From Leuconostoc litchii (GTDB lineage Bacteria; Bacillota; Bacilli; Lactobacillales; Lactobacillaceae): DNA of 64,000 bases. How positions within the stretch are numbered: the stretch's first letter is position 1; every line of letters begins with the position of its first letter. Location of the stretch: NCBI RefSeq assembly GCF_008107645.1, contig NZ_SDGY01000001.1:901630-965629 (forward strand), written 5' to 3'. The notes under the pieces were generated by a model that made no database searches, was not told the origin of the DNA, and saw only the letters and a list, made by a program, of their open reading frames with translations. Below, one piece after another: positions 1 to 64,000 of the stretch. The position numbers and the translations under genes are program-made.

Positions 1-573
1 TTGAAGTGTTTTACCTAAAACTAATAGTAAACTGGTAGTTGCAACAAAGAAAGCTAAAATACTAAAAATCAAAATTACATTAGGATTTTTAAATTGGACA
101 TCTAGCAACAAAGCAAAACCAAAAAGAACAATATTAACTACAAGGCTTAGCGTTAACCAGGATGTTGCCCGCCATTTGCCATACACTAATAATAATCCAA
201 AAAACAAAACACCCAAGGCGCCAATAGTTGCATCACGCTTTACCGATATAATGCGTAGCCTACCAGGATGTCCTGCTAGTAATAGCTGGTCTCCTTCGCG
301 ATATTGATGTGTTACCGTTTGTGAAGTTGTATATTGGTTCGTTAGATTAATTACACGATTACGATTTAATAACTTAATTGTTAAGTATTGCTGATATATT
401 TTATCGGTGTTACCGTGTTCATCTGTTGTTTGTTGGGTAGACTGAACTTCAACTTTTATCACTTCTCCTACTGGTTCATGATACATAAATGCATTAGAGC
501 GCAAGAATAGCCACGCTAAAATCACAGCAATACCAATTAACCAATATTTTTTTGTTTTTTTTAAAAATATCAA
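1..573 (-). CDS. YibE/F-like membrane protein (3' part beyond the window)
   Basis: About 191 N-terminal residues are visible and the reading frame is still open at base 1. The start is a TTG whose last two bases belong to the TGA stop of dnaI, so translation is probably coupled to dnaI. One membrane segment lies near residues 10-25. A soluble, beta-rich stretch follows with a motif like REGDQLLLAG, and then at least three more membrane segments. This order (anchor, OB-like extracellular part, polytopic membrane part) resembles the YibE/F family, whose function is unknown. The family call rests on the layout and the hydrophobic pattern only. Confidence 0.6.
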   Translation of the reverse strand, partial: MIFLKKTKKYWLIGIAVILAWLFLRSNAFMYHEPVGEVIKVEVQSTQQTTDEHGNTDKIYQQYLTIKLLNRNRVINLTNQYTTSQTVTHQYREGDQLLLAGHPGRLRIISVKRDATIGALGVLFFGLLLVYGKWRATSWLTLSLVVNIVLFGFALLLDVQFKNPNVILIFSILAFFVATTSLLLVLGKTLQ

Positions 574-1517
574 TTTTCTAACCGTCTATTTTTCCCTGTC
601 ATCGAGACTGGTTTAGCCAAAAACTTAACTCTTTGCATTAATCGAGCAGCTTTAACGGGTTCATGTCCTTCTTTAGTTTGTGCTAAATACTCTTCAAAAC
701 TTTCCATATCAAAGTTTGATGTAAAGAAAGTCGTTAACTCATTTTGCATACGATACTCTAAGATGATGCCTAAAATAGCGTCACGACTCCAAGCAGTTTG
801 CGTATCTGCACCAATATCATCAAGAATTAACACAGGAACAGTCTTGGCTTTGCTTAGTAAATCATCTAATGACTCATTTTTATGATCAAATGTAGCTTTT
901 AAATCGCTAATGAAAGAGGGAAAATGTAATAGCATGACACCAATATTATTAGCTGCTAGAGCATTGGCCAGGGCTCCCATCATAAAGGTCTTACCAACGC
1001 CAAAGTTACCATAAAGATAAACACCTTGCACAAAACTGTGTTGCTCACCATTTGTAAAATTTTTTAGAATTTTATCCAAAGCTAAGAAAGCGTCTGTTTT
1101 ACCGAATTCATCTTGCGCATGATCTATAATTTCTTGCCCTATATTACCCCAATCAGCTTGTCTTATAGCTTTAGGTGTTTTATACAATGTAAGTTTTTCA
1201 CGCTGTAATAATTGTTTTCGTGTGTCTTCAGTCGCTACATAATGCACTAATGGATAGCCTTTTTCAATAGCTAATTGTGGATAATATCCAGGATATAAGA
1301 CTTTATCCCCTGCTGCTATTTTCTTCTTTTGCTGTATATATTCGTATAAATCACCCATCTTCAATTGAAAAGCATCTGACTTCAGTTCATTTTGATGTTC
1401 TTTCCAAAAAGAACGTATATCCTCATCTTTTCCGATGGATTCTACGATTTCTCCTAAGCTGGCTTTATTAGCATACTGCTGCTGAAATTGTTTAAGTACT
1501 TCAGATAAATTTTGCAT
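570..1517 (-). CDS. dnaI: Primosomal protein DnaI (helicase loader)
   Basis: AAA+ ATPase that loads the replicative helicase onto DNA together with DnaB and DnaD in Firmicutes. Of 315 residues, Walker A is GNFGVGKT at about 170-177 and Walker B is VLILDDIG at about 229-236. A conserved FFTSNFDMESFE stretch and an arginine-rich C-terminal end follow. The N-terminal half should hold the helicase-binding zinc domain known from Bacillus DnaI, but this protein contains no cysteine at all, so that zinc site cannot be present in its usual form. It lies directly downstream of dnaB, the standard Firmicute order. Confidence 0.95.
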   Translation of the reverse strand: MQNLSEVLKQFQQQYANKASLGEIVESIGKDEDIRSFWKEHQNELKSDAFQLKMGDLYEYIQQKKKIAAGDKVLYPGYYPQLAIEKGYPLVHYVATEDTRKQLLQREKLTLYKTPKAIRQADWGNIGQEIIDHAQDEFGKTDAFLALDKILKNFTNGEQHSFVQGVYLYGNFGVGKTFMMGALANALAANNIGVMLLHFPSFISDLKATFDHKNESLDDLLSKAKTVPVLILDDIGADTQTAWSRDAILGIILEYRMQNELTTFFTSNFDMESFEEYLAQTKEGHEPVKAARLMQRVKFLAKPVSMTGKNRRLEN

Positions 1518-1524
1518 ATTAATC

Positions 1525-2826
1525 TCAATTCTTAGTCTTAATATTCATTTTTTTTAATTCAGCTAAGGCTTCGGCAACTTCATTAACTGAGGTAGTTTTA
1601 GTAGCATCATTTTGTACAGCATCAACAGCCATTTTTGGTTCCACATGAACTGCTTTCTTCTGATACTCACGTTTGCTAGAACGGTTATGATTCGGTTGAT
1701 ACTTTTCAATCGCCTGCAATGCTGATTCAGCCGTATTAACCTGAATTTTCAACCATGAATTCGCAATTGTTTCAGCTGTATCAACATTAACAGTATCTCT
1801 ATTGCGTTTCACTAACTCATACCAAATTAACATATTGACTACTTCTGGTTTAAGTCTTACATCTTTAATCATCTTACTAATGAAATAATATTCACTGCGT
1901 GTAACAAAGCCACCACCTTTTTTAAATTTAACATCTTCTATAAAGGCATTTGGCGCTAAACTTTTGGCGGATTGAATTAATTTTTGCATCTCATTTGAAA
2001 GATTTTGTGGTAATTGTTGTTGCGGTGCTGCCTCAATTGGCTTTTTTGCACGAGTTTTACGCATAATTTGCTGCAAAATCTTTTCATCAACATCGTGAGT
2101 ATCTAGTGTAATCGCCTGAGATGTATATCCAGCTAAGGTGATCTCATCAACACCATAGATAACATGCATAGAAACTAAAAAGTCACGATGTTGTGCCACC
2201 TTTTCGGCTGTTGTCCCGCGAACTAATGTGGAAAAACTATCAAAGTCAAACTGGCTGTTTAGTTCAATTTTGGATTGATTTTTCTGGATATCAGAAACGG
2301 GTATGTTAGATGTGGCATCATGTCTAAATACTTGCAAAAATTTAGCAGATATATTGTCCCCTTTTATTTGCGGCTGTCCTTGAACAGCATAACGTTGTTG
2401 TAAAAGTAAATAACGTTCTTCACCTACATATTTGAATAAAAGACCCGCTAATAATTTTTCTTGAAAAAAGCTCACAACATCTAAAGGTGCAAATAATTGA
2501 TAGGTATAAATTTCTCCCAAAGCATCTGTTGTATGAAAAGTTGTAAGTAACCCAACAGCTTCTAAACGTCTTCTAACCTTAACAAAATCGGGTAAACTAA
2601 TATTTAAACTATCTAAAATAAAATTATGGTCTTCTCGAGCTGATAATTGTGTGTTATAAGGCAATTCATTAACCAACATATGATACAGAGCATACCCTGT
2701 TGCACCAATAAATGGTGTGTATAAATCAAAAGTTCGAGTTAAATCAGATAACGTAATCGGTGTATTTGATTGTATAAAAACACCAGCCTTAGCATGAAAT
2801 TCAATTGTGCCATCAAGACTGCCCAT
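1525..2826 (-). CDS. dnaB: Replication initiation and membrane attachment protein DnaB
   Basis: Firmicute DnaB (unrelated to the E. coli helicase), a 433-residue primosome protein that works with DnaD and DnaI in helicase loading. The central and C-terminal parts carry the DnaB/DnaD domain signature: a stretch around FISKMIKDVRLKPEVVNMLI, followed by VNVDTAETIANSWLK. The C-terminal tail is charged and low in complexity. The start overlaps the end of coaE by 14 bases, and dnaI follows after 7 bases. The coaE-dnaB-dnaI order is conserved in Lactobacillales and supports the call. Confidence 0.92.
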   Translation of the reverse strand: MGSLDGTIEFHAKAGVFIQSNTPITLSDLTRTFDLYTPFIGATGYALYHMLVNELPYNTQLSAREDHNFILDSLNISLPDFVKVRRRLEAVGLLTTFHTTDALGEIYTYQLFAPLDVVSFFQEKLLAGLLFKYVGEERYLLLQQRYAVQGQPQIKGDNISAKFLQVFRHDATSNIPVSDIQKNQSKIELNSQFDFDSFSTLVRGTTAEKVAQHRDFLVSMHVIYGVDEITLAGYTSQAITLDTHDVDEKILQQIMRKTRAKKPIEAAPQQQLPQNLSNEMQKLIQSAKSLAPNAFIEDVKFKKGGGFVTRSEYYFISKMIKDVRLKPEVVNMLIWYELVKRNRDTVNVDTAETIANSWLKIQVNTAESALQAIEKYQPNHNRSSKREYQKKAVHVEPKMAVDAVQNDATKTTSVNEVAEALAELKKMNIKTKN

Positions 2827-3433
2827 GTGCCGATGAGTTCTCCTTTAATTTACTAATTAATGCTGTTACTTGTTCTTGTAATTCTTCAATTGTACCGTTG
2901 TTGTCTATGACATAATCGGCTCCAGCTATTTTTTGTGTCATAGGTAATTGTGCTTTAACGCGATTACGCGCCTCTATTTTGTTCAAATTATTCCTAGTTT
3001 TCAAACGTGATAATTGTACTTCTTCATCAGCCGTAACAACAACTATCTTATCTACTGAATTATTTTTATCATAATCTCTTTCAAACAACAATGGTACATC
3101 TAAAATTAATATTGGTACATTTTGAAGACGCCAAAAGCTAATTTTATCTATCAAAGCGCTACTAATGGCAGGTTGTATAATGTCATTCAATTTTTTTAAT
3201 TCTGCGCCATTTTGAAACACAATTTCACCTAAGCGCTGACGATTTAACACGCCATTTACTATGATATCAGGTCCAAAAGCTAATTTTATTTTTTCCAGCG
3301 TTGGGGTTCCTGGTTCAACAACTTCACGTGCGACTACATCAGCATCAACAATCGGAAAGCCAGCTTCTCGAAGCATCGTACTCACCGTTGATTTTCCTGT
3401 AGCAATACCGCCTGTTAAACCTATTTTCAACAT
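2813..3433 (-). CDS. coaE: Dephospho-CoA kinase
   Basis: Last step of coenzyme A synthesis: phosphorylates the 3'-hydroxyl of the ribose of dephospho-CoA with ATP. The 206-residue protein opens with the P-loop GLTGGIATGKST (residues 5-16), followed by the DADVVAREVVEPG motif and the typical LLFERDYD and QLSRLKTRN segments. Length is normal for the family. It sits between a DUF975 gene and dnaB with no gap, and was probably transcribed with mutM originally. The identification is firm. Confidence 0.96.
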   Translation of the reverse strand: MLKIGLTGGIATGKSTVSTMLREAGFPIVDADVVAREVVEPGTPTLEKIKLAFGPDIIVNGVLNRQRLGEIVFQNGAELKKLNDIIQPAISSALIDKISFWRLQNVPILILDVPLLFERDYDKNNSVDKIVVVTADEEVQLSRLKTRNNLNKIEARNRVKAQLPMTQKIAGADYVIDNNGTIEELQEQVTALISKLKENSSAHGQS

Positions 3434-4168
3434 TTATTTATCCTCGTTAACTGTATTACTTAAACCAAACAAGCGACGTGAATAGGCTACTTTTGTCGCA
3501 TTGAGGTAAGGAATTACATAAATATAAGCTAGGCCAGCAGTTAAAATCCCTAATAAATGCCAACCAATAAAACTTAAATCTAATAGGAACAATTCCCACT
3601 TATGCCCATTCATTACTTTTCTACTAATGGTAATATAGTCTGTCAACGCATTTGCTTGCTTGCCAGCATCTAAGTCCATTTTATAACTAAAATAAGTTTG
3701 TGAATACGAATAACTCTTAATAATTCCTGGAATAGTAAATAACATTGTCCAAAGAAAAATTAACATTGACTGGACAATGGTCAACAGTAAACTTTGTAAG
3801 AATTTACCATTACTAAATATTTGGAACGTTTGAATAAATTTTGGATTTTTTGTAGGACTATTAAACCAGTCAACAATTGTCCATGAGACTGACCATGTGA
3901 ATATCATCGCTGCAGCATCTTGTAAGACAGAGACAATGGCATCTTGCCCGCGACTAGACCCTATTGTCGTATTCGTAGAAATATCAGTAACATTCATAAT
4001 ACTAGTATCTTTGAAAATAGCATATATCAGAAAAGATAGCGTAGACATGGTTAAAATCATAATAATAATGGCTATGATGTTTATTTTAACAGCAGTTCCA
4101 AATCGTCCTTTCATTAATTTCTTTGCATCACGCTTAACAGCAATGATACTAATAGGTTCTTGATTCAT
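3434..4168 (-). CDS. DUF975 family integral membrane protein
   Basis: A 244-residue protein with an N-terminal cytoplasmic stretch and about five to six hydrophobic segments. It resembles DUF975, a family of unknown function common in Firmicutes. I place the start at 4168 because GGAGAAGAA lies just upstream of that ATG. An earlier in-frame start at 4222 would overlap mutM heavily and has no good ribosome site. Its stop abuts the coaE start. Many relatives have mutM and coaE adjacent, so this gene looks like an insertion into that pair. Function unknown. Confidence 0.7.
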   Translation of the reverse strand: MNQEPISIIAVKRDAKKLMKGRFGTAVKINIIAIIIMILTMSTLSFLIYAIFKDTSIMNVTDISTNTTIGSSRGQDAIVSVLQDAAAMIFTWSVSWTIVDWFNSPTKNPKFIQTFQIFSNGKFLQSLLLTIVQSMLIFLWTMLFTIPGIIKSYSYSQTYFSYKMDLDAGKQANALTDYITISRKVMNGHKWELFLLDLSFIGWHLLGILTAGLAYIYVIPYLNATKVAYSRRLFGLSNTVNEDK

Positions 4169-4169
4169 T

Positions 4170-5003
4170 TTATTTCTTCTCCACTTGGCAAACAGGACAA
4201 AAAGTTGTACCACGTTGTCCAACTTTTATTTTGATCATTGTTGCGCCACAACGCAAACAAGATTCTCCGACACGACCATATGCTTCTAATTCATTTTGAA
4301 ATTTTCCGACTTCTCCAAAAACGTTGCTAAAACTATGTACAGTTGTACCATGATGGTCGGTTGCACGTTTAATTTCTGTAATAATGTTCTCTCTTAAAAC
4401 AATTAGTTCGACATCGCTCAACATACTTGCTGGTGTCTTAGGATGAATTTTACTCTGCCACAAAACTTCATCAGCATAAATATTTCCTATACCAGCTATT
4501 TGCGTCTGATCCAGCAAAAAAGTTTTGACTGGACGTTTTGACTTAGCAAAAATGGTCTTCATGTAAGATAACGTTAACTGTTCTTCTGTAGGTTCTGGAC
4601 CTAATTTTGCTAATGACGGCACTTCTGTCATTTCAAATCCAGTGGTTGTTAAAATCATTCGACCAAATCGCCTCGTATCATTGTAAAATAAAGCGCGATT
4701 ATCAGACAAACCAAAAATAATTTCAGTGTGCTTGTATGGTTCTGTATCAGAAGGTTCAACTGAATATTGTCCTTCCATTCTTAAATGTGAAACAATCGTG
4801 TGTTGATTGCTCAATTGCAACAATAAATATTTACCCCTACGACTAATTTTTTCAAATTCAGCGTTCAGCACACCCGTAACAAATTGTTGCGAATCACCCG
4901 TAATTACCTTAGGATAAGGTAATTGGACATCAGTAATTTTACTGCCAACAATCAATTTTTCCAGTCCCCTTCTGACCGTTTCAACTTCTGGTAGCTCTGG
5001 CAT
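4170..5003 (-). CDS. mutM: Formamidopyrimidine-DNA glycosylase (MutM/Fpg)
   Basis: Bifunctional base-excision repair glycosylase and AP lyase that removes 8-oxoguanine and other oxidised purines. It begins with MPELPEVETVRRGL, giving the catalytic Pro2 (Schiff base) and Glu3. The lysine-containing beta-hairpin region and the helix-two-turn-helix motif QIAGIGNIYADEVLW are present. The C-terminal zinc finger has its four cysteines as CLRC and CPVC. Length of 277 is typical. Upstream of the start there is a GAGGAGGGAAG ribosome site. Confidence 0.97.
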   Translation of the reverse strand: MPELPEVETVRRGLEKLIVGSKITDVQLPYPKVITGDSQQFVTGVLNAEFEKISRRGKYLLLQLSNQHTIVSHLRMEGQYSVEPSDTEPYKHTEIIFGLSDNRALFYNDTRRFGRMILTTTGFEMTEVPSLAKLGPEPTEEQLTLSYMKTIFAKSKRPVKTFLLDQTQIAGIGNIYADEVLWQSKIHPKTPASMLSDVELIVLRENIITEIKRATDHHGTTVHSFSNVFGEVGKFQNELEAYGRVGESCLRCGATMIKIKVGQRGTTFCPVCQVEKK

Positions 5004-5070
5004 CTTCCCTCCTCTTCATTGATTTCACAATGTTATTTAAACTATATTATATTATTCTAACACATGAATA

Positions 5071-5106
5071 TTAAAGCGCACCCAATAACTAGTTGCGTGC
5101 GCTTTA
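5071..5106 (-). terminator. Hairpin after the DEAD-box helicase gene
   Basis: The arms AAAGCGCAC and GTGCGCTTT pair around a roughly 17-nt loop. It lies 28 bases past the helicase stop and before mutM. The T-run is weak, so termination may be partial. Confidence 0.55.
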
Positions 5107-5134
5107 ATCAATATACGATGGAGAAAATAATTGT

Positions 5135-6427
5135 TTACTTACCACTTTTTTTTGCCCAATTTGGTTTTCCCTTGTCTTTATTGTGCTTTGCTCTCTTTTT
5201 CTTTTGAGGTTTAGCAATAATTTCAACGTTTTTTTCTTTCTGAATAACTTGTTTAGTTTGTTTAGTGAGATGATTTTCAATATTTTTTGCTGCTGGTTGA
5301 TTAGCGTTATTCTTATCACTAGGTTTTTTTTCTACTTTCGCTAGTGAATTATCCAACACATAATCAGCCTTAACCAATTCAAAAGCATCCCCTAATTCAC
5401 GCTTTAAATCACGAATGTCATGATCATTACCCAGATTCAAAACACGCCCGACTTTCCCCATTCGTCCTGTTCTACCAGATCGATGAACATAAGTTTTTTT
5501 TCGTTGTGGTAACTGGGCATTAACGACCAACGGTAAATCTTCAATATCCAGCCCTCGAGCTGCGACATCTGTAACTAGTAGTAACGCTACTTCGCCTTTT
5601 TTAAATAAACGTAATGCGTCTGCTCGCTGCACTTGGCGTTTATCATTACTGCCAATACTCATTACACTGACGTGTGCATGACGTAATGTAGCTTGCATAT
5701 TCACCAGACCACTAATTGTATTAAAAAATACTAAAGCCTGTTGCTTATTACGAGCCAGTTGTATTAACATTTTGGCCTTAGCACGTTGATCAACATACTG
5801 AAACTCATGTTTAATAGACACTGGTGCATCTGTTCCTACCGAAATAGGATGCACTTTTTGCTGAAATGTTTCATTGACATAGTTCAAATCAACACCTGAA
5901 GTTGCTGAAAATAAACCTAACTGAATTTTTGCTGGCAAATACTCTGATAGTTCTTGCAAACTATCATGACGCTCTTCAGTTAACATAGCATCAGCTTCAT
6001 CAAAAATCACAGTTGTAATATTATCTAGTTTCAACACGCCCCCTTCAACCATTGTCAGGACACGTCCTAAAGTACCAACAACAATTTGCGGCTTGTCTTT
6101 TTTTATTTTATCAGCTTGTCGACGGCCGTTAGCGCCACCAATCAAACTAGCCACACTGACACCAATTGTTTGGCTCCATTCTCGTGCAACCTGGGTGGTT
6201 TGCATAGCCAGTTCTTGACTCGGAGATAAAATTAACACTTGTGTGCGTTTCACATTCACATCAATACGAGATAAAACTGGTAATACAAAAGCTATTGTCT
6301 TACCAGTTCCAGTTGGTGCTAAACCAAATATTGAATCTCCATCTGTCAAGCGTTGCCATACAGCATCTTGAATTGGCGTTGGTTTATCAAAAGATGCATT
6401 AAATTTTTCTAAAAGTTCTGGTTTCAT
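5135..6427 (-). CDS. DEAD-box ATP-dependent RNA helicase (CshB-like)
   Basis: A 430-residue RNA helicase. The Q-motif region (FDKPTPIQ) is followed by motif I APTGTGKT, motif II DEAD, motif III SAT, and the C-terminal RecA domain with VTDVAARGLDIEDL and HRSGRTGR. A lysine-rich tail of about 70 residues probably binds RNA. Members of this group help ribosome assembly and RNA turnover, especially in the cold. Its short size and basic tail fit CshB better than the longer CshA. The start lies one base from the end of the oxidoreductase gene, so the two are probably cotranscribed. Confidence 0.93.
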   Translation of the reverse strand: MKPELLEKFNASFDKPTPIQDAVWQRLTDGDSIFGLAPTGTGKTIAFVLPVLSRIDVNVKRTQVLILSPSQELAMQTTQVAREWSQTIGVSVASLIGGANGRRQADKIKKDKPQIVVGTLGRVLTMVEGGVLKLDNITTVIFDEADAMLTEERHDSLQELSEYLPAKIQLGLFSATSGVDLNYVNETFQQKVHPISVGTDAPVSIKHEFQYVDQRAKAKMLIQLARNKQQALVFFNTISGLVNMQATLRHAHVSVMSIGSNDKRQVQRADALRLFKKGEVALLLVTDVAARGLDIEDLPLVVNAQLPQRKKTYVHRSGRTGRMGKVGRVLNLGNDHDIRDLKRELGDAFELVKADYVLDNSLAKVEKKPSDKNNANQPAAKNIENHLTKQTKQVIQKEKNVEIIAKPQKKKRAKHNKDKGKPNWAKKSGK

Positions 6428-6428
6428 T

Positions 6429-7433
6429 TTATTCCTTTATGTCTGCTGGAAATTCAATTTCAGCAGATTGACGCAAATCAAACAATGTTTGGTTAACTTG
6501 CTTCGCCAACTGTAACCATTGGTTATATTCCGCATGATTTTCAATTGGGTCGTTTATTATATTTGCAAAATCTTGCGCCTCTCGAACCATTGGATTATTC
6601 TCTGGTTTGGCCCCCACACTATTGACTTGTCCCGCACTGTCATGATAAATGACACTCTCTAATTCTGCAATATTACTTACACTAATTGTATCCTTTAAGC
6701 CATAAAATTCGCTGGATAAATAAGAATTAGATGTTTTACCAAAAATAACTGTCACATTAAACCCACTGTAAAATAAGTTCGCTACACCATTGCCATCTAC
6801 ACCATTGCGCAAGAGCGTTGGTAGATATTGTACAGCATTTGGTGCACCGTAAATTGCTAATGCAGCATATATTGGATAAACACCTAAATCATATAATGCA
6901 CCAGCACTATATTTCTTTGTTAATACATTTGGCTCTTCTCCAGCCAAATAAGCATCATATCGGGAAGAGTACTTCTGATACACTAACGTCGCTCCCTGTA
7001 GTTTCGGCATTTTTTTGACGATACTTTGTATCAACTTAAAATTAGGTTGGTGAACGTGTCGCGCTGCTTCAAATAACAACACATCAGGATGTGTCGCCAA
7101 CAAATTTTCTATTTGTTTAAACTCAGCCGGATTACTAAATAATGGTTTTTCGACAATTGCATGTACCCCAGATTGAATAGCCACTTTTGCTTGTTCAAAG
7201 TGCAATGCATTGGGCGAGGCTATATAAACCGCATCAACATTTTGATATAAATCACTTAAAGTTGTAACAACATCAACATTCTCTGTATTAAAAGCTAACG
7301 ATGATAAGAACTTTTGTCCCTTTTCTTGTGAACGTGAATAAACTGTCGTTAATTCATATGCTTTCGTTTGGACTGCCGCATCTAGAAACATCGCTGTAAT
7401 CCAGCTCGTACCAATAATTCCTAATTTAATCAT
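6429..7433 (-). CDS. Gfo/Idh/MocA family oxidoreductase
   Basis: NAD(P)-dependent dehydrogenase of 334 residues. The N-terminal Rossmann fold is marked by GIIGTSWIT at residues 5-13. The EKP motif that usually carries the catalytic lysine appears as IVEKPLF, and a C-terminal alpha/beta domain follows. The substrate cannot be told from sequence; relatives act on sugars, inositol or dihydrodiols. The start codon overlaps the stop of the GH25-like gene by 4 bases, so the two products are translationally coupled. The DEAD-box helicase gene follows at once. Confidence 0.85.
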   Translation of the reverse strand: MIKLGIIGTSWITAMFLDAAVQTKAYELTTVYSRSQEKGQKFLSSLAFNTENVDVVTTLSDLYQNVDAVYIASPNALHFEQAKVAIQSGVHAIVEKPLFSNPAEFKQIENLLATHPDVLLFEAARHVHQPNFKLIQSIVKKMPKLQGATLVYQKYSSRYDAYLAGEEPNVLTKKYSAGALYDLGVYPIYAALAIYGAPNAVQYLPTLLRNGVDGNGVANLFYSGFNVTVIFGKTSNSYLSSEFYGLKDTISVSNIAELESVIYHDSAGQVNSVGAKPENNPMVREAQDFANIINDPIENHAEYNQWLQLAKQVNQTLFDLRQSAEIEFPADIKE

Positions 7434-8167
7434 TTGTACACCTCAAATTGTTTTTGCGTGCCATTAAACACTGTTGTTGGCATTTTAATAGCCTTCAACC
7501 CCGTTCCTATCGTATGATCTTCATCATATTGAATAAATAAATTTTTGCTACTTGTATCTTTTGTGTTGTCTTCTATTAACCAATACTTTGTATTTTTAAT
7601 TGTCGATGATAACTTTTTCTGAATTGCCGGTGTCGTATAAATAATCACATCATGATCATAATGTGAAATCAAAGTTTGAACCAAAGAAGCTAAACGTTGT
7701 TTAGATGTTGCTGTACTAATTTGATCACTCGTTACGGAAATGGCAATTGGCAATTCACCTATGCTGTTACCAACGTTATCAATATAATATTGTGATTGAG
7801 CCGCTGCAGTGACACTAGCATCATATACATGAATTGTACCCACTTTTAAGTGAGCTGATTTTGCGCGCGAGAGACTCGATTTGTAGCCACTATCCATAGA
7901 AGAATCTCCATAAGTCGTGCGCATATAAATAAAATTGATATTATTGTTGGCAAGATTGTCAAAATCAATATAACTTGACGTTTGATTCAGTGAAACCCCT
8001 TGCACCGAAAATCCATCAGGAATATCAATTGATTTTGATATCACCGGCTTCGCAAAAAACCAAACTGTGAATGATAGAACTACACCTAATATGATTAATA
8101 GCGAAGAAATGAATGTTAATAGTTTTTTAGTTTTATACTGCGTAGCATTTGTAAATACATTTTCCAT
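7430..8167 (-). CDS. Membrane-anchored GH25-like protein, probably inactive
   Basis: A 245-residue protein with one membrane segment near residues 20-42 and an extracellular domain shaped like GH25 lysozymes (GVSLNQTSSYIDFDNLANNN, then FIYMRTTYG, then KVGTIHVYD). The acidic residues expected in GH25 are missing: the GIDVS-type opening is GVSLN, and the DxE strand reads IAISV. It may bind the wall instead of cutting it. I start at 8167 because a TATAAT box ends seven bases before that ATG and there is no Shine-Dalgarno sequence; an ATG at 8176 lies inside that box. It overlaps the oxidoreductase gene by 4 bases. Confidence 0.6.
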   Translation of the reverse strand: MENVFTNATQYKTKKLLTFISSLLIILGVVLSFTVWFFAKPVISKSIDIPDGFSVQGVSLNQTSSYIDFDNLANNNINFIYMRTTYGDSSMDSGYKSSLSRAKSAHLKVGTIHVYDASVTAAAQSQYYIDNVGNSIGELPIAISVTSDQISTATSKQRLASLVQTLISHYDHDVIIYTTPAIQKKLSSTIKNTKYWLIEDNTKDTSSKNLFIQYDEDHTIGTGLKAIKMPTTVFNGTQKQFEVYK

Positions 8168-8311
8168 AGTATTCATTATACAAGAAAAAAACTATTTGCG
8201 CCTAATGAGATACCTTGTAAAAATGACAAATCAGTAATAGTCATCTTGTAAATATGGCTAATTAATGGCAAAATTAATAAACATACTATAATAAATTATC
8301 GGAGAAAAATT

Positions 8312-9541
8312 ATGTCCTTAGAAACAAAACTTAATAAGTACGCTGAACTTATTGTTAAAAAAGGTGTGAATGTTCAACCGGGCCAAACAATCATCCTCTA
8401 CGCAGCAGTTGATGAGGCTTATTTCGCACGTAAAATTGTTGCTGAGGCCTATAAAGCCGGTGCCGAAGAAGTTGTGTTGGAGTGGTCTGACCAAACCATT
8501 ACAAAAGAATTTTTAAACCATACTTCTACATCACGCTTAACTCATATACCTGATTATCAAGTAGCCAAAGCCAATCAATTAATGGATAAGTTCGCTTCTC
8601 GAATTTCACTTCTTTCACAGGATCCAGATGGTCTAGCCGACATCGACGCAGAACGATTGGGTAAATTAACGAAGGCTAAACAAAAAGCATTATATCGGGT
8701 ACGCGAGGCGACAATGAAAGATGATATTTCTTGGCTTGTCGTTGCAGCAGCCGGAAAAGATTGGGCTAAAAAAGTTTTCCCTGACTTAACTGAAACAGCA
8801 GCAGTTGATAGACTATGGAGCGAAATTTTTAAAGATGTTCGTATTGATGATGACAGCGATGCCATTGAAAATTGGAATACACATATTGAAACGCTAAAAA
8901 ATAAAGCTGAGTGGCTAAACCAACAGAATTTTAAAGAACTACATTATCAAAATTCAAAATCATGCTTCACAATTGGATTAGCTGAAGGACATATATGGGA
9001 AGCAGCCCTTTCACAAGATAAAGCCGGGAACATTTTTATTCCTAACATGCCTACAGAAGAAGTATTTACAGCGCCAGATAATAGAAATATCAATGGGCAT
9101 GTAGCAGCAACACTGCCTTTATCATATCAAGGTCATCTTATTGAAAATATTGAACTGGATTTTGAAGATGGTCGAATTGTTCAGGCTAATGCTTCAACTG
9201 GTTTAGATATATTACAAAAAATTATTGATACTGACGAAGGATCAAAATCACTTGGAGAAGTTTCCCTCGTGCCAGATCCTTCACCTATTGCACAAAGTGG
9301 CGTATTATTTTATAACACTCTTTTCGATGAAAATGCTTCGGATCATTTAGCTATTGGTGCAGCCTACGCCTCTAATATCATCGGTGGTAAAACATCACAA
9401 CCTGAGGATTTAGCGAAACGCGGATGGAATATCTCAGATGAACATGTTGATTTTATGATTGGTTCAAATGATATGGCTATTGATGGTGTTACTCAAGATG
9501 ATAAAATTGTTCCTGTCTTTCGCTCAGGTGATTGGGTATGA
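8312..9541 (+). CDS. pepS: Aminopeptidase PepS (M29 family)
   Basis: Metallo-aminopeptidase of 409 residues that removes N-terminal amino acids from peptides in the cytoplasm. Lactic acid bacteria use it in casein and peptide breakdown. Family M29 features are present throughout, including the N-terminal KYAELIVKKGVNVQPGQ segment and the metal-site region near SDHLAIGAAYASNI. Length is typical for PepS/AmpS. A GGAGAAA ribosome site precedes the ATG, and a TATAAT-type box lies about 35 bases upstream. It is divergent from the GH25-like gene. Confidence 0.92.
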   Translation: MSLETKLNKYAELIVKKGVNVQPGQTIILYAAVDEAYFARKIVAEAYKAGAEEVVLEWSDQTITKEFLNHTSTSRLTHIPDYQVAKANQLMDKFASRISLLSQDPDGLADIDAERLGKLTKAKQKALYRVREATMKDDISWLVVAAAGKDWAKKVFPDLTETAAVDRLWSEIFKDVRIDDDSDAIENWNTHIETLKNKAEWLNQQNFKELHYQNSKSCFTIGLAEGHIWEAALSQDKAGNIFIPNMPTEEVFTAPDNRNINGHVAATLPLSYQGHLIENIELDFEDGRIVQANASTGLDILQKIIDTDEGSKSLGEVSLVPDPSPIAQSGVLFYNTLFDENASDHLAIGAAYASNIIGGKTSQPEDLAKRGWNISDEHVDFMIGSNDMAIDGVTQDDKIVPVFRSGDWV

Positions 9542-9603
9542 GACTGATTCGATAATCAAGTACGCCTGCGAATAAAGTGATAGACTAAACTTGGGGTGTC
9601 TTT

Positions 9604-9999
9604 ATGTTGAATAATTTATTAGATAATTGGGACGGTGGTCGTTCCACAACAGTACGAATCTATGATTTATTTTTTATCATTTTCATTGCTGGCCTGGGCC
9701 ATGTTGACTTTTGGTTTATACACCCCCAAAGCAGTATCAAATTTCGATTAATGCTATTGGTTACTACGATAATTGCCCTAGTCTATTTAATTCAATTACC
9801 TCGTTTAGTCAACAATTCAAATATCCCATATAAGCTATTAATCCTATTTTACTTTATTTATGCTGGCTGCACTTTTGTACTAACAGATACTTTAACGAAT
9901 AAAGTATTAGGCCTTGCGTTTTGGCCACGTTTACTTGTGTTTGTAGTACTAGAGAGTATTTTGTTAACACGTACCATTGAAACACATCCAAAAAAGTAA
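9604..9999 (+). CDS. Small integral membrane protein of unknown function
   Basis: I do not recognise this 131-residue protein. It has four hydrophobic segments (about residues 17-35, 45-60, 75-90 and 100-118) with short loops, and the C-terminus is short and basic. No catalytic motif is visible. A GGGGTG sequence precedes the ATG. It follows pepS by 62 bases on the same strand with no terminator between them, so it could be read through from the pepS promoter. A shared terminator separates it from convergent alsS. Confidence 0.6.
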   Translation: MLNNLLDNWDGGRSTTVRIYDLFFIIFIAGLGHVDFWFIHPQSSIKFRLMLLVTTIIALVYLIQLPRLVNNSNIPYKLLILFYFIYAGCTFVLTDTLTNKVLGLAFWPRLLVFVVLESILLTRTIETHPKK

Positions 10000-10031
10000 A
10001 AGGTAAGTTCATAATGAACTTACCTTTTTTA
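9998..10031. terminator. Bidirectional terminator between the small membrane protein and alsS
   Basis: The arms AAAAGGTAAGTTCA and TGAACTTACCTTTT form a perfect stem with a 3-nt loop and flanking A and T tracts. It serves both convergent genes. Confidence 0.9.
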
Positions 10032-10047
10032 TCGTCTTATTTAACTT

Positions 10048-11733
10048 TTATCCTTCAGATCCAATCAATTGTGAACCTAATTCATAGTTATGAGAGTAAT
10101 CAACTGGTATGTCGACAACAACAGGACCTTCTGTAGCAAATGCTTCATCTAATACGTTGTCAAGTTGATTAGGATTAGTGACACGCAAGCCTTTGGCACC
10201 AAAACTTTCGGCATACTTAACCAAATCAATGTTACCAAACTTAACACCCGCTGACTGGCCATTGTATTTCATTTCTTCTTGGAACTTAACCATATCATAA
10301 TAAGCGTTATCATTCCAAACAATATGGACAGTGTTTAATCCCAAGCGCACAGCTGTCTCTAATTCCATAGCTGAGAAGAAGAAGCCACCATCACCAGAAA
10401 CAGATACCGACTTAGCATTGGGGCGAACCATAGCTGCCGCCATTGCCCAAGGTAATCCAACACCCAAGGTCTGCATGCCATTCGAAATCAAGTAATGACG
10501 TGGCACATATGATTTGAAGTGACGTGCCATCCAAATGTAATGTGATCCAATATCAGTAGAAACTGTCATTTCATCTGTCACATGCGCTTGAATTGATCGA
10601 ATAATATCCAATGGATGATTCAAATTAGCTTCTGCTGGTGTATAAGATGGCTTGTCTGAAGCACGTAAATCATTCTTAAAGTCACTTAATATTTTTTTAC
10701 TCTCTGAAGACAATGCATATCCATCGATATTTTCAGTTAAAATTTCTAAGCTTTGTGCTAAGTCACCAACTAATTGACGTTGTGGTGCGAAGTTATTATC
10801 AATTTGCACAGGCACTGTATCTAACGCAACAATATTCAAATTATTTTCTTTATTCCAATTGCGTGGTTCGTATTCGATTGCATCATATCCTAAGGTTACA
10901 ACTAAATCGGATTGACGTAATAATTTGTCCCCCGTTTGATTACGGAATAAACCAATTCGTCCAAAGAACGTTTCTTCTTCAAGTTCTCTTGAAATGACAC
11001 CAGCGCCTTGAAATGTCTCAACTACCGGCAAAGTCGTCTGTTTAAGCAGTTTGTGTAACGCATTAACCGTAGCATCATCAGAACCACGAGAACCAACTAA
11101 AATAACCGGCAATTTAGCGTCTTTAATCTGATCAGCCAACCATTTAATATCGTTAACTGCTGCTGGTCCCTGTTGGGCTTTAGCAATTTCTGGAATGGCT
11201 TCAACGTCGACAGGCGCATCATCAACGTCCTGTGGTAATGACACAAAGGCTGCACCTTTTTTTGCACCATTTGCTGCAGCAAATGCATTAGCAATGATTT
11301 CTGAAATATTGTTTGGATCTTGTATTTCTGAAGAAAAGTTAGTAATTGGATTAAATAATGCAACTGAATTCGTTGATTGATGGGTCAAACGATACAAATC
11401 TTTTCGTGGTACTTGTCCGCCAATAGCAACAATTGGGTCACTTTCAGCACTGGCTGTCATTAATCCTGTTGCAAGATTACCAACACCAGGGCCTGAAGTT
11501 ACAACAACAACACCAGTTTTACCGGTGATACGTGCAAATGCTTGTGCCATAAAAGCCGCATTTTGTTCATGACGCGTCACAACTAATTTAGGTACCTTTT
11601 GTCCTTCAGCTGGATGCTCCAACGTTTCAAACAAACGATCAATTTTTGCACCTGGAATACCAAAAACTAAGTCAACACCATGATTGACTAAGCTGTCTGT
11701 AACAATATCTGCACCATACTTCTTATTTGCCAT
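10048..11733 (-). CDS. alsS: Acetolactate synthase, catabolic type
   Basis: Condenses two pyruvates to alpha-acetolactate with thiamine diphosphate, the entry to diacetyl, acetoin and butanediol. The 561-residue protein has the three domains of TPP enzymes. The cofactor-activating glutamate lies in VVTRHEQNAAFMAQ, and the TPP/metal motif GDGGFFFSAMELETA lies near residue 445. Single-subunit length and lack of an adjacent small subunit favour the catabolic AlsS over biosynthetic IlvB. No alsD decarboxylase gene is next to it. It is monocistronic here, with terminators on both sides. Confidence 0.92.
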   Translation of the reverse strand: MANKKYGADIVTDSLVNHGVDLVFGIPGAKIDRLFETLEHPAEGQKVPKLVVTRHEQNAAFMAQAFARITGKTGVVVVTSGPGVGNLATGLMTASAESDPIVAIGGQVPRKDLYRLTHQSTNSVALFNPITNFSSEIQDPNNISEIIANAFAAANGAKKGAAFVSLPQDVDDAPVDVEAIPEIAKAQQGPAAVNDIKWLADQIKDAKLPVILVGSRGSDDATVNALHKLLKQTTLPVVETFQGAGVISRELEEETFFGRIGLFRNQTGDKLLRQSDLVVTLGYDAIEYEPRNWNKENNLNIVALDTVPVQIDNNFAPQRQLVGDLAQSLEILTENIDGYALSSESKKILSDFKNDLRASDKPSYTPAEANLNHPLDIIRSIQAHVTDEMTVSTDIGSHYIWMARHFKSYVPRHYLISNGMQTLGVGLPWAMAAAMVRPNAKSVSVSGDGGFFFSAMELETAVRLGLNTVHIVWNDNAYYDMVKFQEEMKYNGQSAGVKFGNIDLVKYAESFGAKGLRVTNPNQLDNVLDEAFATEGPVVVDIPVDYSHNYELGSQLIGSEG

Positions 11734-11882
11734 GATTAATTTGCCTCAATTTTTTCTTAATAAATTCATCATAGCACTCTTAATAAAATTTGAGTAGTGG
11801 TAAATTTGTGAATAAAATATCTAAATGAATCTTTCTTATGTTAAAAGAACAATATTAGTCCTTCCATAATTAATTTTGAATA

Positions 11883-11915
11883 AAAAAAGTTTGCCGAATT
11901 CGGCAAACTTTTTTA
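11883..11915 (-). terminator. Terminator of obgE
   Basis: The stem AAAAAGTTTGCCG/CGGCAAACTTTTT is near-perfect, lies just after the obgE stop and is flanked by A/T runs on both sides. Confidence 0.9.
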
Positions 11916-11921
11916 TTCATT

Positions 11922-13241
11922 TTACTCGCTAAATTCAAATACGAAATCCGAATTATTGATTCGGACGTCATCACCATCTTTCGCGCCAGCAGCACGAAGT
12001 TTATCATCAACACCCATATGACGTAGTTGACGAGCAAATCGCATAATTGTTGCATCACGCTGAATATTAGTCATCAAGAATAACTTTTCAATCTCAGCTC
12101 CGCTAAGCAACCAACGTTCTTCTTCTTCAACCCATTCAATTGTGAAATCATGTGTTTCTGGCTTGAAAGTATAATTTTTCTCAGTAATATCTTTTTCAAC
12201 TTCAGGACGATAACTTTCAGGTGCAGGAGCCGTAGCTAACATGTCAGCCGTCAAACGCATCAAATCTTTAACACCATCACGTGTGATAGATGAAATCGGA
12301 ACAATTTTAGGTACTCCAGGCAACCCTGATTCAGCAGCAATTTCAGCCCTAAATTTCACCAAGTTTTCTTCTGAATCCGGCATATCCATTTTAGTTGGCA
12401 CAACAATTTGTGGACGATTCAAAATTGTTTCGTCATATTGTTGTAACTCATCTAAAATCTTACGATATTGTGTATAAGGGTCTGTTCCTTCAATACCTGA
12501 CATGTCTACCAAATGTAAGATCACCTTAGTGCGTTCAACATGTCGCAAGAATTGAAATCCTAGTCCTATGCCTTGTGACGCACCCTCAATTAATCCTGGC
12601 AAATCGGCCATTACAAAATCACGGTCATCCTCTAAACGAACCATGCCAATATTTGGTGACAAGGTTGTGAAATGATAAGCTGCTACCTTGGGCTTAGCAT
12701 TTGAAACAACTGACAACAACGTTGATTTTCCAGCTGATGGAAACCCTACTAAACCGACGTCAGCTAATACCTTTAACTCTAGTTTAAGATTACGAATTTG
12801 ACCAGGTTCACCATTTTCTGATAATTCTGGTGCTGGATTAGCTGGTGTGGCAAAATGAATATTACCACGGCCACCACGGCCACCTTTTGCAACAACTAGC
12901 TCTTGACCATTATCGAGCATATCAGCCAATACTTCACCAGTATCAGCGTCTGTTACGGTTGTTCCTTGAGGCACCTTGACCACTCGATTCTCAGCTGAGG
13001 CCCCGGTCATCCCTTTTGTGCCACCATTACCACCTGGTTGTGCTTTAAAGTGCCGGTTATAACGAAAATCCATTAATGTACGAAGTCCTTCGTCAACTTT
13101 AAAAATGATGGAACCACCATGGCCGCCATCACCACCAAAAGGCCCCCCCATTGCAACGAACTTTTCGTGACGGAATGAAACAATCCCATCCCCACCTTTT
13201 CCAGCTTTTACTTCTATTTGTGCTTGATCTACGAATGCCAT
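11922..13241 (-). CDS. obgE: Obg family GTPase (CgtA)
   Basis: Essential GTPase that binds the 50S ribosomal subunit and links its assembly to growth and stress responses. The 439-residue protein has the glycine-rich Obg fold (residues 1-158, with repeats such as [12 protein letters not shown]). The G domain carries GFPSAGKST (G1), DLPGLIEGA (G3) and TKMD (G4). A C-terminal OCT domain ends in [14 protein letters not shown]. Unlike in many Firmicutes it is not next to rplU or rpmA. The upstream leader of about 160 bases can form a long hairpin that ends near the start codon. Confidence 0.96.
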
Positions 13242-13251
13242 ATTTATTAGA

Positions 13252-13327
13252 GCGTAAGCAGGTAGTTTGTGACTATTAATTAATAAAATTAAATATTTAT
13301 TAATTTAATCTACTAAACCCGCAGCGC
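13252..13327 (-). other. Long imperfect hairpin in the obgE leader
   Basis: In the minus-strand RNA, GCGGGU pairs with ACCUGC, flanked by GCGC and GCG segments. Inside lies an AU-rich inner stem built from AUUAAAUUAAU-type repeats. One pair at the base is G-U in this strand only, which favours a role in the obgE mRNA. It ends about 11 bases before the start codon. It might affect translation or merely be AT-rich chance pairing. Confidence 0.35.
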
Positions 13328-13401
13328 CTTTTCTCCTTTACTGCTCTACTATAAAGAGCTTGCGAATAATTAACACTCTAGTTTACCATACATAGAATTT
13401 T

Positions 13402-15201
13402 TTAGCCATGATCACCAGCTGAAAGAGACAGGTGAATAACACGTGCTAACTTTTCATTAATCCCAATCGCTACTAAATCCGAAACACTAGCAGCCGTAAT
13501 TTTCGGTAATGAACCGAATTCTCTCAAGAGTTTTTGCCGTGTTTTAGGTCCAACACCCTGTATCGTGTCTAAACGAGAAGATAACGAATTCTTAGAGCGT
13601 AATTGTCGATGAAAATTAATGGCAAACCGATGTACCTCTTCTTGCACACGCTGAACTAGGAAAAAACCTTCTGATTGTTTATCGAGTGTGACTATTTGAT
13701 TTGTATGCCCATCAATTAAATCTGCTGTTTTATGTTTATTATTTTTCACCATGGCTGCAATCGGTATGTTGCTCAGTCCAAGCTCATCTTCTAAGACTTC
13801 CTTTGCTGCATGTAATTGGATCTCACCCCCATCCATTAAAATTAAATCAGGTAAGTTACCTTTTTCTTTTAAAAGACGAGAATATCGTCGACGGATCACT
13901 TCCTGAGTTTCTGCCCATTCATCAGCGTGATTCGTTGATCTGATTTTGTATTTACGATATTCAGTTTTATTTGGGATACCGTCTTCGAAAACAACCATTG
14001 CGCTGACAATTTCAACCCCTTGCGTGTGTGAATGATCGAATGCTTCAATACGATGTCCCATCGGAATATGTAAAGCATCAGTAATTTCTTGCATAGCTCC
14101 AGTTGTTTTACGTTCATTAAGCTGCATTAATCGGAATTTTTCTTCCAATACGATGCGAGCATTTTTTGAAGCTAGATCAAGCAACTCACGTTTTTCACCA
14201 CGTATGGGTATTCTAACTGGAAGTTCTAAAACAGCGGACAGTGCTTTTGTATCAATACCATGCGGCACTAAAATTTCACGAGGTTTTTGAATATTTTTCT
14301 GAGAGTAAAATTGTTGAATAAAACTCGACAACTCTTCATCTGCTTCACCAACAATTGAAAAAGTACGTTTAAATTGCCGAATTAAGCGTGCTTGCCGAAG
14401 AAAAAATACCTCAACGGTCATCCAACCCTTATCCATATAAAAGTTAAATAGGTCTCTAGGTGTTGTATCCTTTGATAAAACACGTTGACTTTCTACTGTT
14501 TCATCAATATATTTCAATTGATCGCGCAAATCCGCAGCACGTTCAAATTCCAGCGATATAGCCGCTAAATTCATTTTTTCGATAATTTGTTTCTTAACAC
14601 TTTTCGTGTCACCATCGAGAAATTTTTTAATATGGTTAATTTGATCTGTATATTCCTGTACGGGCACATCACGAAAACATGCGCCTAAACATTGGCCCAT
14701 ATTATAATACAAGCATGGTCGTCCTTGCGGACCATTGCAGCGGCGTAATGGATAGTTTTTTTCCAAGAATCTAAGTGTTTCTTGAGCAGCATAAACGTTA
14801 GGATAGGGACCAAAGTAGAAACCACCATCTTTTTTGACTTCGTTGACTAACGCCATTTTAGGATTACGTTCCTTAGTAATCTTAATATAAGGGTAACCTG
14901 TACCATATTTTAGACGGATATTATAGTATGGTTTGTGTTTTTTTATTAACTCATTTTCTAATAAAAATGCTTCCTTATCCGAATTAGTGACAATAAAATC
15001 AAAATCAACTATTTTTGATACTAACTCGGCAGTTTTACCATCATGATCTTGTTTGAAATATGAGCGTACACGATTTTTAAGATTTTTGGCTTTACCCACA
15101 TAAATAATCTTACCGTTTTCATCTTTCATTTGGTAAGATCCTGGTTCATTAGGCAACAAGACTAACTTTTGTTCAATATGTTGTGACGTATTTGCTAACA
15201 T
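13402..15201 (-). CDS. uvrC: Excinuclease ABC subunit C
   Basis: Nuclease of UvrABC nucleotide-excision repair, making both incisions around the lesion. At 599 residues it has the GIY-YIG domain (GSYQMKDENGKIIYVGKAKNLKNR), a cysteine-rich segment (CNGPQGRPCLYY, CLGAC), the UvrB-binding UVR motif (LEFERAADLRDQL), the RNase H-like C-terminal endonuclease domain (EAFDHSH, LILMDGG), and terminal helix-hairpin-helix motifs (LDTIQGVGPKTRQKLL). Length and order are normal. It lies between pyrG and obgE on the minus strand. Confidence 0.96.
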   Translation of the reverse strand: MLANTSQHIEQKLVLLPNEPGSYQMKDENGKIIYVGKAKNLKNRVRSYFKQDHDGKTAELVSKIVDFDFIVTNSDKEAFLLENELIKKHKPYYNIRLKYGTGYPYIKITKERNPKMALVNEVKKDGGFYFGPYPNVYAAQETLRFLEKNYPLRRCNGPQGRPCLYYNMGQCLGACFRDVPVQEYTDQINHIKKFLDGDTKSVKKQIIEKMNLAAISLEFERAADLRDQLKYIDETVESQRVLSKDTTPRDLFNFYMDKGWMTVEVFFLRQARLIRQFKRTFSIVGEADEELSSFIQQFYSQKNIQKPREILVPHGIDTKALSAVLELPVRIPIRGEKRELLDLASKNARIVLEEKFRLMQLNERKTTGAMQEITDALHIPMGHRIEAFDHSHTQGVEIVSAMVVFEDGIPNKTEYRKYKIRSTNHADEWAETQEVIRRRYSRLLKEKGNLPDLILMDGGEIQLHAAKEVLEDELGLSNIPIAAMVKNNKHKTADLIDGHTNQIVTLDKQSEGFFLVQRVQEEVHRFAINFHRQLRSKNSLSSRLDTIQGVGPKTRQKLLREFGSLPKITAASVSDLVAIGINEKLARVIHLSLSAGDHG

Positions 15202-15253
15202 GTTTTTATTATACCTTGTTTATCAAATTTGTCTGCCTTAACTTTAAAAGTCA

Positions 15254-15296
15254 AAAATATCCTTCTTAACAGCAATGTGTTAAAAAGGATATTTTA
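15254..15296 (-). terminator. Terminator of pyrG
   Basis: The arms AAAATATCCTT and AAGGATATTTT carry inner TTAACA/TGTTAA pairing. It lies 27 bases past the pyrG stop. Confidence 0.85.
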
Positions 15297-15322
15297 ATGT
15301 TTTCAATAAAAAATAGTGTGCA

Positions 15323-16945
<1,623 letters not shown>

Positions 16946-17011
16946 TCATAATTCAAACGTGCATTGGCTTAACACGTTTTATTGCGACAACCAGGGGATA
17001 AAATAAAATAG

Positions 17012-17069
17012 AAAAACCCCCAAGATTAACTTGGGAGCTTTTAACGTCTGTCCCATTAAATGGGAGCCC
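17012..17069 (-). promoter_or_regulatory. pyrG leader with CTP-sensitive attenuator
   Basis: The predicted transcript starts with GGGCU at 17069. About 30 nt later AGCUCCC (17039-17033) forms the left arm of a terminator (CUCCCAAG/CUUGGGGG with a UUAAU loop, then UUUUU, 17037-17012). In Bacillus subtilis pyrG, low CTP makes RNA polymerase stutter and add extra G residues at GGGC. The poly-G end then pairs with GCUCCC and blocks the terminator. All the parts of that mechanism are visible here. A second small hairpin (CCCAUU/AAUGGG) lies directly after the start site. Confidence 0.85.
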
Positions 17070-17075
17070 TAATAT

Positions 17076-17104
17076 ATACTACAGATTTAGGGGGGATTTG
17101 TCAA
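17076..17104 (-). promoter_or_regulatory. pyrG promoter
   Basis: The -35 TTGACA (17104-17099) and -10 TAGTAT (17081-17076) have 17-bp spacing. The -10 lies 6 bases before the GGGC start, which fits the reiterative-transcription model. Confidence 0.85.
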
Positions 17105-17125
17105 ATATATTCTTCATTTTATTGA

Positions 17126-18109
17126 TTAATAATGCTTACCTTTAACAGAAACTTTAGTAATTTCACCCGACGATACCGTTATTTTTTTGCCTTCTGATGA
17201 CGATAAAATCAGCTCTCCCTGATCGCTGATCTCAATAGCTGTACCAGTTATCTGTTGACCACCGAATCGTACTGTAACTTCATGTCCTAGTACAATATTA
17301 TGGGCCCTATATTCAGGTAAATAAGCACCTGTTTGATAGCAATCAACCATCTCAGAAAAAGCATCAACTAGTTTAGCAATAATAATATTTCTTGAGAAAA
17401 CCAGGTCTGAAACAATACCACCAACTTTTTTATCTAGGTCATCTGTTAAGTTATTCGGTTGAATTAAATTTAATCCAATACCTACAACTAATGAAGTTAG
17501 ACTTTGTGATTCTATGTTTACCACACCCTCTGTTAAAATACCACCAACTTTTTTATCCTCGTATATCAAATCATTGACCCACTTGAAAGATAACAAATGC
17601 CCCAAGGTTTCTTTAATAACGTTTCTGACAACAACAGCCGTCGCGGTTGTTATTAATCCTGGTTGAAGAACAATATGATTATCATCGCTCATAGGCAAAG
17701 CAAATGATAAATAAATCCCCGTTTGCTGCGGTGCAATAAATGAACGACCAAACCGACCATAAGCAGCATTTTGTTGATCAGCAATAATGACAGTCGGTTT
17801 CATTATTTTTTTTATTGCTAAAGCTTCTTTAGCATAAGCATTGGAAGAGCCTAGTTGCTCAAAATATTGTATATCCCAATCAGAAGATACTAATGCTCTA
17901 ATCACGGGAACGCTCAAGACGCCAGTCTCCTTATAGCGATACCCTTTTCTGTGTTGACTTTCAATCTCATGACCACTTTCAATCAGCTTTTGAATAGCTT
18001 TCCAAATAGCAGCTCGACTAACGCCTAATTGATTGGCTAATGTTTCCCCGCTTAAATATTCACTTTCATGTTTGACAAAGTATCCTAAAAGCTGTTCAGA
18101 TGTTTTCAT
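17126..18109 (-). CDS. birA: Biotin-protein ligase / biotin operon repressor BirA
   Basis: Joins biotin to carboxylases via biotinyl-AMP and represses biotin uptake genes when biotin is plentiful. The 327-residue protein has an N-terminal winged helix (GETLANQLGVSRAAIWKAIQKL). The ligase core has YGRFGRSF in place of the GRGRxGR loop and KWVNDLIY. The C-terminal SH3-like domain has VRFGGQQITGTAIEI. The DNA-binding domain makes it the repressor-type enzyme. It is the third gene of an apparent bioY-CHY-birA operon, so it may control its own transcription. Confidence 0.94.
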   Translation of the reverse strand: MKTSEQLLGYFVKHESEYLSGETLANQLGVSRAAIWKAIQKLIESGHEIESQHRKGYRYKETGVLSVPVIRALVSSDWDIQYFEQLGSSNAYAKEALAIKKIMKPTVIIADQQNAAYGRFGRSFIAPQQTGIYLSFALPMSDDNHIVLQPGLITTATAVVVRNVIKETLGHLLSFKWVNDLIYEDKKVGGILTEGVVNIESQSLTSLVVGIGLNLIQPNNLTDDLDKKVGGIVSDLVFSRNIIIAKLVDAFSEMVDCYQTGAYLPEYRAHNIVLGHEVTVRFGGQQITGTAIEISDQGELILSSSEGKKITVSSGEITKVSVKGKHY

Positions 18110-18118
18110 AATTTTAGT

Positions 18119-18424
18119 TTAACAGAAATATGTATTATTGTGTAATGAACAACGCTGATTAAATGCGTGATGACAATTAGGACATTGATAATTCGAATGT
18201 TGATATGACCAAACAGTCATTTGATAATTACACACGCCACACATCACGGCCCTTTCTTCATTATTAATAGACATTGGTTCAAATTTATGCAAATTCATTA
18301 CGTCATGACATTCATAACAAGCATAAAAACATTTACATTTCGCACAGAGATTAGCAACAATATCAACTACACTATGCCAATGTTGACATCGTCCTTGGTA
18401 ATCTACATTAATTCCTTTAATCAC
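18119..18424 (-). CDS. CHY-type zinc-finger protein
   Basis: A 101-residue protein rich in cysteine and histidine. The pattern RCQHWHSVVDIVANLCAKC, CYECHD, CGVC, CPNC then C matches the CHY zinc-finger domain, which in eukaryotic Pirh2 binds several zinc ions. The bacterial stand-alone form has no defined role. Its start overlaps the bioY stop by 4 bases, and birA follows after 9 bases, so all three are likely cotranscribed. The position suggests a link to biotin handling, but nothing in the sequence shows one. Confidence 0.75.
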   Translation of the reverse strand: MIKGINVDYQGRCQHWHSVVDIVANLCAKCKCFYACYECHDVMNLHKFEPMSINNEERAVMCGVCNYQMTVWSYQHSNYQCPNCHHAFNQRCSLHNNTYFC

Positions 18425-18963
18425 AAGATAAAATGCCTCTTGTTCAAAATCATCGCTATCGCAACACCCAAGACAGATTTGATAATATCACCCGGAATAA
18501 AGGCTACTTGGTAAAGTAATGCCTTATCTAGTGGCATATTAGCTACTATATTTAAACCAATCGCTCCCAAAATATCAATTAATAAAACACCGAAAAGTAA
18601 TATTACAATTAATAGCGGAAAAAAACTGAATTTGTTATTTTTAATGAGCCATTCTGATGCCCAACCAATTAGAAATGCTGCGATTGGATATGCATATAGA
18701 TACCCAGCAGTTGGTCCAACAAAGACCACAAAGCCACCATGTCCACCACTTAAAATTGGTAACCCTAGGGCAGCTAAACACAAAAAGCCGACTACTGTAA
18801 AAAATCCATATTTTTTTCCGAGAATAATTCCTGCCAACATAATACCCATATTTTGCAAAACTATCGGAACCGGAATGAAGCCTAATGGTATGCTGGGAAT
18901 GGCTCCCATCACAATAATTATAGCTAACATAATCGCTGATGTCGCCAACGCTTTGGTTTTCAT
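18421..18963 (-). CDS. bioY: Biotin transporter substrate-binding subunit BioY
   Basis: S component of an energy-coupling-factor transporter. It captures biotin in the membrane, and shared EcfA/EcfT subunits encoded elsewhere supply the energy. The 180-residue protein has about six membrane segments and the BioY signatures PIVLQNMGIMLAG and GGHGGFVVFVGPTAGYL. An AAAAGGAG site precedes the ATG. A palindrome covers its promoter, and birA lies two genes downstream, which strongly suggests biotin-dependent repression. Confidence 0.93.
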   Translation of the reverse strand: MKTKALATSAIMLAIIIVMGAIPSIPLGFIPVPIVLQNMGIMLAGIILGKKYGFFTVVGFLCLAALGLPILSGGHGGFVVFVGPTAGYLYAYPIAAFLIGWASEWLIKNNKFSFFPLLIVILLFGVLLIDILGAIGLNIVANMPLDKALLYQVAFIPGDIIKSVLGVAIAMILNKRHFIL

Positions 18964-18988
18964 AATATTCTCCTTTTAGTAAACCGTA

Positions 18989-19023
18989 AATAACATTTTA
19001 GTTTACTAAAATGTTATTGTCAA
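18989..19023 (-). promoter_or_regulatory. bioY promoter covered by a perfect palindrome (likely BirA operator)
   Basis: The -35 TTGACA (19023-19018) and -10 TAAAAT (19000-18995) have 17-bp spacing. A perfect inverted repeat with 13-base arms AATAACATTTTAG and CTAAAATGTTATT and a 4-base centre spans 18989-19018, so it fills the spacer and the -10. A further copy of its core, TTTACTAAAA, lies at 18983-18974 next to the ribosome site. Repression by BirA is inferred from gene context. Confidence 0.75.
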
Positions 19024-19035
19024 GTTTTAGACAAA

Positions 19036-19059
19036 TAAAAAAACGCTTAAGGCGTTTTT
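19036..19059 (-). terminator. Terminator of the amino-acid permease gene
   Basis: A short stem, AAAAACGC/GCGTTTTT, is flanked by a T-run in the minus-strand sense. It lies 11 bases past the permease stop. Confidence 0.8.
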
Positions 19060-19069
19060 GACAAGCATC

Positions 19070-20455
19070 TCATTTAATTTTTTGATGTTTCTTTCTTGTT
19101 GTAAAAAATACAATAGTCATTATAATTAGGAATCCTAATCCAATAAAAAGTGGAACTCGAGTATCCGGATTAAACACCATAAACACAAGTGTCACAATTA
19201 ACATCAGAATCGCAAAATAATTGGTATATGGTGCAAATGGCATCTTGAAAGGATGATTTACCATTTTACTGGCATTTTCTTTTCGGAATTTAATTTGACT
19301 CCATAAAATGACAAACCAAGGCACCATTCCAGGCAATGTACTTGCTGAATATACTAATACGAAGATACTCGAGCTACCGTGCCAAAACAATGGTAATACA
19401 GCATTTAAAATAATACCTATTAAAATACCACCTGAAATAGCTAACACTGGCAGCGTAGGCACACGATGCTTGGAAAGTTTAAGGAACTTTGGTGATAGTT
19501 CTTTGCCTAGAGCTAACGTGTATAGCATACGACTAGAAGAAAAAATTCCAGAATTCAAAGCCGACATGGCCGCTGTCATCATCACAAAATTAATAATCCC
19601 GGCTGCCGCAGTGATACCAACACGTGAGAACGTCTCCACAAAAGGTGAACCAACTTGATCTAATTTATCCCACGGATAGATTGTAATAATAACAAATATA
19701 GCACCAATATAAAAAATTAATATGCGAGCAACAATCGATTTAATTGATTTAACAATAGCTACTTGTGGATTATCTGCTTCACCTGCTGTAATCCCAATAA
19801 TTTCAATTGCCTGATAAGAAGTGATTACAATCGACAAAGCGAAAAAGAAACCTTTAATACCACCAGCAAAAAATGGTCCATGCATCCACAAATTTGAAAA
19901 ACCGATTGGCTGCCAGTGATTACCAAGTCCCAATAGAATGACTAGCAAACCTAAAATAATCATAAATACAATGGTGATTACTTTAATCAGAGAAAACCAA
20001 GTTTCCATTTCACCATATGCTTTCACAGTAACTAAGTTAGCAGCGGTTAACATCGCTAAGACGACAACTCCTGTGACCCAACTAGGAATGTTAGGGAACC
20101 AGTAGTCCAAATACATACCAACAGCAATTGTTTCACTGACACCCACTGTTAACCATTGAAATACATTTGCCCAGACAGTGAGATATCCAGCTACTGGATG
20201 AATATATTTCGTTGCGTAATTAGCAAACGAACCAACTGATGGGTCTACATAAAGCATTTCTCCCAAAGCTCGCATCACTAAATATAAAACCAATCCAGCA
20301 ATAGCATAAGCTAATAGCACGGAAACACCCGTCCATTTAATTGTCGCTGCCGACCCCATGAACAAGCCTACGCCAATTGTGCCACCAAGGGCAATCATTT
20401 GCATTTGACGTGATGATAAATCTCTATTTAATTCTCTATTTTGCTTTTCAGCCAT
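19070..20455 (-). CDS. Amino-acid permease (APC family, YifK/YtnA-like)
   Basis: A 461-residue proton-coupled amino-acid importer with 12 membrane segments. The APC signature lies in SSRQMQMIALGGTIGVGLFM near the N-terminus. The pattern resembles E. coli YifK (ThrP, threonine/serine) and ProY-type permeases. I start at 20455, where GAAGGAAC precedes the ATG; the longer reading from 20491 would run into the leader terminator. A T-box riboswitch controls the gene, so it should be induced when one cognate tRNA is uncharged, and the best specifier reading is threonine. Confidence 0.85.
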   Translation of the reverse strand: MAEKQNRELNRDLSSRQMQMIALGGTIGVGLFMGSAATIKWTGVSVLLAYAIAGLVLYLVMRALGEMLYVDPSVGSFANYATKYIHPVAGYLTVWANVFQWLTVGVSETIAVGMYLDYWFPNIPSWVTGVVVLAMLTAANLVTVKAYGEMETWFSLIKVITIVFMIILGLLVILLGLGNHWQPIGFSNLWMHGPFFAGGIKGFFFALSIVITSYQAIEIIGITAGEADNPQVAIVKSIKSIVARILIFYIGAIFVIITIYPWDKLDQVGSPFVETFSRVGITAAAGIINFVMMTAAMSALNSGIFSSSRMLYTLALGKELSPKFLKLSKHRVPTLPVLAISGGILIGIILNAVLPLFWHGSSSIFVLVYSASTLPGMVPWFVILWSQIKFRKENASKMVNHPFKMPFAPYTNYFAILMLIVTLVFMVFNPDTRVPLFIGLGFLIIMTIVFFTTRKKHQKIK

Positions 20456-20482
20456 CAAAAGTTCCTTCTTTTCTATACGAAC

Positions 20483-20767
20483 AAAAAGCACCCTTAGATA
20501 TTACTATCTAAGGGTGCTTTTAAGCACGGTACCACCTCATGTATTCATTAAATAAACAACATAAACGAAGTATTAAACACTTCTTCATTTATAGAGCTGT
20601 TATTTAAACTCTGTCATCAGGATAACGACCAATGAATCCGGTCATACTTTCACTCGTGCTACTCGTATGTCACTTCTGAGGTAGTTTTCCCAATAATTGC
20701 GTGTCATTTTCACCAACCATGACATCTCTTAAACAATAACTATCGGTACTCGTCCTCATCAACGTTT
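20483..20767 (-). promoter_or_regulatory. T-box riboswitch leader of the amino-acid permease
   Basis: The T-box sequence AGGTGGTACCGTG is at 20537-20525. The terminator (AAAAGCACCCTTAGAT against its complement, 20521-20483) follows it. Stem I closes with UGAGG (20758-20754) and CCUCA (20681-20677). The specifier loop has AGUA on the 5' side and AAAACUA on the 3' side, with a distal hairpin UGUCAU...AUGACA. The triplet followed by a purine before the closing stem is ACU (20685-20683), a threonine codon. AAC (Asn) is the second choice. Confidence 0.9.
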
Positions 20768-20773
20768 TTATCA

Positions 20774-20803
20774 ATAATACACTATTTTATATCGGTTTGT
20801 AAA
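20774..20803 (-). promoter_or_regulatory. Promoter of the T-box leader
   Basis: The -35 TTTACA (20803-20798) and -10 TATTAT (20779-20774) have 18-bp spacing, just upstream of the T-box stem I. Confidence 0.65.
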
Positions 20804-20837
20804 GTACATTTTTAAAACATCATATTCTTTTTAAAAA

Positions 20838-20873
20838 CAAAAAAAGAATCGTTCTCAATAGAACGATTCTTTA
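20838..20873 (-). terminator. Terminator of the tRNA-Lys gene
   Basis: The stem AAAGAATCGTTCT/AGAACGATTCTTT is followed by a T-run in the minus sense, 37 bases past the tRNA. Confidence 0.9.
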
Positions 20874-20909
20874 ATGGATTATCCCAAAGGTCGCCAACTT
20901 TTACGTCAG

Positions 20910-20983
20910 TGCTCCCGCTCGGATTCGAACCGAGGACCTTGGGATTAAAAATCCCCTACTCTAACCAACTGAGTTACAGGAGC
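20910..20983 (-). tRNA. tRNA-Lys (anticodon TTT)
   Basis: The 74-nt cloverleaf has acceptor arms GCTCCTG/CGGGAGC, discriminator A, D stem ACTC/GAGT, a T arm CTCGG/CCGAG with TTCGAAT, and a 7-base anticodon loop TTTTTAA with anticodon TTT at 20949-20947. CCA is not encoded. The first anticodon-stem pair (27-43) is G opposite A, leaving four good pairs. A promoter with TTGCTT and TATTAT at 17-bp spacing lies upstream, so the gene is transcribed alone. Confidence 0.93.
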
Positions 20984-21142
20984 ATTTCTTATGCCTTAGC
21001 ACATTTATATATAATACAGACTTTCATTCAAAAAAGCAACCCTTTTTTTGAATTTAAATTATTTTTTTTTACAATTATCTAAAACAGTAGTAAAAATGCC
21101 TATTTATAAGCATTTTATGCTATAACTTTTTTTGTAACATAA

Positions 21143-21170
21143 CAAAAAAACTATCACGAAGGATAGTTTT
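21143..21170 (-). terminator. Terminator of rpoE
   Basis: The short stem AAAACTATCC/GGATAGTTTT is followed by a long T-run in the minus sense, about 10 bases past the stop. Confidence 0.85.
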
Positions 21171-21179
21171 CATTCTAAA

Positions 21180-21761
21180 TTACTTTTCTTGATCACCATC
21201 ACTAAGATCATCAAGATCATCGCCACCAGATAATTCTGTCATATTGGCATCGATTGATTCATCATCTGACAAATCGATATCATTACTCTCGTCATCATCT
21301 TCAACTTCGACCTCATCATCATCGGTTTCGGCATCATCAGCAGCAACTGTACCGAAATCTTCATCTTCAGGATCGTCGTCATTATAATCAATAACATCGT
21401 CATCGGAAGCATTATCGGCAAATACATTAACTTTTTTCTTGGATGACTTCTTGCGCTTTGGCGCGTCGTCTTCGTCGTCCAATTCATGAATTGATTCGTC
21501 AATAGCATCAACTGGATACCATGCACGTAATGCCCACTCATTATTACCAAGTGAAATAAACGAACCATCAGTGTTTAAGTCAGTGTAAAATTGTGACAGA
21601 CGCGGCTTGAATGCTTCCGCATCAACTCCCAAAAATTCTTGTATTTCTTGGACTAATAAACTGAAAGGCATTGTTTCTTTATGCTCTGTCAAAATGGCCG
21701 TTGCAATTTCAACTAATGCATATTCTTCTTTAGGGTGATTCCCTAATGTTGTAAGTGACAT
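21180..21761 (-). CDS. rpoE: RNA polymerase delta subunit
   Basis: Firmicute-specific subunit that speeds RNA polymerase recycling and affects promoter choice. The 193-residue protein has a globular N-terminal HARE-type domain (about residues 10-95, with YALVEIATAIL and NEWALRAWYPVDAID). The long, extremely acidic tail of D and E runs is expected to be disordered and to mimic nucleic acid. A short lysine block (KRKKSSKKK) separates the two parts, as in Bacillus delta. It is unrelated to the proteobacterial sigma factor of the same name. Confidence 0.95.
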   Translation of the reverse strand: MSLTTLGNHPKEEYALVEIATAILTEHKETMPFSLLVQEIQEFLGVDAEAFKPRLSQFYTDLNTDGSFISLGNNEWALRAWYPVDAIDESIHELDDEDDAPKRKKSSKKKVNVFADNASDDDVIDYNDDDPEDEDFGTVAADDAETDDDEVEVEDDDESNDIDLSDDESIDANMTELSGGDDLDDLSDGDQEK

Positions 21762-21789
21762 GTTTTACGTCCTTTCGCGGGGTTTCTAA

Positions 21790-22236
21790 CTAATCTATCA
21801 TACTAGATTCGGGTGTGAATTGCAACCTAACTTCATACTGCCCAATCACTTGTTGATTTGCATACAATATATAATCAATAGCTACTTCACCGTATAATTT
21901 TTTCAAATCAAAATCTGTTGCTAACAAAGTAGTCAATGTTTCTAACTGCATTTGCCCTGTTGGTGTTTGATAAAGTGCGGGAATACGTTCTGATTTAACA
22001 AAAGAAAATTTTGTAATAATATCACCTGACCGATTCATACGAATTTGGCCGTCGCTAAATTTGAACATAATTTGTGTCTTTTGGTCTTCAATAACTTCCG
22101 TATATCTCAAATAAAGTGCATTATTTTTTAAGAATAGTTTCCCTGTTGTTTGAAAATCAAACCTTTCAATTTCATTTTCTTGACGAATTTTCGTTTTTAA
22201 ATGAATTTCAACATCATTTTGTTCTAAAATTGCCAT
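21790..22236 (-). CDS. DUF1934 family protein (YwiB-like)
   Basis: A 148-residue cytoplasmic protein with a beta-rich, lipocalin-like profile and no membrane segment. It matches the DUF1934/YwiB family in length and in motifs such as the N-terminal VEIHLKTKIRQ and the TGQMQLET stretch. The function of the family is unknown. It lies 28 bases upstream of rpoE on the same strand and may share its transcript. It is divergent from the HD-domain gene. Confidence 0.75.
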   Translation of the reverse strand: MAILEQNDVEIHLKTKIRQENEIERFDFQTTGKLFLKNNALYLRYTEVIEDQKTQIMFKFSDGQIRMNRSGDIITKFSFVKSERIPALYQTPTGQMQLETLTTLLATDFDLKKLYGEVAIDYILYANQQVIGQYEVRLQFTPESSMID

Positions 22237-22297
22237 AATTCACCCCTATTTTAATCTAAAATCTATTATAATATAAGAAACAGCAAAAGGGATTAGT

Positions 22298-23644
22298 ATG
22301 TTAGAAGAAAAATTAATTAAAGAAAAAGTACTACGTGATCCAATTCATAACTTTATACATATCGACGATCCAATTATTTTAGATTTAATCAATACCCCAG
22401 AATTCCAAAGACTGCGCCGGATTAAGCAATTAGGAATCGCTAGCTCAGTATTTCATGGTGCTGAACATTCAAGATTTGGACACTCAGTCGGCGTCTATGA
22501 ACTCGCCCGACGTATTACCGAACGCTTTGGACACTATTATAGTGATATTTGGGACCCGAAAGAGCGCTTAGTGACGCTGGTGGCAGCCCTTCTCCATGAT
22601 ATCGGCCATGGCGCCTTTTCACATACATTTGAGCATTTATTTCACACAGACCATGAAGCAATGACACGGGAAATCATCATGGGTAATACGGAAATTCATA
22701 GCGTTCTATCTCAAGTATCCCCAGATTTCCCAAACCAAGTTGCTAGTGTCATTGCTAAGACTTATGACAATCCTCAAGTAGTACAACTGATTTCTAGCCA
22801 AATTGATGTGGATCGTATGGATTATTTGTTGCGTGATGCCTATTTCACTGGGACAAAATATGGTGAGTTTGATATTGATCGCATTTTACGCACGATGCAA
22901 CCAACTGCAAATGGTATTGCCTTTGATATTGCAGGCATGCATGCAGTGGAGGATTACATTGTTTCTCGCTATCAAATGTACTGGCAAGTTTATTTTCATC
23001 CTGTATCACGTGGTATGGAGGTCTTGCTGGAGCATTTGTTACAACGTGTACAAGAATTATATCGTTCAAGCGCCACAAATGAATCAATTGATAATAATTT
23101 TGTTGGCCCCTTATTAGCTCCTCTATTTACCAACAAAGCATTAACATTATCAGACTACTTGAAATTAGATGACAATGTATTTATGACATATATTAATATC
23201 TGGCAATCACACCCAGATCCCATTTTATCTGATTTATCACAACGGTTCATGGGCCGTCGCCCTCTGAAATCAATGGAAATTACAAATGAAACTGCACCTT
23301 TATTAGACGAGCTTAAGGTACTTGTTAATAACGCTGGCTTTAATGCTGATTTTTATACCGCTCAAAATAGAGCATATGATTTACCTTACGATGATTACAA
23401 ACCCAATGTTGCTAAACCACGTACCCAAATCGATTTCTTATTAGCCGATGGCTCACATCGGGAATTAGCAGATATCTCAACGTTAGTCGCAGCTATCAAA
23501 GGAAAGGCATCCATCGATCAACGGTTCTTTTTTCCAAAAGAAATGCTCAGTATTGAGCCCGACGAGCTGTTTGCCGATACATTTAAACAATTTCGTAGCT
23601 TTATTCGTAATAATTCTTTAACAACACCTAATCCAGAATCATAA
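22298..23644 (+). CDS. HD-domain phosphohydrolase (YwfO-like dNTPase family)
   Basis: A 448-residue metal-dependent phosphohydrolase. The HD superfamily residues are visible: the first histidine in EHSRFGHSVGVYELARR, the HD pair in LLHDIGHGAFSHTFEH, and a later aspartate in SQIDVDRMDYLLRDA. The whole matches the dGTPase-like group that includes Enterococcus EF1143 and Bacillus YwfO, which hydrolyse dNTPs. A TATAAT box and AAAGGGAT precede the ATG. It is followed by treR with no terminator between. Confidence 0.88.
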   Translation: MLEEKLIKEKVLRDPIHNFIHIDDPIILDLINTPEFQRLRRIKQLGIASSVFHGAEHSRFGHSVGVYELARRITERFGHYYSDIWDPKERLVTLVAALLHDIGHGAFSHTFEHLFHTDHEAMTREIIMGNTEIHSVLSQVSPDFPNQVASVIAKTYDNPQVVQLISSQIDVDRMDYLLRDAYFTGTKYGEFDIDRILRTMQPTANGIAFDIAGMHAVEDYIVSRYQMYWQVYFHPVSRGMEVLLEHLLQRVQELYRSSATNESIDNNFVGPLLAPLFTNKALTLSDYLKLDDNVFMTYINIWQSHPDPILSDLSQRFMGRRPLKSMEITNETAPLLDELKVLVNNAGFNADFYTAQNRAYDLPYDDYKPNVAKPRTQIDFLLADGSHRELADISTLVAAIKGKASIDQRFFFPKEMLSIEPDELFADTFKQFRSFIRNNSLTTPNPES

Positions 23645-23685
23645 TAATGGCTATCTAATGCACATCATACCAATAAAGGTCTATC

Positions 23686-24408
23686 ATGATCCCACTATAT
23701 TTTAAGATATATCAGCAAGTCAAAGATGATATCAGTAATAACGTTTACCCGGCTAATTCATTTTTACCCAGTGAAAATGAATTAGTAGCTCAATTTCATA
23801 CATCACGGGATACTATTCGAAAGGCACTTGCCAAATTGGACGAAGAAGGGTTAATTCAAAAAAGGCGTGGTAAAGGTTCGCAAGTCATCTCTCATCAATT
23901 GAGGCATTTTCCCATTAGCGGTTTGACGAGCTTTCATGAACTGAAACAATTACAAAAGTTTCAAGTAGTAACCGAAGTTCCTATTTTTGAGAGAATTACT
24001 GTCACGACAGGTACAAAAAATATTACCTTATTTCCTGTGGGCACACCTTTGTTCCATATTGTTCGTGTACGAATTATTGATGGTATTCACAGCGTTATTG
24101 ATGAAGACTATATTCGCTCCGATGTCATTTCCAACCTTACAAAGGATATCGCACAACATTCTATTTATGAATATATTGAAAAATCATTAAATCTATCTGT
24201 TGCTTACGCTGAAAAAACCATCACTGCTCAGTTAATCACCAATCGAGATCGTGAATTACTGGTAGGTTTACCTGAAGAAGAAAATCGACTGATTCAAGTA
24301 GAAAGCCAAGGATATCTTGCTGACACAACTTACTTTCAGCACACTATTGCACGTCACCGGCCTGATCAATTTCAATTCGATGAATTTGCTAGAAGACAAA
24401 CAACTTAA
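23686..24408 (+). CDS. treR: Trehalose operon repressor TreR (GntR family)
   Basis: A 240-residue regulator. The N-terminal GntR winged helix (FLPSENELVAQFHTSRDTIRKALAKLDEEGLI) is followed by a UTRA effector domain, which in the TreR group binds trehalose 6-phosphate. It lies convergent to the trehalose operon and shares a terminator with treC. A palindrome near the operon start (28141-28156) is the probable operator. An AAAGG site precedes the ATG. Confidence 0.92.
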   Translation: MIPLYFKIYQQVKDDISNNVYPANSFLPSENELVAQFHTSRDTIRKALAKLDEEGLIQKRRGKGSQVISHQLRHFPISGLTSFHELKQLQKFQVVTEVPIFERITVTTGTKNITLFPVGTPLFHIVRVRIIDGIHSVIDEDYIRSDVISNLTKDIAQHSIYEYIEKSLNLSVAYAEKTITAQLITNRDRELLVGLPEEENRLIQVESQGYLADTTYFQHTIARHRPDQFQFDEFARRQTT

Positions 24409-24448
24409 AAAGTGAAATCAACTATTAAAAGATTGATTTCACTTTTTT
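24409..24448. terminator. Bidirectional terminator between treR and treC
   Basis: The arms AAAAGTGAAATCAA and TTGATTTCACTTTT pair around a short loop between two convergent genes. Confidence 0.9.
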
Positions 24449-24450
24449 AT

Positions 24451-26100
24451 TCAATATTGAATTGCAAAACTTTCATACGGCCGCAAGGTCATCTCTCTTG
24501 ATATCTTAAAATCTGAATAACTAGACACTAATAGTTGCCCTGTTTGAATCGCATCATTTGCAAGGTTAATTTGCACTGGTTCTTCGCCAAAATGTGTGAC
24601 AACCAAAATCCGATTATGTTTTAATCTTCGTTCAAAGGCTATTATTTCTGGTATAGTTTCATACTTTGGCGTGTAATCACCATCAGAGATTATGCTATTT
24701 ACTTGACGTAATCGAATTAATTTTTGATAAAATGCATACAAGCTGTCTGCAGAAATTTTATCTTGCGCAACATTAATAACATTATAATTACTGTTTCTAA
24801 GCCACGGCTGATGTGTGGAAAAACCGGCGTATTTTTTATTGTCCCATTGCATTGGTACACGTGAATTATCACGCGATTTAGTTTGAACAATACCAAAAGC
24901 CTCTTGTTCTTTCAGTCCCTGATTCAATAGCATTTGATAGGCATTTTTACTCTCTACATCAACATAGTCTGCCATACTTTGGTACTTAGGATCTAACATT
25001 CCAATTTCTTCACCCATATAAATATACGGTGTTCCCCTATTTAAGTGAACAAGAATGGCTAGCATTTTCGCTCCAACACAATAATATTTCGGCGAATTAA
25101 CAAATCGATTAATGGCACGAGGCTGATCATGATTATTCCAGAACCACGCTGGCCATCCTTTCTCAGCCATTAACCCTTGACTCCATTCATGCCAAATATG
25201 TCGTAGTGATTCAAAGTCATAAGGAACTTTTGTCCATTTATTACCTTGCTCATAGTCTACCTTTAAATGATGAAAATTGAAGCCCATACTTAGTGCATTA
25301 TTAGCAGGGTTTGTATAATTCGCAGTGTTTTTAATTGTAGTAGAGCTCAACTCACCAACAGTGATTACATCTGGATAGTTTCCAAATGTTGCTGCATTCA
25401 TCTTCTGAATATAATCTTTCACAATTGGCGTGTCTGTATATAAGTATTTTCCCCCATTATCTGTCTCATCATCAACCAAAACTTTAGCTTTTCCAATAAC
25501 ATTAATCACATCAAATCTGAAACCACGTACTCCTTTCGCTAACCAAAAGTTTAAAATATTGTAGAGTTCATGACGCACCGATGGATTATGCCAATTCAAG
25601 TCAGCTTGTGTTGGATCATACAAATGAAGATAGGCTAGGTTAGTGTCTCCAAACTTTGACCATGCCGAACCGCCAAATTTTGATACCCAATTTGTTGGTT
25701 CTCGACCATCTTCAAGATAGGGCCTTAAGTAATAGTAATCCTGATACTTCGAGTCTCCTTCTAACGCTTTTTGAAACCAAGCATGCGCTGTTGAAGTATG
25801 ATTAAATACCATATCCAGCATAATACCCATATGATACTTTTTTGCTTCAGCGACCAATTCTTCAAAATCCGACATTGTCCCAAATAATGGATCAATTGCA
25901 GTGTAATCACTTATATCGTAACCATTGTCATTTTGAGGGGATGGAAAGATCGGATTCAGCCAAATCATCGTAACTCCTAACCCTGCTAAATAAGGTAATC
26001 TTTCGATAATACCGGGTAAATCACCAACACCATCCCCATTACTATCTTGAAACGATTTGGGATAAACCTGATAAACAACGTGTTTGCCTAATTTTGTCAT
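24451..26100 (-). CDS. treC: Alpha,alpha-phosphotrehalase
   Basis: GH13 enzyme that splits trehalose 6-phosphate into glucose and glucose 6-phosphate in the cytoplasm. The 549-residue protein has the (beta/alpha)8 barrel with the nucleophile in GFRFDVINVIGK, the acid/base glutamate in VITVGELSSTT, and the third acidic residue in NNHDQPR. The opening VVYQVYPKSFQDSNGDGVGDLPGI is typical. It is the last gene of the operon after EIIA and EIIBC, which settles the substrate over oligo-1,6-glucosidase. Confidence 0.93.
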   Translation of the reverse strand: MTKLGKHVVYQVYPKSFQDSNGDGVGDLPGIIERLPYLAGLGVTMIWLNPIFPSPQNDNGYDISDYTAIDPLFGTMSDFEELVAEAKKYHMGIMLDMVFNHTSTAHAWFQKALEGDSKYQDYYYLRPYLEDGREPTNWVSKFGGSAWSKFGDTNLAYLHLYDPTQADLNWHNPSVRHELYNILNFWLAKGVRGFRFDVINVIGKAKVLVDDETDNGGKYLYTDTPIVKDYIQKMNAATFGNYPDVITVGELSSTTIKNTANYTNPANNALSMGFNFHHLKVDYEQGNKWTKVPYDFESLRHIWHEWSQGLMAEKGWPAWFWNNHDQPRAINRFVNSPKYYCVGAKMLAILVHLNRGTPYIYMGEEIGMLDPKYQSMADYVDVESKNAYQMLLNQGLKEQEAFGIVQTKSRDNSRVPMQWDNKKYAGFSTHQPWLRNSNYNVINVAQDKISADSLYAFYQKLIRLRQVNSIISDGDYTPKYETIPEIIAFERRLKHNRILVVTHFGEEPVQINLANDAIQTGQLLVSSYSDFKISREMTLRPYESFAIQY

Positions 26101-26115
26101 AGTATTGTAAACCCC

Positions 26116-27630
26116 TCACTTTGAAGTTGCATCTTTAAAGACATTCTTTTTTTCAACTTGTTTTACGCCTTTTGCTACATCACTGTCCTTAAACCCCCAT
26201 AGATAAACCGCTATAAATGAAACCGCAATTGTAGCCGCCGAGGCAATCAAGAAAATTAGCAAGTTATTAGGATTATCTTTTGGCGAAGCGAAGGATGGAA
26301 AGCCTATTAATGAACCAGTAAAACCATACATATGAAGATTGAATAGTCCAGCAATTAAGCCACCTGTGGCACCACCTAAGTTAGCCATCCAGAAAACTCG
26401 TCCGTACTTCAGGTTAATACCATACATCGCAGGCTCAGTAATTCCAGCAAAAGCTGACAACGCACCAGCACCAGCTAATCCCTTCAAATTAGCAATTTTT
26501 GTTTTTGCAAAAACAGCTAATGCACCAGCACCTTGTGCAATCATCGTAAAGTTAACCAAAGCATTGAGCTGTGACTGGCCTGTCTGCGCGATTTCATTGG
26601 CGATAAGAGGAACAACCATCCAATGCAATCCAAAGATAACCAAAACTTGATACAAACCACCAATAATCAAACCAGATAGTGCATAATTAAAGTTTAACAG
26701 AGCATTAATGGCAACAGATATACCAGATGAAATCATTGTAATCGCAGGTCCCATAATAACCAACACAACCGAGCCAACGATAAAAATAGTGATTAGTGGT
26801 TGAAAGATCGATCGAATAGAAACTGGCAAATGATCTTTTAGCCAATTTCCAATAGGACGTGCTAACCATGCTGCAAAAATAATTGGGAAAATTGAATAAG
26901 CATAGTTAGGAATTGTAATTGGTAAACCAAAGAAATGGGCATTGATTGGCATACCTAACAAAACGCCTGATGCCTTTACAGCGGATAGACCAATCATTTC
27001 TGGTTTAACTAGTAAGGCACCAATTGCTGCTACTACCAATGGATCAGATTTTAGTTGTTGCGCAGCGGTAAAACCAACCAGTACTGGCAAAAAGTAAAAT
27101 GGTGCCATAGCCATTGACTGGATAATCGTAAATGTATCTGATTTTGTACTAATTAAGCCCAATAAGTTTGGATCTGAAAGTAACGTCAAAAATCCATTCA
27201 ACATACCACCGGCTGCTAATAATCCAATCACTGGAATCATTGAACCAGTGATTGTACCAATCAACGTTTGAAAGGCATTTTTAAACCAATCAAGCGCATT
27301 TTTAGGTCTTTGTTCTTTGGCCTTTGTCGCCTCTACTGCAGCATTAGTTGCTTCGTTATCAACCACACTTGAACCTAATCGATCCACAACTTTATCGTAT
27401 ACATCAGCTACAGCAGGCCCAATCACTACTTGATATTGTCCTAAAGCACTATTATAAACAGCACCAGCTACACCAGGTACCTTAGACATTTCGTCTGTGT
27501 GTGCTTTAGTTTCATCATGTAAATAGAAGCGTAATCGTGTAATACAATGTATCACCTTTTCGACGTTGTCCTTGCCACCAATATTTTTGATGATAGCTTG
27601 AGCCATGTCGTCATAATTTTCTTTAACCAT
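26116..27630 (-). CDS. treB: Trehalose-specific PTS enzyme IIBC
   Basis: Imports trehalose and phosphorylates it to trehalose 6-phosphate. The 504-residue protein starts with the EIIB domain, whose phosphorylated Cys29 lies in VIHCITRLRF. A linker and the EIIC domain of about ten membrane segments follow, with the GITEPAMYGI motif. It lacks a fused EIIA, which the separate gene next to it supplies. The three genes are 2 and 15 bases apart and surely form one operon. Confidence 0.93.
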   Translation of the reverse strand: MVKENYDDMAQAIIKNIGGKDNVEKVIHCITRLRFYLHDETKAHTDEMSKVPGVAGAVYNSALGQYQVVIGPAVADVYDKVVDRLGSSVVDNEATNAAVEATKAKEQRPKNALDWFKNAFQTLIGTITGSMIPVIGLLAAGGMLNGFLTLLSDPNLLGLISTKSDTFTIIQSMAMAPFYFLPVLVGFTAAQQLKSDPLVVAAIGALLVKPEMIGLSAVKASGVLLGMPINAHFFGLPITIPNYAYSIFPIIFAAWLARPIGNWLKDHLPVSIRSIFQPLITIFIVGSVVLVIMGPAITMISSGISVAINALLNFNYALSGLIIGGLYQVLVIFGLHWMVVPLIANEIAQTGQSQLNALVNFTMIAQGAGALAVFAKTKIANLKGLAGAGALSAFAGITEPAMYGINLKYGRVFWMANLGGATGGLIAGLFNLHMYGFTGSLIGFPSFASPKDNPNNLLIFLIASAATIAVSFIAVYLWGFKDSDVAKGVKQVEKKNVFKDATSK

Positions 27631-27632
27631 AA

Positions 27633-28118
27633 TTAATTTCTCCTCGCTGTAGCATTACCTAGTTGCTGACCTGCTACTGCTGGTCCATAATGTACCGTTA
27701 TCGATTCAAGTTTGTCTGCTGTATTAGTAATTAATACCATGGTGGTTTTTGCAAGCTTTGCATCCTCAACTTGTGACCAATCTACAATAACCAGTTCATC
27801 TCCAGCTTCTACAATGTCGCCAACTTTAACTTTTGTTCTAAATGGTTCTCCACTCAAAGAAACAGTATCAATACCTATATGCAAGAGTAATTCTAAACCG
27901 TCAAAACGCTTTAACCCAACTGCATGTCCTTGAATCATGGTAATTTCTCCTGATACTGGTGCGACAATTTGTGAGGCTTTGGGCTCAACTGCATAGCCAT
28001 CACCCATCATTTTTTGGGCAAAAACTGGATCAGATACCTTGTCCAAAGGTATAACTTCTCCGGTTACCGGTGAATAGACGTTTACATCTTCGCTTATTTT
28101 TTTTCCAAATCCAAACAT
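27633..28118 (-). CDS. PTS glucose-type enzyme IIA
   Basis: Phosphoryl carrier of 161 residues between HPr and the trehalose EIIB. The active histidine is His80 in LELLLHIGIDTV, and the partner histidine is His65 in QGHAVGLK. The fold signature SPVTGEVIPL is at the N-terminus. It is the first gene of the trehalose operon and so probably serves EIIBC. As a free Crr-type protein it may also phosphorylate other EIIBs and take part in inducer exclusion. An AAAGGAG site precedes the ATG. Confidence 0.93.
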   Translation of the reverse strand: MFGFGKKISEDVNVYSPVTGEVIPLDKVSDPVFAQKMMGDGYAVEPKASQIVAPVSGEITMIQGHAVGLKRFDGLELLLHIGIDTVSLSGEPFRTKVKVGDIVEAGDELVIVDWSQVEDAKLAKTTMVLITNTADKLESITVHYGPAVAGQQLGNATARRN

Positions 28119-28140
28119 AGCATTCTCCTTTAAGCTTCCA

Positions 28141-28156
28141 ACTTGTACGTACTAGT
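28141..28156 (-). promoter_or_regulatory. Likely TreR operator
   Basis: The near-perfect palindrome ACTTGTACGTACTAGT lies just downstream of the predicted start site of the tre operon. Its core resembles the TTGTATATACAA-type TreR sites of Bacillus. Assignment to TreR is inferred from context. Confidence 0.65.
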
Positions 28157-28166
28157 TACTAAGTCA

Positions 28167-28203
28167 AGAATAACATATATCAACCATTATGTAAACGGTT
28201 ACA
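28167..28203 (-). promoter_or_regulatory. tre operon promoter with overlapping cre site
   Basis: The -35 TTTACA (28195-28190) and -10 TATTCT (28172-28167) have 17-bp spacing. The cre-like TGTAAACGGTTACA (28190-28203) covers the -35 and matches the CcpA consensus TGWAANCGNTNWCA at every position. CcpA binding here would block polymerase directly. Confidence 0.75.
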
Positions 28204-28283
28204 TAAAAAAACATTAGTATCTTAATTTACACAAAAATTATTCAAATTTCTTTCTAGTTTATTATTTTTATCTCAATACAATA

Positions 28284-28313
28284 AAAGAACTTGCCTAAAG
28301 GCAAATTCTTTAA
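28284..28313 (-). terminator. Terminator of the oleate hydratase gene
   Basis: The stem AAAGAATTTGCC/GGCAAGTTCTTT is followed by a T-rich stretch, just past the stop. Confidence 0.8.
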
Positions 28314-28320
28314 ATAACAC

Positions 28321-30093
28321 TTATAATAAATGTGCTTCCTGCAATAACTCTTCCATCCAAGTTCCTTTAATTTTTTTTAGACCAACTTTTTGAATCAATT
28401 TTGGAATTGGTAAATCCATCTCGTCCAACGATTTTTTGTCGTTCATGTAATACATAGCTCGCAATAATTCTCGAATATCGTAGATTGAATTAAAGACCTC
28501 TGGCACACCACGTTCCACATCTAGCAAGCTATAAACCGCTTCCATTGCCGTTCGAACTGAATATTCTGTCGTAAAAACCGTATCTCGTGAAGGGGATTCT
28601 GCAAAATTACCAATAAATGCCAAGTTAATGGATCCATGCGGAATCACTTGTGGACGATCACCCATCACACGAGGCATGAAGTAACTAGTAATAAATGGCA
28701 TATACACCGGTATCGTATTAATGGACTCCTGCTGTGCCAGCTGATTGATTTTACTCTCAGGCACGCCTAGATGATATAAGAATTCTTGCGTAATTTCTTG
28801 ACCTGAACAGTCTACGATGTTTTTCTTGATGTAGTTACCTTTAACATCAGAATACAAACCGTAAATCCAAACAGTTGTTTCATTAGGTTGTTGTTGTTTA
28901 AAATGAGGTTGGCGATGAACAGCAAAACTCATCATCCAGTTAGAATCAGTAATGGTAATAATACCACCGGTATTAATTTTACCATCATGAAGATCTCGCT
29001 TAGTCAAGCGTTCAATATAAGGATCAATTTCTACATTCTTAATCGTCGCAGTGGCCGAAATAAACCAGCTTTTTGCTGGCAAATTTCGATAAAAAACACT
29101 TGGATGACCAAATTCATCTGATTGTGCAGCAAGATTTTCCCACAAATGCCACGAACCACCTGGTTCATCTGTAATTGGAGCCGCTTCAAAATGACTACCA
29201 TAAGTTGTACTTTCAGTAATTGAACCGTTAGTCACAAAAACCAAATCATTAACAGTTAACTCTCGTGTTTCTTGTTGTCCATCTACCGTTAACTCTAACG
29301 TTTTGGCAACTTTTTTATTACTCTCAAAATCCACAACAATATTATTAACTGTGGTACCAAACTGTACATCAACCCCATGGTCTGCCAAGTAGCTAGTTAG
29401 CGGTAAAACCATGGAATCATATTGATTATATCTGTTAAATTTTAAAGCTGAAAAGTCTGGTAATCCATCAATATGATGAATAAAACGCATAGCATAACGT
29501 CTCATTTCAGCTAACGAATGCCACTTTTCAAAAGCAAACATTGTTGCCCAATAAATCCAAAAATTACTTTTAAAAAAGTCATCTGAGAAATACTCTTCAA
29601 TTGTCTGATTACCCAATTTAGATTCAGGCGTCATAATTAATTTGATAATTTCTTGGGAAGCCTCTCCCAACGTGTACTCTCCATCGTCGGGTACTCGGTT
29701 ACCACGATCATAGATCAACCGGCAATTGGAAGAATTAGGATCATCTTTATCAAGCCAATAAAATTCATCAAGATAAGAAGCGCCTGGAATTTCTAAAGAT
29801 GGGATGGAACGATACAAATCCCACAAGCACTCAAAATGATTCTCCATTTCACGACCGCCACGAGTCACAAAGCCAATATTAGGCCTCTCAATGCCATCAA
29901 GAGACCCACCAGCAAGTGGTAGTTCTTCCAAAATGTGAATCGATTCTCCCTTCATATGACCATCACGAATGAGAAAAACGGCAGCAGATAAACCAGCTAA
30001 TCCTGAGCCTACAATATAAGCAGACTTTTGATCAACATTTTTAGGCTTACGTGGTGTTGCAAACGCTTCATAATTACCATTACTATAATACAT
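28321..30093 (-). CDS. Oleate hydratase (myosin-cross-reactive antigen family)
   Basis: FAD-dependent enzyme that adds water to the cis-9 double bond of oleic or linoleic acid, giving 10-hydroxy fatty acids. It is a detoxification route in lactic acid bacteria. Of 590 residues, the FAD-binding motif [20 protein letters not shown] sits near residue 25. The conserved [16 protein letters not shown] and the later [11 protein letters not shown] and [24 protein letters not shown] segments are present. I start at 30093, where GAAAGGGG precedes the ATG. A cre-like site overlaps the region upstream, so CcpA may control it. Confidence 0.93.
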
Positions 30094-30111
30094 TTTGAAC
30101 CCCTTTCTGTT

Positions 30112-30125
30112 AGAAAACGCTTTCA
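30112..30125 (-). promoter_or_regulatory. cre-like site upstream of oleate hydratase
   Basis: In the gene's direction it reads TGAAAGCGTTTTCT, 13 of 14 to TGWAANCGNTNWCA. It lies about 20-30 bases before the start codon. CcpA binding is inferred. Confidence 0.6.
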
Positions 30126-30195
30126 ATACACCATCATTTTAACGCAAACAATAGCGATTTAGCAATGAAAACGAGTTGCCATCAACATCATTAAT

Positions 30196-30229
30196 AAAAA
30201 GAGCAAGCGATGTTATCACTTGCTCTTTT
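30196..30229 (-). terminator. Terminator of pepN
   Basis: The stem AAAAGAGCAAG/CTTGCTCTTTT lies just after the pepN stop. Confidence 0.9.
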
Positions 30230-30231
30230 AA

Positions 30232-32778
30232 TCATTTTTTATTGTTTTTGACTAACTTTAAAACAGCCTGATTGAGTTGATTTTGCTCTGTTTCGATCAA
30301 ATTAACGCGACTGGCAATCACTTTAATATCCATCTCAATCTCACGTGTTAATCCAGGAGTATTTAATTTAGGTTCAAAGAATGCCTTGAATTCAGCCAAT
30401 CTTTCTGGGGTATGGAAAACAAGGGCAATCACTGTGATATACATTGTAAACTCCATATCACCTCCAATAGTCTTGTCCAACCATGTCCACTCCTTACGGA
30501 ACCAATCCCAAACCAACTGTTGTGCATCATTGTTTTTTAATAAGCTATGAACCCATCCACGCAGATCCTGTGGTTTGATTGTATCTGCATCCTTTAATTT
30601 AGCAACTAATTTTGTAATTAACGTACTATCTTTTACGTTAGCTAAGGCATTACGTAAATCAGTTTTGTAGCTAGCATCTGAAGACTCACGATAATTTTTT
30701 AATAATCTTTCAAAAATTACTGAATTTCCAAAATATTCAACTTCATTGGATAAAACAAACTGACGAATGTCGGCAGTTATACCTTGTAAATTAAGTATGT
30801 TTTCTTCAAAAATTCTGTGAGCAGAGGCAACAACTTGGGAATTTTGAGCGTACAAAGCAGCCGATAAAACATATGGCCTGATAAGTTGATCATCGTTAGA
30901 TTCATTAGATTGACCATACCAACCTAAACTTTGAACCTGTTTTTGACTAATCAAATCGTAAAACGATTTTAATGCACTTTCTTCATTAGAATTTGGCTGA
31001 ACAAATTTTTTCAAATCTTGCAAAATATCATATAAAACAGTATTTACAAGAATTGAAGGGCTGTCCATAAATTTCCCAAGTAAAGGTACAATGTCCGCGT
31101 ATGAAACTTTATTAGCCTCAGCTAATAAATGTAAATCTTGCAATATTTGTCGCTGTGAAATAAAATCTAAAGCTTCCACTTGTGACAGAATATCAGCTAA
31201 TAACTGCTTATCGTACTGAACGATAAAATGTGAATTATTACCAACATTAAGTTGAAATGGCTCACCAGCATTTTCTCGTAATTGCGCATAATTTTCCAAA
31301 ACTAGCTTCTCATCAGCTAATAACTTTGGTACTTCATCATAATTAGTATGTAAAGGAATTTGCCATTGACGCTTATTTTTCTGATGCTCACCAATAAAAA
31401 ATTGACTTTGTGAAAGTACTAATTGGCCATCTTCCACTGAAGCCTTAACAACTGGGTAACCTGGTTGCTCCAACCAAGAGTCCATAATTTCTATGACATC
31501 TTGCCCGGATGCTTCGCCTAAAGCATGCCAAAGGTCCGCTCCAGTAGCATTTCCATAACGATGTTGTGCAAAATAATTTTTAAGCCCTCGACGTAGCGCA
31601 TCATCACCAATGAGTGCACGTACCATGACTAATAAACGTGCCCCTTTAGCATAAACAATTGCTGGATCAAATAAAGCATCAACTTCAGCTGGATGTTCAA
31701 CTTGGACATGAACTGATTGAACACCATCCGTACTATCTCTTTTTAGTGCCGAAACAATATCGTTCGACTGAAAACTTTCCCAAATATGCCAATCAGGTTC
31801 AAGTGCATCTACTGCAACATATTCCATCATATTGGCAAAACTTTCATTCAGCCATAAGTCATCCCACCACTTCATTGTTACCAAATCACCAAACCACTGA
31901 TGAGCCAATTCATGTGCTATCACTGTAGCAACAACCTGTTTGGTTTCGAGTGCCGAGTTCTCTGGATCAAGTAATACATAAGCCTCGCGATAGGTAACTA
32001 ATCCCCAGTTTTCCATCGCACCAGCAGAAAAATCTGGCAATGCTAATTGCCAAGAGTGTGGCAAAGGATAAGGTGTTTGATAAAATTCTTCGAAGAATTC
32101 AATTGCTCTTTTGGCAATATCCAAAGCAAAATCTAATTCATTCTGTGCGTGCGCTTTGGTAGCAAAAATACCAATTTTTACACCACTATGAGTAACTGTT
32201 TGTTTACTTTGCAAATCACCAAAAGCAAAAGCTACTAAATACGTCGACATGCGTACTGTTGTATCAAAGTAATGCACGCCTTCTTCTACGCGTAATTCGG
32301 GCATATTAGCTAAAATCGTTTCATGGGGATGTTCATCAAACTTAATGGATAAATCAAAAATTGCCTTTGCCTCTGGTTCATCTACACATGGAAAGGCTTG
32401 CCGTGCAAAGTTAGTCTCAAATTGTGTCCCAATAATTTGTTTTTTTTGGCCATCTAATTCATAGTAAGAAGGATAAATTCCCATCATAGTATCTGTTAGT
32501 ACAGCTGAATATCGGACAGTAACAGCTATCTGTCCACTATGTTCTACAGAGAATTTGACTAAATTTAATTCATCATCAATTTCAAAAGGTATCTTTTTTT
32601 CATCAATCGCTACGAATTCAATGTTCAAATTTTTTTGATGTAAGGCAATATTTTTTACAGCAGCATATCCTCTTACAGTCGTTTGACCGCTAAAATACTT
32701 TTTTTCACGATTAATGTCTAAATAAATATTGTAATGTTCAGGTTGAAAGTTATTATAAAGTCGTGCAAATTTAGTCAT
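30232..32778 (-). CDS. pepN: Aminopeptidase N (lysyl aminopeptidase, M1 family)
   Basis: Broad-specificity zinc aminopeptidase of 848 residues, a main cytoplasmic peptidase of lactic acid bacteria. The exopeptidase motif is GAMENWG and the zinc site is HELAHQW, with the third ligand in NESFA about 18 residues later. I start at 32778 (MTKFARLYNNF), which has AGGAGA upstream and a TATAAT box about 35 bases before it; the in-frame codons further upstream overlap that promoter. Length matches PepN of Lactobacillus and Lactococcus. Transcribed alone. Confidence 0.95.
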   Translation of the reverse strand: MTKFARLYNNFQPEHYNIYLDINREKKYFSGQTTVRGYAAVKNIALHQKNLNIEFVAIDEKKIPFEIDDELNLVKFSVEHSGQIAVTVRYSAVLTDTMMGIYPSYYELDGQKKQIIGTQFETNFARQAFPCVDEPEAKAIFDLSIKFDEHPHETILANMPELRVEEGVHYFDTTVRMSTYLVAFAFGDLQSKQTVTHSGVKIGIFATKAHAQNELDFALDIAKRAIEFFEEFYQTPYPLPHSWQLALPDFSAGAMENWGLVTYREAYVLLDPENSALETKQVVATVIAHELAHQWFGDLVTMKWWDDLWLNESFANMMEYVAVDALEPDWHIWESFQSNDIVSALKRDSTDGVQSVHVQVEHPAEVDALFDPAIVYAKGARLLVMVRALIGDDALRRGLKNYFAQHRYGNATGADLWHALGEASGQDVIEIMDSWLEQPGYPVVKASVEDGQLVLSQSQFFIGEHQKNKRQWQIPLHTNYDEVPKLLADEKLVLENYAQLRENAGEPFQLNVGNNSHFIVQYDKQLLADILSQVEALDFISQRQILQDLHLLAEANKVSYADIVPLLGKFMDSPSILVNTVLYDILQDLKKFVQPNSNEESALKSFYDLISQKQVQSLGWYGQSNESNDDQLIRPYVLSAALYAQNSQVVASAHRIFEENILNLQGITADIRQFVLSNEVEYFGNSVIFERLLKNYRESSDASYKTDLRNALANVKDSTLITKLVAKLKDADTIKPQDLRGWVHSLLKNNDAQQLVWDWFRKEWTWLDKTIGGDMEFTMYITVIALVFHTPERLAEFKAFFEPKLNTPGLTREIEMDIKVIASRVNLIETEQNQLNQAVLKLVKNNKK

Positions 32779-32821
32779 GGTTTCTCCTGTTATCTTTAGA
32801 ATAGCTATATTATACACCTTG

Positions 32822-32855
32822 CTAAAAAAGAACGACTATAGAAGCGTCGTTCTTA
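32822..32855 (-). terminator. Terminator of the sugar-acid operon
   Basis: The stem AAGAACGACG/CGTCGTTCTT (one mismatch) is followed by TTTTTT in the minus sense, directly after the dehydrogenase gene, the last gene of the operon. Confidence 0.85.
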
Positions 32856-32860
32856 AAACT

Positions 32861-33802
32861 TTACTTTAGCTGATTCACAGCTGATTCTGGTTTCTCCCCA
32901 GATAAAACGCGCACAATATCACTAGTTGCATCAATAGCCATTCGTGCTTTTGTTTCAATTGTGTTTGAAGCAATATGTGGCGTCAATAAAACATTATCTA
33001 AATCAACTAAAGGATTAGTAACAGGCAATGGTTCTTCTTCAAAAACATCTAAGGCTGCACCCGCAATATCACCATTTTTCAGTGCTGTGACTAATTCAGA
33101 TTCAACTAGAATAGATCCACGAGCCATATTAATCAAAAATGCATCGTTTTTCATCAGCTTAAATTCTTCTGCACCAATGGAATGCTGTGTTTCTGGCAAA
33201 GCAGGTAAATGAACCATCACATAATCAGCTGTTTTAAAAATAGTTTCACGATCAACAATTTCAACATCTGGTGTCGACTTGGCAAAAGGATCGAACGCAA
33301 TAACTTTAACATCAAAACCGCTTAATTTCTTAGCAACTTGTTGCCCGATACGACCAAATCCCAATATTCCAACTGTTTTACCCTCGATATCTCGACCAGG
33401 ATGTGCTTTTCGATACTGCCAATTATCGTCATGAATTGCCTTAGCATTTTGATACAAATTTTTACTGATAGCTAATAATTCAGAGACTGCTGTTTCAGCT
33501 ACGGATCCTGACAAAGCTTTAGGCGTATTTACGACATAAATTCCTCTTTGCGTAGCAGCATCTACGTCAACTGAATCGTAACCCACACCATTTCGTGCTA
33601 TCACTTTCAAATTTGGCATAGCATCCATAATTTCTGCATCAAACTTTTGAGTACCAATCAAAACAGCGCTGGCCTGTGCGCCTTCTGACTTCATTTTTTC
33701 AGGATCACGCCCTGTTCCAACAACAACTTGAAGCCCTGCTTTTTCGAGAATTTTTTTCCCCTCTGCAGGAATATCATCTGGTAAAAATACTTGCTTTGTC
33801 AT
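32861..33802 (-). CDS. D-2-hydroxyacid dehydrogenase (possible 2-keto-6-phosphogluconate reductase)
   Basis: A 313-residue NAD(P)-dependent enzyme of the D-isomer-specific family. The cofactor fold is GILGFGRIGQQVAKKL. The catalytic arginine lies in NMARGS, the glutamate in DVFEEEPL, and the histidine in LTPHIAS. By sequence alone it could be annotated as phosphoglycerate dehydrogenase-like. Its place as the last gene of an operon with a PfkB kinase, an isomerase and an organic-acid transporter fits the KguD role, reducing 2-keto-6-phosphogluconate to 6-phosphogluconate. That substrate is inferred from context. Confidence 0.75.
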   Translation of the reverse strand: MTKQVFLPDDIPAEGKKILEKAGLQVVVGTGRDPEKMKSEGAQASAVLIGTQKFDAEIMDAMPNLKVIARNGVGYDSVDVDAATQRGIYVVNTPKALSGSVAETAVSELLAISKNLYQNAKAIHDDNWQYRKAHPGRDIEGKTVGILGFGRIGQQVAKKLSGFDVKVIAFDPFAKSTPDVEIVDRETIFKTADYVMVHLPALPETQHSIGAEEFKLMKNDAFLINMARGSILVESELVTALKNGDIAGAALDVFEEEPLPVTNPLVDLDNVLLTPHIASNTIETKARMAIDATSDIVRVLSGEKPESAVNQLK

Positions 33803-33803
33803 T

Positions 33804-34766
33804 TTATGCCTCTTTCTTATTTGTTTCCAAAAATTCTTTCAATTCTGATTGAGTTGGATAACCATCATTATCTCCAGGTGTTTGCACTTGCAGTGCGCCA
33901 ACAGCATTTGCTCGCTGAACAGCTTCTGGCATCGTTAACCCTTCGATTAATCCAGTAATCAAACCCAGTGCAAAGCCATCGCCTGCACCAACTGTATCGA
34001 CAACATGTTCCACTTTAAAGCCTTTAACAAGGTAACTCTCACCACTTTTGTTTTTTACATATGCACCGGCGGAACCCACTTTTACTACGACCGTTTGTGT
34101 ACGCTCACTATTCTTGAGATAAAAATCAGCAATCTTTTCAGGATCTCTTGATCCCATTAAAATTTCACCCTCATCAATACCAGGCAAAACAATTTCGCCA
34201 TACTTCGCTAAATCATTAATTGTTTCAATCATGACTTCTCTTGATTCCCATAAAGCAGGACGTAAATTAGGATCAAAAGTTGTACGAATACCTCGATCAA
34301 TTAATTTTTTCGCAAAATAACGAAACGCAGCACGAGATTGCAGAGAAATTGCTGGAAAAATTCCTGACAAATGCGCAATCTTTACATCAGTAAAATCAAC
34401 GTGATCAATCAGTGACTTATCAAAATGCGCTGCAGCAGAGTTTCTTCGAAAATTAAAAGTTGAAGGATCACCCTGATTTACTAGTTCTTTTAATTGGAAA
34501 GCAGTCCAGTTATTTTCATCAGTCGAAATATAATGATTTCCAACATTGTATCTTGCAATTTCTTTAATCGCAAATTTTCCTAATGGATCTGCCCCAACTT
34601 GAGAAATATATTCCGTACTGTGACCCAATCGAGTCGCACCAATCAGAACATTTAACTCAGCACCACCCAAAAACTTAAAATAGTTAATGCTATCAACTAA
34701 ACCTTGATTTAGATCAGTTGAAGCAAAAGTGACTACCGGCTCACCCAATGTTAAAATTTCGCTCAT
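33804..34766 (-). CDS. PfkB-family sugar kinase (2-keto-sugar-acid kinase type)
   Basis: A 320-residue ribokinase-family enzyme. The N-terminal GGAELNVLIGATRLG is the substrate-binding signature, and the C-terminal DTVGAGDGFALGLITG holds the catalytic aspartate and anion hole. The closest known groups are 2-keto-3-deoxygluconate kinase (KdgK) and 2-ketogluconate kinase (KguK). The operon has no KDPG aldolase but does have a reductase, which favours KguK. One base separates it from the dehydrogenase gene. Confidence 0.8.
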   Translation of the reverse strand: MSEILTLGEPVVTFASTDLNQGLVDSINYFKFLGGAELNVLIGATRLGHSTEYISQVGADPLGKFAIKEIARYNVGNHYISTDENNWTAFQLKELVNQGDPSTFNFRRNSAAAHFDKSLIDHVDFTDVKIAHLSGIFPAISLQSRAAFRYFAKKLIDRGIRTTFDPNLRPALWESREVMIETINDLAKYGEIVLPGIDEGEILMGSRDPEKIADFYLKNSERTQTVVVKVGSAGAYVKNKSGESYLVKGFKVEHVVDTVGAGDGFALGLITGLIEGLTMPEAVQRANAVGALQVQTPGDNDGYPTQSELKEFLETNKKEA

Positions 34767-34786
34767 GTTTTTCTCCTAAGTACTTT

Positions 34787-36064
34787 TTAATGACCAAAAA
34801 AGCCATATACTAATAATTCATTGATAATTGAAATAATCCACATGATTGGAATACCCATTTTGAGATATTCCTTGGTTTCCAATTTTGAATAAGTTAACGC
34901 CCATGTGTTCCAAGATTGTGTTAAGTCAATTGAAACTGCCATAATACTTGCTGTATACAGTAGTGGTAGCAAAAAGATGGGTGAAAATGTTCCAGTTGCA
35001 GCTAACACAGCAGCGGTAGCAGCGCCAGCACCCCATACATGCAATGGTCCACGGAACAATGCTAATGGTGCAAGGATACCAATCGCAATGGCCAAAACAA
35101 GTGGATTACTTGGCAAAATAACTTCTATCATACTTTTGAAGTGTGGCACATTCATGGTGGCAGCGCCGGCAAACATCACTAAAGCCATCAAGAAAATAAT
35201 TAACCCTGAAATATCATTAATAGCTTGCGACACAGTCTTATTAATAAAATCTACCAAACCTTTATAAGATTTCATTTGACCAGTTAATAATAGCGCCAAA
35301 ATAGTCGCTAATAATAAAGCCGGGATTGCATCCCAATGAAAGAACATATTCAACGCAACTGGTAACACTGGGATAATAAATGTAATCGGATGTGTCTTTT
35401 TGAATGTTGCTTGTTGTGTATCACTGATGGTCTCGATTTTACCGTTTTTGATGCTTTTTCTGTTCAAAAGAATAAAGATAATGACCCCTAACAATTGCAC
35501 ACTCATAGCTGACAAGCCAAAAATTAAGTATTTTCCAGAAAAACTAACGGAGGGAAAGAAAGCTTTAATTTGGTTAAACAATACAACATTAATATACATT
35601 GGCGCACCAATAGCCATTGTAAAGGCTGGAATGGCAACCTTTTTAGGAACACCAATGGATAATAGAATCGGAATTAAAATCACACCAATGGCAATAACTG
35701 AACCAACACCATATGCAGAAGAAAAAATTAATGCTGTCACTAGCACAACTAAAACAGCCGCAAAAATAGGCGCTTTACGTCCGACTTTTTCAGTTTGTGC
35801 CGAAATAGAGCCAGCAATACCAGAATCAACAAGTACTCGGCCAAACCATGAGCCAAAGACAATATAAATAATCGTTGGACCATAATTTAAAGCTGGTTCT
35901 GCAATAACCTTTTGCACAACTTGATTAAATGGGACTAATCCAATAACTGACCATAGTAAGGCCATGATGAAAAATCCAATAACTAAGTTTCCGCCCTTGA
36001 CAATATAATAAATAAAGCCAACAAATGTTAATAAGAGCAGAATACTAATAATAATATTAGTCAT
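34787..36064 (-). CDS. Organic-acid/gluconate-type proton symporter (GntP/CitMHS-like)
   Basis: A 425-residue protein with about 11-12 membrane segments. It resembles the ion-transporter superfamily that includes the gluconate (GntP) and citrate (CitMHS) symporters: an N-terminal half with VFGSWFGRVLVDSGIAG and a C-terminal half with FRGPLHVWGAGAATAAVLA. The substrate is not readable from sequence. The operon suggests a sugar acid such as 2-ketogluconate. I start at 36064 because AAAGGAG lies upstream; a longer frame to 36112 overlaps the isomerase gene. Confidence 0.75.
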   Translation of the reverse strand: MTNIIISILLLLTFVGFIYYIVKGGNLVIGFFIMALLWSVIGLVPFNQVVQKVIAEPALNYGPTIIYIVFGSWFGRVLVDSGIAGSISAQTEKVGRKAPIFAAVLVVLVTALIFSSAYGVGSVIAIGVILIPILLSIGVPKKVAIPAFTMAIGAPMYINVVLFNQIKAFFPSVSFSGKYLIFGLSAMSVQLLGVIIFILLNRKSIKNGKIETISDTQQATFKKTHPITFIIPVLPVALNMFFHWDAIPALLLATILALLLTGQMKSYKGLVDFINKTVSQAINDISGLIIFLMALVMFAGAATMNVPHFKSMIEVILPSNPLVLAIAIGILAPLALFRGPLHVWGAGAATAAVLAATGTFSPIFLLPLLYTASIMAVSIDLTQSWNTWALTYSKLETKEYLKMGIPIMWIISIINELLVYGFFGH

Positions 36065-36080
36065 AATGTCGTAGACTCCT

Positions 36081-36824
36081 TTAAATAAAGTTGGCGAGTG
36101 CCTGAACGCCATCTTTTATTATTTGGTCATTAGCTGTTGGATATTCAACTGCAACTGGTACATCATTTGGCAAAATATTCAGAATTGCTTGCCAATCTAT
36201 ATCACCATCATTAAGTGGTACTGTCACAAGATTCTCTCCATAACCCTTATCGTCCTTGACATGAATATAGCGAACATAGCCTGTTAATTTTTTAGCCGCT
36301 ATGTTTTCGTCTTCCTTAACATAACGCCAATTTCCCATATCATAGACATAGCCAATATCTAATGCAGCATCAGTTACTGCAGTCATAAACTTTTCTATTG
36401 CAGCAATTTTTCCCGAAATTTGTGTTTGATCATTTTCGATATTTGTTTGAATGCCACCTGATAACAATTCATTCAATTTTAAAGTATCTTCTGGTAGCAA
36501 AGTTTCAAAATCACCAATATTAAACTTAATTGCGTAAATTCCTAGTGCTTGTGCCTCATCATAATATTGTGCCAATTTAGGATTAATCCGATGATTTACA
36601 AAAACTTCATCCGGTACTGAATAAAATAATTGTATATTGTTTTCCATAGCATATTTGGCAATAGCTGGTGTTTCTTCAGCTATATCATCAAAGTATTCAC
36701 GTCGTAACTCAGCTGATTTAATACCAAAGGAAACAATTTTTTTAAGCATTTCTAATTGAAGCATACCTTTTTCTCGGTCATTGGCGAATACTAAATTATT
36801 TAAAACAATTTGTTCTTTTTTCAT
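36081..36824 (-). CDS. TIM-barrel sugar-phosphate isomerase/epimerase (KguE-like)
   Basis: A 247-residue protein of the xylose-isomerase-like/AP-endonuclease 2 barrel superfamily. Metal-ligand type positions are seen in QTNIENDQT (glutamate), IGYVYDMGNW (aspartate), YIHVKDDKG (His, Lys, Asp) and VAVEYPT (final glutamate). The Pseudomonas kgu operon has a similar protein (KguE) of undefined reaction. It lies between a small hypothetical gene and the transporter. The substrate is unknown; epimerising the acid to the form the kinase accepts is a guess. Confidence 0.72.
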   Translation of the reverse strand: MKKEQIVLNNLVFANDREKGMLQLEMLKKIVSFGIKSAELRREYFDDIAEETPAIAKYAMENNIQLFYSVPDEVFVNHRINPKLAQYYDEAQALGIYAIKFNIGDFETLLPEDTLKLNELLSGGIQTNIENDQTQISGKIAAIEKFMTAVTDAALDIGYVYDMGNWRYVKEDENIAAKKLTGYVRYIHVKDDKGYGENLVTVPLNDGDIDWQAILNILPNDVPVAVEYPTANDQIIKDGVQALANFI

Positions 36825-36834
36825 TATCCTTCTC

Positions 36835-37089
36835 TCAATACTTGTTTAATTCAGTTACATGTTTCAACAACTCATCAAACCCTAAGTCCGATAAATTCGG
36901 TTGTGAACGATCAAAATTTTCACCTTCAATTTTGTTAAATTTTTCAACTAAAAAATAGGCTGATAAATAGGCTGCAAGTTGTTGCTTCGCCATACCTTCA
37001 AGATTTTTAGCATCAAAATCTATCTTAAAAGATTCAAGAAATTGTAATGCAAATTTTTCTGGATCAATACGTAGTTGCTCTTTTTCCAT
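36835..37089 (-). CDS. Small hypothetical protein, first gene of the sugar-acid operon
   Basis: I do not recognise this 84-residue protein. It is soluble, acidic and probably all-helical (LQFLESFKIDF, GMAKQQLAAYLSAYFLVEKFN), with no cysteine, signal peptide or membrane segment. An AAAGGAT site precedes its ATG, and the isomerase gene follows after 10 bases. It opens the operon behind the LacI-type operator, so it should be made whenever the pathway is induced. It could be a small subunit or a regulator; nothing shows which. Confidence 0.65.
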   Translation of the reverse strand: MEKEQLRIDPEKFALQFLESFKIDFDAKNLEGMAKQQLAAYLSAYFLVEKFNKIEGENFDRSQPNLSDLGFDELLKHVTELNKY

Positions 37090-37128
37090 TTTTTATCCTT
37101 TATTTTTAATTACGTGTATCGTTTTCGG

Positions 37129-37138
37129 AAACCGGTTT
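37129..37138 (-). promoter_or_regulatory. LacI-type operator of the sugar-acid operon
   Basis: The perfect palindrome AAACCGGTTT, within GGAAACCGGTTTAC, lies about 10 bases downstream of the operon -10. The central CG flanked by AAAC/GTTT is the classic LacI-family half-site form. The neighbouring LacI protein is the likely binder. Confidence 0.65.
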
Positions 37139-37147
37139 ACAAGATAT

Positions 37148-37175
37148 ATTGTAAACGCTTCCAAATATTTGTCAA
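37148..37175 (-). promoter_or_regulatory. Sugar-acid operon promoter with cre-like site
   Basis: The -35 TTGACA (37175-37170) and -10 TACAAT (37153-37148) have 16-bp spacing. The spacer holds TGGAAGCGTTTACA (37163-37150), a CcpA-type cre with one mismatch. The operon should therefore be under carbon control as well as specific induction. Confidence 0.75.
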
Positions 37176-37195
37176 CCCCTTTTTCTTATTTATCG

Positions 37196-37201
37196 TATAA
37201 T
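37196..37201 (+). promoter_or_regulatory. -10 box of the lacI-type gene (leaderless start)
   Basis: TATAAT ends 6 bases before the ATG at 37208, so transcription would start at or next to the start codon. The -35 is weak (TTGTCA at a long spacing). No Shine-Dalgarno sequence is present. Confidence 0.55.
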
Positions 37202-37207
37202 ATTCAC

Positions 37208-38197
37208 ATGAGTAAAAAAGTAACTATCAACGTTATAGCTGAAACAGCAAGGGTTTCAAAGACAACTGTCTCCCGTTTTTTAAATGGGAAGTTTGATAAT
37301 ATGTCAGAAGAAACAAAAGAACGCATTGCCCAAACAATAGAAAATTTAGACTACCATCCTAGTCGCCAGGCCCAAGCATTAAAAGCTAAAAATTCTCTTT
37401 TAATTGGGGTTTCTGTCGCAGATATTTCTAATACGTATACCTCGCGTCTTTTAAAAGGTATCAGTGACTACTTTCAAAATACAATCTATCAAGTTTTAAT
37501 TATGGATGGTGATAATTCTATTGCACGTGAATACAGTAATTTGGAAAAAATGGTTTCTGAAAAAATCGATGGTATTATCTTACAACCACTTGTCCATCAG
37601 CCTGAACACTACCAATTATTAATTGACGAAAAAATTCCTGTGGTGCAAGTAGATCGATACACAGAACCCTTTACATGGTCAGCTGTCGTATCAGATAATT
37701 TTCAAAAATCACTAGAAGTTGCGGAATTAATAATAGATAAAAAATATGAAGAAATTATTATATTAGCGAATCATATCAATGGCGTTTCCAGCCGTATGAA
37801 TCGTTATAATGGTCTAAAGTCAGGCGTTGAAAATACCAATATTAGTATTAAGTTAATTGAAATCGATGACATTGAAAATTGGCAAAACTTGTTATTGTCA
37901 ATGATTGACTCAAAGACAAAAAAAGCGCTGTATGCGCTAAATGGGCAAGTTTTATGGGAAATCATTAGGCTGTTAAAAAAGCACAATGTTTCTATTCCGG
38001 ACGACGTTGGTGTCATAGGTTATGATGATGATATGTTTGCTGATATGATTTCGCCAGAAATCACTGCTGTATCTCAAAATCCACAAGAGATTGGTCGAAT
38101 TGCCGCAGATAATTTAATGCAAATTATGGATAATCACACAACTGTACCTAAAACTACTCGGATACCATCAACCGTTCAAATCAGGGAATCACTCTAA
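37208..38197 (+). CDS. LacI-family transcriptional regulator of the sugar-acid operon
   Basis: A 329-residue repressor. The helix-turn-helix is NVIAETARVSKTTVSRFLNG near residues 6-25, with the hinge helix in HPSRQAQALKAK. A periplasmic-binding-like effector domain follows (SLLIGVSVADISNTYTSRLLKGI, GYDDDMFADMISPEITAV). It is divergent from the sugar-acid operon, and AAACCGGTTT lies between them. In Pseudomonas the kgu genes are also under a LacI-type repressor, PtxS. The ATG at 37208 has no ribosome site; the frame upstream lacks a believable start. Confidence 0.87.
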   Translation: MSKKVTINVIAETARVSKTTVSRFLNGKFDNMSEETKERIAQTIENLDYHPSRQAQALKAKNSLLIGVSVADISNTYTSRLLKGISDYFQNTIYQVLIMDGDNSIAREYSNLEKMVSEKIDGIILQPLVHQPEHYQLLIDEKIPVVQVDRYTEPFTWSAVVSDNFQKSLEVAELIIDKKYEEIIILANHINGVSSRMNRYNGLKSGVENTNISIKLIEIDDIENWQNLLLSMIDSKTKKALYALNGQVLWEIIRLLKKHNVSIPDDVGVIGYDDDMFADMISPEITAVSQNPQEIGRIAADNLMQIMDNHTTVPKTTRIPSTVQIRESL

Positions 38198-38225
38198 GCA
38201 TTAATTTATTTTTTAAGGAGGTCAT

Positions 38226-40313
38226 ATGACGTCACTATATACATTAGCTTTACTGTTAATTGGTGTTATCGGGACCAATCTAATCAAACAGTTTCTACCA
38301 AAAATTCCGGAAGCCTTTATTTTAATTATTGTTGGTATATTTTTATCAATAACACCAATATTTAGAAATTTTGAACTTGAACCTGAGTTTTTTATGCTGG
38401 TGATAATTGCTCCATTAATGTTCTTAGATGGGCAAAAACAATCATTTTCGAAAATAAAGAAACGTTTTTCAATCATATTTTTACTTTCAGTTGTTCTAGC
38501 TATTGCAACAGCTATTATTGTTGGCCTATTAGCTAATCGTGTCGAGGTTCAGTGGACCTTACCTCTAGCAGTTGCACTAGCTGCAATTGTAGTCCCAACA
38601 GACGCCGTAGCTGTAAAGTCGATGACAGCTTCTGTTGATATGCCAAATGGTGTCGGTGAAGCTCTTGAATTAGAATCACTATTTAATGATGCTACAGGAT
38701 TAGTTCTATTAGATTTAGCATTGTCTGTACTTGAGCAGGGAAAATTTTCACTCATATTAGGTATTGAACATTTTTTATTTGTTGCAGTTGGCGGTGTAAT
38801 CATTGGTATTATTACTGGTTTTATAATCGTTGGTATTCGCACAAATATTACTTTTAGAACTACAAGCCCTGAAACAACTATTATTCCTATTAGCCTCTTG
38901 ACGCCTTTTATTGTCTATTTTTTTGCCGAATCATTCGGCACCTCGGGTATACTCGCTGTGGTTGCAACGGGTATTGTGCATAATTGGGAATCAAACAAAC
39001 TTCGCCTCACATCAACACGTGTTCAACTCACTTCTAACACAATTTGGGAATCTATTTCTAATATTTTAAACAGCATTGTATTTATAATCCTAGGTATTTC
39101 TTTACCAATTGTTTGGCAAGAAATTAGTCATATGGGATTCATCGGATTTGCACAATTGATTGGTTTAAGTATTTTAATTTACGTTGCTATGTACGCTGTT
39201 CGATATTTCTGGGCCTTTCGTGAGGACAATCAGTCTGCCAATGCTTTCTTTGATAGCCACGATAATTTAAAACAACACAGATTTTTGTCTCACGTTTTTG
39301 CTATTAGTGGTGTCCACGGCACAATGACACTTGCTATGGCATTTTCACTACCTATAACAATTGCAAATCACGACTTCCCCTACCGTGCTGAACTTATTGT
39401 AGTTGCCACATTAATTATTTTGATTAGCATGTTGATGAGCGCTATTATTTTGCCTGTTATTTTACCGAAAAAAATTGAAAGTTATACAAAAAAAGATTTG
39501 GATACTATTCGCAATAAAATGGTCGATTATGCTTCACTAAAAGTTTCTGAAACTATTAATGATCATACTATACGCGAAACAATTACAATGCAACTTCAAT
39601 CACAAAAAGGTTGGTTTGGTGATAATCGCTTAGATAAAGAAAACTCATCGCAACATTATAATGAATTACTAAGCAATACAAAAGATGTCATTATTAATTA
39701 CATTCACAGCGATGTTGTTCAACAAAACTATAGTGCTGAAGTTATTGATACCTATGAAAAAATTATTAATCGACTCAAAATTAATAATATTTTCCAACGT
39801 AGCCCTTTACAGACCATTTTTCACTATATAAGGTCACAATATAAGCATGCCAAATGGCACATTCAGAATGGTCAAATAACTAAGAAACAACGTTTACAAG
39901 GAAGAAAAAAATGGGCTGAAGAACATCACGGAAAAATACAACAATGGCAAAATATTCACGATGGATTGTTACTACTAAATAATGAAGTAATTGATCAAGT
40001 GAACACCTATTTGGATGATCTTCTACGTGAAAGTTTGCAAAAAAACACAGCTGATCATCAGTATATAAGTTACGTGAGACAACGTTTTGATAGATATTTT
40101 AACTTAATCAAACGTGAATATAATAAAGAAACACCACAAATTGATAGTGACCTATATATTCAAGCATTTCAATATGAATATAATTATATCCAACAGGCTA
40201 GCACGGCAGGAGATATTCCAAATACACTTGCAGCAGTACTTTATAATGAAATAAACGAAGCTCAAACTTTAGAATTACAACAAATTAATCAAATTGAAGC
40301 AATAGATTCTTAA
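38226..40313 (+). CDS. Na+/H+ antiporter (CPA1 family, NhaP-like)
   Basis: A 695-residue cation/proton antiporter. About 12 membrane segments cover residues 1-420. The family signature is seen in VPTDAVAVKSM and ELESLFNDATGLVLLDLAL, with the ND pair typical of electroneutral CPA1 exchangers. A large charged C-terminal domain of about 270 residues is probably cytoplasmic and regulatory. AAGGAGGT precedes the ATG, a strong ribosome site. It follows the LacI gene by 28 bases with no terminator, so read-through is likely. Confidence 0.9.
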   Translation: MTSLYTLALLLIGVIGTNLIKQFLPKIPEAFILIIVGIFLSITPIFRNFELEPEFFMLVIIAPLMFLDGQKQSFSKIKKRFSIIFLLSVVLAIATAIIVGLLANRVEVQWTLPLAVALAAIVVPTDAVAVKSMTASVDMPNGVGEALELESLFNDATGLVLLDLALSVLEQGKFSLILGIEHFLFVAVGGVIIGIITGFIIVGIRTNITFRTTSPETTIIPISLLTPFIVYFFAESFGTSGILAVVATGIVHNWESNKLRLTSTRVQLTSNTIWESISNILNSIVFIILGISLPIVWQEISHMGFIGFAQLIGLSILIYVAMYAVRYFWAFREDNQSANAFFDSHDNLKQHRFLSHVFAISGVHGTMTLAMAFSLPITIANHDFPYRAELIVVATLIILISMLMSAIILPVILPKKIESYTKKDLDTIRNKMVDYASLKVSETINDHTIRETITMQLQSQKGWFGDNRLDKENSSQHYNELLSNTKDVIINYIHSDVVQQNYSAEVIDTYEKIINRLKINNIFQRSPLQTIFHYIRSQYKHAKWHIQNGQITKKQRLQGRKKWAEEHHGKIQQWQNIHDGLLLLNNEVIDQVNTYLDDLLRESLQKNTADHQYISYVRQRFDRYFNLIKREYNKETPQIDSDLYIQAFQYEYNYIQQASTAGDIPNTLAAVLYNEINEAQTLELQQINQIEAIDS

Positions 40314-40349
40314 AAAAGGTAAACTCAATAATTGAGTCTACCTTTTTTT
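40312..40349. terminator. Bidirectional terminator between the antiporter and DUF1054 genes
   Basis: The stem AAAAAAGGTAAACTCAAT/ATTGAGTCTACCTTTTTT (one mismatch) lies between convergent genes. Confidence 0.9.
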
Positions 40350-40941
40350 ATTTTAACTTTTCATAAATCGGCAATAATTGCTTTAATGCATCAACTAACA
40401 CATCAGTTAATTCAGAGCTACCAAAACGCTTATCACCACGTTTAATTTCTAGTCCAATTAATACTTCACTATGTTTTATCTTTTCATACCTTGCCACCGT
40501 TTCAGCATACTTTGATAAATCAATAGTGGTATTTACCATATGATCTTGACTTAAACAATATTCTTTAGGTAATTTATGTACTAATTCACTGACATCAAGC
40601 AATTTTGGCATAATTTCAGACGTGTGTACAGGCTTCATGTTTTCTTCAACAGCCAAATAAAGATAAACATTATCTTGCCAGATTCCTAGCTCAAAATGTG
40701 GCAACATTTTATACCCTCGTTTGTTTGGCGCAAAAGCTACCCATGTGTTATCCGGTGCATTGGTTGTTCTACGAAGATGTTTAGCAATATGTGCATACCA
40801 GTCTTGACCATTAGTATGCAATATTGGTATGGCAATTTCTGCAAACTTTTCAAATTTTGGATCTATGATGCTTTTTATCTTATCCATTCGTCCTTCTAAC
40901 GTCTTATCTTCAAAGACTTCAAAATCACTGTCCTGAAACAT
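40348..40941 (-). CDS. DUF1054 family protein (YktB/UPF0637-like)
   Basis: A 197-residue soluble protein. It matches the YktB family in length and in its opening (FQDSDFEVFEDKTLEGRM), in the conserved HLRRTTNAPDNTWVAFAPNKRGYK block and in the ALEIKRG-type end (here IGLEIKRGDKRFGS). Structures are known for relatives but no function is. Its start overlaps the end of the upstream YihY gene by 17 bases, so the two are translationally linked. Confidence 0.85.
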   Translation of the reverse strand: MFQDSDFEVFEDKTLEGRMDKIKSIIDPKFEKFAEIAIPILHTNGQDWYAHIAKHLRRTTNAPDNTWVAFAPNKRGYKMLPHFELGIWQDNVYLYLAVEENMKPVHTSEIMPKLLDVSELVHKLPKEYCLSQDHMVNTTIDLSKYAETVARYEKIKHSEVLIGLEIKRGDKRFGSSELTDVLVDALKQLLPIYEKLK

Positions 40942-41785
40942 CTTTTTTCCTCCAATTAATCACAGATAACCATTTTATAACCACATAACCAATAACGAGA
41001 ATTGTGGCAATTAAGTTCAACCAAATTAGCATCGCAATCATCGAACTAACAGATTGGTAGAAGTCATACTTGCCTAAAGCAAACTGTGCATAAAATGTAA
41101 ATCCTTTATTTAAAAGATTTAACATAACTAATTCCAGAAAACTGCCGACAACAACAAAACGCAAAGGTGCCCGTGCACCTTTTGCAGGTAAAAAGAAATT
41201 CATCATCGCCAAGGCCAACCACATACCTAACCAAATAAACCAACGTGTTTGATGTTGTAAAAAGCCAGTCCAATTTGAATAAGGTAAATGCTGCATCACA
41301 ATTGTCAAAATATTTCCACCAATCATCAACAATGCAAATATGGTAATGATAAATAATAACCAAATAAAAGAAAAAGCTCGTGTAAATACACTATTGATAT
41401 GCTCTTTAACGTCTGCAATCGCATTAAATGATTGACGAAAAACAGCGATTACTCGAGAAACAGACCAAAGTGTGAATAAAACAGTAAAAGACAGCAAGGA
41501 AGTACTTTTTGAGGACAAAACTGACTTCATGATGGGCACAACAATATTCTCAATATTATTTGGTAAGGTATTACGCATCATTGTCAGTAAATCATCCGTA
41601 CTAATACTAGTAAAAGAAACAATTAAAGCCGCACCCATTAAAATAGGAAAAACCGTCAACAATGCATAATAAGCAAATGTTGGCCCCACATAGCCAATTT
41701 GTGATCGCGTAAAAAAAGTCATTAAAGTTGACATTTTTAACCGTGCATCTAAAGTTCGCCATTTGTTTATTATCTTCTTGTTCAT
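40925..41785 (-). CDS. YihY/BrkB family membrane protein
   Basis: A 286-residue integral membrane protein with about six segments. It matches the YihY/BrkB family, once misnamed ribonuclease BN: YVGPTFAYYALLTVFPILMGAALI near the N-terminus, then FTLWSVSRVIAVFRQSFNAI, and a C-terminal region with GKYDFYQSVSSMIAMLIWLNL. The role is uncertain; envelope and transport functions have been suggested. It is followed by DUF1054 with overlapping ends. Confidence 0.88.
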   Translation of the reverse strand: MNKKIINKWRTLDARLKMSTLMTFFTRSQIGYVGPTFAYYALLTVFPILMGAALIVSFTSISTDDLLTMMRNTLPNNIENIVVPIMKSVLSSKSTSLLSFTVLFTLWSVSRVIAVFRQSFNAIADVKEHINSVFTRAFSFIWLLFIITIFALLMIGGNILTIVMQHLPYSNWTGFLQHQTRWFIWLGMWLALAMMNFFLPAKGARAPLRFVVVGSFLELVMLNLLNKGFTFYAQFALGKYDFYQSVSSMIAMLIWLNLIATILVIGYVVIKWLSVINWRKKDVSGQ

Positions 41786-41849
41786 AACATTATTATCTCA
41801 AACATAATATGTATTCAGCAACATTAATGACTTATATGGTAAATAAAAA

Positions 41850-42536
41850 CTAAAAAGCTTTTCCAATGCCATAGTGGATAGCGATTGTTATTAGTCCTAT
41901 AATGATATTACGAATAACGGCACGTTTGACTAATCCATTAGATAGTTTTGCACTAAGTAATCCTGTCAATGCTACTGCCACAACTGTTGCCCCTATTGTA
42001 GCAATAAATTGGTATTTCCCTGACACAATTAATAGCGTTAACAATGGAAAAGCACCACCTAATGCTGCACTAAATAATGATGACCATGCTGCCGACCAAG
42101 GACTCATGTAATGGCCCAAAGTAATATCGTATTTTATACTCAAAACCGTTTCTAGCGGTTTTTTAATTAATAGCTCATCAGCAATCTCATTGGCAGTTTG
42201 CTCAGAAACACCACGATCCATATAAAAGCTTTTTACACAATGATGCTGCCCCGCCATGTCAGTCTTCAATAAATGTTTTTCTGTCTCAACAGCAACTTTT
42301 TCACTATCAGATTGTGAACTAACTGAAGCATATTCACCTGAAGCCATTGACAAAGAACAGGCTACCAGGTCAGCTAATCCTGCAATAAAAATAGCAAATT
42401 GGTTAGTCGTTGCTGCTGCTACTGAGAATAAAACCCCAACAACTGTCAATATACCATCATTAGATCCTAACACACCTGCACGAATGGCATTTAGCCGTTC
42501 ATCCATTGTTTCATGCTTTTTCACCTTTTCCATCAC
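41850..42536 (-). CDS. VIT1/CCC1-family metal transporter, copy 2
   Basis: A 228-residue membrane protein of the vacuolar iron transporter type. The signature is RAGVLGSNDGILTVVGVLFSVAAA near the N-terminus, then SLSMASGEYASVSSQSDSEK, a charged cytoplasmic helical loop, and three C-terminal membrane segments. The family exports Fe2+ or Mn2+ from the cytoplasm, or stores them in eukaryotic vacuoles. It lies 18 bases downstream of a paralog, and both should be controlled by the divergent Fur-type gene. Confidence 0.88.
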   Translation of the reverse strand: MMEKVKKHETMDERLNAIRAGVLGSNDGILTVVGVLFSVAAATTNQFAIFIAGLADLVACSLSMASGEYASVSSQSDSEKVAVETEKHLLKTDMAGQHHCVKSFYMDRGVSEQTANEIADELLIKKPLETVLSIKYDITLGHYMSPWSAAWSSLFSAALGGAFPLLTLLIVSGKYQFIATIGATVVAVALTGLLSAKLSNGLVKRAVIRNIIIGLITIAIHYGIGKAF

Positions 42537-42553
42537 TCAATCCCCCTCAAAAG

Positions 42554-43231
42554 TTATCTAAATAAACTACCAACTAAGTAAGTTACAATCATGGTAAATA
42601 TTCCAGCAAGCACATTCCGAACAACTGAATTCTTCTTATCAGCACCATTAACGTGCGCAGCGGCATAACCAGTGATTCCTAATGCAATGATTACGGCAAT
42701 GAATGTCGCAATCTCACGAGTTTCTTGTGGCGCCAATGAAATAGCAACCATCGGTAAGATAGACCCAATTGGAAAACTAATCAAAGATGCTATTGCAGCA
42801 TGTCCTGCGCTTAATTCTTGATTTAAAGAAAATCCATAGCGTTCACGAACTGATGTAATCAATGGATTTTTAGACATCATTTCTTGCGTAGCTTTTTTAG
42901 CTAATACGGAAGAGATACCCGTTTGTTCATATTTTTGTTGCACATAATCAAACTCACCTTGATAATCACTTTTAATCGCTTGTGTTTGAATTTGGCGCAC
43001 TTTCTCCTGTGCATCATGCTGAGAATTAACTGAGACAAACTCACCCATAGCCATAGATACTGTTCCCGCTAACATTCCTGAAAATCCTGCTAACAAAATG
43101 GTTCCTGTATTACTCGTCGCACCAGCTACCCCCAAAATAATACCCGATACTGATAAAATCCCATCATTTGCACCCATTACAGCAGCACGAATAATGTTAT
43201 TTCGTTGCATAAAACTTGCTTTTTCAGACAT
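42554..43231 (-). CDS. VIT1/CCC1-family metal transporter, copy 1
   Basis: A 225-residue paralog of the following gene, with RAAVMGANDGILSVSGIILGVAGA and SMAMGEFVSVNSQHDAQEK. It has five predicted membrane segments and a cytoplasmic loop with acidic and methionine residues (QEMMSKNPL). Probable exporter of iron or manganese. It is the first gene of a two-gene operon. A palindromic Fur/PerR-type box lies between its promoter and start codon, so excess metal or oxidative stress probably lifts repression. Confidence 0.88.
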   Translation of the reverse strand: MSEKASFMQRNNIIRAAVMGANDGILSVSGIILGVAGATSNTGTILLAGFSGMLAGTVSMAMGEFVSVNSQHDAQEKVRQIQTQAIKSDYQGEFDYVQQKYEQTGISSVLAKKATQEMMSKNPLITSVRERYGFSLNQELSAGHAAIASLISFPIGSILPMVAISLAPQETREIATFIAVIIALGITGYAAAHVNGADKKNSVVRNVLAGIFTMIVTYLVGSLFR

Positions 43232-43243
43232 AATTACCCCCTT

Positions 43244-43271
43244 ATTAGAACTATTCTAATATATATTCTAA
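43244..43271 (-). promoter_or_regulatory. Fur/PerR-type box before the VIT genes
   Basis: ATTAGAACTATTCTAAT (43244-43260) has 7-base inverted arms, TTAGAAnnnTTCTAA form. A third half-site, ATTCTAA, lies at 43265-43271 and overlaps the VIT -10 (TAGAAT; -35 TTGATT at 17-bp spacing). A bound regulator would block the promoter. Confidence 0.7.
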
Positions 43272-43298
43272 CGCAATCACCTAAATAAATCAAGTTAT

Positions 43299-43328
43299 TT
43301 GGAACAGTTCTACATATCATGTTATAAT
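43299..43328 (+). promoter_or_regulatory. Promoter of the Fur-type gene with overlapping imperfect box
   Basis: The -35 TTGGAA (43299-43304) and -10 TATAAT (43323-43328) have 18-bp spacing. GGAACAGTTCTA at the -35 is an imperfect copy of the TTAGAAnnnTTCTAA box, which suggests autoregulation. Confidence 0.6.
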
Positions 43329-43352
43329 TATACGTACATATGGAGGATTCTT

Positions 43353-43757
43353 ATGACTGATCAAAAATTGCGTACAATATTGCAAGAACACGGTTTAAAA
43401 GCCACATATCAAAGAATGGCTGTTTTAGAATATCTCGTTACACACAAAACACATCCTACAGCTGAAATGATTCACGAAGATTTAAGTAATATTAGTTTGG
43501 CGACAGTTTATAATACACTGGATAAGCTAATTGAAACAGGATTAATCATTGCTATTGATATTCATGATGATGGTAAACGTCATTTTGATTATTATGGCGA
43601 ACCTCATTATCATGTTATCAACCAACAAACAAGTGAAATTATCGATGCAGATAATTTTGATATGGCGCCACTTTTTGAAGCCGCTCGCAAGGCTAGTGGC
43701 TTGACCATTACTGGTTATCATATCGAAGTTTATGGTGTAAAATCTGAAAATCCATAG
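43353..43757 (+). CDS. Fur/PerR-family metalloregulator without cysteines
   Basis: A 134-residue regulator. The winged helix covers about residues 1-80 (YQRMAVLEYLVTHKTHPTAEMI, SLATVYNTLDKL). The PerR-type regulatory metal site seems intact: histidine in KTHPTAE, aspartate in RHFDYY, histidines in EPHYHVI and aspartate in EIIDAD. The two CXXC pairs that bind structural zinc in PerR and Fur are absent; the protein has no cysteine. GGAGG precedes the ATG at 43353. It is divergent from two VIT transporters and probably controls them. Confidence 0.87.
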   Translation: MTDQKLRTILQEHGLKATYQRMAVLEYLVTHKTHPTAEMIHEDLSNISLATVYNTLDKLIETGLIIAIDIHDDGKRHFDYYGEPHYHVINQQTSEIIDADNFDMAPLFEAARKASGLTITGYHIEVYGVKSENP

Positions 43758-43764
43758 CACTGTA

Positions 43765-43806
43765 CGAAAAAAATAAAAACGATTGCTCTATCATGAGTAA
43801 TCGTTT
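43765..43806. terminator. Bidirectional terminator between the Fur-type and hydrolase genes
   Basis: The arms AAAAACGATTGCTC and GAGTAATCGTTTTT (one mismatch) have flanking A and T runs. Confidence 0.88.
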
Positions 43807-44736
43807 TTATTTATCATAAATATCTAAGAATCTTTTTATCTTATCTCGGTATGCGCTTGGATAATCATGAAAACTTTGCACATGCTTTGATCCTTTAGTG
43901 ATCCACAACTGTTTTGGCCCCTTAGAGGCTTTGTATAGAGGATAAACCATCCTTGTAGGCACAAAAGTATCACCACCGCCTTGAATAAATAATGCTGGCC
44001 TTGTATTTTTAGCGACTTGCTTTAACGGGCTCGCTTCCTCGTACGCGTAACCAGCACGAACTTTTGAAATACCAGATACAATATTAACAAGAGGAAACCA
44101 AGGTAAGCCGTACATATCACCAGCTTCATGCTTTATTTCATCTATAACACTTGTATAAGAGGAATCAGAAATAATAGCCTTAACTTGCCGAGGTAAATCC
44201 TCTTCCCCAGAGGTAGAAAGAACTGTTGCAGCACCCATACTCATACCATACATGACAATATCTGACTGTTGCCCATTTTTACTCAAAATTTGATTTAACC
44301 AACCAATATAATCTCTTCGATCTAACCAGCCATAACCAATTAAATTTCCTTGGGAATCACCATGGGCCCGATTATCTGGAATTAAAACATTATAGCCTAG
44401 TTCGTGGAACAATTCACCATATATAGCCATTGTGGTTTTATTATTGTGCCATCCGTGTGCTAAAATAGCTGTTTTATTGGTGGATATATCAGCTGGTACA
44501 TACCAAGCTGTTAGTTTTAAATGGTCACTAGTTGTCTGCGTCCAATTTTGCTTATCACGCTTTAAAAAATCATGTTCATAATGATAAAGTGAATTACTTT
44601 TGGCCCGTAATTTATCAGGATGGTTAGCAGCAGAATCCCTTACTTCAGCAACGTGAAAAAAATACATTCCAGCTACGAATAATAGTATTAAAACTACCAC
44701 CAAAATGCTAATAATCCATCTGTATAATCTCTTCAT
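43807..44736 (-). CDS. Membrane-anchored alpha/beta hydrolase
   Basis: A 309-residue serine hydrolase. One N-terminal membrane segment lies at about residues 5-28, so the catalytic domain is probably outside the cell. The nucleophile is in MYGMSMGAATV, the oxyanion strand in AILAHGWHNN, an acid in IQGGGDTFVPT and the histidine in KGSKHVQSF. The family includes Bacillus YkfA/BAAT-like esterases; the substrate is unknown. I start at 44736, which has TGAGGAAA upstream. It stands alone between a terminator and the divergent pepF. Confidence 0.85.
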   Translation of the reverse strand: MKRLYRWIISILVVVLILLFVAGMYFFHVAEVRDSAANHPDKLRAKSNSLYHYEHDFLKRDKQNWTQTTSDHLKLTAWYVPADISTNKTAILAHGWHNNKTTMAIYGELFHELGYNVLIPDNRAHGDSQGNLIGYGWLDRRDYIGWLNQILSKNGQQSDIVMYGMSMGAATVLSTSGEEDLPRQVKAIISDSSYTSVIDEIKHEAGDMYGLPWFPLVNIVSGISKVRAGYAYEEASPLKQVAKNTRPALFIQGGGDTFVPTRMVYPLYKASKGPKQLWITKGSKHVQSFHDYPSAYRDKIKRFLDIYDK

Positions 44737-44932
44737 AAACGCTATTTTCCTCATAATCAGTCTTTAAAATTGTATGATAAATTAGTCTATAGAGCAACAG
44801 TAATCGCATCACATCTATATAATTATTCAAAAACGTTACCAATTATTTCGCTAAAGATATAAAGAAATTAATTATACTAAGATTTGAATAAGAATGGTAT
44901 CATAAATTATAAAGAAAGCGAGGTATTTTAAC

Positions 44933-46744
44933 GTGACATACTCACAAACATGGAATCTAGAAAGTATCTATCCTGGTGGCATAACTTCTCCACAGTTAAA
45001 AGAAAAGTACAAATTAATTGAAAACCAAATTCAAACTTTTACAAATGAGATAGCTGATTATAACTTGAAAGAGGACACAGATTTTGTAGCACTATCCCAT
45101 CTTGCTGATTTAGCACAAACTATCGGTGCTGGTATTGGTACTGTAAGTATTTTTATTAATGGCTGGTCATCAGTTGATTACGGCAATAGTATTTACGGTC
45201 CTCATTTTAATAAATTAGGAAATCTCTGGGTTGCTTTTTCCTCTCCGTTAAATACTTTTCAAAAATTATTATCACAGTATGATGATGATACATTTTCACA
45301 AGCTATTAATACAGAACAACTTGAACCAATTGCATTTTATTTAACCGAATTACGAACAAATGCTAAGCGCTTATTAGACGATAAAACAGAAACTTTAATC
45401 AACAAGTTTGATCTCGATGGTCAGCAAGCTTGGTCACAACATTACGATACCATTTCTTCATCACTGTCAATGACTTATACAGATGAAAATGGTAAAAAAT
45501 GTCAAATATCAGCTGGTCAAGCTTTAAATATGCTGGACGGAGAACCTGATAACAATGTTCGTGCCAATATCATGATAAATTATGAAAAAATGTGGAAAAA
45601 CGCTGAAAATTTGACTAGTGATACTTTAAATCATTTAGCTGGGTTCCGTTTGACAAATCAAGAGGCTCACGGTCGTCAGTCTCACTTAGAACAACCATTA
45701 GAATTAAATCGTATGTCTCGTGAAACCTTAGACGCCATGTGGCAAGTTGTTGATGCTAATAAAAGTATGTTCAAGCCTTATTTTGAACGTAAAAAAGAGT
45801 TACTAGGCTTAAAATCAATTGGTTGGCAAGATCAGGTTGCCCCACTAACCAATATCGGCGACTACCAACCAACGAATGTTTCTTATGACGAAGCGGCCAA
45901 ATTTATTATGGAACAATTTAATAAATTTTCACCAAAAATGGCTTCATTTGCAAAAATGGCTTTTGAAAATAACTGGATTGAATCAGAAAACCGCCCTGGT
46001 AAACAACCAGGTGGCTACATGGAATCTGTGCCTGATTTACATGAATCACGAATCTTCCTAACTTATACTGGATCAGTCAATGATGCTGCAACCATAGCCC
46101 ATGAACTTGGTCATGCCTTCCATTCTGCTCAATTAACAGATTTACCTTTCTGGCGCGATGCTTATGCTATGAATGTTGCCGAAACAGCTTCAACATTTGC
46201 TGAACTTATTGTAAATGATGCGAATGTTCGTGAAGCCAAAACTGATGCCGAAAAAGTCGTTTTACTAGATGCAAAAATGACAAATCCGATTGCCATGTTT
46301 TTAAATATTCACGCACGTTTCTTGTTTGAAGATGCATTTTATACAGAACGTAAAGCAGGTATCGTCACGCCACAACGATTGAATAGCATAATGGATAACG
46401 CACAAAAAGAAGCTTTTGATGGCATACTAGATACTCGCCATCCTCACTTCTGGTCATCAAAATTACATTTCTTTATTGATTCTGTACCATTCTATAATTT
46501 TCCTTATACCTTCGGTTATTTATTTTCTGCAAGTATTTATGCACGCGCTCAACAAGATAATGATAATTTTGAGGACAAGTATATTGCTCTTCTAAGAGAT
46601 ACAGCAAATATGACTTCAGAAGACTTAGCCCAAAAGCACTTGAACGTTGATTTAACAAAGCCTAATTTTTGGCAAGCTGGTGCTGACTTAGTTAAGAAAG
46701 ATATTGACGAATTCCTAGCTCTATCTGAACAATTTGTAAAATAA
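44933..46744 (+). CDS. pepF: Oligoendopeptidase F (M3B family)
   Basis: Cytoplasmic zinc endopeptidase of 603 residues that cleaves peptides of about 7-17 residues. The zinc site is AHELGHAFHS, with the third ligand in ETASTFAELIV. The start is GTG at 44933, preceded by GCGAGGT. It is flanked by its own promoter region and a terminator. Together with pepS and pepN in this window it forms part of the peptide-utilisation set. Length and motifs match PepF of lactic acid bacteria. Confidence 0.95.
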   Translation: MTYSQTWNLESIYPGGITSPQLKEKYKLIENQIQTFTNEIADYNLKEDTDFVALSHLADLAQTIGAGIGTVSIFINGWSSVDYGNSIYGPHFNKLGNLWVAFSSPLNTFQKLLSQYDDDTFSQAINTEQLEPIAFYLTELRTNAKRLLDDKTETLINKFDLDGQQAWSQHYDTISSSLSMTYTDENGKKCQISAGQALNMLDGEPDNNVRANIMINYEKMWKNAENLTSDTLNHLAGFRLTNQEAHGRQSHLEQPLELNRMSRETLDAMWQVVDANKSMFKPYFERKKELLGLKSIGWQDQVAPLTNIGDYQPTNVSYDEAAKFIMEQFNKFSPKMASFAKMAFENNWIESENRPGKQPGGYMESVPDLHESRIFLTYTGSVNDAATIAHELGHAFHSAQLTDLPFWRDAYAMNVAETASTFAELIVNDANVREAKTDAEKVVLLDAKMTNPIAMFLNIHARFLFEDAFYTERKAGIVTPQRLNSIMDNAQKEAFDGILDTRHPHFWSSKLHFFIDSVPFYNFPYTFGYLFSASIYARAQQDNDNFEDKYIALLRDTANMTSEDLAQKHLNVDLTKPNFWQAGADLVKKDIDEFLALSEQFVK

Positions 46745-46752
46745 AGATATAC

Positions 46753-46789
46753 AAAAAATATCCAAGTAAGCTTTTGTTTACTTGGATAT
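46753..46789. terminator. Bidirectional terminator between pepF and the DUF1003 gene
   Basis: The stem AAATATCCAAGTAA/TTACTTGGATATTT lies between convergent genes. Confidence 0.9.
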
Positions 46790-46790
46790 T

Positions 46791-47528
46791 TTATTTTTCA
46801 TTATTCTTTTGATGATTATTTAATTCATTTATTTGGCGTTGTAGTTCTCCTAACATTTTTGTTTGCATTTTCTGAACTTCAAACAAATCAGGATTATCTT
46901 TTTGAATAATACGATCAATTTTAGCGTGCAATACACGCATTTCTTCTTCTGTTTTCAAATTAACGTGAAAATCGTTATCTGCATGTAATCGATCATAATC
47001 CGATGAACGATTTTGACTCATTAAAATTAATGGTGCCTGTAATGCTGCAACCATACTTAGAAATAAGTTTAATAAGATAAACGGATACGGATCAAAATGT
47101 ACATTGAATAAATGAATCGTATTAGTCGTAATCCACAGAATCATTGCACAAATAGAGACAATGATGAATCCCCAGCTTCCGCCAAAATGAGCTACATTAT
47201 CCGCAATTTTTTGACCAAAAGTGTAGGACTCTTTTTGATGCTTATTGACGTTCACGACTTTAAAGTTCTTATCCGTTAATATATGAGTCAATTTATTGTT
47301 CACATGTTTGCTTGCTGTACGTTTTTCTAACAGCATTTTGTCAATTTTTTCTAGTCGATATTTTAATAAATGATCAAGACAAATAAAACTGTCTGCCGAA
47401 CTATTTGGAAATTCATGACGAATCTTATTTTGGAGCTCAATATCTAATTCTTGCAATAAAACACCATCAATAATTTCTCTCTCTTCACCATCCACAAGGC
47501 AAATTAAATTTTTTCTGATTTCAACCAT
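46791..47528 (-). CDS. DUF1003 family membrane protein
   Basis: A 245-residue protein. The core (about residues 110-215) is the DUF1003 pattern: FGQKIADNVAHFGGSWGFI, two membrane segments, FILLNLFLSMVAALQAPLILMSQNR, then a basic/acidic helix RLHADNDFHVNLKTEEEM. The N-terminal third (about 100 residues) has a CLVDGEER-like stretch of unknown type. A C-terminal coiled coil may form. The function is unknown. It follows the aldehyde dehydrogenase gene's terminator region in the divergent sense and stands alone. Confidence 0.82.
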   Translation of the reverse strand: MVEIRKNLICLVDGEEREIIDGVLLQELDIELQNKIRHEFPNSSADSFICLDHLLKYRLEKIDKMLLEKRTASKHVNNKLTHILTDKNFKVVNVNKHQKESYTFGQKIADNVAHFGGSWGFIIVSICAMILWITTNTIHLFNVHFDPYPFILLNLFLSMVAALQAPLILMSQNRSSDYDRLHADNDFHVNLKTEEEMRVLHAKIDRIIQKDNPDLFEVQKMQTKMLGELQRQINELNNHQKNNEK

Positions 47529-47552
47529 AAGTCACTTCTTTCAAGATAATCA

Positions 47553-47605
47553 TGAAAAAACGATTAGTTCTCGTTACTTCATCGAGGGCTAACCGTTTAA
47601 TTAAT
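47553..47605 (-). terminator. Terminator of the aldehyde dehydrogenase gene
   Basis: The stem ACGGTTAG-CCCTCG/CGAG-AACTAATCGT is followed by TTTTTT in the minus sense, just past the stop. Confidence 0.8.
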
Positions 47606-47614
47606 TATTTATTT

Positions 47615-49021
47615 TTAAACAAACCCACCAAAAGCATTATTTAAGTCAATTGGCTCTTTTTTAGTTACAATGAGCTGTTTATTCACAAAAGTTTCAATAC
47701 CAAAACGGCCTAACTCACGACCATAACCTGAATTCTTAACACCACCGAATGGTAGCTCAGGCAGCGTACCACCAAAGCTATTGACAAATACTGCACCTGT
47801 TTCGATTTTAGATGCTACTTCTGTAGCATGATCTGCTGACCCACCGAATACAACTCCAGACAAACCATAGTGAGAATCATTTGCCAACGTAATAGCCTCT
47901 TCTTCGTCTTTGACCTTATAAATCTGACCAACTGGTCCAAAGAATTCTTGATAATAAGCTGGATTATCTTTCGTAATATTAGTTAGAATAACAGGCTCAA
48001 ACAAAGCAGCTGGTTGGTTTTGAGTTACACTTCCAAATGCAAGCGTGGCACCAGCATCGACGGCTTCTTTCACTTGTTTTGTCAAATTTTTCTTAGCCTT
48101 AGTTGTACTTAACGGAGCCAATGTCGTGTCATCGAGCATTGGATCACCTAACTTTGCTGTAGAAAATGCATCTTTTAACATTTTGAGTACGGCATCATAA
48201 TTTTTTTCAGTCACGATGAAACGTTTAGATGATGTACATACCTGCCCAGCATTGTATAAACGTGCACCACCAATAATTTTTTCAATTTCAGATAAATCAG
48301 CGTCATCTAAAATAATAAATGGATCACTACCACCGAGTTCGAGTGAACTCTGTTTCATATTCTTACCAGCTTCGGCAGCAATTAGCTGTCCAGCACGCTC
48401 TGATCCAGTTAACGCCACACCCTGTACGCGATCGTCAGCAATAATTTTATTAACTTGGTCGTAGTCGATAAATAAATTAGCAAACGTACCTGTCGGCACA
48501 CCAGCTTTTTGTACAATTTTTTCAAATTCTGAAGCAGCCATTGGCGTATTACTTGCATGCTTCAACAGCATTGGGTTACCCGCCATATAGTTCGGTGCAA
48601 ACACACGGATAATTTGATAATACGGGAAGTTCCATGGTTCAACCATCATCAAAACACCTGTGGGACGCGAAATAACCTGTGCGTCCCCCATTGATGATTT
48701 AATCGGCTCTGGCTTAAGAAAATCAGCGCCATGTTCAGCGTAATAACGAGCAATTGAAATACTCAAGGCTACTTCACCTTTTGCTTCAACTAACCGTTTT
48801 CCCATTTCAACGGTAAGAACTTTAGCTAAATGTTCAGCATCTTCCTCCATTAAGTCGGCAATTTTGTTGAGCATCTCTGCACGACTACTTACAGGATCGT
48901 TGCGCCATTTTTTGTATAATGCGTAACCTTCGGAGATAGCTTGTTCAACATAGTCATCATCATGATTCTCAAATGTTTGAATAACTTCGTCATTAAAGGG
49001 ATTAATTGTTTGATAGCTCAT
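47615..49021 (-). CDS. NAD(P)-dependent succinate-semialdehyde-type dehydrogenase
   Basis: A 468-residue aldehyde dehydrogenase. The catalytic glutamate is in SLELGGSDPFI and the cysteine nucleophile in YNAGQVCTSSKRFIV. The opening QTINPFNDEVIQTFENHDDDYVEQAI matches the succinate-semialdehyde dehydrogenase (GabD/Sad) group common in lactic acid bacteria. The true substrate is uncertain; no GABA gene is nearby. I start at 49021, where AGAAAGG precedes the ATG; the longer frame to 49069 has no supporting ribosome site. Confidence 0.87.
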   Translation of the reverse strand: MSYQTINPFNDEVIQTFENHDDDYVEQAISEGYALYKKWRNDPVSSRAEMLNKIADLMEEDAEHLAKVLTVEMGKRLVEAKGEVALSISIARYYAEHGADFLKPEPIKSSMGDAQVISRPTGVLMMVEPWNFPYYQIIRVFAPNYMAGNPMLLKHASNTPMAASEFEKIVQKAGVPTGTFANLFIDYDQVNKIIADDRVQGVALTGSERAGQLIAAEAGKNMKQSSLELGGSDPFIILDDADLSEIEKIIGGARLYNAGQVCTSSKRFIVTEKNYDAVLKMLKDAFSTAKLGDPMLDDTTLAPLSTTKAKKNLTKQVKEAVDAGATLAFGSVTQNQPAALFEPVILTNITKDNPAYYQEFFGPVGQIYKVKDEEEAITLANDSHYGLSGVVFGGSADHATEVASKIETGAVFVNSFGGTLPELPFGGVKNSGYGRELGRFGIETFVNKQLIVTKKEPIDLNNAFGGFV

Positions 49022-49144
49022 TTTATTCGACCTTTCTTCAATTAAAAACTGCATTCTTGTTCTCAACACCCTAATTATAACACTATTATCATTTCACAAA
49101 GTATAATTAATTTGTGATTATAGCAACAATAAGGCTTGTGAAAT

Positions 49145-49792
49145 TCACTTTTTATTTAAGAGTAATAGGTTCCAAAATTTAATTGTATCCCTCACATTTG
49201 AACTTTGACTAATCATCGAAATTACGGCGATACCGTTCACTTGAGTTGATATAATTGATGCTAAATTTTCTTCTGTAATTCCACCAATCGCCACACTTGG
49301 CCAATGGCTTTCTTGCACAATTGGTGCTAATCCAGTTAAGCCAATTGCTGGATTAGCATCTTCTTTACTTGTAGTGGAAAAAACTGGGCCAATACCAATA
49401 TAGTCGATTCCTTGAATGTTTTTTATTTTTTTATATTCAGCCATTGATGATACAGATATGCCCACAAATAGAGGGCTTGCTGATTTAATATTTTCAACAA
49501 TATTACCATCTTTTTGTCCAAAATGAACGCCATCGGCACCAATTTCATGAGCCAAAGATATATCGTCATCGATGACCAATGGTACATGATACTGGGCTGT
49601 TAATTGCCGTATTTTTTTAGCAACACGGACCTTTTCATGCCCTTTTAGTGCCCCATGGTCTTTTTCTCGATACTGAAAAAGTGTGATGCCACCTTGCAAT
49701 GCCTCAGTTAAGACTTCGAAAAAATTCTCTTCATCATTGGTATTCTGTGTACCTAACACAAAATATTTTTCTAATGTCTTTGAACTAAACAT
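49145..49792 (-). CDS. thiE: Thiamine-phosphate synthase
   Basis: Joins hydroxymethylpyrimidine pyrophosphate and hydroxyethylthiazole phosphate to thiamine phosphate. The 215-residue TIM barrel has the ThiE motifs FQYREKDHGAL, VPLVIDDDISLAHEIGADGVHFGQKDG, and GIGPVFSTTSKEDA near the phosphate site. Its start overlaps the thiD stop by 8 bases. It is the last gene of the thiM-thiD-thiE salvage operon. No de novo thiazole or pyrimidine genes are here. Confidence 0.95.
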   Translation of the reverse strand: MFSSKTLEKYFVLGTQNTNDEENFFEVLTEALQGGITLFQYREKDHGALKGHEKVRVAKKIRQLTAQYHVPLVIDDDISLAHEIGADGVHFGQKDGNIVENIKSASPLFVGISVSSMAEYKKIKNIQGIDYIGIGPVFSTTSKEDANPAIGLTGLAPIVQESHWPSVAIGGITEENLASIISTQVNGIAVISMISQSSNVRDTIKFWNLLLLNKK

Positions 49793-50618
49793 TTGCTAAT
49801 ACCTCTGGATTGTTTACTTCAGTTACTTTTGCTTGATGGTTTAATGGTCCATGGCCATGGCCAACTTGAATACCATTTCTAATGGTTGCATCAACATATG
49901 CTTTAGCAGATATAATTGCCGTTTTCATGTCTTTTCCCAACGCTAATTGCGCAGTAATTGCTGCTGAAATTGTATCTCCAGTACCATGTGTTCTCTTAGT
50001 ATCAACACGTGTACTTTTCATCCAAAAATGGTGTCCATCAGCTAGTAAAATGTAATCATATACATGTTTTGCAGAGGTATGCCCACCTTTTAATAAAACA
50101 TTTTTAGCTCCCAATTTTTGTATTTTTAATGCTGCCTTCATCATATCTTGATGATCATTAATAGTTACGCCACTTAATACTTCTGCCTCAGGAATATTTG
50201 GCGTAATCAAGGTTGCTAAAGGCAATAATACTGATTTGACAGCAACAATAGCTTTATCATTTAACAAATGTGCACCACCTTTTGCAACCATCACTGGGTC
50301 TAAAATGTACGTACCAAATTCATTCATTTTTAAAAAATCAGCAACTTTTTCTACTGTAACTACGTCACCTAACATACCACTTTTAACAGCTGAGATTCTT
50401 AAATCATCAACTATTGATTGCAGCTGTGCGTGTATCATTTCAGGAGATATCATTAATACTTCCTGTACACCCAATGTATTTTGCGCTGTCAATGCCACAA
50501 CAACATTAGCACCATAAACATGTTGCGCAGCAAAACTTTTCAAATCAGCACTAATACCCGCACCACCACTACTGTCTATACCTGCAATAGTTAAAACTTG
50601 TGGTGTTTCATTAGTCAT
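49785..50618 (-). CDS. thiD: Hydroxymethylpyrimidine (phosphate) kinase
   Basis: Phosphorylates hydroxymethylpyrimidine and its monophosphate. The 277-residue ribokinase-family protein opens with TIAGIDSSGGAGISADLKSFAA and carries the DPVMVAKGG and GTGDTISAAITAQLALG motifs of ThiD. It overlaps thiM by 8 bases and thiE by 8 bases, so the three are translationally coupled. Some relatives act on pyridoxal, but the operon and the riboswitch point to thiamine. Confidence 0.95.
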   Translation of the reverse strand: MTNETPQVLTIAGIDSSGGAGISADLKSFAAQHVYGANVVVALTAQNTLGVQEVLMISPEMIHAQLQSIVDDLRISAVKSGMLGDVVTVEKVADFLKMNEFGTYILDPVMVAKGGAHLLNDKAIVAVKSVLLPLATLITPNIPEAEVLSGVTINDHQDMMKAALKIQKLGAKNVLLKGGHTSAKHVYDYILLADGHHFWMKSTRVDTKRTHGTGDTISAAITAQLALGKDMKTAIISAKAYVDATIRNGIQVGHGHGPLNHQAKVTEVNNPEVLANV

Positions 50619-51390
50619 GTTTTTTCACACTTTCATTAATAAACTGCTGTACTTCAGTCGCTTTAATCACAAATAGTTGATCAAGTAATTGACCCGAAAA
50701 ATTTCCAGGTGTTTGCACTATATTAGTTGCTTTTTGCCCAGCTAATTTAAATGTAGCCATAGCACTAACAACATTTTCTACAGTTACATCTGTTGCTACA
50801 AAGGCACCAATTGTTGAAGATAGTGCATCACCAGTACCAACAATTGTGGATAATAACTGAATATTTACATCAAGTGTTTGCGTATGTTGGCCATCACTAA
50901 CTACATCGCACGTGCCAGATAACGCAATGATTGCACCAGTAGCTTGCGCAGCTTTCTGAGCAATTTTTACTACATCACCATCCCCTGTAGCATCAATTCC
51001 TTGACTATCAAAAGTAACTTGTGCAAACCATGCAATTTCAGCTGCATTACCACGAATAATATCAACATGCCCATTTTTTAAAAGTTGCGTTATAGCATTT
51101 GCTCTAAAAGGCACTGATACAGCAACGGGATCTAATATTACTGGTTTTCCCATATCATAAGCAATTTGTGACAATTGAATGATATGATTAATCTCCTTTT
51201 CTTGTAATGTGCCTGTATTGATCACAACTGCATCGGCAATGGCTACTAAGTCTTCAAATTCTTTTGGCTCACGACTCATCAGTGGTGAAGCACCTATAAC
51301 ATTAATAGTGTTCGCCACAAATTGTGGTGTAACAAAATTAGCATAGGTAAGTACGAGCGGTGATTTTTTTCTGACATCTGCAACATTCAT
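50611..51390 (-). CDS. thiM: Hydroxyethylthiazole kinase
   Basis: Salvage enzyme that phosphorylates hydroxyethylthiazole. The 259-residue protein has the ThiM signatures VTPQFVANTINVIGASPLMS near the N-terminus, VILDPVAVSVPFRA, IRGNAAEIAWFA, and the active-site GTGDALSSTIGAFVA. It is the first gene after the TPP riboswitch, so thiamine pyrophosphate should shut off the operon. With ThiD and ThiE it allows growth on thiazole and pyrimidine precursors but not full synthesis. Confidence 0.95.
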   Translation of the reverse strand: MNVADVRKKSPLVLTYANFVTPQFVANTINVIGASPLMSREPKEFEDLVAIADAVVINTGTLQEKEINHIIQLSQIAYDMGKPVILDPVAVSVPFRANAITQLLKNGHVDIIRGNAAEIAWFAQVTFDSQGIDATGDGDVVKIAQKAAQATGAIIALSGTCDVVSDGQHTQTLDVNIQLLSTIVGTGDALSSTIGAFVATDVTVENVVSAMATFKLAGQKATNIVQTPGNFSGQLLDQLFVIKATEVQQFINESVKKHD

Positions 51391-51449
51391 AATTCATTTC
51401 CTTTTCATGATTAATTTTTAAACAAGCATCTGAGACTCCCAGCTCAAGC

Positions 51450-51498
51450 AAAAAGCCGTTAACCAATCAAAAAAAGATTAGTTAACGGCTAAAAAAGT
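51450..51498 (-). terminator. TPP-riboswitch-controlled terminator before thiM
   Basis: The strong stem TAGCCGTTAACTAATC/GATTGGTTAACGGCT is followed by TTTTTG in the minus sense. It lies between the aptamer and thiM and is the expression platform. Confidence 0.85.
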
Positions 51499-51527
51499 AT
51501 ATTGATACACTAAAATAGTTCGTTGTT

Positions 51528-51600
51528 ATAATCTTCCTTCGTACGCATTATCGTCATCAGGTTCAATGGGTATTTCTCAGCCGTGTGGCACCCCAGATAT
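51528..51600 (-). promoter_or_regulatory. TPP riboswitch (THI element)
   Basis: In the minus strand the aptamer shows GGGGTGCC, CGGCTGAGA, ACCCATTGAACCTGAT, AATGCGTACGAAGGAAGAT, the conserved THI-box blocks. P1 forms between ATATCT and AGATTAT. A promoter with TTGATT (51646-51641) and TACACT (51623-51618) at 17-bp spacing lies upstream. Binding of thiamine pyrophosphate should favour the terminator at 51450-51498. Confidence 0.95.
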
Positions 51601-51677
51601 TTATTTAATTCGTTTTCAGTGTACCTGAATTATGATAAATAATCAAGCAACTTAAAACTTGTGTCGCTGTTGATAAG

Positions 51678-52184
51678 TCATCCCCACCATTCCTTATCAA
51701 AATCACGCATCTTACTAGTTAAAGATAATTGTGTTGCATCTGTTACATGTTGATAAGTTGTAGTATATGGATTCTTCATTAAATCATTCATTTGTTGATA
51801 AACATTACTAGCCAAAAAAGTTGCTAGTTGCTCATGTGTCGACCAGAACGACCAAATCATGTACTCTGCTTTACCATTTTCATTTTGCGCCATAACCGAG
51901 TTACCGGTTAATAGTTTAGCAATCAATTCATTATTATTATTTTTCACTTGAAAAGCAATTTGGTGAATAATATTACCTTCTAAGTGACCATTTAGTTCCT
52001 TGATTTCAAAACCAAGAGGACGTTCAAATTGTGTTACAACTTCAGGTGCATCAAAAATAAGTACATTTGTACCAGCTAGCTGAGAAATTTTGCCCAGGTA
52101 AAAAACATTTTTAGGATGTTGATGTTGTAATGCTATCAATGTTGAAACTGATTGTTCTGGTGCTAAGACTAAATTAATTTTCAT
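51678..52184 (-). CDS. Hypothetical protein, possibly ABM/HmoB-like fold
   Basis: A 168-residue soluble protein. The C-terminal part EYMIWSFWSTHEQLATFLAS resembles the dimeric alpha/beta barrel of antibiotic-biosynthesis-monooxygenase and HmoB-type heme-degrading proteins, as does the general layout (short N-terminal domain, then barrel). The family call is weak. It is the last of four genes whose ends overlap by 4 bases each (ATGA type). That tight coupling to an AAA ATPase and a VWA protein is the strongest clue to its role. Confidence 0.5.
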   Translation of the reverse strand: MKINLVLAPEQSVSTLIALQHQHPKNVFYLGKISQLAGTNVLIFDAPEVVTQFERPLGFEIKELNGHLEGNIIHQIAFQVKNNNNELIAKLLTGNSVMAQNENGKAEYMIWSFWSTHEQLATFLASNVYQQMNDLMKNPYTTTYQHVTDATQLSLTSKMRDFDKEWWG

Positions 52185-52471
52185 AAGAATGGCTCCTTTA
52201 ATGATTGAATGACATCAGGTGATAAACGGTGAATGTTATGATGAATAAACTTTTGTACTCCTTTAAATGTTGCTAAATCGACATTTGTAGAAACTATTTT
52301 TGCACTAACTAATGCTCTAGCAAAAGAAATATCAGCTCTCGTAATCATTGTCATCCCCCAAGGCTCACTTAACAATAATGATTCCCACTGATCATGGAGC
52401 AATGCCTCTGCACGCCGAAATCTGTTATCCTTATCAATAAAGCTTTTAAGATCTTTTGGTTTCAATTTCAT
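52181..52471 (-). CDS. Small hypothetical protein in the MoxR-VWA operon
   Basis: I do not recognise this 96-residue protein. It has no membrane segment or cysteine and looks alpha-helical, with a basic N-terminus (MKLKPKDLKSF). The block RRAEALLHDQWESLLLSEPWG is notable for its paired tryptophans. It overlaps both neighbours by 4 bases (the VWA gene before it and the ABM-like gene after it). It may be an adaptor or substrate of the ATPase system, but the sequence does not say. Confidence 0.6.
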   Translation of the reverse strand: MKLKPKDLKSFIDKDNRFRRAEALLHDQWESLLLSEPWGMTMITRADISFARALVSAKIVSTNVDLATFKGVQKFIHHNIHRLSPDVIQSLKEPFL

Positions 52472-53625
52472 AAGGTTATGACCTTTCCGAAAGGTGCTAA
52501 AATACTTAGTTTTTTGCCTGCTGGTAACAACCAGTAGACTTGTTTAAATTTTGTTTGGATGATACTCTTTTCACCATCTCCATCCGTGAGAATAACAACC
52601 ATGGTCTCTAATGGTGAATATTTCAAGAGAATCAATGTATCAAAGATAATTTGAAAGGTTGTCCCGCCACCAGCGTGTCGCTGCCAAAGTTTAATATTTT
52701 TAACTTCATGAACCTGGGTATCGAATGAAAAAATACGGATACGAGCGTCTATTTGCTTCGTAATTTGTCTAACATTAGCCAAGAATTCACTAGCCTGACG
52801 ATTTGATATAGATGCTGAGTTGTCTATGAAAATAACAATACTCACACTATATTGACGAATTTCTCCTAACAAATCCAAGCGATAGGCTTGTCGTCGATTA
52901 AATCTAGCTCTAGAAGGATTCTTTTTATCAGGTGTTTGACTCAATCCCATTCGCAATAAACTTTTCCAATGACGTTTGGGTAAAATCACCTCGTTAAGTT
53001 GTTGCACAACTTGGCTAGCTACTTCTCCACGCCCAAAATATTTGGTATCTTCAGTTGCCTTTTTAATAACGCTTTTTAGTGCCGCCTTAGCCTCATCTAA
53101 TGATTCATTAGCAGTTGTCCATGATACATGACTTGATCTATTGGGTTGGTTTTCTTTTTGATTGTTTTTTGTTGCTTCAGATAAAAGAGTGATATACGTA
53201 GCAGAATCTTGATATTCAGGTAATTTTAAGTGATATAGCTCATTAATTGTTTGAAACGTTATCGCATCAGGTATAGTATCCAAATCATTTGGTAAATATT
53301 GATTAACAGCTAAGTCTGTTCCTAAATCAACCATTTTATTATTTTGACGTATTTCTGCATAGCGTATAGGATGTTGCCAAATGATATGTAAAGCCTCATG
53401 TGACAATGCTGCAGCTACTTGATTGTGATTACGAAAGCGTATAGCTACTAATTCAGGATTAATCACCAAATACCATTGATGGTGTTGCCATCGTAAAGTT
53501 AAAGGATTAGGCTCATTATAATCTATTTCACGAACTAAATGCATCACAATATTGCCATATAAGGGTGAAACATCTAATAATGTCTTGATACCATCAATAA
53601 TTAAATTGTTAGTTTCTAACTTCAT
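52468..53625 (-). CDS. DUF2201-type protein: HEXXH putative metallopeptidase plus VWA domain
   Basis: A 385-residue soluble protein. The N-terminal domain has HEALHIIWQH (residues 76-85) followed by MVDLGTDLAVNQY, the pattern of the DUF2201 metallopeptidase-like domain. The C-terminal VWA domain has a complete MIDAS: DNSAS (268-272), the threonine in GGGTTFQ and the aspartate in LTDGDGE. Such proteins are usually paired with MoxR ATPases, as here with a 4-base overlap. They are thought to act as metal-dependent protein-remodelling or maturation factors. The target is unknown. Confidence 0.8.
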   Translation of the reverse strand: MKLETNNLIIDGIKTLLDVSPLYGNIVMHLVREIDYNEPNPLTLRWQHHQWYLVINPELVAIRFRNHNQVAAALSHEALHIIWQHPIRYAEIRQNNKMVDLGTDLAVNQYLPNDLDTIPDAITFQTINELYHLKLPEYQDSATYITLLSEATKNNQKENQPNRSSHVSWTTANESLDEAKAALKSVIKKATEDTKYFGRGEVASQVVQQLNEVILPKRHWKSLLRMGLSQTPDKKNPSRARFNRRQAYRLDLLGEIRQYSVSIVIFIDNSASISNRQASEFLANVRQITKQIDARIRIFSFDTQVHEVKNIKLWQRHAGGGTTFQIIFDTLILLKYSPLETMVVILTDGDGEKSIIQTKFKQVYWLLPAGKKLSILAPFGKVITL

Positions 53626-54773
53626 CGTGTTGCAATGTCCATAATTTGCTGATACAAAACATTGGCATAATGATTCTCGGATGCATATAGGTCATCTAAA
53701 ATTGGTGCACTCGTCATTTGCTTGACCAAAGCATATTGACCATCAGGAGCAATGAGATTTAATAATTCACCAAAACGGCCAACATTATTGTCTAGGCTCA
53801 TATCAGCTGTTAACAATAATGTTTTCATCACATTAAGTTTCTGAATTTCCGAAAAACTTTCAAATTTATTTCTGATTTTCATTGGTAATTTTGCCCCTTT
53901 AGGTAGAGAATCAAAAACATCTGCTGCAGTTAGACTAGCTGTTTTTTCTTGAACAAAAGTTACAAATTGACTCGCACAGCTATCACCCAGATCACCGGCA
54001 ACAATATCAAATAACAGCTCATCTTGTTGCTTTTTCGATAGTTCTTGTAATTGAAAAAGATTATCCGATACACGTTGCCATGCACGTGGGGTTGGATTCA
54101 GATCAATATCACGTGAAGTCGGATATAATAATGTTGCATTTTCGGCAATAAATTGACGAACTAAATTATGAATATTCGGTCGTTTTGCACCAAGAGCAGC
54201 CCACTCTAACCAATCAGGGACCGAAACAGACATGACCAAACGTGTCGTGCGATCTGTAATAGCCGCATCCGAAGTTTGAACAGCATATTCGGTATCTTCA
54301 AATCCTTGCATCGAATCATCTGGATTTTCTGCGAGAATTATTTTAACGTTGTCCGGCAAAATAATATCATTAATTTGTCGTTGCAAAACTAAATTCATTA
54401 ATTCCCCTTGTACAGCTTGAGAACCTCTATTAAATTCATCCAAAAACCAGATAATCAATCGTTCTGGATTCAGTTCTGCCTGTTTGATGATTTGAATTAA
54501 GGTGTGTGTATACCCAAATTTAACATCAGCCAAGCGACCATAACTTTGCGTCTTTAAAAAAGATGATTCATTTAATGGTGGAATTGGGATGGCTAGATCA
54601 CCTTTTTCAGATAAGGACACAACGGTAGTGAAAAGCTTAGCATCTAATTTATTTGCTATATCAGTGACCAGTGCGGACTTTCCAATACCGGCCTCACCGA
54701 CAATATTAGGCACATTGCCACCACGAAGCACTAACGGGACCGCTACTAACAATTGTTGATAAGTTAAACTCAT
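53622..54773 (-). CDS. MoxR-type AAA+ ATPase
   Basis: A 383-residue ATPase. Walker A is GEAGIGKS (residues 26-33), Walker B is IIWFLDEFNR (about 107-116), and sensor 1 is ILAENPDD. The downstream helical part is variable. This is the MoxR/RavA-like group that works with VWA partners to assemble or activate protein complexes. I start at 54773, which has GGGGGAT just upstream; the codons before it precede the ribosome site. It is the first gene of a four-gene operon with 4-base overlaps. Confidence 0.85.
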   Translation of the reverse strand: MSLTYQQLLVAVPLVLRGGNVPNIVGEAGIGKSALVTDIANKLDAKLFTTVVSLSEKGDLAIPIPPLNESSFLKTQSYGRLADVKFGYTHTLIQIIKQAELNPERLIIWFLDEFNRGSQAVQGELMNLVLQRQINDIILPDNVKIILAENPDDSMQGFEDTEYAVQTSDAAITDRTTRLVMSVSVPDWLEWAALGAKRPNIHNLVRQFIAENATLLYPTSRDIDLNPTPRAWQRVSDNLFQLQELSKKQQDELLFDIVAGDLGDSCASQFVTFVQEKTASLTAADVFDSLPKGAKLPMKIRNKFESFSEIQKLNVMKTLLLTADMSLDNNVGRFGELLNLIAPDGQYALVKQMTSAPILDDLYASENHYANVLYQQIMDIATR

Positions 54774-54893
54774 ATATCCCCCACTGTTCATAAAAATTTT
54801 ATTTAACCCTAAAATAGCTGTTGGTAAACTATTTTAAATACACTTAATATGTATATTCTACCGCAACACAAATAATCATGCTAAAATGAAAGC

Positions 54894-55511
54894 ATGACAA
54901 AAAACATTTTAATTCTCGGTGCCAATGGTCAAATCGCTAAACTTGTAGTTGATACCTTGGCAAATTCCGATACAAATCTCACACTAACTTCACTTCACGC
55001 ACGTCCCGAAAAACATATCAAAGCTCTTGATGCAACAGAAGAGAATAGCTTGGTGCATGCCTTAAAGGATATAGACATTGTCTATGCTAATATTGGAGCA
55101 GAAGGTCGCCAAAAAAATGTTGCGAATGCCCTAGTTAATGCAATGCACAAAACCGGTGTTAAACGCTTGATTTGGATAGCCACAATTGGGATCTACAATG
55201 AGCTACCGCCTCATACAGCTGATATTTGGCGCAACATTTTGGGTACAACTGATAATGAAAATACTTATATGGGTGATCAAGCTGCTGCCGCCAAACGAAT
55301 TGAAAATTCTCAACTCGAATACACAATTATTCGGCCAAATGAACTAACTGATGACAATAAAATGCAGCAACTCAATGTACAAACAGAGCCTGATGAAATC
55401 ATTGTTGGTCGTCCAATCACTAGAACTAGTGTTGCAGAGTTCATTTCACAGATTATATTAGATCCAAGCAAATATATTTCAACATCAGTTGCTATTTCTT
55501 CAACTAAATAA
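54894..55511 (+). CDS. NAD(P)-binding SDR/NmrA-like protein
   Basis: A 205-residue atypical short-chain dehydrogenase. The N-terminal NILILGANGQIAKLVVDTL is the NAD(P)-binding motif, followed by DIVYANIGAEGR and the KRLIWIATIGIYNELP strand. The C-terminal part has YTIIRPNELTDD, typical of NmrA/NAD(P)H-binding proteins. The reaction is unknown. There is no Shine-Dalgarno sequence; an extended -10 (TGCTAAAAT) ends 6 bases before the ATG, so the mRNA may be leaderless. It is divergent from the MoxR operon. Confidence 0.82.
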   Translation: MTKNILILGANGQIAKLVVDTLANSDTNLTLTSLHARPEKHIKALDATEENSLVHALKDIDIVYANIGAEGRQKNVANALVNAMHKTGVKRLIWIATIGIYNELPPHTADIWRNILGTTDNENTYMGDQAAAAKRIENSQLEYTIIRPNELTDDNKMQQLNVQTEPDEIIVGRPITRTSVAEFISQIILDPSKYISTSVAISSTK

Positions 55512-55519
55512 TATGTTTT

Positions 55520-55563
55520 GAGCCAGAAATTTCACATGAATGAAATTTCTGGCTTTAATTTTC
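55520..55563 (+). terminator. Terminator of the NAD(P)-binding protein gene
   Basis: The strong stem AGCCAGAAATTTCA/TGAAATTTCTGGCT is followed by TTAATTTT. Confidence 0.88.
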
Positions 55564-55596
55564 CTAAATTGATTGAAATTTGGTATGCTAATACTT

Positions 55597-58206
55597 ATGA
55601 GACATAATTTAAAAAAATATACAATTTCACCACTAGCTCTAAGCTTTTGGATTCCTCTATTGGTCATGATGGGTTACTTTGTTTATCGCCATATGGCCCC
55701 ATTCGGAGATAACTCAATTTTAACCGTTGATCTTGGACAACAATATATTGATCAATTTGCTGCATTCAAATATACGATACTACATCATCCAACTAGCTTT
55801 TTTTATTCATTTTCTAATGCCCTTGGTGGCGATATGTTAGGTGAATGGGCCTATTATTTAATGAGTCCTTTTAATTTAGTATTTTTGTTTGTCTCAAATG
55901 GCTACTTACCTGCCGCTATTCTATTAGTTACTTGCTTAAAATTTGGTTCTGCCGGCTTATCGATGGGCTATCTTTTGAAAAAATTGCATTTTCAGAAAGG
56001 ATACTATATTCCTCTTTTTGCTATTAATTACGCTTTATCTGGTTGGTTTGTGGCTAATGATTTGAATTTACTATGGCTTGATACAGCAATTATGCTCCCT
56101 CTAGTAATTTATCAGTTAGAGCAAATATTTTATCGACATTCATGGTGGCGTTATAGTATTTTACTGGCAATTACAATTATAACTAATTATTATATTGGTT
56201 ATATGGTCGCTATATTTATAATACTGTACTTTTTTTGGCGTTTAACGTGGCCAAATGTTGAACAACGCTTATTGATTACCTGGCACTTTATCATGGGATC
56301 TGTGATTGGTGGCGCACTTTCCGCATGGCTTATTTTACCTACCTATTTCCAATTAAAACTGGGTAAAGCACAATATAACTCTGAATTTTCGTTCAAGTTC
56401 GATAATAATCCTTTGCATTTACTGCTTAAATTAATACCTGGTAGCTTTGACTTTAATCAAATGCAAAATGGCCAAGCAAATTTTTATGTTAGTACCTTTA
56501 TTCTTATTGCTTTAGTAACTTTTATGACGACTAGTGTTATTCATCGGCGTGTTAAGATAGGCGCCTTTTTCCTATTGGCATTCCTTATTGTAGCAACAAC
56601 TTGGATTCCACTCAATCTATTGTTTCACGGTTTCCAATATCCGGTTTGGTATCCTTACCGTTTTAGCTTCTTAATCAGTTTTTTCGTGACTTACTTAGCA
56701 GCAATGAGCTGGTATCCGAACTGGTATCCAAAATTATCCACACGCATTCTATTGCTGAGTGTATTCTTTTTAATTACCATATACGGATTCGTTAATGACA
56801 AAAAAATAAGCTATATTGATAGCACAAGTATCGCCACATTTCTAGGGCTATCACTCTTAACATTTATACAGTTTACTTTTAAAATTCGTGATCGTCTTTG
56901 GTTGCCTATGCTTGCTACAATAACACTTGTATCACTTACTGCAAATGTAAGCCTAACACTTAATCATTTTTCATACCTTACAAATACAGAATATCAAAAT
57001 ACAATTAAAGCATTAACAGCAGCCACGAAAAAAATTAAAACTGATCGTTCCTGGTATCGTGTCGCACAAACATTTCAAAGAACACGTGGTGACTCAATGA
57101 TGCTTGATTACTATGGCGGGGCTCACTTCAGTTCCGCCTTACCTAAATCTACACCTAATTTCTTTGGTAATTTTGGTCAGCCAGATGGTGACAACTATGT
57201 TGTGTATAGTAATGGTAGCTTGTTATCAGATGCCATTTTGGGAATGAAATACATCATTACACCTAATGACCAAGATAACGGAGATGCTGGTCAGCCTAGT
57301 CAACATTTAATTGGTTTTCGTCCAGATATTAAAAATTATACATTGAAGAAACAAACACAAACTACTAATATTTATCAAAATAACAACGCACTACCAATAG
57401 CTTTCGCTGCTAGTTCAGGTGTATTAAATACAAAGATGCTATTCAACAATCCATTACAAAATCAAGGTAATCTTTGGCAAGGAATCACAGGTGCAACTAG
57501 TTCAACTGTTCAAGTGGATAATTTTGAAAAATCAGTCGGATACAATCTTACGGCGCCTACTATGGTCACAGGAGCTGTTATCACACGGCAAGATACTACA
57601 AAACCCGCTAGTCTAGATTTACAATTTACACCTACAACAAACGATAGTTACTATCTAACGATTGGTAATAACTTAGACATCAAAAATTTTGACTTACTAA
57701 TCAATGGCAAAGTAATTACACAGTTCAATACATACCGTCATACCGTTGTTGTTAACCTCGCTACCAAAGCTAAAGATAAACTACAGACCATTACATTTAG
57801 ACTAAAAAATACGCAAACGTTGGCTTTAACAAACGTAACCCTCTATCATGTCGATAATCAACGTATTAGGCATGATTCCTCTAATTTGAAGCGTAATAGT
57901 TTAAAAATCACAAAACGCTCTGAACGACGTATTGAAGGCACAATTAAAACAACTAAAAAGAAGACATTGATCATGACAACTATCCCTTCAACCCCTGGAT
58001 GGCGGGTAACAGTTGACGGAAAAATCGTAAAAACTAACAAAGTGGCTGATTATTTCATAGCTGTTAAAACAAAGCCAGGTCTTCATAAAATAACCTTTGT
58101 CTACACGCCACCTCTATTTTATTATGGTGCGTTACTTAGTCTGTTCGCTGCATTAATTTTATTGATAATTAATCGCAAATCTATTGCAAAAAAAATGCAC
58201 ACATGA
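55597..58206 (+). CDS. YfhO family membrane protein
   Basis: An 869-residue integral membrane protein with about 13 segments and a large extracellular C-terminal part (residues 470-840), closed by a final membrane segment. The pattern matches YfhO: the GDNSILTVDLGQQYIDQFA opening and SFSNALGGDMLGEWAYYLMSPF. In Bacillus YfhO acts in glycosylation of lipoteichoic acid with CsbB-type transferases. No glycosyltransferase is next to it here. The ATG at 55597 lacks a ribosome site; TGGTATGCT, an extended -10, ends 7 bases before it. Confidence 0.88.
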   Translation: MRHNLKKYTISPLALSFWIPLLVMMGYFVYRHMAPFGDNSILTVDLGQQYIDQFAAFKYTILHHPTSFFYSFSNALGGDMLGEWAYYLMSPFNLVFLFVSNGYLPAAILLVTCLKFGSAGLSMGYLLKKLHFQKGYYIPLFAINYALSGWFVANDLNLLWLDTAIMLPLVIYQLEQIFYRHSWWRYSILLAITIITNYYIGYMVAIFIILYFFWRLTWPNVEQRLLITWHFIMGSVIGGALSAWLILPTYFQLKLGKAQYNSEFSFKFDNNPLHLLLKLIPGSFDFNQMQNGQANFYVSTFILIALVTFMTTSVIHRRVKIGAFFLLAFLIVATTWIPLNLLFHGFQYPVWYPYRFSFLISFFVTYLAAMSWYPNWYPKLSTRILLLSVFFLITIYGFVNDKKISYIDSTSIATFLGLSLLTFIQFTFKIRDRLWLPMLATITLVSLTANVSLTLNHFSYLTNTEYQNTIKALTAATKKIKTDRSWYRVAQTFQRTRGDSMMLDYYGGAHFSSALPKSTPNFFGNFGQPDGDNYVVYSNGSLLSDAILGMKYIITPNDQDNGDAGQPSQHLIGFRPDIKNYTLKKQTQTTNIYQNNNALPIAFAASSGVLNTKMLFNNPLQNQGNLWQGITGATSSTVQVDNFEKSVGYNLTAPTMVTGAVITRQDTTKPASLDLQFTPTTNDSYYLTIGNNLDIKNFDLLINGKVITQFNTYRHTVVVNLATKAKDKLQTITFRLKNTQTLALTNVTLYHVDNQRIRHDSSNLKRNSLKITKRSERRIEGTIKTTKKKTLIMTTIPSTPGWRVTVDGKIVKTNKVADYFIAVKTKPGLHKITFVYTPPLFYYGALLSLFAALILLIINRKSIAKKMHT

Positions 58207-58260
58207 TATGCTTTTTCCGTTATATTTTGCGGAAAAAAGCGCAAATTGAAAGGAACATTT

Positions 58261-58743
58261 ATGTCTGAAGAAAAAACTTATCCAATGACCGCAGAAGGTC
58301 GTGAAAAACTCCAATTGGAATTAGAAGACCTTATTGCTACACAACGTCCAGAAATTACCAAGCGTATCCAAATTGCAAGATCATATGGTGATTTATCAGA
58401 AAACTCAGAATATCAATCTGCTAAGGATGAACAAGCCTTTGTTGAAGGACGTATTCAAACATTAAAACAAATGATTGATAATGCTGAAATTATCGATTCT
58501 AACGCTACTGCTAAAGACGAAGTTTCTTTGGGAAAAACAGTAACATTCAAAGAATTACCAAACGAAGATCCTGAAACATATACAATTGTTGGGTCTGTTG
58601 AAGCTGACCCATTGGCTGGCAAAATATCTAATGAATCACCAATGGCTAATGCATTGATGGGCAAAAAGATTGGTGAAACCGTTGCTGTACCATTACCAAA
58701 TGGCATTAGCATTGATGTTCAAATTATCAGTGTTACGAAATAA
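58261..58743 (+). CDS. greA: Transcription elongation factor GreA
   Basis: Rescues stalled RNA polymerase by stimulating cleavage of backtracked RNA. The 160-residue protein has the N-terminal coiled coil (about residues 1-75) with the acidic tip DLSENSEY. The C-terminal FKBP-like domain contains [22 protein letters not shown] start at 58261, where GAAAGGA precedes the ATG. It stands alone and ends in a strong terminator shared with glcU. Confidence 0.96.
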
Positions 58744-58754
58744 TTATATGTAAA

Positions 58755-58794
58755 ATAAAAACGTCTGATTATCAAGTCAGACGTTTTTATTTTA
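58755..58794. terminator. Bidirectional terminator between greA and the sugar transporter
   Basis: The stem AAAATAAAAACGTCTGA/TCAGACGTTTTTATTTT lies between convergent genes. Confidence 0.92.
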
Positions 58795-59757
58795 TCCAAA
58801 ACTATGAATATTGCCAATAATAATTGCACCAATAACAACAAGCACTGTACCCAAAACAATCAACTTCATTTGATAGCTTGACTTCTTTTCTCCTAAAATG
58901 TAAATACCACCAAACGTACCAACAATAATACCTAACTGTGAGAATGTAGTTGCAATTGTTTGACCAACATCAGGATTTGCTGCTGAGATAAACATAAAGA
59001 TATTACCAGCAGCCCAAACCAAACCAGTTACGATATTACGCCATGTTGGTAGTTTAAACATAATGCTGGATTCTTTCAAGACAAAGGCAACAATTAAGAA
59101 TGCACCAATAACTTGACCAATTGCTTGTGGACCGACAATGGCTGTCATATAATCAACACCATTTCCACTTGCCTTAACTGCATCAGATATATAACCAACC
59201 TTATTTAAGAAGTTTGGAAGAACAAAATAAAACATGAATCCAACAGTTGAAATAAGCAAATAAACAAATCCCTTAGTCCAATCTTTTGCTTGTGTCTGTT
59301 CTTCAATTCCTGTACTGTTTTTTGACTTATCACGTGCAGAAATCAATGTAGCACCAATTACAACTGTAACAATTGAAATTACACCAATTGCCCACATTTT
59401 ACCGGTTTTCCATTCTCCCAAGACTGCTGCAGCCATTAATGCATTGGCCACTATTTGACCAGCAGTTGATAATGGGATGGCTAGTGAAACACCCAAATCC
59501 TTAATTGCCAAGAATTGCCCAGCTGTTCCAACAGCCCAAACTAGTCCTGACAAGATACCGACAACCCAAATATGACTACTTAATTCAATATGACGTGGCA
59601 TGACAAAGAAAAACATTGTTGCTAATCCAAATATTAAGGCTCCAAATGTCATTCCTAAGGTTTGTTGCCCAGCTGTTCCACCCATCTTGGTATTAACAAT
59701 TCCGACAGAACCCCATGCTAAGGCTGGTACTAAAGCCAGTAAAAGTGCTAAACTCAT
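58792..59757 (-). CDS. glcU: GlcU/GRP-family sugar uptake protein
   Basis: A 321-residue sugar:proton symporter of the glucose/ribose porter family (DMT-like). It has ten membrane segments; signatures include ALAWGSVGIVNTKMGG near the N-terminus and NANPDVGQTIATT-like SAANPDVGQTIATTFSQLG. Relatives carry glucose or ribose; the sugar is not readable here. I start at 59757 with AAAAGGAG upstream. The promoter carries two exactly inverted cre/LacI-type 14-mers, so strong carbon control is expected. Confidence 0.85.
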   Translation of the reverse strand: MSLALLLALVPALAWGSVGIVNTKMGGTAGQQTLGMTFGALIFGLATMFFFVMPRHIELSSHIWVVGILSGLVWAVGTAGQFLAIKDLGVSLAIPLSTAGQIVANALMAAAVLGEWKTGKMWAIGVISIVTVVIGATLISARDKSKNSTGIEEQTQAKDWTKGFVYLLISTVGFMFYFVLPNFLNKVGYISDAVKASGNGVDYMTAIVGPQAIGQVIGAFLIVAFVLKESSIMFKLPTWRNIVTGLVWAAGNIFMFISAANPDVGQTIATTFSQLGIIVGTFGGIYILGEKKSSYQMKLIVLGTVLVVIGAIIIGNIHSFG

Positions 59758-59817
59758 GCTAAATAATACTCCTTTTCCGTATGATGTTTTGTAAAACATC
59801 ATTTTTTCACACTATTT

Positions 59818-59846
59818 ATTGTACATTAATGAAACCGTTTACACAA
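59818..59846 (-). promoter_or_regulatory. glcU promoter with operator in the spacer
   Basis: The -35 TTGTGT (59846-59841) and -10 TACAAT (59823-59818) have 17-bp spacing. TGTAAACGGTTTCA on this strand (59843-59830) fills the spacer. Confidence 0.75.
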
Positions 59847-59877
59847 GCCTTTTTTGTAATTTCTGTAAACGGTTTCA
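59830..59877. promoter_or_regulatory. Pair of exactly inverted cre/LacI-type operators
   Basis: TGAAACCGTTTACA (59830-59843) and its exact reverse complement TGTAAACGGTTTCA (59864-59877) are 34 bp apart centre to centre. Both fit TGWAANCGNTNWCA at every position. They could bind CcpA or another LacI-family protein. Confidence 0.75.
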
Positions 59878-59899
59878 AAGGAAATATTATTTTATCAAA

Positions 59900-59941
59900 T
59901 AAAAAGCTAACCACTCATGTAATTGAATGGTTAGCTTTTTT
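59900..59941. terminator. Terminator at the end of the GH73 gene
   Basis: The stem AAAAAGCTAACCA/TGGTTAGCTTTTT overlaps the last bases of the GH73 gene in the minus sense. Confidence 0.88.
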
Positions 59942-61230
59942 TATTTATCAAATCTTTGTAGATTCCATGTTTCAATTAAGTTTGTAATCAAAGTTGGGTA
60001 ATTAATATCAGTCGCATATGAATCCTTATAGAGTGCCTTTGCCGCTTCTTTATAATTTTTAGCAGCCAAAACATCTTTAAATTGATCTGGATTCCAAGTA
60101 TTCCCGTTAACCAATGTTTCAGCATGTTCTTTCATACTATCCTTCCAACTACTATAAACTGCAAAACGTGCTTTCTGAGTTTCTGCCTTACCATCAACAT
60201 ATTCAGTTGTTTCTAAGACAACTGACTTCCCAACTGTTTCGTCTTGTGTTTTAACCCCAAAATAGTTATTATACTTAGACGATAGCTTTGAATTATCCCA
60301 ATTTGACTCATGTGCCGCTTGAGCAATTGATATGGATGCTAATATACCATATTTTTTACTTAAAGTTTGAGCATATGGTGAAATCTTATTGATAAAATTC
60401 AAACGATGCTCAAATTCGCTTTTCCCAGAAGTAGCCATTAAAGTAATCACAGCTGGCTTATTAATACCATCTGTATTTAGATCCTTATAATAGGGTTTTA
60501 GTTGTTTATCAGCAGTTGCTAATAATTTTACAATCAGATCAGTTATGTCATTAACTTTATTTAGGTCATAAGCTGCTGGATAAATATAATCAGCTAAACT
60601 ATTTTTAGATGACATATTTTTTAATAAATCTGGATATTTAGCTTTCATCTTGGCAATCATTGACTTATCACTAAATGCTGAACGGACTTTAGATTCCGAT
60701 AACTTACTTTCATTAGCAATATTTTTTGCTATAGCTGAATCCTCTTGTCCAGTAGCAACTAAAATATAACCTTTCCCTAGTTGTGGCCCAGCATTTGGCC
60801 CTAATGTCATTTGTTTAAAAATTAATTGTACAGTCTGTGAAGGGGATATTTTATAGGTACCTGCTTGTAAATCTTCTGCACCATGCTTTAAAGCATACTT
60901 ATAAAAAGCCTGTGAACTTTTTATAACCTTTTGCTTTTCCAAAGACTTAGCCATCTGTGAAGGTGTCGACCCAGTTGGTATTTTAACCGTTTTAAAAGTG
61001 GTATCATCAGGGTCTAGTGCGGTAGTATTATCAGTTAATATCATCTTTAATCCGAAAAAAAGACCTGCTACAAAAAACAAGGACAATAAAATAAACAAAA
61101 GGCGATGATGTTTTTTATTTTTTTTCTTATGACCGCTGTTATTTCCTGAATCAGAAAATGGATCCAGTCCTTGCTCAATTGCCTCAGCATTTTTAATCTC
61201 ATGCTGATGTTTTTCTTTTCTAGATTGCAT
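59941..61230 (-). CDS. Wall hydrolase: MltG-like domain fused to a GH73 glucosaminidase
   Basis: A 429-residue membrane-anchored protein: cytoplasmic basic N-terminus, one membrane segment (about 43-64), an MltG/YceG-like region (about 78-270), then a GH73 N-acetylglucosaminidase (about 278-429). The MltG part keeps LQAGTYKISP and DYIYPAAYDL (for LEGYLFPDTY) but lacks the catalytic glutamate of the ASIIEKE-type motif. GH73 looks active, with Glu308 in AQAAHESNW and NNYFGVK. I start at 61230 (AGAGGTGA upstream); a GTG at 61242 is an alternative. Confidence 0.8.
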   Translation of the reverse strand: MQSRKEKHQHEIKNAEAIEQGLDPFSDSGNNSGHKKKNKKHHRLLFILLSLFFVAGLFFGLKMILTDNTTALDPDDTTFKTVKIPTGSTPSQMAKSLEKQKVIKSSQAFYKYALKHGAEDLQAGTYKISPSQTVQLIFKQMTLGPNAGPQLGKGYILVATGQEDSAIAKNIANESKLSESKVRSAFSDKSMIAKMKAKYPDLLKNMSSKNSLADYIYPAAYDLNKVNDITDLIVKLLATADKQLKPYYKDLNTDGINKPAVITLMATSGKSEFEHRLNFINKISPYAQTLSKKYGILASISIAQAAHESNWDNSKLSSKYNNYFGVKTQDETVGKSVVLETTEYVDGKAETQKARFAVYSSWKDSMKEHAETLVNGNTWNPDQFKDVLAAKNYKEAAKALYKDSYATDINYPTLITNLIETWNLQRFDK

Positions 61231-61257
61231 CTCTAATCTCACCTCTTATAGCGTAAT

Positions 61258-61287
61258 AAAGCGGCTAGTGATAATCACTAGCCGTTC
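61258..61287 (-). terminator. Hairpin after ackA
   Basis: The perfect stem CGGCTAGTGAT/ATCACTAGCCG is followed by a weak T-run. It lies between ackA and the wall hydrolase gene. Confidence 0.75.
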
Positions 61288-61304
61288 AATACTACATAGT
61301 CACA

Positions 61305-62564
61305 CTATGCTTTCAATGATTCCACATCCCTAGCAATCATTAGTTCTTCATTGGTTGGAATCAACAAAGCCTTTATTTTAGAGTTTTCAGTTGATATTTC
61401 AACCTCTTGACCTCGGACATTGTTCTTTTCTTCATCAAGAACTACGCCAAAGTAATTTAGCTTATCAATAATCATTTTACGAATAGGAATTGAATTTTCT
61501 CCGATACCAGCCGTAAACACAATAGCATCTACACCACCCATTTCAGCAATGTATTGCCCTACATACTTAATCACACGATTAATAAATATTCTGATGGCCA
61601 TATTAGCATGTTCATTGGTATCTTGAACCTCTAGCAAATCGCGCATATCACTCGAAATAGTTGAAATACCAAGCAATCCTGATTTTTTGTTCAAAATATT
61701 TAACATTTCTTCATTAGATAATCCCTCACGTTCTTGGATATAATAAAGCAATGAAGGATCCACATCGCCTGAACGTGTAGCCATAGCAACACCTGCTAGA
61801 GGCGAAAATCCCATAGAGGTATCTAGTGACTTACCATCTTTAATCGCTGTAATCGATGCACCAGCGCCAAGATGCAAGGTAATTAATTTTAGTTGCTTTA
61901 AATCTTTATGAAGTATTTCTGCAGCGCGTGATGCAACATAGCGATGTGATGTACCATGTGCACCGTATTTGCGAGCCCCATAACGTGTATAGTATTCATA
62001 AGGAAGTGCATAAAGAAAATTTTCATCAGGCATTGTTTGATGGAAAGAAGTATCAAATACTGCTACTGATAAGGCATCTGGCAGGAGCTTTTGAAAAGCG
62101 CGTATTCCCATTGCATTGGCAGGATTATGTAGTGGTGCATAATCAGCTAACCGATCAATTTTTGCTAACACTTCATCTGTTACAATTACAGAATGATTGA
62201 ACCATTCACCGCCAGCAACAACTCTGTGTCCTACACCCGTAATTTCATCAAAGTCTTCAATAATGCCCAGATCTGTCAACTTTTGCAACATATAATTGAT
62301 TGCTTGTTGATGGTTCTTTATTGCAGTAACATTTTCATACTTTTTCCCCTTGCCGTCTTTTGACAAAGTAATATGTTCGTCATCTTCCGAATGGCCAACC
62401 AAGCGTTCTGAATGGATTTCTGCACCATACTTAATTGTTACTATCGCATCGTCCATACCGATACGCTCAATAACTCCTTGTGCAATTACTTGTTCTGCAG
62501 GCATCTCTAATAATTGAAATTTTAATGATGAACTACCTGCGTTAACAGCCATTGTTTTAGCCAT
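61305..62564 (-). CDS. ackA: Acetate kinase
   Basis: Converts acetyl phosphate and ADP to acetate and ATP, the energy-yielding end of the phosphoketolase pathway in heterofermenters. The 419-residue protein has the N-terminal VNAGSSSLKFQL, GHRVVAGG, VFDTSFHQTMP, HGTSHRYVASRAAE and FTAGIGENS motifs. It is about 20 residues longer than usual, with extra charged sequence near residues 60-75 (GHSEDDEHITLSKDGKG). It follows the YtxK-like methyltransferase and the comG operon, the usual Lactobacillales order. Confidence 0.96.
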   Translation of the reverse strand: MAKTMAVNAGSSSLKFQLLEMPAEQVIAQGVIERIGMDDAIVTIKYGAEIHSERLVGHSEDDEHITLSKDGKGKKYENVTAIKNHQQAINYMLQKLTDLGIIEDFDEITGVGHRVVAGGEWFNHSVIVTDEVLAKIDRLADYAPLHNPANAMGIRAFQKLLPDALSVAVFDTSFHQTMPDENFLYALPYEYYTRYGARKYGAHGTSHRYVASRAAEILHKDLKQLKLITLHLGAGASITAIKDGKSLDTSMGFSPLAGVAMATRSGDVDPSLLYYIQEREGLSNEEMLNILNKKSGLLGISTISSDMRDLLEVQDTNEHANMAIRIFINRVIKYVGQYIAEMGGVDAIVFTAGIGENSIPIRKMIIDKLNYFGVVLDEEKNNVRGQEVEISTENSKIKALLIPTNEELMIARDVESLKA

Positions 62565-62622
62565 GATCTGATTTTTACCTGTCTTTCTTACCTAAATTAT
62601 GAGTGACAATGCCAAGAATACA

Positions 62623-63612
62623 TTACTCTTGTTCTTTCTCTAGTTTAACCCACGCTTTGATTTCTTGCAAAAAAACTTGTAATGCTTTGATATCTTTCAA
62701 TGAAGGATATTGTCCCATCAATACTTCTTTATTTTTATTAGCTTGCTTTTTTAATACTAGAATAGCTTTAGCTGAACTTGAATCTTTGAAAAAATTATTT
62801 GGTAATTGCAAAAACGCCTTAAGTTGTGCTTGTGATGTCACAAATTTGAGTAATTGTTTTGCTTCAGGACCATTTAAAACATTTGCGGGTACGAGCAAGT
62901 ATACCCAGCCATCATTTGCCACAAAGTCTAGTGCCTTTTCAATCATCAAATGATGCACAAATGATTTGTCTTCATTGTTTTTAGTAGTAAAACTGTCATC
63001 TGGTTGTAGTGGATAATAACCGATTGGTAAATCTGCAATCACAGCTTTTGCTTTGGGGCCATCCTTTATACCTACAACATCCTCCTGATATAATGTTGTT
63101 TCATCATTGTTAATAAACTCGTCAGCTGCTGCTACTATCGCTAACTGGGTCTCGTCGTTGTCAATACCGATTCTTTTCAGTTGAACATCTATCATTTCAT
63201 CAATTGTCCACAATAAATTACCAGAACCGATAGTCATATCAATGATCATATCATCATTTTGTAGACTAGCTGTTTGACTAATAAAATCAGCCATCAAATA
63301 ACCAATACCATCTGGTGTAATTTGGTAATTTATCGGTGTTTTATCTTCACGATTAGCCTTTAAAATAGCTAATTGTAATACTTTTCTCTTGTCCGAAGAA
63401 GAGGATGAAGACCAATCTAAGTCGACTACAGATTGGATTTCTTTAGTGATATCTATACTTGGTTTATCTAATTCACGATGAACATGCTGTGAATTTATAT
63501 CCTCAATCACTTCAATTAGTGCATCAGTAAAGCTTATATTTGCATCTTTAGCTAACGCACTTGTTGCGCTAATCAATGCATCATAATATTGGGCAATTTT
63601 TTCTTGTGTCAT
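62623..63612 (-). CDS. YtxK-like class I methyltransferase (N6 DNA-methylase family)
   Basis: A 329-residue S-adenosylmethionine-dependent enzyme. Motif I is MTIGSGNLLWTI, and the catalytic motif reads ADLPIGYYP in the place of the NPPY/DPPF of adenine methylases. An N-terminal helical part of about 100 residues precedes it. Orthologs (YtxK) lie between comG and ackA in many Firmicutes, and the same order is seen here. It has no restriction partner, so it is probably not a restriction-modification enzyme. Its substrate is unknown. Confidence 0.82.
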   Translation of the reverse strand: MTQEKIAQYYDALISATSALAKDANISFTDALIEVIEDINSQHVHRELDKPSIDITKEIQSVVDLDWSSSSSSDKRKVLQLAILKANREDKTPINYQITPDGIGYLMADFISQTASLQNDDMIIDMTIGSGNLLWTIDEMIDVQLKRIGIDNDETQLAIVAAADEFINNDETTLYQEDVVGIKDGPKAKAVIADLPIGYYPLQPDDSFTTKNNEDKSFVHHLMIEKALDFVANDGWVYLLVPANVLNGPEAKQLLKFVTSQAQLKAFLQLPNNFFKDSSSAKAILVLKKQANKNKEVLMGQYPSLKDIKALQVFLQEIKAWVKLEKEQE

Positions 63613-63643
63613 AGGTTTATTTTAGCGGTTTTAGTAATAGTTT

Positions 63644-63937
63644 TCAAGGTGATTTCACAAGCAATTTCCGATCATAAATATGCCTACCAAGTGTTATTTC
63701 CATTTGCTTATTAACTACTCGTACTTTAGCGTTGTCTATGGACATGATTTTTTCACTGTCCTTAGAAATTTGCATTGTTGCAACAATTTGTATTTTGTCT
63801 ACTTTAGCTAAATCTATTAACTTTGATTTTGCCTGCAATTGCTGATTAAAAACTGCATTTTGGAGAATAAATGCCATACTTAATACGGATAAAATGACCA
63901 CTGTGGGTAGTAAAATATACGCTTCATTCTGTTTCAT
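63644..63937 (-). CDS. ComGG-like competence pseudopilus protein
   Basis: A 97-residue protein with a short charged N-terminus (MKQNEAYI), a hydrophobic helix at about residues 8-26 and a soluble domain. This is the layout of minor pseudopilins. It lies at the end of what looks like a comG operon, directly before the ytxK-ackA pair, the place of ComGG in relatives. Sequence similarity is too weak to be sure. Its start overlaps the stop of the upstream partial gene. Confidence 0.65.
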   Translation of the reverse strand: MKQNEAYILLPTVVILSVLSMAFILQNAVFNQQLQAKSKLIDLAKVDKIQIVATMQISKDSEKIMSIDNAKVRVVNKQMEITLGRHIYDRKLLVKSP

Positions 63938-64000
63938 ATTGTTTTTTTCTCTCTAAACGTAAAATGGTAGACAGTTTTTTAGATTTATTTGTTGTAATTG
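63924..64000 (-). CDS. C-terminal end of a ComGF-like gene (5' part beyond the window)
   Basis: Only the last 24 codons are visible: ITTNKSKKLSTILRLERKKQ and then YETE, ending at TGA (63926-63924). The frame overlaps the start of the ComGG-like gene by 14 bases, as in comG operons. The position suggests ComGF; so little sequence allows no more. Confidence 0.5.
   Translation of the reverse strand, partial: ITTNKSKKLSTILRLERKKQYETE

Follow-up and report, generated by a model that had tools for sequence, protein, structure and literature searches.

The window, a 64,000-nucleotide stretch of Leuconostoc litchii DNA (contig NZ_SDGY01000001.1), carries four consecutive minus-strand open reading frames (ORFs) whose coordinates overlap by exactly 4 bases at each of the three junctions, as the initial annotation had claimed. 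In order of transcription they encode a MoxR-type AAA+ ATPase of 383 aa (53622..54773), its 385-aa partner with DUF2201_N (zincin-like) and VWA/MIDAS domains (52468..53625), an all-helical 96-aa protein, here called P96 (52181..52471), and a 168-aa HmoB/ABM-fold protein (51678..52184). The first two were identified from the ORF call, Pfam and motifs, P96 from its homologues and a structure model, and the fourth from an AF2 model and Foldseek. A short intergenic region (54774..54893) extends to a divergent NAD(P)-binding (NmrA-like) gene and is the predicted site of the operon promoter. The first ATG of the MoxR gene lies at 54791 and would give a protein of 389 aa instead of 383 aa. Chance ORFs are excluded by the gene order, which is kept among homologues, and by the low dN/dS of all four genes. 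Ratios in close pairs ranged from 0.016 to 0.203 where they could be computed, indicating purifying selection, with one exception of 0.52 for P96 in a near-identical pair, a value resting on almost no changes. Ten pairs were sampled; saturation of dS prevented the computation for P96 in three of them and for MoxR and VWA in one, and five pairs were testable for the 168-aa gene.

The MoxR assignment is borne out by Pfam (AAA_5 above its cut-off, E 1.7e-5) and by its Walker A (GEAGIGKS), Walker B (FLDE), AENPD and arginine finger (DRTTR) motifs; the Walker A Gly and Lys, the DE, the AENPD and the DR..R positions are invariant in 45/45 aligned MoxR sequences. By sequence comparison, a conserved segment with GRLADVKFGYT (residues 85-97, GRLADVKFGYTHT here) is similar to the GRxLL/IxxxxT motif of the NorQ helix-2 insert. 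At locus L061 the ORF call shows an interrupted MoxR frame, although the sequence itself is there.

The VWA protein matches the Pfam families DUF2201 (VWA-like, E 3.5e-15) and DUF2201_N (putative metallopeptidase, E 2.4e-6), and the HEXXH motif and complete MIDAS attributed to it are all there (HEALH, DNSAS, T322 and D348). The five MIDAS residues (DxSxS-T-D) are kept in 46/46 members of the family. The Glu of HEXXH is kept in 20/46 and replaced in 26/46 (a count that takes in the other piece of the VWA gene of locus L043, which is split), and both His are nearly always kept. The universal MIDAS and the often replaced Glu point to an adaptor rather than a protease. An RF(N/D)RRQ sequence lies just before the MIDAS strand in 46/46 VWA proteins; here it is RFNRRQ, in a conserved segment covering approximately VWA residues 234-265 (codons at 52831..52926, minus strand). 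Passages of two papers place the pore finger of NorD just before its MIDAS strand (PMC13036017, PMC9976466), the former giving it as residues 403-448, and we propose from its position that the RFNRRQ segment may be the corresponding finger. The hydrophobic extreme C-terminus of NorD is described as contacting the ring; the VWA protein here ends in GKVITL, and many relatives have polar extensions past that point.

Neither small protein of this locus has a Pfam match, and NCBIfam recognises nothing in the VWA protein, P96 or the 168-aa protein. P96 gave a confident all-helical model, with no convincing counterpart among known structures (best Foldseek E 2.0) or PDB sequences (best E 0.33). VIA-align returned one uninformative row (8pv6_CR, Z 2.2), and P96 may yet have a known fold. 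Pfam queries with 44 P96 members gave scattered matches of one to three members each (best E 0.014). Only A21 and W29 are invariant, while L3, L25, D47, A51, L54 and L91 are kept in at least 90% of sequences; these conserved residues include neither Cys nor His, and so give no sign of a cofactor site. An origin of P96 as a fragment of VWA or MoxR was rejected (hhalign probability 2.2% at most). The 168-aa protein, which had been called ABM/HmoB-like, was modelled (pLDDT 86.5) with a double ferredoxin-like ABM fold, and the predicted structure matches HmoB (4jou) in Foldseek with E 1.2e-6 and TM 0.64/0.68.

Profile searches of 151 sampled Lactobacillaceae genomes found P96 and the VWA protein in the identical 46 genomes (for P96, 48 matches less two weak ones, E 0.004 and 0.009), and the other 105 have no match to the MoxR-VWA-P96 trio. 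P96 lies directly after VWA in 46/46 loci, with gaps of -26 to +43 bases among the 44 measured, and the trio was found in at least six different neighbourhoods; it therefore moves as a unit. On the trio tree the genera separate into one group each, and the perfect co-occurrence reflects only a handful of independent events, since the 46 loci go back to a small number of ancestors. Strong matches to the 168-aa protein are present in 11/151 genomes, all beside the trio, out of 16 matches of which five weak ones (E 1.7e-4 to 0.009) were set aside and not placed. On the tree the fourth gene was gained once and is confined to one clade. The suggestion that the pair and its unrecognised small partners form a distinct module is thus supported: both small genes are linked to the MoxR-VWA pair, whereas a complete lack of such linkage had been named as its refutation. 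As a four-gene module it was drawn too broadly: the trio core is conserved, but 35/46 trio loci lack the 168-aa gene. The real unit is a conserved three-gene core with a clade-specific fourth gene. Among 299 genomes of the class, a sample whose same-family share is not stated, the P96 profile found only the genome of this locus, and the VWA profile applied to 295 genomes of the order found 12 of Lactobacillaceae and eight of a second family. A match in Finegoldia was judged to be chance; it falls within an ORF of 2626 aa, and nothing MoxR- or VWA-like is seen among the six ORFs listed at that locus.

Related pairs have other neighbours. In the second family of the order, an unrelated protein of 149-171 aa takes the third place in 8/8 loci. 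DUF2201 was found in 24 genomes, 19 of which were examined as 20 regions, with VWA recognised by similarity in 18/20. The clostridial MoxR-VWA pairs among them share this VWA family (the five closest proteins align at an hhalign probability of 100%), but no P96 was found beside VWA in the examined clostridial regions, and the five closest pairs have instead a 265-296-aa gene upstream of MoxR, with DUF4116 repeats in the two tested. The ideas that P96 is a displaced domain of DUF4116 or of the third protein of the second family were without hhalign support.

We favour, at a probability of about one half, a three-subunit remodelling machine of the MoxR class in which P96 is the specificity adaptor and the 168-aa protein a later, clade-specific accessory or client. 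The MoxR protein, presumably a hexamer, would be the motor, and the DUF2201/VWA protein would plug its ring, probably by inserting the RFNRRQ segment, while its MIDAS would hold the client by an acidic residue. P96 would be a dedicated third subunit linking the pair to that client, and the HmoB-fold protein a later addition in one clade. We infer a machine like NorQD or RavA-ViaA whose specificity subunit can be exchanged. There is precedent for specificity residing in a part of its own: a passage of PMC9976466 proposes that target choice lies with the VWA partner's variable N-terminal domain.

The arrangement resembles NorQ-NorD, which serves FeB insertion into cNOR, in combining a MoxR AAA+ protein with a VWA protein bearing a MIDAS, and a conserved segment before the MIDAS strand stands here in place of the NorD finger; it differs in that the N-terminal part matches DUF2201_N and in that P96 accompanies the pair. 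RavA-ViaA is likewise a MoxR protein and a VWA partner in one operon, to which the locus here adds the P96 gene. Few of the widespread MoxR-VWA pairs have a known client. The same point is made in a passage of PMC9976466. P96, which co-occurs perfectly with the motor, offers a concrete handle on the client, and the unrelated proteins beside related pairs suggest a general way of re-targeting MoxR-VWA motors. Our literature search found no paper linking MoxR with DUF2201 or with 'VWA-like domain-containing protein'; MoxR with Lactobacillus, VWA and AAA surfaced only mycobacterial peptidase work, and the matches for MoxR with Leuconostoc look unrelated. Genomic hints to the target (the ffh-rpsP operon and the cyd locus) are weak.

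P96 might instead be the sole client, which the MoxR-VWA pair folds, activates or supplies with a cofactor. Its perfect co-occurrence and operon position would fit a dedicated client equally well, and the unrelated third proteins elsewhere could be different clients. P96 is, however, a confidently modelled 96-aa helical domain with no apparent cofactor site, and we consider this reading unlikely.

Gene neighbourhood raises a role in ribosome assembly or on the signal recognition particle (SRP), in which the trio would be a bacterial counterpart of midasin/Rea1, split into subunits. In 17/46 loci, from six genera, the trio lies directly before rpsP-(khpA)-rimM-trmD, and in 12 of these directly between ffh and rpsP. 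Two state changes on the trio tree suffice to explain this placement, so it represents one or two independent events, and the junction is not special in 17 other ffh loci (from eight genomes with the trio elsewhere and nine without it): rpsP follows soon after ffh in eight, stands behind another gene in one and is absent from the examined stretch in eight, several of which have unrelated genes there. The other 29/46 trio loci lie elsewhere, and more than two thirds of the sampled genomes do without the trio. Midasin/Rea1, which acts in eukaryotic ribosome assembly, is a single giant protein. It is alike in principle in pairing an AAA ring with a MIDAS domain, but here the subunits are separate and the link to the ribosome is one of gene neighbourhood only. 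A passage of PMC7159879 counts midasin among MoxR-vWA systems, and a search for MoxR with midasin, ribosome and bacteria returned no title on a bacterial ribosome-assembly MoxR. Taken together, a ribosomal or SRP target appears quite improbable. The wider proposal that Bacillota MoxR-DUF2201 pairs are re-targeted by partner swap (P96, the 149-171-aa protein or DUF4116), with the trio here acting as a split midasin-like ribosome/SRP remodeller, is more speculative still.

In the view of the initial annotation, a heme or metal enzyme may be loaded or protected by the ATPase pair, and the 168-aa protein would handle the heme. In its favour is the HmoB fold, which the 168-aa protein shares with HmoB/IsdG-type heme oxygenases and with TRAP, and NorQD and RavA-ViaA serve respiratory enzymes (PMC13036017, PMC3893208, PMC10585395). 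In alignment, HmoB Trp128 corresponds to Phe in 11/11 proteins of the family (F123 here), and HmoB His138 to His in 2/11 (N133 here), so that the family lacks the Trp and the conserved proximal His of those oxygenases. We take both residues to be members of the heme-oxygenase triad. (A passage of PMC4835899 describes that catalytic triad.) As judged from these residues the 168-aa protein probably has no heme-oxygenase activity, and the heme reading is weak because of the replaced Trp and the unconserved His. One further point for it is that four closely related genomes of a single genus have the trio behind genes for cytochrome bd and a CydCD-type transporter (assigned by Pfam at one locus, L063). 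Across the sample, however, the occurrence of the trio does not track that of cytochrome bd: CydA is present in 35/46 trio genomes versus 64/105 others (Fisher p 0.09, without correction for kinship) and absent from 11/46, and the 168-aa gene itself is missing from most trio loci. A heme or metal-enzyme role was therefore not upheld, and we regard it as very doubtful.

Still more improbable is a MoxR-vWA-type system for conflict or phage defence. Ternary conflict systems of this kind exist, according to a passage of PMC7159879, and distant VWA relatives occur in 64 phage records, with large phages among the 20 listed; the MoxR and VWA proteins match the phage families phrog_1297 and phrog_1314, and PHROGs gave no match for P96 or the 168-aa protein. 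PADLOC gave no clear match of the locus to a known anti-phage system model, and its two matches, to AbiO (E 0.022) and Cas6b (E 0.003), are weak and partial, covering a small portion of either model or protein. Against this reading, too, Pfam and PADLOC recognise no effector domain in the four proteins, each genus groups separately on the tree, and the genes are under purifying selection. Cleavage of P96 or a client by the VWA protein as an active metalloprotease is hardly credible: DUF2201_N goes by the name of a putative metallopeptidase domain, this genome retains HEALH and a Glu-bearing HEXXH also occurs in 13/18 clostridial and bacillar relatives, but with the catalytic Glu replaced in over half of the family the metal site may survive where catalysis would not. 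One distant phage relative, in an AR9 record, is annotated as a 'zincin-like protease fused to vWA domain', and distant VWA relatives also occur in nine plasmid records.

The four ORFs reported in the initial annotation are genuine: on the minus strand of the window, genes for a MoxR ATPase (53622-54773), a VWA protein (52468-53625), a 96-residue protein, P96 (52181-52471), and a 168-residue protein (51678-52184) overlap by 4 bases at every junction. Pfam assigns the first protein to AAA_5 and the second to DUF2201_N plus the DUF2201 VWA-like domain, and both small partners are indeed unrecognised, matching 0 Pfam or NCBIfam models. dN/dS values of the operon genes are low (0.016-0.203) for close pairs with computable values, dS being saturated in the others; the exception is a single P96 value of 0.52, which rests on almost no changes.

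Among 151 genomes of the same family (Lactobacillaceae), the VWA protein was matched in 46 and P96 in 48, of which 46 were strong matches, identical to the VWA genome set, and two were weak (E 0.004 and 0.009). P96 directly follows VWA in 46/46 loci (L050 and L063 were recovered separately), with a gap of -26 to +43 bases in the 44 loci measured; the genes overlap in 23 of these, in 12 by exactly 4 bases. The 168-residue profile matched 16/151 genomes (11 strong, 5 weak), the strong matches being the 11/46 loci in which this gene lies after P96. On a tree of 45 loci, from which L061 was omitted (MoxR frame broken in the ORF call, MoxR sequence present), the fourth gene needs one change. With that single change and its limited presence, the core is the trio of MoxR, VWA, and P96, which the fourth gene joined once; the proposed four-gene module is thus retained as to linkage of the small genes with MoxR-VWA and reduced in extent. 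Three genomes (G020, G101, and G071) have no trio match though sampled congeners do, and are useful for spotting genes co-lost with it.

MoxR ATPase motif residues (Walker A, Walker B DE, AENPD, DR..R) are identical across 45 sequences, and the VWA MIDAS residues are kept in 46/46. In aligned pieces, HEXXH retains its first His in 43, Glu in 20, and second His in 45 of 46 proteins, the lone gap being L043, a locus with an interrupted VWA gene (split ORFs) whose other piece reads HVALH. All 46 VWA proteins carry RF(N/D)RRQ just before the MIDAS strand, the place occupied in NorD by the pore finger (residues 403-448, PMC13036017; also PMC9976466), and we infer that this segment is a pore finger. 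The locus is best read as encoding a MoxR-VWA remodelling machine with P96 as a probable dedicated third subunit; its mechanism would be NorQD-like.

P96 is modelled as six helices (pLDDT 90.6), and profile comparison gave no similarity to VWA, MoxR, DUF4116 repeats, the 168-residue family, or the conserved protein of family f6 described below. The suggestion that the 168-residue protein is HmoB-like was borne out by its model (pLDDT 86.5), whose top Foldseek match was HmoB (E 1.2e-6), followed by ABM-fold proteins and TRAP; HmoB was again first, weakly (E 0.016), in a sequence profile search of the PDB. In that weak alignment, however, HmoB Trp128 corresponds to F123 (Phe in 11/11) and HmoB His138 to position 133 (His in 2/11 only). 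PMC4835899 gives the IsdG triad as Asn-Trp-His and places the HmoB proximal His in helix 3.

DUF2201 was matched in 24/299 genomes of the phylum. Of 20 regions taken from 19 of these, 18 contained a recognisable VWA gene, and P96 was not found in the 20 regions. The closest relatives, five pairs (L115, L117-L120), each have a 265-296-residue gene just before MoxR, whose product matches DUF4116 in both tested. Related VWA proteins occur in 8 genomes of f6, another family of the order (20/295 matched in the total order sample), where in 8/8 loci (L174-L181, genus g47) VWA is followed by a gene for a conserved 149-171-residue protein that is not related to P96. This protein, a second candidate for a third subunit, had no Pfam match over cut-off in the four tested. 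Since unrelated partners stand beside related pairs, each lineage seems to have its own proteins in this position. The VWA gene of L181 is split into separate ORFs, with a 54-residue ORF before the 149-171-residue gene; this interruption, like that in L043, may reflect either decay or a sequencing error. Among the matches listed, large phages (PBS1, AR9, PA5oct, and others; records H10-H29) encode distant VWA relatives; several of these bear an HNH or homing-endonuclease annotation, and one record reads 'zincin-like protease fused to vWA domain'.

The trio's neighbourhoods are diverse, and it thus moves as a unit. It directly precedes rpsP-(khpA)-rimM-trmD in 17/46 loci: in 12 it lies directly between ffh and rpsP, in four a large gene (a cation P-type ATPase in L060, the one tested) separates it from ffh, and in L077 other genes lie upstream. 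Elsewhere it is near a 3-methyladenine glycosylase, permease, or PepO-type M13 peptidase gene (most loci of genera g3 and g6), behind sbcD-sbcC-like genes (three g38 loci), or behind cydB and CydCD-type transporter genes (four g24 loci, L063, L066, L068, and L071; Pfam for L063 only), and in the window's own clade it mostly adjoins yfhO or a large putative PBP gene. The four g24 loci also have polyprenyl synthetase and UbiA-type prenyltransferase genes close by (Pfam for L063 only). The rpsP-linked position needs just two changes on the tree, and among 17 other ffh loci rpsP comes soon after ffh in 8, behind another gene in 1, and is absent from the stretch examined in 8, several with unrelated genes of putative function there; a ribosome/SRP link is therefore given little weight. 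CydA was found in 35/46 genomes with the trio and 64/105 without it (Fisher p 0.09, with no correction for kinship). A TPP riboswitch (Rfam RF00059, 62.7 bits; 51517-51605, minus strand) lies shortly after the end of the operon, before thiM-thiD-thiE, and a nearby terminator-like hairpin (51490-51454) may be its expression platform.
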